Below are positions 1 to 30,357 of a stretch of 30,357 bases of DNA, in pieces. A program made the translations under genes and the position numbers. Below the pieces are notes generated by a model, which did not search any database, was not told the origin of the DNA, and saw nothing but the letters and a program-made list of their open reading frames with translations. Source of the stretch: a virus; the IMG/VR virus record IMGVR_UViG_3300001533_000214, positions 1 through 30,357 of that record; one strand, 5' to 3'. The number at the start of each line of letters is the position of its first letter. Position 1 is the first letter of the stretch.

Positions 1-73
1 AAGAACACGTTAATTCAATCCCTAAAAGGGGGTTCGCATTGAAATCCCAAATCATTCACAAAACACACGAAAA

Positions 74-523
74 ATGCAAAGCAAAAGCAATAAGACAAAA
101 GCCCTTCAGGGCACATTGAATGTCTCCAGAATAAAAACATTTACACCGGGTGAAATTGGTGAGCCGATGTTTAAACTTGATGCTGGTGAACAAAGAATTT
201 ATAATCGTATTCGTGAACACCTCCATATCCACAAAGCAGGAAAGCAAGTTGATGAAATTTACCTTTCAATAGCAGCGCGTGCCATAGGTCATTTATTGCA
301 CAATGCTGAAATATTGAGCAAAGACGGTGCAGTTATGATTCATCCTAATGGTGCAAGACAGGTAAGTGCCGAATGGACTGCATTTAAGCAAGGATTTGAA
401 CTATTTCTTGAATTATCCAGAACTTTAGGGTTAGATCCGAAGTCAAGGTTAACTTTAGAATATTTTCAAGATGGTACTGGTGAAGAAGAGGATGAAATAG
501 CAAAACTTTTAAAAATGAACTAA
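74..523 (+). CDS. Terminase small subunit, P27 family (probable)
   Basis: Probable DNA-recognition subunit of the packaging motor; it would bind the packaging start site and load the large terminase. The 149-residue length and the C-terminal pattern, an amphipathic helix followed by R-T-L-G-L-D-P-K-S-R near residues 116-125, fit the P27 (Terminase_4) family, where an LGL-x-P-x-x-R element is typical. The N-terminal 25 residues are basic and low in complexity. An acidic tail (GEEEDE) precedes the end. It is the first gene of the plus-strand late operon, and its stop overlaps the next start (TAATG). The large terminase two genes on supports the call. The first 73 bases of the window show no gene and no clear promoter. 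The start has no Shine-Dalgarno sequence, like most genes here. Confidence 0.75.
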   Translation: MQSKSNKTKALQGTLNVSRIKTFTPGEIGEPMFKLDAGEQRIYNRIREHLHIHKAGKQVDEIYLSIAARAIGHLLHNAEILSKDGAVMIHPNGARQVSAEWTAFKQGFELFLELSRTLGLDPKSRLTLEYFQDGTGEEEDEIAKLLKMN

Positions 524-732
524 TGAAACAAAATATATATGAAATATTAACCTTTATCATAGTAGTTGCCATTATGATAACGGCTTTATCGGTGCCATTT
601 TATTATTTATGGAATTGGTTGTTTGTAAAATTCTTTTGGTTTGATTATATCGATTATTTAGAGGCAATCGGATTTGTTAGCTTTCTATTTCTATTTCGAT
701 TTATTGCCATTGAGGTTAAAGCAACTAAATGA
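523..732 (+). CDS. Small membrane protein between the terminase genes
   Basis: I do not recognise this 69-residue protein. It has two strongly hydrophobic segments, about residues 7-33 and 44-63, with aromatic residues (Y, W, F) between them, so it is probably a two-span inner-membrane protein. The ATG overlaps the small terminase stop as TAATG, and the end overlaps the large terminase start as ATGA, so it should be translated in step with both. A membrane protein between two packaging genes is odd. A holin, an exclusion protein or a morphogenesis factor are all possible and none is shown. Confidence 0.6.
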   Translation: MKQNIYEILTFIIVVAIMITALSVPFYYLWNWLFVKFFWFDYIDYLEAIGFVSFLFLFRFIAIEVKATK

Positions 733-2396
733 AATTTATTGAGGATGTTGTTTCGGGGAATTTAATATTAGGCAATTATGCAAGATTAGCCGTTCAAAGA
801 CATTTGAATGATTTGAAAAATAAAAAATGGGATTATGTTTACTCCGAAGCTCACGCCAACAGGGCTTTTGGTTTTATTTCTGCCCTTAGACATACTAAAG
901 GCGAATATGCAGGGCAAAGATTTAATATACAACCGTTTCAAGAGTTTTTTATAAAAGTCCTGTTTGGTTGGCAAAGAAAGGAAGGAGGTAGGAGATTTAG
1001 AAAGGCTTATCTTGAAATAGCAAGAAAGAACGGTAAAACAGAGTTAGCGGCTGCCATTGCGGTATATTGTTTTTTATGTGACAATGAAACGGGAGCGGAA
1101 GTTTATACTGCTGCAACGACGAGAGATCAAGCGAGGATAGCATTTGATACGGCAAAGGTATTTCTAAAATCATTAAAGGTAGATTCAAGAACATTTAACA
1201 AGTTAGTTAATGTTTTAAAATATAACTGCAACGTACCATCTACTAACTCAAAATTTACGGCAGTTTCATCAGATGCTGACACATTAGACGGCTTAAACCC
1301 CCATTTTTCTTTAATTGACGAATATCACGCGGCAAAAACATCAGACGTTGCGGAAGTAATGGAGACTGGCATGGGCTCCAGAACACAGCCACTACTTTTA
1401 ATTACTACAACTGCAGGATTTAACCGTGAATCACCATGTTACCAATTTCGTAAAGTAATGGTTGATATTCTTGAAAAAAGAAAAATGGATGAATCTGTTT
1501 TTCCTTTACTATTTTGCTTAGATGAAGGCGATGACTGGCAGGATAAAAAGAATTGGACAAAATCTAATCCTAATCTTGGCGTTACTCCGTATATTAGTTA
1601 CATGGATGACCAATTTCAAAAGGCATTGAATGAAGGGGCCGCAAAGCAAATTCAATTCATGACTAAAAATTTAAACGTATGGACAACTACCTCCAGCGTT
1701 TGGATTTCCAATAGTTATATCGAGGCAACAAGATTAAAAGTTAACGATGACGTACTTTATAATAAAAAGTGCTTCGCTGGTTTAGACCTTGCATCTACTA
1801 GAGATATTGCAGCTTTAGTTCTTTGTTTTCCCGTACAACAGGGAATTGATAAGCCACACATAAAATCCTATTTCTTTTGTCCTGAAGATAACGTTAGAGA
1901 AAGATCTCTTTCGGATGGTGTCAACTACATTCAATGGGCACAGGATGGCGACATTGTAATGACAGACGGCAACGTGACCGACTACGATTTTATAAAAGCT
2001 AAAGTCATTGAATTAACGGCAAAGTATAAAATCGAGTGCATAGCTTTTGACCGATGGAATGCCTCGCAACTTGTTATACAGCTTACAAATGATGGAGCAA
2101 TTATGAAGCCATTTGGACAGGGATTTATTTCAATGTCTGCACCAACTAAAGAGGTAGAAAAGATGTTTTTATCTTCAGAGATTACACACGACGGAAACCC
2201 AGTTATGGAATGGATGATGTCAAATGTTATGCTTAGATTTGACCCTGCTGGAAATATCAAAATAGATAAAGCTAAGTCAACTGAAAAAGTAGATGGGCCC
2301 GTAGCGATGGTAATGGCTTATGCTCAAATAATGGTAGAAGATAAGCCAACTATTTACACTTCTGGTGAACGCCAACAAGGATTGTTAATGTTATAG
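729..2396 (+). CDS. Terminase large subunit (Terminase_1 family)
   Basis: ATP-driven DNA translocase and headful or cos nuclease that fills the prohead through the portal. The 555-residue length is normal for the HK97-type family. The Walker A variant A-R-K-N-G-K-T lies at about residues 98-104, and Walker B L-I-D-E near 195-198, followed by Y-H as usual in this family. The C-terminal RNase H-like nuclease shows G-L-D-L-A-S near 351-356 (Asp353), A-F-D-R-W near 439-443 (Asp441) and K-V-D-G-P near 520-524 (Asp522), the three expected acidic positions. The start overlaps the upstream stop as ATGA. The gene is intact and of high confidence. The packaging strategy cannot be told from the sequence alone. 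Confidence 0.95.
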   Translation: MKFIEDVVSGNLILGNYARLAVQRHLNDLKNKKWDYVYSEAHANRAFGFISALRHTKGEYAGQRFNIQPFQEFFIKVLFGWQRKEGGRRFRKAYLEIARKNGKTELAAAIAVYCFLCDNETGAEVYTAATTRDQARIAFDTAKVFLKSLKVDSRTFNKLVNVLKYNCNVPSTNSKFTAVSSDADTLDGLNPHFSLIDEYHAAKTSDVAEVMETGMGSRTQPLLLITTTAGFNRESPCYQFRKVMVDILEKRKMDESVFPLLFCLDEGDDWQDKKNWTKSNPNLGVTPYISYMDDQFQKALNEGAAKQIQFMTKNLNVWTTTSSVWISNSYIEATRLKVNDDVLYNKKCFAGLDLASTRDIAALVLCFPVQQGIDKPHIKSYFFCPEDNVRERSLSDGVNYIQWAQDGDIVMTDGNVTDYDFIKAKVIELTAKYKIECIAFDRWNASQLVIQLTNDGAIMKPFGQGFISMSAPTKEVEKMFLSSEITHDGNPVMEWMMSNVMLRFDPAGNIKIDKAKSTEKVDGPVAMVMAYAQIMVEDKPTIYTSGERQQGLLML

Positions 2397-2398
2397 AA

Positions 2399-2662
2399 AT
2401 GTACCTAATTGACAAAATAAAAATATCAATTATGGAAAAGTTAATGACAAAACAAGATTATGCCAAACAAGTTAGGCAGATTAATTCGATTGATGGATAT
2501 TTTAATAGATTTTATGAATTATCGGGAGAATGTCGTACACATCAAGAAGCATGGATAAAGTTAGAGGAAGAAAGAGATACCTTCGGACTTGATGAAAAAT
2601 ATAAAACTTACGATAGTTTTCGAAAAGCTAAAAGCCTTTACATGGTGATTAGGTTTGTGTAA
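2399..2662 (+). CDS. Hypothetical protein, 87 residues
   Basis: I do not recognise a function. The product is charged and largely helical, with K-L-E-E-E-R and a C-terminal Y-D-S-F-R-K-A-K-S stretch. Small proteins ending in a YxSFRxxxS-type motif are common near terminase genes in phages of Bacteroidota, which is a recollection and not proof. The ATG at 2432 is an alternative start that would give 76 residues and remove an atypical hydrophobic lead. The gene follows the large terminase by two bases. It is followed by a 51-base gap holding a promoter-like box, and then by a strong hairpin that overlaps the portal start. Confidence 0.6.
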   Translation: MYLIDKIKISIMEKLMTKQDYAKQVRQINSIDGYFNRFYELSGECRTHQEAWIKLEEERDTFGLDEKYKTYDSFRKAKSLYMVIRFV

Positions 2663-2701
2663 CCTGTTACCAAAAATCCATTACTTCATACTTATCTGAT
2701 A

Positions 2702-2709
2702 TATATTTG
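2702..2709 (+). promoter_or_regulatory. Possible TAnnTTTG promoter -7 box
   Basis: TATATTTG fits the Bacteroidota -7 consensus TAnnTTTG. I see no good -33 TTG element at the expected distance. The box lies directly before the portal start hairpin, so a transcript from it would start at or just inside the portal ATG and be nearly leaderless. In A/T-rich DNA this match could be chance. Confidence 0.25.
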
Positions 2710-2747
2710 CCGCATGGGAATATTTAACTCCATGCGGTCTTTTTTTT
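2710..2747 (+). terminator. Terminator-like hairpin enclosing the portal start codon
   Basis: CCGCATGG at 2710-2717 and CCATGCGG at 2730-2737 form a perfect 8-bp stem with a 12-base loop. An 8-T run at 2740-2747 follows closely, which is the form of an intrinsic terminator. The portal ATG (2714-2716) is inside the left arm and codons 7-8 are in the right arm. It may attenuate read-through from the terminase genes, or hide the portal start in long transcripts. Whether it acts as a terminator is inference. Confidence 0.55.
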
Positions 2748-3964
2748 CTAATACTCGCGCAAGTATTGAAAACCCTAACACACCTATAAACGGTGATACC
2801 TTAGGCGCACTCTTTCAGCGTGGTTCTACGGCTGGTGTTGCGGTCGATGAATATTCAATTATAGGACTTCCTGCTTTTTATCGCGCTACTCAAATACTTG
2901 GCGGTGTAGTCGCATCTATTCCTTTTGATATTATTGAAAAACAAGAGGATGGATTTGTAAGGATAGCAAAAGACCATCCTAATTATAAGGTAATTTCACG
3001 CGAGCCTTCCGAGTTATATACCTCACATACATTTTTTAAGACAATGGTATTACACTATTTGTCTCATGGTGCTTTTTACGCAGCCATTAATAGAAATAGC
3101 ATAACTACAAGAATAAACTCATTCACTATTCTCAATCCAACTAAGGTTGAAATGAGTTACAATAGTAGGAATGAACTTGTATTTAAGAATAAAGAGAATA
3201 ACAAAACATACAGAAGCGAGAATATTATTTACATTCCTAATCTTGCATGGGATGGAGTTAAGGCGTTGTTAGTGCCAGACGTTCACCGTGATAATTTTGG
3301 GCTTGCATTAGCGAATAGAAATTACGGTGCTAATTTTTATAAGAATGGCGCACACTTAAACGGAGTTTTAAAGCATCCTGGAAGATTAACAAATGAAGCA
3401 TACGATAGATTAAAAGGTAGTTTTAACCGTGCTTTTGGTGGTAGTCAAAACGCTGGAGGTACTGCCATTTTAGAGGAAGGTATGGACTTTCAGAAAGTTG
3501 GGCTAAATCCTGCTGATGCAGCATTTAATGAAACGAAGAAAGCTACTATTTCGGACATAGCAAGAATCACAGGCGTTCCGGGTGTTTTGTTGGAAGATAT
3601 GGATAAAGCAACTTTTGGCAACATGGAACAGTTAAGCCAAATGTTTGTAAATTATACCATTATGCCTCTTTGCGAAACTATAGAATCAGAGTTTAACCGA
3701 AAGATATTTTTTGAGGTTGAGAAGGATAAATACAGCACTCGTTTTAATTTAGATGGATTACTTCGCGGTGACGTGGCTGCAAGATCTTCTTATTATACTA
3801 CTATGCGTAATGTACTGGCGATGTCACCAAACGAAATAAGGATTAAAGAAAATATGAATCCTTATCCGGGTGGAGATAGCTATGAATTGCCATTAGCTTC
3901 TAACATAAAGATAGAACCAACAAAAGAAACTATAAACGACGATAGTAACGATAGTAACAATTAA
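2714..3964 (+). CDS. Portal protein, HK97 family
   Basis: Dodecameric ring at one capsid vertex through which DNA enters and leaves; it also docks the terminase and the head-tail connector. The 416-residue product has the family's typical opening M-G-I-F-N-S. It also has the Y-R-A-T-Q-I-L-G-G-V-V-A-S-I-P segment near residues 55-69 and the C-terminal region with G-V-P-G-V-L-L and F-G-N-M-E-Q-L near 288-310, all common in Phage_portal (PF04860). The tail is Asn/Asp rich. The protease begins five bases after the stop. The start codon lies inside a terminator-like hairpin, which is unusual. No other in-frame ATG nearby would keep the family N-terminus. Confidence 0.92.
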   Translation: MGIFNSMRSFFSNTRASIENPNTPINGDTLGALFQRGSTAGVAVDEYSIIGLPAFYRATQILGGVVASIPFDIIEKQEDGFVRIAKDHPNYKVISREPSELYTSHTFFKTMVLHYLSHGAFYAAINRNSITTRINSFTILNPTKVEMSYNSRNELVFKNKENNKTYRSENIIYIPNLAWDGVKALLVPDVHRDNFGLALANRNYGANFYKNGAHLNGVLKHPGRLTNEAYDRLKGSFNRAFGGSQNAGGTAILEEGMDFQKVGLNPADAAFNETKKATISDIARITGVPGVLLEDMDKATFGNMEQLSQMFVNYTIMPLCETIESEFNRKIFFEVEKDKYSTRFNLDGLLRGDVAARSSYYTTMRNVLAMSPNEIRIKENMNPYPGGDSYELPLASNIKIEPTKETINDDSNDSNN

Positions 3965-3969
3965 AAGAT

Positions 3970-4572
3970 ATGGAAAAAAGAAGTATAAATTACGAGTTTA
4001 GGGCAATGCCAGAATCTCGCACGATTATAGGAACGGCAACCGTTTTTAATTCTGCCTATGACATGGGATGGTATGATGAAGAAATGAGTGCAGACGTATT
4101 TAAAAATTCTGATTTTTCGGACGTGGTGGCATTATTTAATCATGATGCAAACATGGTTTTAGCGCGAACTAAATCAGGTACTTTAAAATTAAATCTTACT
4201 GGTAATGCCTTAGAATATTCTTTTGAATCACCAAACACTACTTTAGGTAATGACCTTTTGGAAATGGTTAAACGTGGCGATGTTTATCAATCTTCATTTG
4301 CATTTAGTGTAGAAGCCGAGGACTGGCAGGAAAGGGAAGGAATGAAACCTAAAAGATTAATTCGAGGTATCAAAAAAGTGTATGATGTTTCACCGGTAAC
4401 TTATCCCGCAAATCCTGATACTATGGTTGCTAAAAGAAGCTACGATGAAAAGAAAGGTTCTATTGATGAAGAATTACAGAAAGTAATTGATATATCTGTT
4501 AAGTCAGAAATTAATATTCAAAACGAGTTACGCAGGAACGCCCTGCATTTATTAAATTTAAAAACAAAATAA
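3970..4572 (+). CDS. Prohead maturation protease (S78, HK97 gp4-like)
   Basis: Serine protease that cleaves the scaffold-like delta domain from the capsid protein during prohead maturation. The 200-residue length is right. The catalytic His is H58 in L-F-N-H-D and the Ser lies in Q-S-S-F-A-F near residues 107-112, both in their usual context. The G-T-A-T-V-F-N element near the N-terminus is also typical. The region after residue 150 is variable and charged. It sits between portal and capsid genes, and its stop overlaps the capsid ATG (TAATG). Confidence 0.92.
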   Translation: MEKRSINYEFRAMPESRTIIGTATVFNSAYDMGWYDEEMSADVFKNSDFSDVVALFNHDANMVLARTKSGTLKLNLTGNALEYSFESPNTTLGNDLLEMVKRGDVYQSSFAFSVEAEDWQEREGMKPKRLIRGIKKVYDVSPVTYPANPDTMVAKRSYDEKKGSIDEELQKVIDISVKSEINIQNELRRNALHLLNLKTK

Positions 4573-5804
4573 TGAACTCTAAATTATTGAGAGAAAAGCG
4601 GGCTTCCGATTATGCGATAATGGAAGATTTGCAAAAGAGAGCATCAGCCGAGGGACGTCTAATGAATGCCGAAGAACTGGCACAATGGGATGCAGCTGAT
4701 GCGAACTTTAAAAACTATACCGACCAGATTTCAAGACTTGAAAGATGGAACGACATTAACACCGAAGAAAGAGGCGTTAATAAAATTGAGGAAAGTATAG
4801 CTGCATTACCTACCGATAAAAGAGAGATTGTTAAATCTCCTGAATATCAGGTAGCGTTTATGAAAGCTATCGCAAAAAGAGAGTTGAGTAGCAAAGACCA
4901 ATCTTTGTTGAAAGAGATGCGTGGAACGGCAACTATTACTACTTCCGAAAGTGGATTAGCTGGTGGTTACGTTATACCTTACCAATTCTCTTATGAGCTC
5001 GAAAAAACAATGGCTTATTATGGCCCAATGTTACAGGTATCTCGTGTTATTACTACTCCGCAGGCAGGTACTTTGTACTACCCGAAAGTAAATGATACTG
5101 GCACAACTGGTTCATGGCATACCGAAGGCGGAGCGGTTACTGTTCAGGACATGACCTTTACAAGAGAAACTTTTGCAGCTCACGTCATTAACACATTGGT
5201 AAAGGTATCTGTTGAGTGGGCGAATGATGAGTTTGGTCTATTGAACACAGAATTACCTATCATGTTAGGCGAGCGTTTAGGTAGAGGCTTAAACACAGCG
5301 TTTACTTCGGGTGATGGTTCTGGAAAGCCTACGGGTTTTGCTGCTAACACTACTCAGGGTGCGGTATCTGCGTCTCAAACGGCTTTCACTGCCTCAAACT
5401 TAGTTGACCTTATTCACTCGGTGGATATTGCCTACAGAAATAGCCCATCGGCTGCATTTATGATGAACGATACTATTTTGAGTGCGGTTAGAAAACTAAA
5501 CTTAGATAACAGTAATACAACCTTATTTCAACCATCATTGAGAGATGGTATTCCTGATAGATTGTTGGGTTATAATTTCTTTGTGAACAACGATCTTCCT
5601 GCAACACAGGCAACTGCTGCAAAAATTATTTACTTTGGTGATTGGTCGAAATACCTTATTCGTCAAGTTTCAAATAATGTTCTAGTGCCATTACGTGAGC
5701 GTTTTATGGACGAAATGGAGTTAGGCTTTTTACTATACGCGAGATATGACGGTAAACTTTTACAAACTGCTGCCATTAAGCACTTAGCTAATAAGTTGAC
5801 CTAG
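4572..5804 (+). CDS. Major capsid protein, HK97 fold
   Basis: Main shell protein. The 410 residues divide into a charged, coiled-coil-like N-terminal delta domain (about residues 1-105, many Lys, Glu and Arg) and the HK97-fold core. The core begins near the segment rich in T-T-S-E-S-G-L-A-G-G-Y-V-I-P at about residues 119-132, typical of Phage_capsid (PF05065). The family-like segment G-D-G-S-G-K-P-T-G-F lies near 248-257. The upstream protease gives the enzyme for delta-domain removal; the exact cleavage site cannot be read here. No HK97-type crosslinking is claimed. The ATG overlaps the protease stop. Confidence 0.93.
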   Translation: MNSKLLREKRASDYAIMEDLQKRASAEGRLMNAEELAQWDAADANFKNYTDQISRLERWNDINTEERGVNKIEESIAALPTDKREIVKSPEYQVAFMKAIAKRELSSKDQSLLKEMRGTATITTSESGLAGGYVIPYQFSYELEKTMAYYGPMLQVSRVITTPQAGTLYYPKVNDTGTTGSWHTEGGAVTVQDMTFTRETFAAHVINTLVKVSVEWANDEFGLLNTELPIMLGERLGRGLNTAFTSGDGSGKPTGFAANTTQGAVSASQTAFTASNLVDLIHSVDIAYRNSPSAAFMMNDTILSAVRKLNLDNSNTTLFQPSLRDGIPDRLLGYNFFVNNDLPATQATAAKIIYFGDWSKYLIRQVSNNVLVPLRERFMDEMELGFLLYARYDGKLLQTAAIKHLANKLT

Positions 5805-5816
5805 TAAATAAAAATT

Positions 5817-5840
5817 GGGATGGGTAGCAATATCCATCCC
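5817..5840 (+). promoter_or_regulatory. Hairpin between capsid and connector genes
   Basis: GGGATGG at 5817-5823 pairs perfectly with CCATCCC at 5834-5840 around a 10-base loop. The right arm ends 18 bases before the connector start at 5859. No T-run follows, so it is not a standard intrinsic terminator; partial termination, RNA processing or translation control are possible. It also explains why the upstream ATG at 5820 is an unlikely start. Confidence 0.5.
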
Positions 5841-5858
5841 TACTTTAAAAAATGTACA

Positions 5859-6419
5859 ATGGCTTGGAAAGTAACTACGCAACCTGCAACCGAAATCTTC
5901 ACCTTACAAGAAGTAAAGGATTATCTAAAAGTTGACGATTCAACCGAAGATACCCTTATTACTACTTTGTTGCAAAGTGCCAGACAAGCAGCTGAAAGGT
6001 ATTTAAATCAAGCCCTTATTACACAAACTATAACAGAAAAATTAGATTATCTAAGATTAAGCACTATTTATTTATCTGTATCTCCTGTTATTTCGGTTAC
6101 CTCTTTTCAATACGCGGATAGCCAAAACACTACACAAACATTTAGCGCAAATAATTACATAGTAGATAATTTTGAAAAGCCTGCAAGGCTATCTTTAGCC
6201 TACGGAAAAACATGGCCTACATTATACGGTAATATAAATGATGTTACAATAACTTACACGGCTGGTTATGGTTCAGAACCTAGTTCTGTTCCTGCTCAAA
6301 TAAAACAAGCCATTTTATTAATGCTTACTGATGCGTATGATAATAGACAGGATTATGTCAAAAAATTACCTACAGCATCTGAATATTTATTAGACCAATA
6401 TCGAGTACAAATTTTATAA
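5859..6419 (+). CDS. Head-tail connector, gp6-like
   Basis: Forms the first ring under the portal and continues the DNA channel. The N-terminal region has the pattern of the phage gp6-like connector family: F-T-L-Q-E-V-K-D-Y-L-K-V-D near residues 14-26, then an acidic turn and a helix with S-A-R-Q-A-A-E-R-Y. The C-terminal part is beta-rich with an I-T-Y-T-A-G-Y-G element and a final helix. I chose the ATG at 5859 over the one at 5820, because the family starts close to this point and 5820 lies in a hairpin. The stop overlaps the next start as TAATG. Confidence 0.82.
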   Translation: MAWKVTTQPATEIFTLQEVKDYLKVDDSTEDTLITTLLQSARQAAERYLNQALITQTITEKLDYLRLSTIYLSVSPVISVTSFQYADSQNTTQTFSANNYIVDNFEKPARLSLAYGKTWPTLYGNINDVTITYTAGYGSEPSSVPAQIKQAILLMLTDAYDNRQDYVKKLPTASEYLLDQYRVQIL

Positions 6420-8476
6420 TGAAGTACAACAAAAACGAAGTTACTGGTAAAATGAGGGATCGGATTATCCTTCAGAACGTTACGCGAGTAAGGTCGTTGA
6501 GTGGTTTTGCTTCCGAAAGTTGGGCTGATATTGCTACCATTTGGGCATTTGCAGAAAGCAAGTTACCAGGTTCAAATGAGACTATTATAGATGGTAAAAA
6601 CACGGCTAAAAATGTATGCGATTTTATCATTCGTTATATATCCACAATTACCGAAGAATCTCGCGTAGTTTGGGGAGACAAATTATATCAAGTAAAAAAT
6701 TTAAAGGTTAGTCACGATAGGCGTTTTATTTCATTTACGGGAGTGTTTTACGATTCATACATCCTTACGGGTGTTAACGTCGCAGCTTCGGTAAATGGTA
6801 TCGCCACAACGTCGGCAAATCTTAAATTAATAATGTCTGTCATTGGGCAGGCAAATGCTATTGCATCATCTTTTGCCGACCTTACAGTTTTCCAACAAGG
6901 CGCGGTTGACGTTGCGGCTTCGGTTAATGCTTTAGGTAATGTTACGGCAAATCTTACAAAAGTTATAAATATTAATAGTTCAGTTGATGCTAATGCAAAT
7001 GTTAGCGCACCAATTACTATTTCAAAAAATATACAATCCAGTATTGATGCTACAGCAACAACTACGGGAGGTGTTCAACTCGTTAAATTACTTTCTGCCT
7101 CTGTCAATGCTAACGCTACGGCAACAAGTATTTTGGATGTTGTAACACAAGGTATTGTATTGGTAGATGCTTCGGTAAACGCAACGGGTGAAACTACGGC
7201 AAACCTAACAAGAATAGTAACATTAGAAAGTAGTTCTACAACCGCAGCTGAAACAAGCGCAACGGCTATTCTTACTAAAGTTTTAGAAGCAAGTGCAACG
7301 GCTTCGGCGCAAACTAATGCAGCCGCTCAAATTACGATACCTGTTAACGCTTCGGCAACTACAACTGCTGAAACATCTGCAACGGCTCAATTAAGCTACA
7401 CAGTCAATGCCTCTGCTGATGCTACGGCTTTAACAAGTGCCGATGCTCAAATAGTAAGAATTATTTCTGCAAGTGCTACGGCAATGGCTGAAAGTTCTGC
7501 TGAGGCTTCATTTGGTGTTACGTTTATAGCGAATGTTACAGGCACTGCAACTGTCACGAATGCAACCATAGCAAGAACGGCAACTTTAGCGGCAAGTGTA
7601 AGCGGAGCGGCAACGGTGACTGGTGCGACATTGACAAGTGAATCCGCTGGAGTAACGGTTGATTACCTTGTAGTTGCTGGTGGAGGCGGAGGTGGTAATG
7701 GTACTCTTATAGGTAATGGTGGCGGTGGTGCTGGAGGGTATCGTTGTTCTGTATCTGGCGAATTATCTGGTGGAGGTAATAGTTCTGAAACTTCTATAAA
7801 TATTTCTAAAAATATAAATTACACAGTAACTGTCGGTAATGGTGGTAGTGCAGGTACAATTGGTATTAATTCTGTATTTTCAATAATAACATCAAATGGT
7901 GGCGGTTATGGTGGTTATAGAGGTCCAGATACCAATCCATCATCAGGTGGTTCAGGTGGTGGCACACAAGCAATTGAAGGAATTTCAGGAGGTAGTGGGA
8001 CAACTAATCAAGGATTTGTTGGTGGCACTGGTTCTCAAGGGGAAAATTTTCCTTTAACATATCAAGCTGGTGGTGGTGGTGGTGCAAGTGAAGCAGGAAA
8101 TACAAATGCGCAAAGTAGTGGTGGTGATGGAATAGCTTCATCAATAACTGGTAATTCAATTCCAAGAGCTGGTGGTGGTGGTGGTATGCGTGGAACTAAT
8201 TATGGAAATGCTTCTGGTGGTTCAGGTGGTGGAGGAACTGCTAACCAGCCAGGATCATCAAATACTGGAGGTGGTGGTGGAGGAGGTAAATCGGGTGGTT
8301 CAGGTGTGGTTATAATTTCATACCTTAACACATTCCCAGATTTACTTACAATACATAGTTCCCATGTTTGTAATGGTCAAGCAGCTGGAGGAACAACAGC
8401 TCCAGCACCATCAACAACAAGAAGTGGTTATAAAACATATACATTTACGGCTGGTGATGGAAATATTTCGTGGTAA
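6419..8476 (+). CDS. Head-closure adaptor fused to repeat stalk and glycine-rich adhesin domain
   Basis: One uninterrupted 685-residue frame with three parts. Residues about 1-115 look like a head-tail adaptor of the SPP1 gp16 type, with M-R-D-R-I-I-L-Q, W-A-D-I-A-T-I-W-A and a beta-rich end; such proteins are normally about 110 residues. Residues about 118-410 are Ala/Thr/Ser/Asn repeats of roughly 20-23 residues built on A-S-V-N-A-x-A and T-A-N-L-T. Residues about 414-634 are a Gly-rich domain that begins V-D-Y-L-V-V-A-G-G-G and ends G-G-S-G-V-V-I-I-S-Y, well known from phage tail-tip adhesins. The closing segment Y-K-T-Y-T-F-T-A-G-D-G is also typical of those. It follows the connector gene, where head-closure proteins belong. 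ATG 6452 is a second possible start. I infer a neck-attached fibre; the domain join is seen, the role is not proven. Confidence 0.72.
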   Translation: MKYNKNEVTGKMRDRIILQNVTRVRSLSGFASESWADIATIWAFAESKLPGSNETIIDGKNTAKNVCDFIIRYISTITEESRVVWGDKLYQVKNLKVSHDRRFISFTGVFYDSYILTGVNVAASVNGIATTSANLKLIMSVIGQANAIASSFADLTVFQQGAVDVAASVNALGNVTANLTKVININSSVDANANVSAPITISKNIQSSIDATATTTGGVQLVKLLSASVNANATATSILDVVTQGIVLVDASVNATGETTANLTRIVTLESSSTTAAETSATAILTKVLEASATASAQTNAAAQITIPVNASATTTAETSATAQLSYTVNASADATALTSADAQIVRIISASATAMAESSAEASFGVTFIANVTGTATVTNATIARTATLAASVSGAATVTGATLTSESAGVTVDYLVVAGGGGGGNGTLIGNGGGGAGGYRCSVSGELSGGGNSSETSINISKNINYTVTVGNGGSAGTIGINSVFSIITSNGGGYGGYRGPDTNPSSGGSGGGTQAIEGISGGSGTTNQGFVGGTGSQGENFPLTYQAGGGGGASEAGNTNAQSSGGDGIASSITGNSIPRAGGGGGMRGTNYGNASGGSGGGGTANQPGSSNTGGGGGGGKSGGSGVVIISYLNTFPDLLTIHSSHVCNGQAAGGTTAPAPSTTRSGYKTYTFTAGDGNISW

Positions 8477-8486
8477 AAAAATAATT

Positions 8487-8879
8487 ATGGCATATTACGC
8501 AGTTTTAGATGAAAATAATTTTGTAATTAATATGAAAAGTGCTGGTCATGAAGATGATTGGGATGGTGAAATTGGTTGGTTTAATGAATTAGGTATTGTT
8601 CATAAACGAACATCATACAACACGCGTGGCGGCATCCATTACCAAGCCGACAACAATACACCAAGCCAAGACCAAAGCAAGGCATTCCGAAAAAACTATG
8701 CTGGAATAGGTTACTATTACGATAGCATTAGGGATGCTTTTATACCTCCAAAACCTTTTCCCTCATGGACATTAAACGAAGATACTTGCCTTTGGCAATC
8801 ACCAATACCTTATCCAAATGATGGCAAAATGTATCAATGGAATAAGGAAACAGGCAACTGGGAAGAAATAAATTTTTAA
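8487..8879 (+). CDS. Conserved phage structural or fibre-associated protein
   Basis: The 130-residue product starts with M-A-Y-Y-A-V-L-D-E-N-N and contains R-K-N-Y-A-G-I-G-Y-Y-Y-D near residues 71-82, P-P-K-P-F-P-S-W-T-L near 91-100 and a Trp-rich end (Y-Q-W-N-K). Proteins with these elements are frequent in phage structural regions, especially of marine myoviruses, but their exact role is not known to me. I chose ATG 8487; the longer frame from 8364 overlaps the adhesin gene by 113 bases and its added residues look like a frame shadow. It sits between two adhesin-type genes, which suggests a receptor-binding or fibre-capping role. Confidence 0.7.
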   Translation: MAYYAVLDENNFVINMKSAGHEDDWDGEIGWFNELGIVHKRTSYNTRGGIHYQADNNTPSQDQSKAFRKNYAGIGYYYDSIRDAFIPPKPFPSWTLNEDTCLWQSPIPYPNDGKMYQWNKETGNWEEINF

Positions 8880-8888
8880 CGTTAAAAA
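8873..8888 (+). repeat. Perfect 16-bp palindrome at a gene end
   Basis: TTTTTAACGTTAAAAA is its own reverse complement. It includes the stop codon of the gene before it (8877-8879) and ends nine bases before the next ATG at 8898. It could be a weak hairpin, a protein-binding site or chance. Confidence 0.45.
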
Positions 8889-8897
8889 CATTATAAA

Positions 8898-9290
8898 ATG
8901 GGAGCTTTTGGAAATTTTTTAGAAGACAAAATAACTGGATGGATAAATGGAACAGACATGGGTACTGCTCCAACAAATACCTACGTTCAGTTATTTAATG
9001 GCAATCCTACTGACACAGGCACAGGCGGCACTGCATTGCTTTCGCGTGTTCCAGTTGCAGCTGGTGGATGGACAAGGGGAACAGGTGGCGCAGGTACATT
9101 AACTAATACTGCGGCTATTACTATAACTCCATCTTCTGGTTCTGCTGTTACAGCTGATTACTTTGCTGTATTTGATGGTGCAACTGGAACAAACGTTTTA
9201 TTTCACGGTCTTTTAAGTGCAAGTAAATCAATCGCTGTAGGTGATGAAGTAAAATTCAACGCATCTCAGCTTACTTTGACTGTAGCCTAA
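8898..9290 (+). CDS. Gp80-like tail fibre or decoration protein (probable)
   Basis: The 130-residue product opens with G-A-F-G-N-F-L-E-D-K-I-T-G-W and continues T-N-T-Y-V-Q-L-F-N-G-N-P-T-D near residues 26-39. This is the layout of a phage family, annotated as tail fibre Gp80-like, that starts xxNYLExxLLxH and then has TxYVxLFxxxPT. The rest is Gly/Thr/Ala-rich and beta-strand-like, with D-Y-F-A-V-F-D-G-A-T-G-T near 92-103. It is likely a small virion surface protein. It closes the three-gene insertion in the neck region (6419-9290). The following gap holds a 9-bp hairpin. Confidence 0.65.
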   Translation: MGAFGNFLEDKITGWINGTDMGTAPTNTYVQLFNGNPTDTGTGGTALLSRVPVAAGGWTRGTGGAGTLTNTAAITITPSSGSAVTADYFAVFDGATGTNVLFHGLLSASKSIAVGDEVKFNASQLTLTVA

Positions 9291-9294
9291 AAAT

Positions 9295-9320
9295 TAGGAG
9301 AATGCTTAGGTATTCTCCTA
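9295..9320 (+). promoter_or_regulatory. Hairpin upstream of the gp10-like gene
   Basis: TAGGAGAAT at 9295-9303 and ATTCTCCTA at 9312-9320 form a perfect 9-bp stem with an 8-base loop. It lies 13 bases before ATG 9334 and only a few bases after the preceding stop. No T-run follows. The spacing matches the hairpins before 5859 and 19175. Confidence 0.5.
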
Positions 9321-9333
9321 TAAATAATTTACA

Positions 9334-9951
9334 ATGGGATATTTATCAGCTAAACAAATAAATCACCTTAAAGAACTTCAAAAATCCAACTACGCAGGTA
9401 GAAGGAGTTTTCAAGGTATAAGCCTAAGAGTGGTAGGTTTGGCAGATGCAGTAATTGAATTTGCTGAATTAATGGAACAATGTACAGTAAAAGAAAGAAG
9501 CAGGGTAATTGATTCGGCTACTCCTATAGCATTACAGGTGTATAAGTCATTAGTACCAGTAAGCAGTAAGTCGCACCGTATTAGTACCAATCCTTTCGGC
9601 AATAAAAAAATGCAAGGATGGGCAGAAAGTGATGGCGCTTCTATGATTGTACAACCGGGTAATTTAAGAAAGTCTATTATTGATTTATCTAAAAATCTTA
9701 AATCGTACCGTTATGCAGTCGGAGCAATCGGACCATTGTATAAAAGAAATACAATGAATAAAGGTATTAATAGCAGCGAAGGAACTAATGGATTTTACGC
9801 GCACATGGTTTTTGGAAGTACTAGAGCATGGTATAACAAAATAGTGATACAAGCAAGAAATTTGAGTAGGGAAAAAGTAATTAAAACGATGCGTAATGAA
9901 TGTATTTTCATTATGCAGGAAAGACCTAAAAAATTCTGGCAAATATCATGA
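9334..9951 (+). CDS. HK97 gp10-like tail-completion protein (probable)
   Basis: In siphophages the gene before the tail terminator encodes a gp10-like neck/tail joining protein. This 205-residue product fits by place and by pattern: a G-L-A-D-A-V-I-E-F opening helix near residues 35-43, A-L-Q-V-Y-K-S-L-V-P-V near 68-78, a G-N-L-R-K-S-I near 109-115, and F-Y-A-H-M-V-F-G-S near 151-159, which corresponds to the family's Y-A-x-x-x-E-x-G element. The end overlaps the next start as ATGA. The match is by motif only and the sequence is divergent. Confidence 0.68.
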   Translation: MGYLSAKQINHLKELQKSNYAGRRSFQGISLRVVGLADAVIEFAELMEQCTVKERSRVIDSATPIALQVYKSLVPVSSKSHRISTNPFGNKKMQGWAESDGASMIVQPGNLRKSIIDLSKNLKSYRYAVGAIGPLYKRNTMNKGINSSEGTNGFYAHMVFGSTRAWYNKIVIQARNLSREKVIKTMRNECIFIMQERPKKFWQIS

Positions 9952-10337
9952 TAGGCAAATTAATATACAGCAGGTTATCAACCGACGGGGCAATATTAGC
10001 ATACGTTGGAAGTAAAATCTATCCTGATATTGTTCCTCAAAATGTACAATATCCTTTTGTTGTTTACACTATCACAAATAGCATTCCTGTAGATTATAAA
10101 GACGGACAAAGTAACTTAGAGGAGATTTCACTACAAATAGATGTTTACACCCAAAACTATGACGATACACAGGATTTAGCCAACCTTATTAGAAATAGGT
10201 TGGATAGATTTGTTGGTACTGTCGAAGGCGTGGAAGTTCAAAGTATAAAATATACTGCGTCTGATTCACAAGTTTATAACGCTGAATTATCGGTATATTG
10301 GATGAGTGTTGATTTTTTAGCAAAAATGAAAAGATGA
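9948..10337 (+). CDS. Tail terminator / completion protein, DUF3168 family
   Basis: Caps the tail tube and joins it to the neck. The 129-residue length and elements match DUF3168 (PF11367): a short N-terminal helix with A-I-L-A-Y-V-G-S-K-I-Y-P near residues 15-26, then Q-Y-P-F-V-V-Y-T near 35-42, the strand L-Q-I-D-V-Y-T-Q near 62-69, a helix A-N-L-I-R-N-R-L-D near 77-85 and a final S-V-D-F-L. It overlaps both neighbours by four bases (ATGA), so it should be made in step with them. Confidence 0.82.
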   Translation: MIGKLIYSRLSTDGAILAYVGSKIYPDIVPQNVQYPFVVYTITNSIPVDYKDGQSNLEEISLQIDVYTQNYDDTQDLANLIRNRLDRFVGTVEGVEVQSIKYTASDSQVYNAELSVYWMSVDFLAKMKR

Positions 10338-10585
10338 AATTAAGACTTTTAAAAGAATGGAATGGAAAAGAGCCGGGTAAAGTAGGCGTTTTTCTTTCTG
10401 AATATGGGGAACAAATGATAAAGGATGGTATAGCAGAGCTACTTGATGAAGATTATGTAGTTGAGCAAATGCCAGTTAAAGAGGAGCCTCAACAAGATCC
10501 TGTTTACATTCCTATTCCTGTTCCAATGTCGTATTTTAACGACGAAACAAATGATAATAAAATTACTAAACCAAAAAATAAATAA
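10334..10585 (+). CDS. Hypothetical protein between tail terminator and tube genes
   Basis: I do not recognise this 83-residue protein. The N-terminal half (W-N-G-K-E-P-G-K-V-G) resembles a small beta-barrel-like fold, and the C-terminal half is acidic and proline-rich, ending in Lys and Asn. Small proteins of this kind are found next to tail genes in other phages and may be virion or assembly accessories. It overlaps the tail terminator by four bases and ends two bases before the tail tube gene. Confidence 0.6.
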   Translation: MKLRLLKEWNGKEPGKVGVFLSEYGEQMIKDGIAELLDEDYVVEQMPVKEEPQQDPVYIPIPVPMSYFNDETNDNKITKPKNK

Positions 10586-10587
10586 TC

Positions 10588-10970
10588 ATGCCAACTACAG
10601 GAATAATTAATGGTACGTTAATGAGGCTTTATAAAGATAGTACGGCTATCGGTTATGCTACTTCGTGCCAAATGAACATTTCATCTGCTATGCGTGAAAT
10701 TCTTACAAAGGATTCAGCGGCTGGAGGAAGGCGTTATATGCAGGCCCGGGGGATGCTTCTACAAACTATTTGTTTGATGATTTATTTGCCGACCTTGTGG
10801 CAGGTACAGCATTGACTATTAAGTTTACTACTGACGTTGTGGGCGATAATGTTTACACTATGAGTGCCATTTGTACGTCATTAGACTTAAACGCTGGCGT
10901 GGAAGAGAATGTAAGCTATTCAGCATCATTCGAAGTTACGGGGGCTATTGTGAAAACTACTAAAGCATAA
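10588..10970 (+). pseudogene. Major tail tube protein, reading frame disrupted
   Basis: Hexamer-ring protein that forms the tail tube (TP901-1-like tail protein family). The first frame, from ATG 10588, reads a family N-terminus to T-K-D-S-A-A-G-G (about residues 40-47) and then turns to nonsense before stopping at 10815. The frame two bases later reads A-L-Y-A-G-P-G-D-A-S, then F-D-D-L-F and the family C-terminus, with N-A-G-V-E-E-N-V-S-Y-S-A-S-F, ending at 10970. The change lies at about 10717-10735. In relatives some 15-18 residues separate K-D-S from L-Y-A; here about seven do. This points to a net loss of 3n+1 bases. It is either an assembly or consensus error or a real disabling deletion. 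A single joined gene is the right reading, not two genes. Confidence 0.72.
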
Positions 10971-10987
10971 TTTAAAAATTACCTAAA

Positions 10988-11356
10988 ATGAAAACAATAA
11001 AAATAGCTAATGCGGACATTCCAATTAAATTTGGTATGTTCGTTTTAGGTACATTTTTAAGGGAAAGGAAGCTTAAATTAAGTGACCTTTCCCTACTTGG
11101 CGAAGATCTTCTTTTAGCCCTTGAATTAGCCTTTGCAGGCGTTCAACAAGGGTACAAAGCTAAAGGAGAAAAATGTCCTTATGATTTACAATCCTTTTGC
11201 GATTTGGTCGATACTGATATGGGTGGCATAGCTCGTATAATGGAAATGATTTCAAACGAGATTTCACCTCCAGAAGATGAAAGCCAAAAAAACGTACTGG
11301 CGAAGGCGGAGAGCTCACACTTGAATACATCGAGCGATTTTGTTTCGGAGTTTTAA
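10988..11356 (+). CDS. Tail assembly chaperone, short form (gpG analogue)
   Basis: The 122-residue zero-frame product should bind the tape measure protein and tail tube subunits during tail assembly. It is placed exactly between tail tube and tape measure genes, as lambda gpG is. The N-terminal part is a short beta segment (I-K-I-A-N-A-D-I-P-I-K-F-G) then helices. The last 20 residues in the zero frame are low-complexity and Ser/Glu-rich, as expected past a frameshift site. A slippery heptamer at 11287-11293, codons 100-102, shifts part of the ribosomes into the T frame. A weak A/T inverted repeat (10968-10981) precedes the start. Confidence 0.82.
   Translation: MKTIKIANADIPIKFGMFVLGTFLRERKLKLSDLSLLGEDLLLALELAFAGVQQGYKAKGEKCPYDLQSFCDLVDTDMGGIARIMEMISNEISPPEDESQKNVLAKAESSHLNTSSDFVSEF
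11287..11293 (+). promoter_or_regulatory. Programmed -1 frameshift site A AAA AAC
   Basis: In the zero frame of the chaperone gene the codons are CAA-AAA-AAC, so the heptamer is A AAA AAC in exactly the X XXY YYZ phase needed for simultaneous -1 slippage. The -1 frame is then open from 11293 to the stop at 11632-11634, just before the tape measure gene. The zero frame stops at 11354-11356. I did not identify a sure downstream stimulatory structure. Confidence 0.85.
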
Positions 11357-11634
11357 GATTTCCTCCTTCGCAATACAATGAAATGAGTTTTAAAGAGGTT
11401 GTTATGGCTATGCAAGGTTATAACAATTTCTTTGGACAACAGGAACAAACAGAATGGGAACGATTAAGATGGCAAACAACACTTTTACTAAATGTCCATA
11501 CGGCAAAAGGAAAGAGTTTAAAGCCAAAAGATTTAATCGAATTTCCTTGGGAAAATCCTACTAAAAAAGAAACTAAAAGAAGTTTGACAAATACCGACAA
11601 AACAATATTTGACAAATGGGATAAAGAAGCATAA
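11293..11634 (+). CDS. Tail assembly chaperone, frameshift extension (gpT part of gpGT)
   Basis: This -1 frame segment adds 113 residues to the first 102 codons of the upstream gene, giving a predicted fusion of about 215 residues from 10988 to 11634. The T part begins R-T-G-E-G-G and has the pattern L-T-L-E-Y-I-E-R-F-C-F-G-V-L, typical of gpT-like domains, then S-F-K-E-V-V-M-A-M-Q. The ATG at 11383 starts an 83-residue open frame, but it probably is not the main start, since coding similarity extends upstream to the slip site. The stop directly abuts the tape measure ATG. Confidence 0.8.
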   Translation, partial: RTGEGGELTLEYIERFCFGVLRFPPSQYNEMSFKEVVMAMQGYNNFFGQQEQTEWERLRWQTTLLLNVHTAKGKSLKPKDLIEFPWENPTKKETKRSLTNTDKTIFDKWDKEA

Positions 11635-13698
11635 ATGGCAATAGGTAAGTTACTTTTAAAGCTGGGAATTGATACCACTAATCTCGATAAAGAGTTAGGT
11701 AAGGTAGAAAAATCTATGACAAGATTTGGACAAAATATGTCTAATCTTGGTTCAACTTTAACCCAGTCATTGACATTACCTATTATTGGTGTCGGTGCTG
11801 CTGCTTTAAAATCTTTTGCGGATATGGAAAAACTGCAAAATGGTTTAATTGCCATTATGGGTAGTAGCGAAGGAGCAGCAGTCGAATTAGAAAAACTACG
11901 AAAGGTTGCCGAGAATCCTGGGCTTGCTTTACCTGAAGTGGTAAAGGCTTCGGCTTCTTTGCAATCTGTAGGAATGAGTGCCGATGCTGCAAGGGAAACG
12001 ATAACGCAATTTGGTAATGCAGTAGCAAGGGCTGGAGGTGGTGCAGAACAGTTTAGTGGTGTTACTTTGGCTCTTAGTCAAATAAGCGCGGTGGGTAAAG
12101 TTACCCAGGAAGATTTAAATCAAATCAAAGAAAGGTTGCCTGAATTTGCGCGTGTAATGAAAGAGGAATTTGGAACTGTTACAGCCGAAGGCATTAGAGC
12201 CATTGGTGTAAATAGTGAAGAATTTATTACGCGATCGGTATCGGCTTTAGGTAAATTAGAACGTGCCAATGGAGGCTTAGGTAATGCATTTGATAACCTA
12301 AAAGACAATGTAACTAATAGTCTTGCGGAACTTGGAAAAGCTATTAATAATAGTTTGAATTTAGAGGCAGTATTTACCGTTTTATCCGAAAAGATAAACT
12401 ATTTAGTAGAGGGATTTAAAGGTCTTAATCCTGCCACTCAGGAATTTATCGTAAAAACTGCTTTAATTGTAGCAGCTATTGGGCCTGCTATATTTATATT
12501 AGGTAAATTGATTACAACCTTTGGCGCACTTACTGGAACAATAAGATTAATTAGAACTACTATTTTATTAATGAGTAGTGCAATATCTACGGCTTTTGCT
12601 TCTATTCTTGCTAATCCTGTTATACTTGCTGTTGTGGCTGCCATTGCTGCGGTTGGTGCCATTGCTTTGTATGTCTATGATAATTGGAAAGCATTTAGCG
12701 ATAACTTTAAAAACATTTGGATAAATATAAAGAACTCCGTAATGCAGGGAGTTACTTTTGTTTTAGGCAAATTAGACACTTTACAAAAGGCATTAGGTTT
12801 GCAATTATTTGATTTATCTGGTATGACTAAATACCAAGAAGAACAAAGAATAGTAGCCGCAGAATTTAAAACAATAGGAAAAACAGTCGATAGCCTTAAA
12901 GGTAAATTTAAAAGCCTTTTTACCGCAACGGCTAAACCAATAACAGGAGGAAGTAATGTAGTACCAACAGATGCTACAGAATCCGCAGCAACTACAATAA
13001 TTGGTGGCGGTGGAGGTAGTACAAGTCCCGTAGCTGCAATAACGGCTCAATCTACAGGAATAACAAATATGTTACCTACTTTAGATTTATTGGCTATAAA
13101 ATTAGATACAGCATCTGCAAGTAATCAAAGATTAAAAGAAACAAACGAAGAAGTAAAAAATTCATTTGTTTCTACTGAAGCTCAAATGATGAGTTTTGGC
13201 AATACATTGACTAGCGCATTAATTGCAGCTACAGATGCTTTTTCTAATTTAGCAGTGCAAGGTGAAACTGACATGAAGAAGTTAGGTAGTGCAGCTATGC
13301 AAGCCGCTAGAATGATTATTAGCGCATACATAAAAGAAGGTGTAGCAGGTATTATAAAAGGTATATTAGGCGGGCCATTAAGTAAAACTTTAGGACCTGG
13401 TGCCATAGCTGTAGCAGGTGCAGCAGGTGCAGGTGCAGCCGTTTTATTTAACACAATGCTTAATAAAGTAGCACCTCCAAAACTTGCGCAGGGCGGTTTA
13501 GCTTACGGCCCAACAATGGCAACTGTAGGAGATAATAGGAACGCACGAGTTGACCCAGAAGTAATTGCTCCATTATCAAAATTAAAGGGAATGTTAGATG
13601 GTGGCGGATCACCTTACATATTAACCACCAGAGTAGCTGGAAGTGATTTATTGGTAATCATGGAAAAAGCCAGGAATATTAATTCAAGAATAAGATAA
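11635..13698 (+). CDS. Tape measure protein
   Basis: Sets tail length and is ejected through the tube into the cell. The 687-residue product begins with the tape-measure N-terminal domain: F-G-Q-N-M-S-N-L-G near residues 32-40, and F-A-D-M-E-K-L-Q-N-G-L-I-A-I-M-G near 61-76. Further on are E-D-L-N-Q-I-K-E-R-L-P-E near 159-170 and hydrophobic helices at about 270-300 and 325-347 that could span the membrane. The C-terminal 150 residues have a Gly/Ala hydrophobic block (about 575-605) and an L-A-Q-G-G-L-A-Y-G-P element. It is short, suggesting a tail of roughly 100 nm by the usual 0.15 nm per residue rule. The end overlaps the next start (TAATG). Confidence 0.92.
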   Translation: MAIGKLLLKLGIDTTNLDKELGKVEKSMTRFGQNMSNLGSTLTQSLTLPIIGVGAAALKSFADMEKLQNGLIAIMGSSEGAAVELEKLRKVAENPGLALPEVVKASASLQSVGMSADAARETITQFGNAVARAGGGAEQFSGVTLALSQISAVGKVTQEDLNQIKERLPEFARVMKEEFGTVTAEGIRAIGVNSEEFITRSVSALGKLERANGGLGNAFDNLKDNVTNSLAELGKAINNSLNLEAVFTVLSEKINYLVEGFKGLNPATQEFIVKTALIVAAIGPAIFILGKLITTFGALTGTIRLIRTTILLMSSAISTAFASILANPVILAVVAAIAAVGAIALYVYDNWKAFSDNFKNIWINIKNSVMQGVTFVLGKLDTLQKALGLQLFDLSGMTKYQEEQRIVAAEFKTIGKTVDSLKGKFKSLFTATAKPITGGSNVVPTDATESAATTIIGGGGGSTSPVAAITAQSTGITNMLPTLDLLAIKLDTASASNQRLKETNEEVKNSFVSTEAQMMSFGNTLTSALIAATDAFSNLAVQGETDMKKLGSAAMQAARMIISAYIKEGVAGIIKGILGGPLSKTLGPGAIAVAGAAGAGAAVLFNTMLNKVAPPKLAQGGLAYGPTMATVGDNRNARVDPEVIAPLSKLKGMLDGGGSPYILTTRVAGSDLLVIMEKARNINSRIR

Positions 13699-15944
13699 TG
13701 GCAGCAAGATATACATCTACATTTTATTCAGAAAAAGGACGTAAATATTACTTAGTAATAGATGATAGTTCTTTTTCTGGCTCAACTATTGACGTGGATG
13801 TTACAAGCTCTCAAATCGAATGGCAAGCCGATGTAGAAAACGGTTTAGAAAGATATGCTCCTATTATTGGAAGTAATTTTAAGTTTAGTATAATTATTGA
13901 TACTGAATCAAAGCAACAATTATTAACCGACTTTTTAACGGCACCAGAGGGTAGATTTACTATTCAATTAATAGGTTACGACACATCTAATGCACCAAAC
14001 TTTTATTGGTATGGCTACATTTTAGCGGATTTAATTGAGTTTGATGACATTCCATTAGAGATGGGATATAATTACACCATAAATGCTATTGATGGCATAG
14101 GGTGGTTAAAGGGAATTGATTATAAGCCCGATGGAAGCGATGTTTATCAGGGTGACGATACTATTATAAATCATGTAAATAATTGTTTACAAAAACTTAC
14201 TTACGTTCAATCAATATACGGCACTAATATAGGCGTTTTGGCTAGTGCTTTTCAATGGCATGAAGATTCATGGACTTATTCCACATCTATTGACCCACTC
14301 CTTAGAATGAGGGTAAATCATAAGGTTTTTTACACAATAGATAGTAAAGGTAATTATACCTACATGAAGTGCTATGATGTTCTAAAAAGAATAATGGTTC
14401 CATTGGGATTAAGGTTCTTTTTTTCCGATAGGAAATTCTTTATGGTTCAGCCAAATACTTATTTAGATTCAGCCGTATTAATCAATATTTATTACTTAAC
14501 TTCTACTTTATTACAACAAAGTAGTTTTCAATCAAGTATTGAAAATGATAACTATTCCGAAACAAATAAAATGCTTAGGTTTAGTGGTGGTAAATGGGGA
14601 TATTATGGACATATAAAAGATTTGGATATTGAATATGAACATATTGCCTCGGTAAATTTATTGTCTGGTAAAATATTTAATAACCTAAACACAGAGTTTT
14701 TTAACTCAAAAGATTTAGATTATAATAATGATGAAGCCACTATAACATTTACTTCGGTAATGAAATATAGAGATAGTCAGGTAGGTTCAAGTACTATTGC
14801 AGAACATATAGTAGAGGGCTCTTTTGTTATTGAGTTAAGACCTATCGTAGTGCCATTAATAGATTTTTTAACTGCAAATAGACCTCCCGAAATTACCACA
14901 TGGACATTAGGCAGCGGCTGGACTTTTTCCGATGGTGGCGGAGCTGCTTTAGGTTATGCAAAAGCAACCAACGCAACGGGTGATTTAGTTTATACTAATT
15001 TCACTCCCACAAATGGGGCTACTTATTATATATCTTTCGGTATTGAAGTTACAAGCGGTACATTAGTTTTAAAAATGGGTGGCGATACTTTTAGCATAAC
15101 AACTACTGGGGAATATTATGAAAGGATTGTTTGTATTTCAACACAACAATTAACTTTTGACCCTAGTGGCACATTTAACGGTAAAATTAATTACGTCAAA
15201 ATTAATCATGTAAAATATTGGCTAAAAAGGGATATTACCTATAATGGCTTTCAGCATACATTTACCGCCCAAAGTTGGGAAACTACATTTAGCTATTATA
15301 AATTTATTCTACCGGGTGGAGCGACTACCTTACCTGCTGCAGGTGGTACAGTTGATAATATTATCGTAAATTGGACTACACCAACAATGCCTGAAAGTGG
15401 AGACGTTGGTGTAAGGTTTTTATTAAGCAGGATTCAAACGGCAACGGGAACAGATTTACTTACAAGCTATTTAAAATTTTACGAGTTAGGTAACTTGTTC
15501 ATGGAACATTTAGCGGCTGGAAATTTAAACGGTCAAAATGACGTAGTCGTTTATGGCTCATTTAATAATGATACGAGTAGTATAAGTGTTAAAAAAAGGG
15601 TGTTTATTGGTGATGGCCCATCATTAGGTAGTCCGGGTGCAATAAGAGTAAAGAACGATAGTAACACGTGGCAAATAACCGATGGGAATGGGTGGCGTGT
15701 AAAAAATATAGGTAACGGAAAAAACATTAATCAATTATTGGTAAATGAAATTATTAAAGGTCAGTTGTTTCCGGTAAGAAAAATGCTTAATATGTCTTTT
15801 CAGGTTTTAGATAACGATAATCCATGGTATCCTCATGTAGCCATTGAAAATAACGATGTTAAATTTATCATGGAAACGGCTACTATGGAGTTAAAAACCG
15901 ATATAGTTCAAGGTACATTTATTGAAATCATAGACCAATCATAA
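13698..15944 (+). CDS. Tail tip / baseplate protein with carbohydrate-binding-like domain
   Basis: First gene after the tape measure, the position of distal-tail or tail-associated proteins. The 748-residue product opens with Y-T-S-T-F-Y-S-E-K-G and a strand-rich region containing F-Y-W-Y-G-Y-I near residues 102-108, L-E-M-G-Y-N-Y-T-I-N-A-I-D-G near 121-134, and W-L-K-G-I-D-Y. Bacteroidota phages often have a large protein of this kind in this place; I cannot assign it to a named family with certainty. Residues about 390-520 resemble a jelly-roll carbohydrate-binding module (W-x-L-G-x-G-W-T-F-S-D-G-G and a Y-Y-I-S-F-x-I-E-V strand). I infer a role in host surface contact. Confidence 0.65.
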   Translation: MAARYTSTFYSEKGRKYYLVIDDSSFSGSTIDVDVTSSQIEWQADVENGLERYAPIIGSNFKFSIIIDTESKQQLLTDFLTAPEGRFTIQLIGYDTSNAPNFYWYGYILADLIEFDDIPLEMGYNYTINAIDGIGWLKGIDYKPDGSDVYQGDDTIINHVNNCLQKLTYVQSIYGTNIGVLASAFQWHEDSWTYSTSIDPLLRMRVNHKVFYTIDSKGNYTYMKCYDVLKRIMVPLGLRFFFSDRKFFMVQPNTYLDSAVLINIYYLTSTLLQQSSFQSSIENDNYSETNKMLRFSGGKWGYYGHIKDLDIEYEHIASVNLLSGKIFNNLNTEFFNSKDLDYNNDEATITFTSVMKYRDSQVGSSTIAEHIVEGSFVIELRPIVVPLIDFLTANRPPEITTWTLGSGWTFSDGGGAALGYAKATNATGDLVYTNFTPTNGATYYISFGIEVTSGTLVLKMGGDTFSITTTGEYYERIVCISTQQLTFDPSGTFNGKINYVKINHVKYWLKRDITYNGFQHTFTAQSWETTFSYYKFILPGGATTLPAAGGTVDNIIVNWTTPTMPESGDVGVRFLLSRIQTATGTDLLTSYLKFYELGNLFMEHLAAGNLNGQNDVVVYGSFNNDTSSISVKKRVFIGDGPSLGSPGAIRVKNDSNTWQITDGNGWRVKNIGNGKNINQLLVNEIIKGQLFPVRKMLNMSFQVLDNDNPWYPHVAIENNDVKFIMETATMELKTDIVQGTFIEIIDQS

Positions 15945-16309
15945 TGCCATACACGGAAAAAACAGTATTATTTAGGGGATTAGATTTTGATTCGGGAAGA
16001 ACGCCAAATCATTCGGCTGGAGGCGTAGCAGGAACAGGCTCAATAACACCTACAAATAGTCAGCCAAACACGCAAAATAGTAGCGTTACAAAAGTGTTTA
16101 AGCAATCTTTTTTAGATAGCTACACAGCTATTTTAACTGTTACAAAAAACGCAGGCGTATTGCCTTCAAATCTTGAACAACTTTTAATTTTTCAAAACGG
16201 TCAAGAATTATTAAGTAGCCAATTTACCGTTACTGGGTCAGTAATAACAATAGATTCATCTACTCATTACGATGGCTCTAATTATGTCATATTTTTCATA
16301 ATTGTATAA
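15944..16309 (+). CDS. Small tail-tip protein, hypothetical
   Basis: A 121-residue protein of unknown function. The middle is rich in Gly, Ser, Thr and Asn (about residues 20-50), and the C-terminal 70 residues look like a compact beta domain: T-A-I-L-T-V-T-K-N-A-G near 62-72, L-L-I-F-Q-N-G-Q-E-L near 81-90, then alternating hydrophobic strands to the end. This F-x-N-G-x-x-L pattern is common in phage adhesin-associated domains. Both ends overlap neighbours as TAATG, between the tail-tip gene and the fibre gene, so it is probably a structural part of the tip. Confidence 0.6.
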   Translation: MPYTEKTVLFRGLDFDSGRTPNHSAGGVAGTGSITPTNSQPNTQNSSVTKVFKQSFLDSYTAILTVTKNAGVLPSNLEQLLIFQNGQELLSSQFTVTGSVITIDSSTHYDGSNYVIFFIIV

Positions 16310-18384
16310 TGGAAGAAATCAAAGCACCAAAAAAAGAAAGAAGGTTTTTAAAAGCCGTGGGCGAAGTAGCCTTAACATTATTTCGCGAGCTTCTTCTTGG
16401 AGTCGGGAAAAAGATCATTAACAAAGTAGGTAATAAACGACAAGGTCTTGTTATTGGCATTGTTGTTTTAGCATCATCTTTTGCTTGTGCCCAGTATCCA
16501 GCAACAGGCAATAAGCAAAGATTAGGTTTCCAGACTACGGGCGACGGGCTGGTTTATCGGGGTAGGGCATTGGACACAATGACTATTAAGTCAAGTGGTT
16601 TAAATAATGCTTATCACATATTCGATACTATTAACAATGTCTTATTTAGCTATATAAAGACTAAAGGAGGATGGAAATTTAATAATAGTGATACAGTAAT
16701 AGTAAATAATACGACTGATACAACCTCATTAAGTAGTCGTATAGATTTAAGATTACGATACGCAGACACATCTTACATGCTTACTAATTACTATCGTTCT
16801 GGCAAAGCATTGGGCACTCCGTTAAGTGGTGTTTTAACTAATACAACAGGACTTCCTTTATCAACAGGAGTTACAGGAATTTTACCTTTAATAAATGGCG
16901 GTACAGGGTCGAGTACGGCAAATGGAGCAAGAACAAATTTAGGCGGAACAAGTATTGGGCAATATTTATTCACGCTATCTAATTCAGCGACTAATAAATA
17001 TGTAAGATTTAATTCTGATAATACGGCAACTTTATTGACGAGTAGCGAAGTGCGTACAGATATTGGCGCAGGAACAGGAAATGGCACTGTTACAAGCGTA
17101 AGTCTATCTTTGCCAAATACAAATAGTATTTTTGCTTTAAGCGGCTCACCAATAACAACAAGCGGAACATTAGCTTTAACTTATTCGGGTACTGCATTAC
17201 CCATTTTAAACGGTGGTACAGGTGCTACATCTGCCTCGGCTGCAAGGTCTAATTTAGGCGCAACCGTGCGAGGCGCAAATACATTTTTATTAGCTGATTT
17301 AGGTGCTATATCTTTTTTACGTTACAATGCTGATAATACGGTGAGCCAAAGAGCAGCTGATGGAATGCGTACAGATTTGGGAGGTACAACTATTGGACAA
17401 TCAATGTTTATATTAACCAACCCTTCTGCCATCACATTCCCAAGATTTAACGCTAATAATACGGTAACTGCTTTAGATGCTGCAAGTTTTAGAACTGCCA
17501 TTGGTGCAGGAACGGGAAATGGAAACGGAACGGTAACAAGCGTTACAGGTTCTTTACCTATTTCATCAAGTGGAGGCATTACGCCAAATATAACCATTGC
17601 TAATGCTTCAACTACTGCATCTGGTGTAGTTACTACATCTACGCAAAGTATGGCAGGTAATAAAACGTTTACGGGCGATTTGACAACAAGTGGGGCTTTT
17701 AGTGCAACAGGATTTAGTACATTAATAGGAGGCGCAAGTATAACAAATTTAGCATCAACATCAAGTTTAACAAAAGTTGCTGGAATGAATAGTAGCAATG
17801 CTTTTGGTGAATTAACTTTAGCGGGTGGTTTATCAGTTGCAAGCGGTGTATTAAGCATTCAAGCCGCAACTGCTTCGCAAACAGGAACTGTAATATCTTT
17901 TGGCTCTCAAACATTTGGAGGCAATAAAACATTTAACGGAACAGTTACTTTGGCATCTGCAACTGGCATTGCCACAAGTGTTATTGGTAGAAGTAGCACA
18001 GGGCAGGTAGTAGATATTCCTTTAAGTGGGTTAACATTAAATAGCGGCACTTTAACGACAACGGCTAATAGCAATGTTAATATATACCTTGCTATTAACG
18101 GCCCTGGAATTACTTTATCTTCAAGTTTTGGTGTTTATTCACATTGGTATGTAAATATTAATCAAAATTCAACTGTTACTATTACTTTACCATCAGCAAG
18201 CGGAAATACTAACAAAACACTTGTAATAAAAAATTCTGGAACTGGCGCTGTTAATTCAAATACAACTAATGTAGAGCCATTAAATAGCACGACATTAGGT
18301 ACTGCTATTATGACGTCTGGAGGAGGTAAATATGCTACACTTGTAAGTAATGGGACTAATTGGATTAAAATGACTGGAAACTAA
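16309..18384 (+). CDS. Tail fibre protein with N-terminal membrane or signal segment
   Basis: The 691-residue product is a repeat-built fibre. From about residue 165 it has G-V-L-T-N-T-T-G-L-P-L and G-I-L-P-L-I-N-G-G-T-G, classic tail-fibre repeats. After these come at least three copies of a unit with R-T-N-L-G-G-T, F-x-L, then R-F-N-x-D-N-T (about 200-250, 307-350, 353-395). Later it has T-F-T-G-D-L-T-T-S-G and similar beta-helix-like units. The first 45 residues are basic and amphipathic and are followed by a hydrophobic run (about 45-60) ending A-C-A-Q-Y-P, which looks like a signal peptide with an A-x-A site. Such a segment is odd for a virion fibre. It may be a tip-docking element or a domain fusion. 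Confidence 0.8.
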   Translation: MEEIKAPKKERRFLKAVGEVALTLFRELLLGVGKKIINKVGNKRQGLVIGIVVLASSFACAQYPATGNKQRLGFQTTGDGLVYRGRALDTMTIKSSGLNNAYHIFDTINNVLFSYIKTKGGWKFNNSDTVIVNNTTDTTSLSSRIDLRLRYADTSYMLTNYYRSGKALGTPLSGVLTNTTGLPLSTGVTGILPLINGGTGSSTANGARTNLGGTSIGQYLFTLSNSATNKYVRFNSDNTATLLTSSEVRTDIGAGTGNGTVTSVSLSLPNTNSIFALSGSPITTSGTLALTYSGTALPILNGGTGATSASAARSNLGATVRGANTFLLADLGAISFLRYNADNTVSQRAADGMRTDLGGTTIGQSMFILTNPSAITFPRFNANNTVTALDAASFRTAIGAGTGNGNGTVTSVTGSLPISSSGGITPNITIANASTTASGVVTTSTQSMAGNKTFTGDLTTSGAFSATGFSTLIGGASITNLASTSSLTKVAGMNSSNAFGELTLAGGLSVASGVLSIQAATASQTGTVISFGSQTFGGNKTFNGTVTLASATGIATSVIGRSSTGQVVDIPLSGLTLNSGTLTTTANSNVNIYLAINGPGITLSSSFGVYSHWYVNINQNSTVTITLPSASGNTNKTLVIKNSGTGAVNSNTTNVEPLNSTTLGTAIMTSGGGKYATLVSNGTNWIKMTGN

Positions 18385-18389
18385 ATAAC

Positions 18390-18794
18390 ATGAAATCAAT
18401 AATCTACAACATTCTAAAACTCGGCTACGACGGCATCGCATATTCGATTTGTTGTGGAGTAATATTTTCGTTTTTTTTGCCCATCAAGCATTTCTTGATT
18501 TTTACAATCTTTGTAGTTTTTGCGGACACAGTGACGGGGATCATTGCTGCAAAGAAACGCGGGGAAAAGATAACAAGTAAAGGATTATATCGCACTTCTC
18601 AAAAGGTGGTTGTATATTTTTGTGGTATAATGATTTTTCACGGTGCAAGAATAACATTTGGATTACCTTCGCAAGTAGTTTATTCGGTTAGTTTCTTAAT
18701 AGCATTCACGGAACTATACAGTATCTCCGAAAACATTAAATCAATCACGGGCGTTAATTTAGCAACCACAATTCTTAGATTTTTCAGACGTTAA
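18390..18794 (+). CDS. Holin (phage holin family 4 / Cph1-like)
   Basis: Forms the inner-membrane lesions that release the amidase or collapse the membrane potential. The 134 residues have hydrophobic spans at about 13-45, 71-85 and 94-108. They also carry the family's A-D-T-V-T-G-I-I-A-A-K-K-R-G-E-K near residues 44-59 and E-L-Y-S-I-S-E-N-I near 109-117, both typical of Phage_holin_4_1 (PF05105). It starts six bases after the fibre gene and precedes the amidase in the lysis cassette. The C-terminus is basic (R-F-F-R-R), as usual. Confidence 0.85.
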   Translation: MKSIIYNILKLGYDGIAYSICCGVIFSFFLPIKHFLIFTIFVVFADTVTGIIAAKKRGEKITSKGLYRTSQKVVVYFCGIMIFHGARITFGLPSQVVYSVSFLIAFTELYSISENIKSITGVNLATTILRFFRR

Positions 18795-18806
18795 AAACAA
18801 ATAATC

Positions 18807-19100
18807 ATGCAGACTAATTTAAAAGAAGTTTTAAAATCAGCAGACACAATCAAGAGTCCCATAGGTGACATTGCTTGTTATTCAATGAACATAGCGGAAC
18901 TTGCGGGAGAGGTAAACGTTTTTATGGAGGGCAATAAAGTAAAGTTTACTTGGCGCGAATATGTCCAACTTGCTCAAATCATTTGGGATAAAATCAAGGA
19001 GACAAGCCGCGAATGTGCAGGCAAAGAGATAGAAGTAAAATTACCTCCAAAATTATCACTCATTGGGGCAGCTTTTGCACTCATCGGGTTTAAATTATAG
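18807..19100 (+). CDS. Hypothetical lysis-cassette protein
   Basis: I do not recognise this 97-residue protein. It is helical and charged, with W-R-E-Y-V-Q-L-A-Q-I-I-W-D-K-I near residues 49-63 and a short hydrophobic end L-S-L-I-G-A-A-F-A-L-I-G-F near 83-95, perhaps a membrane-associated tail. It lies between holin and amidase, so an accessory or holin-modulating role is possible; that is inference from position only. A gap of 74 bases with a hairpin separates it from the amidase. Confidence 0.6.
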   Translation: MQTNLKEVLKSADTIKSPIGDIACYSMNIAELAGEVNVFMEGNKVKFTWREYVQLAQIIWDKIKETSRECAGKEIEVKLPPKLSLIGAAFALIGFKL

Positions 19101-19131
19101 GCGCAGACGATTCGCTACCTTATGCGGCTTC

Positions 19132-19159
19132 AGGGAGGTATATTGATTTATGCCTCCCT
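19132..19159 (+). promoter_or_regulatory. Hairpin upstream of the amidase gene
   Basis: AGGGAGG at 19132-19138 pairs with CCTCCCT at 19153-19159 around a 14-base loop. It ends 15 bases before ATG 19175, as in the other late-gene hairpins, and only two T follow it. AGGAGG-like bases in the left arm are paired and too far upstream to be the ribosome site. Confidence 0.45.
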
Positions 19160-19174
19160 TTAAAATTGTAAATT

Positions 19175-19843
19175 ATGAATAAAAATGAATTTTGTATTTT
19201 TCTTGATGCAGGTCATGGAGGTATTAATCCTAAGGTAAAATTACCTAATGGTTATACTACCTACCCTGCTAAATGTGCACAACACAATAATGGCGCATTT
19301 CATTCTTATGGATGGTTTTTTGAAGGAGTGTTTAATCGGGCAGTTGTGCAATATATTGAACAATATTTGAATGATTGGGGCTTTGTAACAATGAAAGTTT
19401 ATGATGAAATATTAGACACATCACTAACCAAAAGAGTAAACAAGGCGAACTTTGCGGCTAAAAATTATAAAGCATCATTGTATTTAAGTATTCACGGAAA
19501 CGCAGCGGAAAACAAAAACGCTAAAGGGTTTGAAGTCTTTACTTCCCCAGGACAAACCAAATCTGATTTATATGCAGAATTTTTATTCAAGGAAGTAAAA
19601 TCAAAATTTCCAAATTGGATTTTTAGGGCTGATACAACCGATGGCGACCACGACAAAGAAGCTAGGTTTCATGTTTTAACCCAAACAGATATGCCTGCGG
19701 TTTTGTCTGAAAACGGTTTCTTCACGAATTATCATGATGCTAAATTAATGTTTGATACAGACTTTCAAAAAAATATAGCCTTGTGCCACGCTAGGGCCGT
19801 TGGTGATTATATAGAAAAAATAGGTTCACTAAATCCTAAATAA
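19175..19843 (+). CDS. N-acetylmuramoyl-L-alanine amidase (Amidase_3), endolysin
   Basis: Zinc enzyme that cuts the bond between MurNAc and the stem peptide. The 222 residues contain all expected ligands: His14 in D-A-G-H-G-G, a Glu in F-E-G-V-F-N near residue 50 and His in S-I-H-G-N-A near 109. The catalytic Glu is in V-L-S-E-N-G-F near 177. No signal peptide and no separate cell-wall-binding domain are visible, so it should need the holin to reach the wall. It is the last plus-strand gene, and a minus-strand terminator follows its stop. Confidence 0.93.
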   Translation: MNKNEFCIFLDAGHGGINPKVKLPNGYTTYPAKCAQHNNGAFHSYGWFFEGVFNRAVVQYIEQYLNDWGFVTMKVYDEILDTSLTKRVNKANFAAKNYKASLYLSIHGNAAENKNAKGFEVFTSPGQTKSDLYAEFLFKEVKSKFPNWIFRADTTDGDHDKEARFHVLTQTDMPAVLSENGFFTNYHDAKLMFDTDFQKNIALCHARAVGDYIEKIGSLNPK

Positions 19844-19869
19844 AAAGGGGATAGCGCAAATGCTACCCC
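19844..19869 (-). terminator. Intrinsic terminator for the minus-strand operon
   Basis: GGGG at 19847-19850 and TAGC at 19852-19855 pair with GCTACCCC at 19862-19869, with one bulged base and a 6-base loop. On the minus strand the stem is followed by five T, so it ends the leftward operon 34 bases past the last minus gene. On the plus strand no T-run follows, but the stem may also slow late transcripts. Confidence 0.7.
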
Positions 19870-19902
19870 GATATTACCACTAATTAACAAAATGTAATCA
19901 AC

Positions 19903-20190
19903 CTAATTTATAAATTTATTAATTAAAGTTAACGCTAAATTTTTAATATTTTCGCCTTCCGACTCTTTATAAAATCTGTAGGCTATTGTTATCATCCTTC
20001 CAGGTTCCATCATATCCATGGGTGCGCGTTCATCTTTCATTAAAGGCTCAAGATAAAATTTAAGAATAAATAATTTTGCTTGCGTTCCTTCGGCAAATCT
20101 AATAGGTTTTGGATATTGCTTAGAAATTTTTTCAATTTCTTTCCATGTAGAAACACTAATGCCATCAATCATTTCACTATTTTTTTTCAT
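19903..20190 (-). CDS. Hypothetical protein, last gene of the minus operon
   Basis: Unknown function. From the ATG at 20190 it has 95 residues; a longer frame to 20220 adds ten residues that read as a run-on from the resolvase gene. The product is mixed in charge, with P-K-P-I-R-F-A-E-G-T-Q-A-K-L near residues 27-40 and a helical end. Its start overlaps the end of the resolvase gene by 14 bases, so it is probably co-translated with it and may share its process, DNA recombination or processing. No known domain is seen. Confidence 0.6.
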   Translation of the reverse strand: MKKNSEMIDGISVSTWKEIEKISKQYPKPIRFAEGTQAKLFILKFYLEPLMKDERAPMDMMEPGRMITIAYRFYKESEGENIKNLALTLINKFIN

Positions 20191-20674
20191 GTTTTTGGTA
20201 ATTTTTAGCCTGTAAAGCAAGAGAAAAACAATCGATTTCGTCTTGACTTATTTTGGCGGTTTTAAAATTTGGTTCAAATTTGTAGCCTTCGTTATGAAAT
20301 ACTTTCATAAATATTTCTTTACCCCATTTTTTACCCTTTTGTTCTGGGCTAATATTGTAAGCTTCACATCCATTTTCTTTAATCCATTCATAGGCTATTC
20401 GCGAAGCTGCTTGGTTCATGCCTACATTTCGAGACATACGGGAAAGGATCGCGCGGTTAATAGAAGAATTAAAGGTTACATTTTGAAGGCTGGAATCTTC
20501 CACCAGAACGACAGGGTTTTCGTATTGTTTCCAGTTTGTAACATCGAGGATAAAATCCACGAACCTTTTATACTTCTTGAATCTTACCTCTTTGTTTGGA
20601 TGGATAAAACAAGCAGCCATTCCGTTTAATCTGATTGCTGGGTCAACTCCTATGTATGTTCTCATTCTTTTCAA
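20177..20674 (-). CDS. RuvC-like Holliday junction resolvase
   Basis: RNase H-fold nuclease expected to cut branched DNA before packaging. The 165 residues show I-G-V-D-P-A-I-R-L-N-G near residues 8-18 (first catalytic Asp), V-V-L-V-E-D-S-S near 54-61 (Glu) and S-Q-D-E-I-D-C-F-S-L-A near 147-157 (final acidic pair). The family helix G-M-N-Q-A-A-S-R-I-A-Y-E lies near 84-95. A start at 20665 (fourth residue) is equally likely. It overlaps both neighbours. In phages such genes resolve replicated or recombined DNA; the RecT/exonuclease pair upstream in the same operon fits. Confidence 0.85.
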   Translation of the reverse strand: MKRMRTYIGVDPAIRLNGMAACFIHPNKEVRFKKYKRFVDFILDVTNWKQYENPVVLVEDSSLQNVTFNSSINRAILSRMSRNVGMNQAASRIAYEWIKENGCEAYNISPEQKGKKWGKEIFMKVFHNEGYKFEPNFKTAKISQDEIDCFSLALQAKNYQKHEKK

Positions 20675-21056
20675 TTATTTTAATCATTTTTTGCAAACCT
20701 GCAAGTTCAGCTTCTTCGTAAGTTTCGTAAAAACCGACATTGATAAATACAGTTTTATTATTAATAACTCCACTATATTTTTTACTTGCATTCTCATTAT
20801 ACCTAGAATAAGTCGTAAGGACACTAAAATCTATATCATACTTATTTCTAAGCCATTTAAAAACTTGCTGGTATAATGGTGCTAAAGTAGTTTCTAATTT
20901 TTTAGTTCCTGCGTATGTCCAAGCATTATATATACTAACTACTATACATGTTCTTATATTACCATTAATATTGCAATAATATGTAAAACAAGGCTCATTA
21001 AATCCAAGTTCTTTAAGTTTTAAAGCAATTTCATAGCTTACAAATTCTTTTTCCAT
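20643..21056 (-). CDS. Hypothetical protein, paralogue of the gene at 25033-25461
   Basis: The 137-residue product starts with E-F-V-S-Y-E-I-A-L-K-L-K-E-L-G-F-N-E-P and shares with the 25033-25461 product this whole N-terminus. They also share A-P-L-Y-Q-Q-V-F-K/R-W near residues 60-69 and a C-terminal Y-E-T-Y-E-E-A element, while the middle has diverged. Proteins of this type are widespread in phages and prophages of Bacteroidota, with no known function that I can state. The shared 60-base DNA block (20988-21047 and 25393-25452) is identical, which points to recent duplication or gene conversion. Confidence 0.8.
   Translation of the reverse strand: MEKEFVSYEIALKLKELGFNEPCFTYYCNINGNIRTCIVVSIYNAWTYAGTKKLETTLAPLYQQVFKWLRNKYDIDFSVLTTYSRYNENASKKYSGVINNKTVFINVGFYETYEEAELAGLQKMIKIIEKNENIHRS
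20988..21047 (-). repeat. 60-bp direct repeat, copy 1 (copy 2 at 25393-25452)
   Basis: The two blocks are identical over 60 bases and encode the N-terminal region of the two paralogous proteins. Flanking bases match only in part. The copies are in the same orientation and about 4.4 kb apart, so recombination between them would delete eleven or more genes. Confidence 0.85.
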
Positions 21057-21058
21057 AA

Positions 21059-21595
21059 TTAAAACATTGACATTTGTATTCCAGTAATATTCCTTCTAAA
21101 TGCTTTAGGTACTTCTTCATTGGCATTTTTAACAATGATTTTACGCCTTCTACGCTTTATAATTTTTGGCTCATTAATTCCGTAGGCTTCAACCCCTTTA
21201 TCAACAAAATTAATTTCTAAAAGATACCCAAAAACAATAATAGTTCCAACAAATAAAAACATAGTGATATACTCACCTCCTTCGTAATGTTCCTGTAATC
21301 CAAAGAATATTTCTATTAAAGCCACAATAGTCGCGCCTAATGCTATTTTAGGTGGGTAAGTACTTCTACCTTTAGTGGGATTAAGAAAGTCCATGAAAAC
21401 GACGGCAAAACGCCCTAATTGTAAAATTGAGGCTGCAATAATAGCCAACCAAAAATCTAAAGGTAAAAATATCGCAGTCAGGTACGCATTTATGCCATAC
21501 GTCAAAAGGATAGTTATCAGCATGATAGTAGGAATGTTATCCGATATGCTTTCAAACGTCCATTTGAATTGGGTGTTAGTAAAGTTTTTTTCCAT
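21059..21595 (-). CDS. Integral membrane protein, four predicted spans
   Basis: I do not recognise this 178-residue protein. It has hydrophobic segments at about residues 23-45, 47-68, 85-100 and 109-126. A Lys/Arg-rich stretch (K-R-R-R-R-K near 146-151) follows, consistent with a cytoplasmic C-terminal tail by the positive-inside rule. The first span begins after an amphipathic lead. A phage membrane protein in an early-type operon may serve exclusion, membrane remodelling or holin-like functions, but nothing in the sequence decides this. The next gene's start lies two bases past its stop. Confidence 0.7.
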   Translation of the reverse strand: MEKNFTNTQFKWTFESISDNIPTIMLITILLTYGINAYLTAIFLPLDFWLAIIAASILQLGRFAVVFMDFLNPTKGRSTYPPKIALGATIVALIEIFFGLQEHYEGGEYITMFLFVGTIIVFGYLLEINFVDKGVEAYGINEPKIIKRRRRKIIVKNANEEVPKAFRRNITGIQMSMF

Positions 21596-21599
21596 TGGT

Positions 21600-21836
21600 T
21601 TATAAGTTTTCGAGTTCTTTAGTTAATATTAGTATTCTTTCTTTAAGAATATAAATAGAATTATTTACTATTTCATCTACAATTTCTTTATCAAGAAGAA
21701 TAAAATTATTTATATTATGTAGCTTACCAAATTTGATATTATGAGTTTCGCTAAATGTTAAATAATGAATTGATTCTTTATATTCATTAATTTTTTGCAA
21801 AATATCAGATGCTTTTTTTGCTTGGCTTTCAGTCAT
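21600..21836 (-). CDS. Small helical protein, paralogue of the gene just upstream
   Basis: From the ATG at 21836 the protein has 78 residues; the longer frame to 21860 overlaps the neighbour and its extra eight residues are not shared. It begins M-T-E-S-Q-A and ends L-T-K-E-L-E-N-L, and the upstream product begins M-T-E-N-Q-A and ends L-K-A-Q-L-E-N-L. The length is about equal and the middle is Ile/Lys/Asn-rich, with a likely coiled-coil end. I infer a tandem duplication. Function unknown. Confidence 0.6.
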   Translation of the reverse strand: MTESQAKKASDILQKINEYKESIHYLTFSETHNIKFGKLHNINNFILLDKEIVDEIVNNSIYILKERILILTKELENL

Positions 21837-21846
21837 GATTATTGGT

Positions 21847-22080
21847 TTATAAGTTTTCAAGTTGTGCTTTTAAATAAGCTAATTGTTCTGTGTAATGGTT
21901 AATTGTAATTTCTTTTAGTTTCCTTATAAAATTAATATCATCTATCATTACTTTATTTCCTGAGTATGGAGAAAAGACAACAACATCCCCATCTATTTGT
22001 GTTAAAGATTTAATAATAAATTCTTTCTCTTTAATATTTCTAGAAATTGAACCAATAAATTCTGCTTGATTTTCTGTCAT
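21847..22080 (-). CDS. Small helical protein, first of a tandem pair
   Basis: A 77-residue product with a charged N-terminal helix, a short strand-like centre (D-G-D-V-V-V-F-S-P-Y near residues 29-38) and a C-terminal helix ending in L-E-N-L. It shares the ends with the gene that follows it. The stop lies ten bases before that gene's start. Function unknown; the pair may form a homo- or heterodimer, which is inference. Confidence 0.6.
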   Translation of the reverse strand: MTENQAEFIGSISRNIKEKEFIIKSLTQIDGDVVVFSPYSGNKVMIDDINFIRKLKEITINHYTEQLAYLKAQLENL

Positions 22081-22099
22081 TTTAGTTTGTTTTTTAAGT

Positions 22100-22945
22100 T
22101 TAAAATTGATTGTAATCTTTCTTTAAAGGGAAGTTATCCCTTTTGATTTGCCAGTACTCCGCCATTAACGAGGCTCTAAATTTGTAATCTGTGTCTGTGT
22201 GGTATCCGCTTTTATACACACATTTACAAATAGATTCGTAAAGTTTAATCCCTTTCAACTTGTAATTTGCCTTCTTGCAGGCAGCATACCTTCCAGAGTT
22301 CAAAACGCCAGCCCATAACTCCATACCTTGTTCCGTTGATTCTGCACTCATAAATTTAGCCCTTATATACTTGTTTTTGCCTCTAATTACTTCCCTTGTT
22401 TTATACGTCACAGTACCATGACCCTTAAGAGCTTTAACTCCTCCAGCGTTGGCGTGCTTTCGCCAAAGTTCTGTTTCAACCCCTTGTGAGGTTGCCTCAA
22501 TGATGAAGAAAGAATAAATCATTGATACAGGGAAGTCAGTTAAAAAGTGTACGTTCATCAACATACTTTCATAGCAGTAAGCAAGGTATATACGACGAAG
22601 CTTCGCGCGGTCAACTTTTGCAAGGTTACGAAATCCTCTACCTTCCAATGTTTGCCTTAACTGTTCACCTGATAACTTGCGCACTTCCCAGCCGTATGAA
22701 CGAGATCCGTAGGCGCTTTCATCAACTTCCTTTTTTTCCTCTTTGCCCTGGATGGTAAGTGACGTAATTTTGTGAACGTAAACCGTATCGCGCTGAATGA
22801 TGGGCACAAATGAAGTATAATTATAACTTGTATTTATTGGTGAATAAATCAAACCAACAATAAACGCAACACCAATGCCAGTGGCTACTTGATAAGGAAG
22901 GCGCTTGTTCTGTGGGACGTATGTTTCGATTATTGGCTCTTTCAT
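22100..22945 (-). CDS. Membrane-anchored glucosaminidase-like protein (GH73-like)
   Basis: The 281-residue product has a single hydrophobic segment at about residues 18-35 near the N-terminus, a variable linker, and a domain from about 105 that resembles the GH73/lysozyme-like glucosaminidase fold. The key region reads F-P-V-S-M-I-Y-S-F-F-I-I-E-A-T-S near 138-153, with Glu150 in the place of the catalytic acid, then N-A-G-G-V-K near 166-171 in the place of the family's N-x-F-G-I-K. A closing Y-R-like helix follows. It would cut the glycan backbone of peptidoglycan from the periplasmic side. Its place in the minus operon, far from holin and amidase, is unusual for a lysis gene. It overlaps the upstream gene as TAATG. 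The match is by motif and is not close. Confidence 0.6.
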   Translation of the reverse strand: MKEPIIETYVPQNKRLPYQVATGIGVAFIVGLIYSPINTSYNYTSFVPIIQRDTVYVHKITSLTIQGKEEKKEVDESAYGSRSYGWEVRKLSGEQLRQTLEGRGFRNLAKVDRAKLRRIYLAYCYESMLMNVHFLTDFPVSMIYSFFIIEATSQGVETELWRKHANAGGVKALKGHGTVTYKTREVIRGKNKYIRAKFMSAESTEQGMELWAGVLNSGRYAACKKANYKLKGIKLYESICKCVYKSGYHTDTDYKFRASLMAEYWQIKRDNFPLKKDYNQF

Positions 22946-23211
22946 TATACTGTTGTTAATTGTTCAGCATAAAAATAGCCTCCATCGTACTCGATGCTTT
23001 CGCTTCCTACTTCTGCAATAACATTTCCATCACAATCATTAACAAGTCCTCCCCACGAAAACATATCTTCAGGAAAGTAATCTTCATTTCTTAATTTAGA
23101 ATAAACCTGTTCAACAGCGTGTCTCTTAGAATAGGCAGCCACTTCCTCGCATAAATCTTGGTAGATTTTAGCGTTACCGAAGTACATTACTGTAAAAATT
23201 TGCTTTTCCAT
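22945..23211 (-). CDS. Hypothetical protein, 88 residues
   Basis: Unknown function. The N-terminus reads like a small cytosolic fold (M-Y-F-G-N-A-K-I-Y) followed by a helix (A-V-E-Q-V-Y-S-K-L near residues 32-40). The C-terminal part is acidic and aromatic, with a D-C-D-G-N-V-I-A-E-V near 59-68 that resembles a strand-turn. No cysteine pair or metal site is clear. It is coupled to the glucosaminidase-like gene by a TAATG overlap and follows the next upstream gene by four bases. Confidence 0.6.
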   Translation of the reverse strand: MEKQIFTVMYFGNAKIYQDLCEEVAAYSKRHAVEQVYSKLRNEDYFPEDMFSWGGLVNDCDGNVIAEVGSESIEYDGGYFYAEQLTTV

Positions 23212-23215
23212 TTTG

Positions 23216-23443
23216 TTATTTTTTATTTGTTTTACATAATCTTACAATTAAATCAAACCAAGAATCTTTTGATGTTCTGCCATTTCTGCGTTTGTCGTTC
23301 CCAAATGTTTCTAATTTCTGTTGCAAAACGTGTAATTTAGTAAACACACCTAAATCTTTTAATGTAATATTACTAGCTACTTGGTACTTATACTCCTCCA
23401 TAGCTTCGCTTAATATTCGAGCTTCATCTTTTGTTAGTTTCAT
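23216..23443 (-). CDS. Small conserved-type helical protein
   Basis: A 75-residue product starting M-K-L-T-K-D-E-A-R-I-L-S-E-A-M-E-E-Y-K-Y, followed by a second helix with L-H-V-L-Q-Q-K-L-E near residues 37-45. Short proteins with this opening (charged helix, I-L, then Y-K-Y) and a trailing L-Q-x-K-L are common in phages of Bacteroidota, and their role is unknown to me. It is preceded by about 100 bases without a gene and by a terminator, so it is likely the start of a new transcription unit; no clear TAnnTTTG box is present. Confidence 0.6.
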   Translation of the reverse strand: MKLTKDEARILSEAMEEYKYQVASNITLKDLGVFTKLHVLQQKLETFGNDKRRNGRTSKDSWFDLIVRLCKTNKK

Positions 23444-23539
23444 TTTGTTAAAATTTAGTGGTGATAAAAATGTTTTTTTGTTTCTTTTGTAAAAATATGT
23501 ATAAATAATTATATAAAAAAATATTTGTGTGTTTATTTA

Positions 23540-23570
23540 AAAAAAAATCCCATACCGAAAGATATGGGAT
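23540..23570 (-). terminator. Intrinsic terminator on the minus strand
   Basis: ATCCCATA at 23547-23554 and TATGGGAT at 23563-23570 form an 8-bp stem with an 8-base loop. On the minus strand it is followed by a long T-run (complement of the A-run from 23539). It lies about 25 bases after the stop of the 45-residue gene and splits the minus block into two transcription units. Confidence 0.78.
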
Positions 23571-23595
23571 CAAAAACAACACTTTTAACAACTAA

Positions 23596-23733
23596 TTACT
23601 TACCAAACTTACTTATCGTAATTTCTTTATCTGGAACCTCGATTCTCATTTCTTTGAATTTCTTAATGGCTTCCTCAACCGTTGGTGCTTCGGTAATTAC
23701 TTTACCTAACTTCCATTTTATTTCATATTTCAT
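23596..23733 (-). CDS. Small 45-residue protein
   Basis: This frame from ATG 23733 to the stop at 23596-23598 encodes M-K-Y-E-I-K-W-K-L-G-K-V, then a helix with V-E-E-A-I-K-K-F-K-E and a closing strand E-I-T-I-S-K. The start overlaps the stop of the upstream gene by one base (TGATG), and a terminator follows. The alternating strand-helix-strand pattern is consistent with a small folded protein. Function unknown. Confidence 0.6.
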   Translation of the reverse strand: MKYEIKWKLGKVITEAPTVEEAIKKFKEMRIEVPDKEITISKFGK

Positions 23734-23861
23734 CAGTACCATTTTTTTAAAGTGTCAACAATAAAGTAAATAGCATAAGCAAGAGTTAAGATACCTCCAG
23801 CGGCCACAATGATGAGGGCGATGTCTTTACTTAATTTTTGTTTTTGGTTTTGCGTTAGCAT
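23733..23861 (-). CDS. Small single-span membrane protein
   Basis: From ATG 23861 the protein has 42 residues: a short charged lead (Q-N-Q-K-Q-K-L-S-K-D), one hydrophobic span at about residues 13-34 (I-A-L-I-I-V-A-A-G-G-I-L) and a basic tail ending K-K-W-Y. The start overlaps the end of the repeat protein by 35 bases, and the stop overlaps the next start. A frame to 23915 exists, but its added residues read from the other gene's repeat region and are unlikely. Confidence 0.55.
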   Translation of the reverse strand: MLTQNQKQKLSKDIALIIVAAGGILTLAYAIYFIVDTLKKWY

Positions 23862-24285
23862 GATTTTTTTGTTTTTGTTTTTTCCGATATTCGGCTTGAT
23901 AAGCCTTGATTTCATCTTTATATTTTTCTCGATATTCGGCTCTTTTGGCTAATAATCTTTCTCTATTTTCTTGATAATAAGAAGTGCCCTCTACATTATT
24001 TTCTCTTTGCTTTTTCCGATATTCAGCCTGATAGGCTTTAATTTCGTCTGGGTTGTTTTTACGATACTCCGCTTTTTGAGCCAATAATTTTTCCCTATTC
24101 TTTTGATAGTAAAGTTTAGCCTTTATACTTTTTTCTTTAAGCTGCTCTGGTGTGAGGTTTGAGTTTCTTTGTTTATTGTACTCTTTTAATTTAAGTCGTT
24201 TTTTTTCTCTTTGGAAACGGCTCAAATTGTTTTTAAGCTTTATCCGGTAAGCGGTTCTTTTGGCTTTTATTTCTTCCTCCGTCAT
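23827..24285 (-). CDS. Charged two-repeat helical protein
   Basis: The 152-residue product is almost wholly Lys, Arg, Glu, Gln, Tyr and Ala. It has two 44-residue repeats, about residues 59-102 and 103-146, each with Y-Y-Q-x-N-R-E, then A-E-Y-R, then D-E-I-K-A-Y-Q-A-E-Y-R-K-K-Q. The first 58 residues look like a third, decayed copy plus a lead. The net charge is strongly positive, so DNA or RNA binding by a long helix is plausible. Similar E-Y-R/Y-Q-K-N-R-E repeat proteins are known in phages and large DNA viruses, without a certain function. Confidence 0.7.
   Translation of the reverse strand: MTEEEIKAKRTAYRIKLKNNLSRFQREKKRLKLKEYNKQRNSNLTPEQLKEKSIKAKLYYQKNREKLLAQKAEYRKNNPDEIKAYQAEYRKKQRENNVEGTSYYQENRERLLAKRAEYREKYKDEIKAYQAEYRKKQKQKNHANAKPKTKIK
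23848..24111 (-). repeat. Two tandem 132-bp coding repeats
   Basis: The repeats 23980-24111 and 23848-23979 encode the two 44-residue units of the charged helical protein. They share blocks such as the code for D-E-I-K-A-Y-Q-A-E-Y-R. They have diverged enough to be older than the 60-bp repeat in this window. Copy number could vary between relatives. Confidence 0.7.
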
Positions 24286-24287
24286 GG

Positions 24288-24821
24288 CTATTTGTTTAAA
24301 TAGTTTTTTGAGGCAACAGGATCACTTCCCTGATTATTATACTTTGCATCGGCTTTTGACGCATAATCGGTGTAAGGCATTTCGCTAATGTCGTGGTAGC
24401 AAATTTGTGCAATTTTCATTCCGGGGTAAATCTTCACTGGTTGAATACAGGCAAGCTCCAAAGTCCAATGTCCTTTAAAATTTACATCGCCAAATCCTGC
24501 GGTTATATGAACGAATAAACCTAACCTTCCTAAACTTGATTTCCCTTGAATTATTGGAACGTGTCGCAAGGTCTCCGTATATTCGACGGTCGAGGCAAGG
24601 TAAAGAATACCCGGTTGCAAAATCATGCCTTCATGGGGAATAATAATATCTACCGTTTGGGGCTTTTTCCTGACGTCAAGAACATGGTCAGTGTACATTA
24701 GTAAAGTTTTGGACAGCGTTAAATCCACGCTATTTGTACCAATGTTTGCCTCGATTAATGGCTCAATAACAATGTTGCCAGCTGCGATTTCGTCAATGAT
24801 AGTTTTGTCGGTTAAAATCAT
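24288..24821 (-). CDS. dcd: dCTP deaminase-like protein (Dcd family)
   Basis: Deaminates dCTP to dUTP, feeding dTTP synthesis; some members also hydrolyse dUTP. The 177 residues carry the family core: G-K-S-S-L-G-R-L-G near 93-101, V-H-I-T-A-G-F-G-D near 104-112 and H-W-T-L-E-L with Glu122, which corresponds to the catalytic Glu. P-G-M-K-I-A-Q-I near 133-140 is the other typical strand. Length is a little short of the bacterial enzyme but normal for phage members. A mono- or bifunctional activity cannot be told from sequence. It overlaps the next upstream gene by four bases and lies near the MazZ-like gene. Confidence 0.9.
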   Translation of the reverse strand: MILTDKTIIDEIAAGNIVIEPLIEANIGTNSVDLTLSKTLLMYTDHVLDVRKKPQTVDIIIPHEGMILQPGILYLASTVEYTETLRHVPIIQGKSSLGRLGLFVHITAGFGDVNFKGHWTLELACIQPVKIYPGMKIAQICYHDISEMPYTDYASKADAKYNNQGSDPVASKNYLNK

Positions 24822-25036
24822 TTTTCTTTGTTTTTATAAGTTTCATTGTAATATTGTTCTGGCTCATGACTTAATGCCCATCCATGGTATAAATTCCCTT
24901 CTTTAAAAGCCTCCGTTATCTGCTCTTTTTCCATTTCTTTTGCAATAACAAAAAATCCATTTAAACTTTTTAATTCATCTGATAAAGAAAGCAATAATCT
25001 TTCTTGCAACCATTCAACTGCCGTTTGTTTGCTCAT
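24818..25036 (-). CDS. Small helical protein of the E-M-E-K-E-Q-I type
   Basis: The 72-residue product begins with T-A-V-E-W-L-Q-E-R-L near residues 5-14 and then has A-K-E-M-E-K-E-Q-I-T-E-A-F near 32-44. Short proteins with this arrangement are frequent in phages of Bacteroidota. The products of 26780-27007 and 27029-27238 share the same layout (a W/F/Y-L-L start and a helix ending in A-F/Y-x-x-G). It overlaps both neighbours as ATGA. Function unknown. Confidence 0.65.
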   Translation of the reverse strand: MSKQTAVEWLQERLLLSLSDELKSLNGFFVIAKEMEKEQITEAFKEGNLYHGWALSHEPEQYYNETYKNKEK

Positions 25037-25461
25037 TTGTTTTGGTTTTTAATTATTAAAATCAAATCCAGTATACAATTTTTTTGCGCTTCTTCGTAGG
25101 TTGTAAAACACCAATCACCAGATGGTCTATCTTTTGGCATTGTATGATATTCTTCTCCTGTTATATTGTTCCAAATAAAATGATTATAACCAAGTTTATG
25201 GCTATGCTGGTCATTTGTTGCTTCTATTTGGGACTGCCAGTTAAATTGTTCTCTAAACCAACGGAAAACTTGTTGGTATAGTGGTGCTAAAGTAAATCCT
25301 AATTTTTTATTTCCCGAGTATATCCAGGCATTACCTATGTCAACTCCTATATGTGTTCTTAGGTTACTAGTAAGTTCATAATAATATGTAAGACAAGGCT
25401 CATTAAATCCAAGTTCTTTAAGTTTTAAAGCAATTTCATAGCTTACAAATTCATTATTCAT
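25033..25461 (-). CDS. Hypothetical protein, paralogue of the gene at 20643-21056
   Basis: The 142-residue product matches the 20643-21056 product at the N-terminus and at A-P-L-Y-Q-Q-V-F. It carries a longer, different middle with I-E-A-T-N-D-Q-H and W-N-N-I-T-G-E-E-Y near residues 99-107, and ends in a helix (I-L-D-L-I-L-I-I). This divergent centre next to a conserved frame suggests a binding surface under selection. It overlaps its upstream and downstream neighbours by four bases. The role is not known. Confidence 0.8.
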   Translation of the reverse strand: MNNEFVSYEIALKLKELGFNEPCLTYYYELTSNLRTHIGVDIGNAWIYSGNKKLGFTLAPLYQQVFRWFREQFNWQSQIEATNDQHSHKLGYNHFIWNNITGEEYHTMPKDRPSGDWCFTTYEEAQKNCILDLILIIKNQNK

Positions 25462-25868
25462 TTTTTTAAGTCATTTAATTCTGGGTGAGTAAAATAAAAC
25501 TCTGTTAGCATTGCGGCATTTGCCATCAAGTGTGCGGAGTGCAAAAGCCCACTTTCTTCGTCTATCATTTCACCAAGTCGCATGGCTTCCAAGTGTCTCA
25601 TAGCGGAGGCGATAACTTCGGAAAATGGAAAACCTTTCTCCCAGTTTCTTTCAGGATATTTTTTTAATCCTTCAGTCCAAACTTTCGCATATTCTCTTTG
25701 TGCAATAGCTGGGCAAAGGTCGTAACGTAGCTTATTTTCATTTGTTCTAAATGCCTTGTTTTCGTCATAGTCTGGATTCCTGCCAGATGCTATTATTAAT
25801 TGTTTAACCCTTTCTTTGTCTGAATAAATAATATTATTTTCATTTCCTAAAAATTTATCTGATGTCAT
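25458..25868 (-). CDS. dATP/dGTP diphosphohydrolase, MazZ-like (DUF5664 type)
   Basis: From ATG 25868 it has 136 residues; the ATG at 25877 is an alternative. The pattern K-L-R-Y-D-L-C-P near residues 45-52, K-K-Y-P-E-R-N-W-E-K-G near 69-79, A-M-R-H-L-E-A near 88-94 and D-E-E-S-G-L-L-H-S-A-H near 101-111 matches the DUF5664/dGTP diphosphohydrolase family, all-alpha MazG-like enzymes. They convert dATP or dGTP to the monophosphate. In phages with 2-aminoadenine DNA a relative, MazZ, helps make the Z nucleotide; members also occur in ordinary phages. No PurZ is in this window. A palindrome lies 12 bases before the start. Confidence 0.78.
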   Translation of the reverse strand: MTSDKFLGNENNIIYSDKERVKQLIIASGRNPDYDENKAFRTNENKLRYDLCPAIAQREYAKVWTEGLKKYPERNWEKGFPFSEVIASAMRHLEAMRLGEMIDEESGLLHSAHLMANAAMLTEFYFTHPELNDLKK

Positions 25869-25880
25869 AATTATCATTTT

Positions 25881-25892
25881 GTTGACGTCAAC
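25881..25892 (-). promoter_or_regulatory. 12-bp palindrome before the MazZ-like gene
   Basis: GTTGACGTCAAC is a perfect palindrome 12 bases upstream of the start at 25868. It could be an operator or only a small hairpin. No other copy was noticed nearby. Confidence 0.4.
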
Positions 25893-25958
25893 GATATGGT
25901 TTAAAATTGCCGTCTTTCCGTGCTGTCACCCGTTTATTTTTCGCTTTGAGGACTTTAT

Positions 25959-26043
25959 GGGTTAAGCCCTGTTTAACCCTAAGCGTTTAGGGCTGCCTGC
26001 ATACGGCATAAACCTGTGGCAACTTTTCTTTAACGTTTATGCC
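25959..26043 (-). ncRNA. Mutually exclusive hairpins downstream of the tRNA
   Basis: Three perfect stems lie here: GGCATAAAC/GTTTATGCC (26005-26013 with 26035-26043, 21-base loop), CCCTAA/TTAGGG (25977-25982 with 25987-25992) and GGGTTAA/TTAACCC (25959-25965 with 25973-25979). The last two share bases 25977-25979, and AGCCCT/AGGGCT (25965-25970 with 25989-25994) gives a third option, so they exclude each other. Read on the minus strand, this is the leader region before the MazZ-like gene. Attenuator, processing site or small RNA are possible; no known riboswitch was recognised. Confidence 0.4.
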
Positions 26044-26051
26044 ATGCTAAG

Positions 26052-26155
26052 TAGCAAGGGCAGGATTCGAACCTGCAAACTTGTTTGTTTGTTGGAACAA
26101 GTAATCCCAATGGTTGCGACCCATACACTGCCTTTACCAATTCAGCCACCTTGCT
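26052..26155 (-). tRNA. tRNA with a very long variable arm, apparent anticodon CGC
   Basis: On the minus strand a 7-bp acceptor stem (AGCAAGG/CCTTGCT) and a T-arm (GCAGG, loop TTCGAAT, CCTGC) are perfect. The D-stem GCTG/CAGT has a G-U pair. The anticodon arm TATGG-GTCGCAA-CCATT has four good pairs, U33 and CGC at 34-36. A 32-base variable region holds a 7-bp stem (ACTTGTT/AACAAGT, 10-base loop), longer than in normal Leu, Ser or Tyr tRNAs. CCA is not encoded; A73 is the first base after the stem. CGC reads GCG (Ala), yet the long arm and the lack of a G3-U70 pair do not fit Ala, so the isotype is open. Confidence 0.7.
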
Positions 26156-26161
26156 AAATTT

Positions 26162-26213
26162 GAGGGAGAGAACCCCTCTGTGTTGGCAACTACCTTCTCA
26201 TTTTGTTAGTTGC
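26162..26213. other. Two hairpins upstream of the tRNA
   Basis: GAGGG/CCCTC (26162-26166 with 26174-26178, 7-base loop) and GCAACTA/TAGTTGC (26186-26192 with 26207-26213, 14-base loop) are perfect. On the plus strand a T-run follows the second stem, so it could act as a plus-strand terminator; no plus gene precedes it. They may help 5' processing of the tRNA. The region 26214-26359 shows nothing else that I can support. Confidence 0.35.
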
Positions 26214-26359
26214 TTTTTATATTATATTCCTTTCTCAATGGAACAACACTTATGCCTGTCTTTCCAGACTGCCAATTCATCCTCTGACGCATTTAGGCTG
26301 AAAGAAATGTTTAATTAGGGGAAAATAACATTTACCTAAACCCGAAGTCTGCAAATATC

Positions 26360-26770
26360 TTATGTAGTCATGTGACCGACTAATATTCTTTCTTGACGAA
26401 AACTACTAAGCAAAGTTCGATAATTATCCGAAGTTACGAGTAATAATCTTTGAACGGCCCTACATTGCTCAAATATTGCCGTAGCCTTCGGGTATTTACC
26501 TTTCACATAAAAATCGGTTAATGTGGATGAGTGCTTAACTCTTTTATACTCATCCTCTGGCATATCTCTAATGCAAGTCATCATTAGATAAGAATAAATA
26601 CTTTCATTCATGCCAGATATAACCGTATATCGAGAGTAATAAGCAGATAATTGTCTCAAATATTCGTCACATTCGTCTAGCATTTCAGCCGACGGGGCTG
26701 TGCTAATCCAAGCGTTAACCTCTTCACAAAAAGCCTTTATTTCTAGCATCTTGCTATTATATTCTTTCAT
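26360..26770 (-). CDS. Hypothetical helical protein, 136 residues
   Basis: The product is nearly all helix, with W-I-S-T-A-P-S-A-E-M-L-D-E-C-D-E near residues 21-36, an Arg/Tyr-rich centre and a closing helix A-I-F-E-Q-C-R-A-V-Q-R-L-L near 98-110. I recognise no family with certainty. It lies in the same operon as the RecT/exonuclease genes, three genes downstream, which allows a guess that it helps DNA metabolism, and nothing more. Below it lies the 490-base stretch with the tRNA. Confidence 0.6.
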   Translation of the reverse strand: MKEYNSKMLEIKAFCEEVNAWISTAPSAEMLDECDEYLRQLSAYYSRYTVISGMNESIYSYLMMTCIRDMPEDEYKRVKHSSTLTDFYVKGKYPKATAIFEQCRAVQRLLLVTSDNYRTLLSSFRQERILVGHMTT

Positions 26771-26779
26771 GATAGTTTT

Positions 26780-27007
26780 TTAAAATGGGAATCTTTCGTC
26801 GCTCATTATTAATTGATTAATGTGTTTAACGCCTTCATCGAACCCTTTTTCATAGGCTTCTTTTAATTCATTTTCATATTTTGTCCATACATTTATTGAA
26901 ATTTGTTCTAATATTGATAAATCATAAGGGTATTTATCGTTTAATAAATCTTCAATAATATCTAAAAGATATTCAATGGATATTAATTTTTCCTGTTGCT
27001 CTGTCAT
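26780..27007 (-). CDS. Small helical protein, paralogue of the gene upstream
   Basis: The 75 residues start M-T-E-Q-Q-E-K, then S-I-E-Y-L-L-D-I-I near 9-17, and end in a helix E-L-K-E-A-Y-E-K-G-F-D-E-G. The layout equals that of 27029-27238 (S-L-D-F-L-L ... N-D-A-F-L-K-G) and of 24818-25036. I infer a family of at least three in this window. Function unknown. Confidence 0.65.
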   Translation of the reverse strand: MTEQQEKLISIEYLLDIIEDLLNDKYPYDLSILEQISINVWTKYENELKEAYEKGFDEGVKHINQLIMSDERFPF

Positions 27008-27028
27008 TTTAATTTATTTTATATTGTT

Positions 27029-27238
27029 TTAAAATGAATTTGGTTCATCGCTTTTTAATTCACCTCCGTGTTTCATTCCCTTTAAAAAAGCATCGTTTAC
27101 TTCATTATAATGTTTTTCTTTTGCTTTTTTAATAATATTATTAGTTTCTTTTAATTTATTCATGGGTATATAAATCATACCTGATAAATTTGTTAACAAA
27201 AAATCTAAAGACGTTAAATTCTCTTCTGGAATTTCCAT
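27029..27238 (-). CDS. Small helical protein of the same family
   Basis: A 69-residue product with T-S-L-D-F-L-L near residues 9-15, an Ile/Met-rich middle, and K-A-K-E-K-H-Y-N-E-V-N-D-A-F-L-K-G near 39-55. It is the closest relative in the window of the 26780-27007 product. The gene follows the exonuclease by eleven bases and may be translated on the same transcript. Function unknown. Confidence 0.65.
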   Translation of the reverse strand: MEIPEENLTSLDFLLTNLSGMIYIPMNKLKETNNIIKKAKEKHYNEVNDAFLKGMKHGGELKSDEPNSF

Positions 27239-27249
27239 TATATTTTATT

Positions 27250-28053
27250 TTAAAAATCAAAAAATCCTTCACTATCTCCCCAAAACTCGGGGCCCATATC
27301 CATACCTTCCATATTTACCCTGTGCGCTGCTGCTATTAATCTATGCCATTGCCATCGGGCTTTTTCCCTAGCGTCACGGGAAATTTTAAAAGGAGTAACG
27401 TATCCTTCATTATCAACCGCAATTATAAAGTAATCAACCGGTATATTTTCAATGTCGTATTTGTGGCAATAAATAGCAGCCTGTAGGTCGTATTGGTTGT
27501 GTCTTATTTGACTTCTTACTAGTTGTTCACCAGATCGCGCACCCATTCGTTTTAAATCCCAAATAACATGCTTACCATTTCTGTCTAATCCTTCAGCATC
27601 TTTGATTCCTTTGTGCTTAAATCCTTTGTAGAAAAAATCGGTAGTTACTTGAAATTGAAAGTTATCCGGATGAAGTAAGCCCTGAAATACAACGGTACTA
27701 TTGTTTCGTACGCATTCAGCTATATACTCGCTATCGTCGTATTGCTCCTGTGTAATAACAATTCTTTTGCCTATTCTTGATTGGATTCCTTCCCATACCG
27801 TTATTTGTTCCAATGTTTCAGCCGATGGTTTTTTAGCGTTTATTTGTGAGCTCGTTGGCTTCTTTACACCTTCTGGCATGATAAAGAACCTATCATGAAA
27901 TGTTTCTTCCTCAAACAAAAGGCAATCAAGTAAAGTACCTTCATCCATTGCTTTAGTCGAGGTTCTTGTCTGTTCAATATATCTTTTCAAACATAAAGGT
28001 GAATGGGACAAAGCCTTTAATCTCGAAAAACTAAGATGGGTTATTTCATTCAT
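27250..28053 (-). CDS. PD-(D/E)xK exonuclease, RecE/DUF3799-like
   Basis: Probable 5'-3' exonuclease partner of the RecT-like annealing protein. From ATG 28053 the protein has 267 residues. The catalytic order is visible: a G-I-K-D-A-E-G-L-D near residues 146-154, V-I-W-D-L-K-R-M near 160-167 (the D-x-K core), and Q-Y-D-L-Q-A-A-I-Y near 184-192 as the supporting helix. The N-terminal S-F-S-R-L-K-A-L-S-H-S-P is typical of the family. The start lies in an 8-base overlap with the RecT stop; a frame to 28074 is less likely. Confidence 0.88.
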   Translation of the reverse strand: MNEITHLSFSRLKALSHSPLCLKRYIEQTRTSTKAMDEGTLLDCLLFEEETFHDRFFIMPEGVKKPTSSQINAKKPSAETLEQITVWEGIQSRIGKRIVITQEQYDDSEYIAECVRNNSTVVFQGLLHPDNFQFQVTTDFFYKGFKHKGIKDAEGLDRNGKHVIWDLKRMGARSGEQLVRSQIRHNQYDLQAAIYCHKYDIENIPVDYFIIAVDNEGYVTPFKISRDAREKARWQWHRLIAAAHRVNMEGMDMGPEFWGDSEGFFDF

Positions 28054-28807
28054 TTGTTTTGTTTTGTAAAGCATTAGCCATTTCGGTAAATAAAGCAGCG
28101 TGTTTCTTGTGTGCAGGATTTGATGCGTATAAATTAATTAATTCATCCCTATTTTTACATGATAGTATTTTTGTCTTTAAATCCTCTACATTAATTTCAA
28201 CAGCAGGATTAACTTCCGCGGCCTGAATAGTAGCATCTTCAAAAGCGGCTTTTTCTTCTTCAATGTGTAGTCCCGAAAGTTCATCACTAAATGCAATCTT
28301 TAAAGCCTTCGCCCTAGCGCATTTGGCTATCATGTTAAATGGCATAGTAGCGGCTTTAGAATAGCTATCTTTTCCCGATGAAACGGCTGGATAATATTCC
28401 GAAAATAAAACCGTCGCGGTAAACGGACATCGAACGCCGCCAACAATAGCCCATACAGTTACGGTACAAGAAATAGGCATTTCTTTTGCAGCCTTTAATT
28501 GGCTAGATGTTTGATAAGTGCCGTCTGACATTCTGTTATATTGCTCTTCATCTATTCCTGCAAACCTTCCAGTTCTTGCGGCTTTTTGCTGTAAACCATC
28601 TATACCGACAATGGTATGATATTTCATACCGTCGCGGCTGTTATATGCAACTAAGTATATTTCCTTTTTAAAAGGAGATAAGCCGTGTTGACGGCAACTT
28701 TCGGCAAATACCTCAACCTGTGCGGCTGGTGTTCCAGCAGGAATTACGCCTGCCTGTGCTAAAGTTTCTATTTGTGCGGGAGTTATCCCAATTTTCGCTA
28801 CTTCCAT
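28046..28807 (-). CDS. Single-strand annealing protein, RecT/Bet family
   Basis: Binds single-stranded DNA and anneals complementary strands during phage recombination. The 253 residues contain C-R-Q-H-G-L-S-P-F-K-K-E-I-Y-L-V near residues 33-48 and Y-H-T-I-V-G-I-D-G-L near 63-72. They also have M-P-F-N-M-I-A-K-C-A-R-A-K-A-L near 154-168, all central RecT/Bet elements. The C-terminal 60 residues are variable, as usual. The exonuclease gene overlaps the end by eight bases, so the two are made together as a recombination module. Confidence 0.93.
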   Translation of the reverse strand: MEVAKIGITPAQIETLAQAGVIPAGTPAAQVEVFAESCRQHGLSPFKKEIYLVAYNSRDGMKYHTIVGIDGLQQKAARTGRFAGIDEEQYNRMSDGTYQTSSQLKAAKEMPISCTVTVWAIVGGVRCPFTATVLFSEYYPAVSSGKDSYSKAATMPFNMIAKCARAKALKIAFSDELSGLHIEEEKAAFEDATIQAAEVNPAVEINVEDLKTKILSCKNRDELINLYASNPAHKKHAALFTEMANALQNKTNE

Positions 28808-28808
28808 T

Positions 28809-29039
28809 TTATTCGGCTTCTAATTTGTCTCTAAGTTTTATAAAAGTTAATCTTTCGCTCACATAATCAAAATCAATTGATTCAACCATTAAGCTATTAA
28901 AAAGTGATTTGTATTGAGGCAAAATATTTTCAAAATTAAAAATATCATCTATCGCCTTTTCTACACCTTCGACACTGGTGTCTTTTATGTGATAAACATC
29001 ATTAAGATAATTTACCACCATTACGTTTATGTCATTCAT
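28809..29039 (-). CDS. Hypothetical protein, 76 residues
   Basis: Unknown function. The product is acidic, with V-E-G-V-E-K-A-I-D-D-I-F near residues 23-34 and a Phe/Leu-rich helix (Q-Y-K-S-L-F-N-S-L), followed by a charged end. No motif recognised. It overlaps the upstream gene by four bases (ATGA) and ends one base before the RecT start, so it may be an accessory of recombination. Confidence 0.6.
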   Translation of the reverse strand: MNDINVMVVNYLNDVYHIKDTSVEGVEKAIDDIFNFENILPQYKSLFNSLMVESIDFDYVSERLTFIKLRDKLEAE

Positions 29040-29284
29040 GGTTTTGTAAATGATTCGTTAAACTCTTTATTCATTTTTATAGCATCTTCTAAAATACCTC
29101 TGTAAAATCTGTGACTAAAATTATTATGTTGTGTATCATTAACTACAGGAATTTCATCTATTATCTTCATCATGTGTTCAAGCCTATGTAATCCATCGCG
29201 TGAATGAGTGTGTGTTACCATAGCGTATATGGCTATGCTGTAAAATGCCTCTGATATTGCTTTTTGTCTTTCTTCTGGTGTCAT
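29036..29284 (-). CDS. Hypothetical protein, 82 residues
   Basis: Unknown function. The product is helical with several His (T-H-T-H-S-R near residues 24-29, H-R, H-N-N-F-S-H-R near 53-59), which could bind a metal, but no known metal motif is complete. It overlaps the following gene by four bases and begins 11 bases after the methyltransferase stop. Confidence 0.58.
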   Translation of the reverse strand: MTPEERQKAISEAFYSIAIYAMVTHTHSRDGLHRLEHMMKIIDEIPVVNDTQHNNFSHRFYRGILEDAIKMNKEFNESFTKP

Positions 29285-29295
29285 AATTTTGGTTT

Positions 29296-30357
29296 TTAAA
29301 ATAATGTGGTTTGAGATTTTAACGATACAACAGATTTTAAATTAGCTTTAGCTAAATCATAATAACTTTCTTTTAATTCAAAACCTATACCTTTTCTATT
29401 CATTTTTACAGCCTGATACACTTCGCTGCCAATACCCATAAATGGAGTAAAAACAGTATCGCCTTTATTTGAATATAAATGAATTAATCTTTCAATAGTA
29501 TCTAATTGTAATGGGCAAATATGCTTTTCATCATTTTCTTCTCTACCATTTCTGTATCCTTGTAACGTATTTCCATAATTAATATCCATCCATACTGGAG
29601 AAGCGTATTTTTGCCATAAATCAACGCTTAACTCAGTATTTTTTACAGGATTACTTCTATCCCCATCCTTTCTAAAAATCATAACATAATCAGGAATGCC
29701 TACCCTAGACATTGTAGAATCTTTTTTTATTTGCTTATGTAATAATCCCAATGCTTTAGTTCTTTGCATTTCTACGACTGGATCCTTCCAAATAGTAATT
29801 CTACTTGCGTAAATAAACCCTACTTGTTCAAATGCTTTTAAAATCATTCCTGAAAAGTCTCTCAATCCAATATAGCCTTCTTTGCCTTTTTGAATAGGTA
29901 AATCCATACAATGCACACACACATTTCTACCTTGCATCATTACCCTATGTAGTTCTTTTATTAAAAAACTAAACTGAGTTAAAAATTCATTGTAATCTTT
30001 TGAATTACCCATATCCTCAATGTGATTTGAGTAAGTATATAATTCTGCAAAAGGTGGGCTAAAAACAGATAATCCTATACTTTCATCTGGTAAATCTTGT
30101 ATTAACTGAACTGAATCACCTCTTTTGATATTATACCATTCGTTATTTTCATGAGAAATATCAAATACTTTTGAACTCATTATACTTCCAGATAAATTTA
30201 AATTTACCGCTTTTGCCATTTCTTCCTGCATTAGTAAAAATTGTTTTTGTTTATAATCAATCGCTTGTTTAACATTACTCATCGTGTCTGTTGTAATCAA
30301 ATAAATGTTAACTTCATTTTTTTGACCAAATCTATAAGACCTTCTTATTGCCTGATA
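29296..30357 (-). CDS. SNF2-type helicase C-terminus fused to DNA methyltransferase (partial)
   Basis: The frame stays open to the window edge, so the 5' part is missing. The first residues visible are Q-A-I-R-R-S-Y-R-F-G-Q-K, an excellent SNF2/SF2 helicase motif VI, then V-N-I-Y-L-I-T-T-D as in helicase C-termini. After a helical linker follows an amino-methyltransferase: G-D-S-V-Q-L-I-Q-D-L-P-D-E-S near residues 80-93 of the visible 353, S-P-P-F (motif IV) and, at the C-terminal end, F-T-P-F-M-G-I-G-S (motif I). Order IV before I is the beta class. S-P-P-F is closest to N4-cytosine types but does not decide the base. A start at 30300 or 30282 would split a natural fusion. Upstream helicase motifs should lie beyond the edge. 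Confidence 0.85.
   Translation of the reverse strand, partial: YQAIRRSYRFGQKNEVNIYLITTDTMSNVKQAIDYKQKQFLLMQEEMAKAVNLNLSGSIMSSKVFDISHENNEWYNIKRGDSVQLIQDLPDESIGLSVFSPPFAELYTYSNHIEDMGNSKDYNEFLTQFSFLIKELHRVMMQGRNVCVHCMDLPIQKGKEGYIGLRDFSGMILKAFEQVGFIYASRITIWKDPVVEMQRTKALGLLHKQIKKDSTMSRVGIPDYVMIFRKDGDRSNPVKNTELSVDLWQKYASPVWMDINYGNTLQGYRNGREENDEKHICPLQLDTIERLIHLYSNKGDTVFTPFMGIGSEVYQAVKMNRKGIGFELKESYYDLAKANLKSVVSLKSQTTLF

Follow-up and report, generated by a model that had tools for sequence, protein, structure and literature searches.

A head-closure protein extended by a repeat stalk and an exchangeable tip, a predicted neck fibre of a siphovirus-type phage

Appendages at the phage neck are known from the lactococcal phages TP901-1, Tuc2009 and phiLC3, in which the neck passage structure (NPS) is an elongated neck protein of about 700 amino acids (aa) with variable carbohydrate-binding modules that has been read as an ancillary, reversible adsorption device (PMC9692632), and for which domain exchange is known (PMC10684548). 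Extra domains are also described on neck ring proteins: the adaptor gp83 of podophage DEV has a lectin-type insertion of 101 aa (PMC10925440) and the adaptor of roseophage R4C an N-terminal Ig-like domain (PMC10276861). The stoppers of JBD30 and R4C are hexamers (PMC11445458, PMC10276861). The protein gp80 of Ralstonia phage GP4 was described in a 2026 paper as a fibril that joins an adhesin to the tail nozzle collar (PMC13243795), and the fibre chaperone gp25 of phage Pam3 has a variable N-terminal half and a conserved C-terminal half (PMC9608196).

Here we analysed a stretch of viral DNA of 30,357 nucleotides (IMG/VR record IMGVR_UViG_3300001533_000214, positions 1 to 30,357; hereafter the window) with the gene order terminase, portal, protease, capsid, connector, fused gene, three genes, tail terminator/completion, small genes and tape measure. 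A preliminary description had placed the fused gene between the connector and the tail-completion genes. The connector side of this claim stood, since the gp6-like head-tail connector/adaptor (Ad1; 5820-6419, + strand; PF05135, phrog_442/phrog_40) is located directly upstream of the fused gene, but on the other side three genes (8487-8879, 8898-9290 and 9334-9951) precede the gp17-like tail completion/terminator gene (9948-10337, + strand; PF11367, E=7.8e-16).

A head-closure protein that continues into a stalk and a tip

The open reading frame (ORF) at 6419-8476 (+ strand) runs from an ATG at 6419 to a stop at 8476 through 685 codons with no internal stop or frame break, and the analysis confirmed that its product is a head-closure (Hc1/stopper) protein continuing into a stalk and a Gly-rich tip; the formation of a ring by this protein is predicted. 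In agreement with the preliminary description, no stop or frame break was found between residues 115 and 130, either in the window or in its relatives. Among 59 distinct complete genes of this long type, obtained from many metagenomes, 58 were open over their full length (478-743 aa).

Residues 1-114 (6419-6760) matched PF05521 (Phage_HCP) at residues 10-105 (Pfam; E=1.9e-14, 54.6 bits against a curated cut-off of 25) and head closure Hc1 (phrog_25) at residues 9-104 (PHROGs; E=3.5e-14), and in a profile search this adaptor part matched 2kz4 (E=1.4e-12). For residues 1-120 an AF2 model was made with the long and short alleles described below as aligned input, and its mean pLDDT was 74. When this model was searched with Foldseek, nine PDB matches were obtained at E<=0.001 with prob 1.0, nearly all of them neck/connector structures, including the GTA stopper 6tba (E=1.1e-5), SPP1 gp16 (7z4w; 4.3e-5) and 2kz4 (4.8e-5), with further stopper-type matches to XM1, Milano and Pam3. 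The head-closure fold that had been proposed for residues 1-115 was thereby supported by a structural comparison. The fused gene, directly after the connector, contains the sole Hc1 of the genome, and exactly one Hc1 per record was found in 11/11 related records searched. Given a single Hc1 per genome, the fused protein would have to supply the stopper ring.

The stalk comprises residues 115-411 (6761-7651), of which 50% are Ala, Ser or Thr, and its length differs among relatives. A period of 20 residues was evident from the self-identity of 30% at lag 20, compared with 18.6% at the 99th percentile of the best lag in shuffled sequence. The exchangeable tip follows at residues 412-685 (7652-8476) and consists of a Gly-rich adhesin-type domain and a C-terminal strand segment; the match to PF21722 (Gly_rich_2) covers residues 404-635 (Pfam; E=1.1e-13, 52.1 bits against a curated cut-off of 24.3). 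Both the Ala/Thr/Ser repeats after the adaptor and the Gly-rich domain at the C-terminal end were therefore recovered as first described. In a model of the full-length protein most ten-residue blocks of residues 411-640 had a pLDDT of 58-90, and values were 24-30 across most of the stalk; the low confidence for adaptor and stalk in this model is due to the shallow alignment. A fold search with the full-length model gave no match at E<=0.001, and for the Gly-rich tip the best PDB match, to a chain from the tail tip of mycobacteriophage Bxb1, had an E-value of 0.08.

A programmed frameshift at the junction, by which short and long forms could be made from one gene, was considered and rejected, as an in-frame slippery heptamer was present in 0/70 long loci.

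Some further features were noted in the window and its relatives. In the window (3970-4572) the prohead protease has about 200 aa, and in several relatives (L047 6884-7813, L088 and L097) it has about 310 aa, with an N-terminal extension (MPYSNYPQSATN...). A putative tail fibre at 16309-18384 starts with a basic stretch and a hydrophobic segment (GLVIGIVVLASSFACAQ) that resembles a signal or membrane anchor, which is unusual for a fibre; the record of L033 shows 77% identity to this protein in the N-terminal part. An ORF on the - strand (23827-24285) contains 1.9 copies of a 132-bp tandem repeat (23863-24112), corresponding to a duplicated unit of 44 residues.

Neck alleles, tips and accessory genes

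The comparison set consisted of about 100 IMG/VR relatives. A scan with the first 115 residues gave 43 IMG/VR loci, in which all complete genes were long except that of L041, and a scan with the window portal gave phages with portals 83-98% identical that were of two kinds at the Hc1 locus, long or short. The short allele is an unfused Hc1 of 114 aa that is about 38-40% identical to the long-allele adaptor and ends at a tyrosine where the long-allele extension starts; in these phages only Hc1 and one neck gene separate the connector from the tail completion gene. The neck gene (9334-9951, + strand, in the window) is present in both configurations as two allele types, with a weak Neck1/tail-completion-like match in the allele type other than that of the window. 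Adaptors with and without the extension, a comparison proposed in the preliminary description, were thus both present at the same locus in sister phages.

The two portals nearest to that of the window (98% and 96%) belong to short-allele phages. Between the window and the short-allele phage L046 the DNA was 89% identical and collinear up to 6459 and was collinear again from 10017, inside the tail completion/terminator gene, and no shared sequence was detectable at 6460-10016. The connector of short-allele sisters falls to 75-84% identity, diverging together with the swap. On the portal tree, which leaves out L041, at least 12 allele changes were counted (12-14 in bootstrap trees, at least 5 of them forced by well-supported branches), and the neck block has therefore been exchanged repeatedly. 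A tail-tip fibre was present in long- and short-allele phages alike.

In L041 (5980-6468 and downstream) a long-allele Hc1 was observed with a stalk broken by in-frame stops and with the tip lost; the gp80 homologue of this phage is intact and its connector is very different (41% identity). Loss of the arm, as in this case, is apparently compatible with retention of the Hc1 domain.

Outside this set, no close phage DNA was found among 50,697 phage records, and a tblastn search with the whole protein gave only Hc1-domain matches with 13-14% coverage, that is, no cultured relative of the fusion at that sensitivity. No provirus and no host link emerged when 84,980 prokaryote species genomes were scanned twice.

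Compared with its closest siblings, the window protein has an adaptor that is 97-99% identical, a stalk that is 72-90% identical and a tip that is 39-49% identical; by these alignments the tip is the fastest-changing part of the fused protein. Where the tip begins, at about 7683-7696, the window ceases to be homologous to L005 and L055 at the DNA level. Four classes of tip were distinguished: Gly_rich_2, Laminin_G_3 (a ConA-like lectin; E=1.8e-21), ArabFuran-catal, and one unnamed class. The arabinofuranosidase B catalytic profile of the third class covered 75 residues of the L020 tip (E=9e-8). The adaptor tree required 13 changes of tip class, where the minimum possible is 3, and L161 and L169 had identical adaptor DNA with different tips. 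Two of the alternative tips have homologues in virion/tail proteins of Gordonia phages and cyanophages. In this pattern the tip behaves as receptor-binding modules do and is a putative binding domain. As judged from the breakpoints and trees, exchange by recombination is at two levels, that of the whole block, giving a fibre-bearing or a fibreless neck, and that of the tip alone.

Two of the genes downstream of the fused gene follow the allele or the tip class. The gene at 8898-9290 (+ strand) encodes a homologue of the GP4 fibre I protein gp80, with matches to PF23140 (Pfam; E=1.2e-23, 84.3 bits against a cut-off of 27) and to chain a of PDB 8jou (E=1.7e-8). Counted over distinct loci that could be read through to the neck gene, the homologue was present in 47/47 long and 0/25 short loci, counts that are not independent because the loci share ancestry; given the repeated allele switching on the tree, the association with the long allele nevertheless reflects more than one inherited event.

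The phrog_7759 gene (8487-8879, + strand; PHROGs; 130 aa) is an accessory of the Gly-rich tip and was found after 33 of the 36 Gly-rich tips and after 0 of the 11 other tips. Similarly, an 82-aa gene followed all six arabinofuranosidase-like tips (6/6) and was limited to those tips. The N-terminal half of the phrog_7759 protein is variable and its C-terminal half conserved; for the window protein there was no PDB match at E<=1, no sequence match to gp25 and no Pfam match. By analogy with Pam3 gp25, we infer that phrog_7759 proteins are candidates for a chaperone, or a cap, serving the Gly-rich tips of aquatic phages.

In 10/10 records of other phages that were checked, a phrog_7759 homologue (125-130 aa) was located directly after a Gly-rich gene, the end of which contained 31-39% glycine; these records are from Pelagibacter, Roseobacter, Methylophilales and uncultured phages (L119, L121, L122, L192, L193 and L195-L199). 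Many relatives (e.g. L018 8086-9054) have a glycosyltransferase-type gene (phrog_7162) that separates the gp80 homologue from the fused gene; this gene occurs with all four tip classes and is absent from the window.

The neck-fibre reading and its alternatives

We consider it probable that the fused gene encodes a neck fibre built into the DNA-gate (stopper) ring, which would serve as an ancillary adsorption device of a siphovirus-type phage. Residues 1-114 would form a ring below the connector, and the repeat stalk (residues 115-411) would hold the C-terminal tip at a distance from the neck. The tip would bind a surface structure, most likely glycans of the host envelope, and this contact would be a first, ancillary and probably reversible adsorption step besides that of the tail-tip fibre. 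The GP4 gp80-like fibril protein, two genes downstream, would belong to the same neck-fibre assembly, and the phrog_7759 protein may help to fold or cap the Gly-rich tip. We infer the exposure of the arms at the neck, the binding of a receptor and the roles of these two proteins.

The built-in neck fibre of the preliminary description is favoured by the swapping of tips and by the co-inheritance with a GP4-type fibre gene. That the fibre is a matter of one gene holds in part: ring and arm are indeed fused in a single gene, but the module is larger than this gene. The symmetry counts against the neck-fibre reading, as six or twelve ring arms would have to be combined with trimeric tips. If the stopper is hexameric, two trimeric fibres might arise from its six arms, a prediction based on the trimeric state of the Gly-rich fibre in Pam3.

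The same arms might serve mainly to attach the phage to glycans in the environment (mucus, particles or extracellular polymer) or to other surfaces, and not to select host cells. Several tips are of lectin-type or Gly-rich folds, as would be expected for such a function, and close relatives have no arms at all; because closely related phages lack them, the arms are not needed for infection as such. However, the rate of change of the tip and the switching of its class resemble host-range selection, and homologous tips occur in tail/virion structural proteins of other phages, so that we regard this explanation as unlikely, though as the strongest of the competing ones.

A less likely explanation still, to which we give little credence, is that no exposed fibre exists and that the extension is removed once the protein has been made, or is folded back as a collar stabilising the DNA gate. 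Six or twelve long arms would crowd one ring, and L041 keeps its Hc1 domain with the stalk broken by stops and the tip lost. The maintenance of full-length frames in 58/59 genes argues against this explanation, and the diversity of the tips and the accessory genes that track them are hard to reconcile with a piece that is discarded or purely structural.

Fibres of other phages have varied N-terminal anchors, and the Hc1 domain could accordingly be a mere anchor of a side fibre bound elsewhere, with another protein closing the head. This is very improbable given that there is one Hc1 per genome, located between the connector and tail completion genes, and that a plain Hc1 takes its place in sister phages. 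That the fusion is an assembly chimera or annotation artefact is refuted by its recurrence in dozens of separate metagenome contigs.

If the neck-fibre reading is correct, the covalent link between arms and DNA gate could allow opening of the stopper ring to be signalled directly by binding at the neck. One polypeptide would then be both the sensor of the host and the lock on the genome, an extension of the reading that we regard as speculative and improbable.

Comparison with described neck devices

The stoppers matched here (SPP1 gp16, the GTA stopper and PF05521/phrog_25 proteins) share with residues 1-114 the family, the predicted fold, the gene position and the single copy. These stoppers are about 100-130 aa, whereas the fused protein adds 360-630 aa of stalk and adhesin tip. 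The preliminary description knew of no described protein of this build but allowed for unpublished related fusions. In a limited search of the literature, which does not show absence, no published example of a stopper joined to a stalk and an adhesin came up; comparable devices have been published (lactococcal NPS, DEV and R4C).

In GP4, gp80 is reported to link an adhesin to the tail nozzle collar, and the window has a homologue at 8898-9290. Unlike GP4, this is a phage with tape-measure and tail-terminator genes, in which the gp80 homologue is always close downstream of the fused stopper. The tail fibre gp24 and chaperone gp25 of Pam3 resemble the present arrangement in that a Gly-rich tip is followed by a small gene with the same half-variable pattern; the Pam3 fibre is located on the baseplate (PMC9608196), and no similarity was detected between phrog_7759 and Pam3 gp25. 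DEV gp83 and the R4C adaptor are, as here, neck ring proteins with an extra peripheral domain. In both, however, the ring protein is the adaptor and not the stopper, and the available parts of the sources report one compact domain and no long stalk or exchangeable tip.

The lactococcal NPS and the fused stopper are alike in their size class and in having a strain-variable distal domain of binding type on a conserved base, and the fused stopper would resemble the NPS in serving as an ancillary adsorption device. The NPS is encoded after the RBP gene as a protein of its own, which starts with a BppU-like domain and is attached to the collar, whereas in the fused stopper the arm is covalently part of the stopper and stalk and tips are different. 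The N-terminus of the fused protein gave no BppU match (Pfam) and matched PF05521 instead; with a stopper in place of the BppU-like domain at this end, the protein falls outside the NPS family.

The sister phages with near-identical heads, with or without arms, represent a natural control, and because armed and armless sisters exist, the contribution of a neck fibre to adsorption can be tested by comparing them. An Hc1 protein of more than 400 aa together with a gp80 homologue could serve as a genomic marker for neck fibres in uncultured phages. In the neck appendage closest in its way of working, the lactococcal NPS, the arm is a separate protein attached to the collar; in the present case the base of the fibre would be part of the DNA gate itself, namely an essential protein of its ring.
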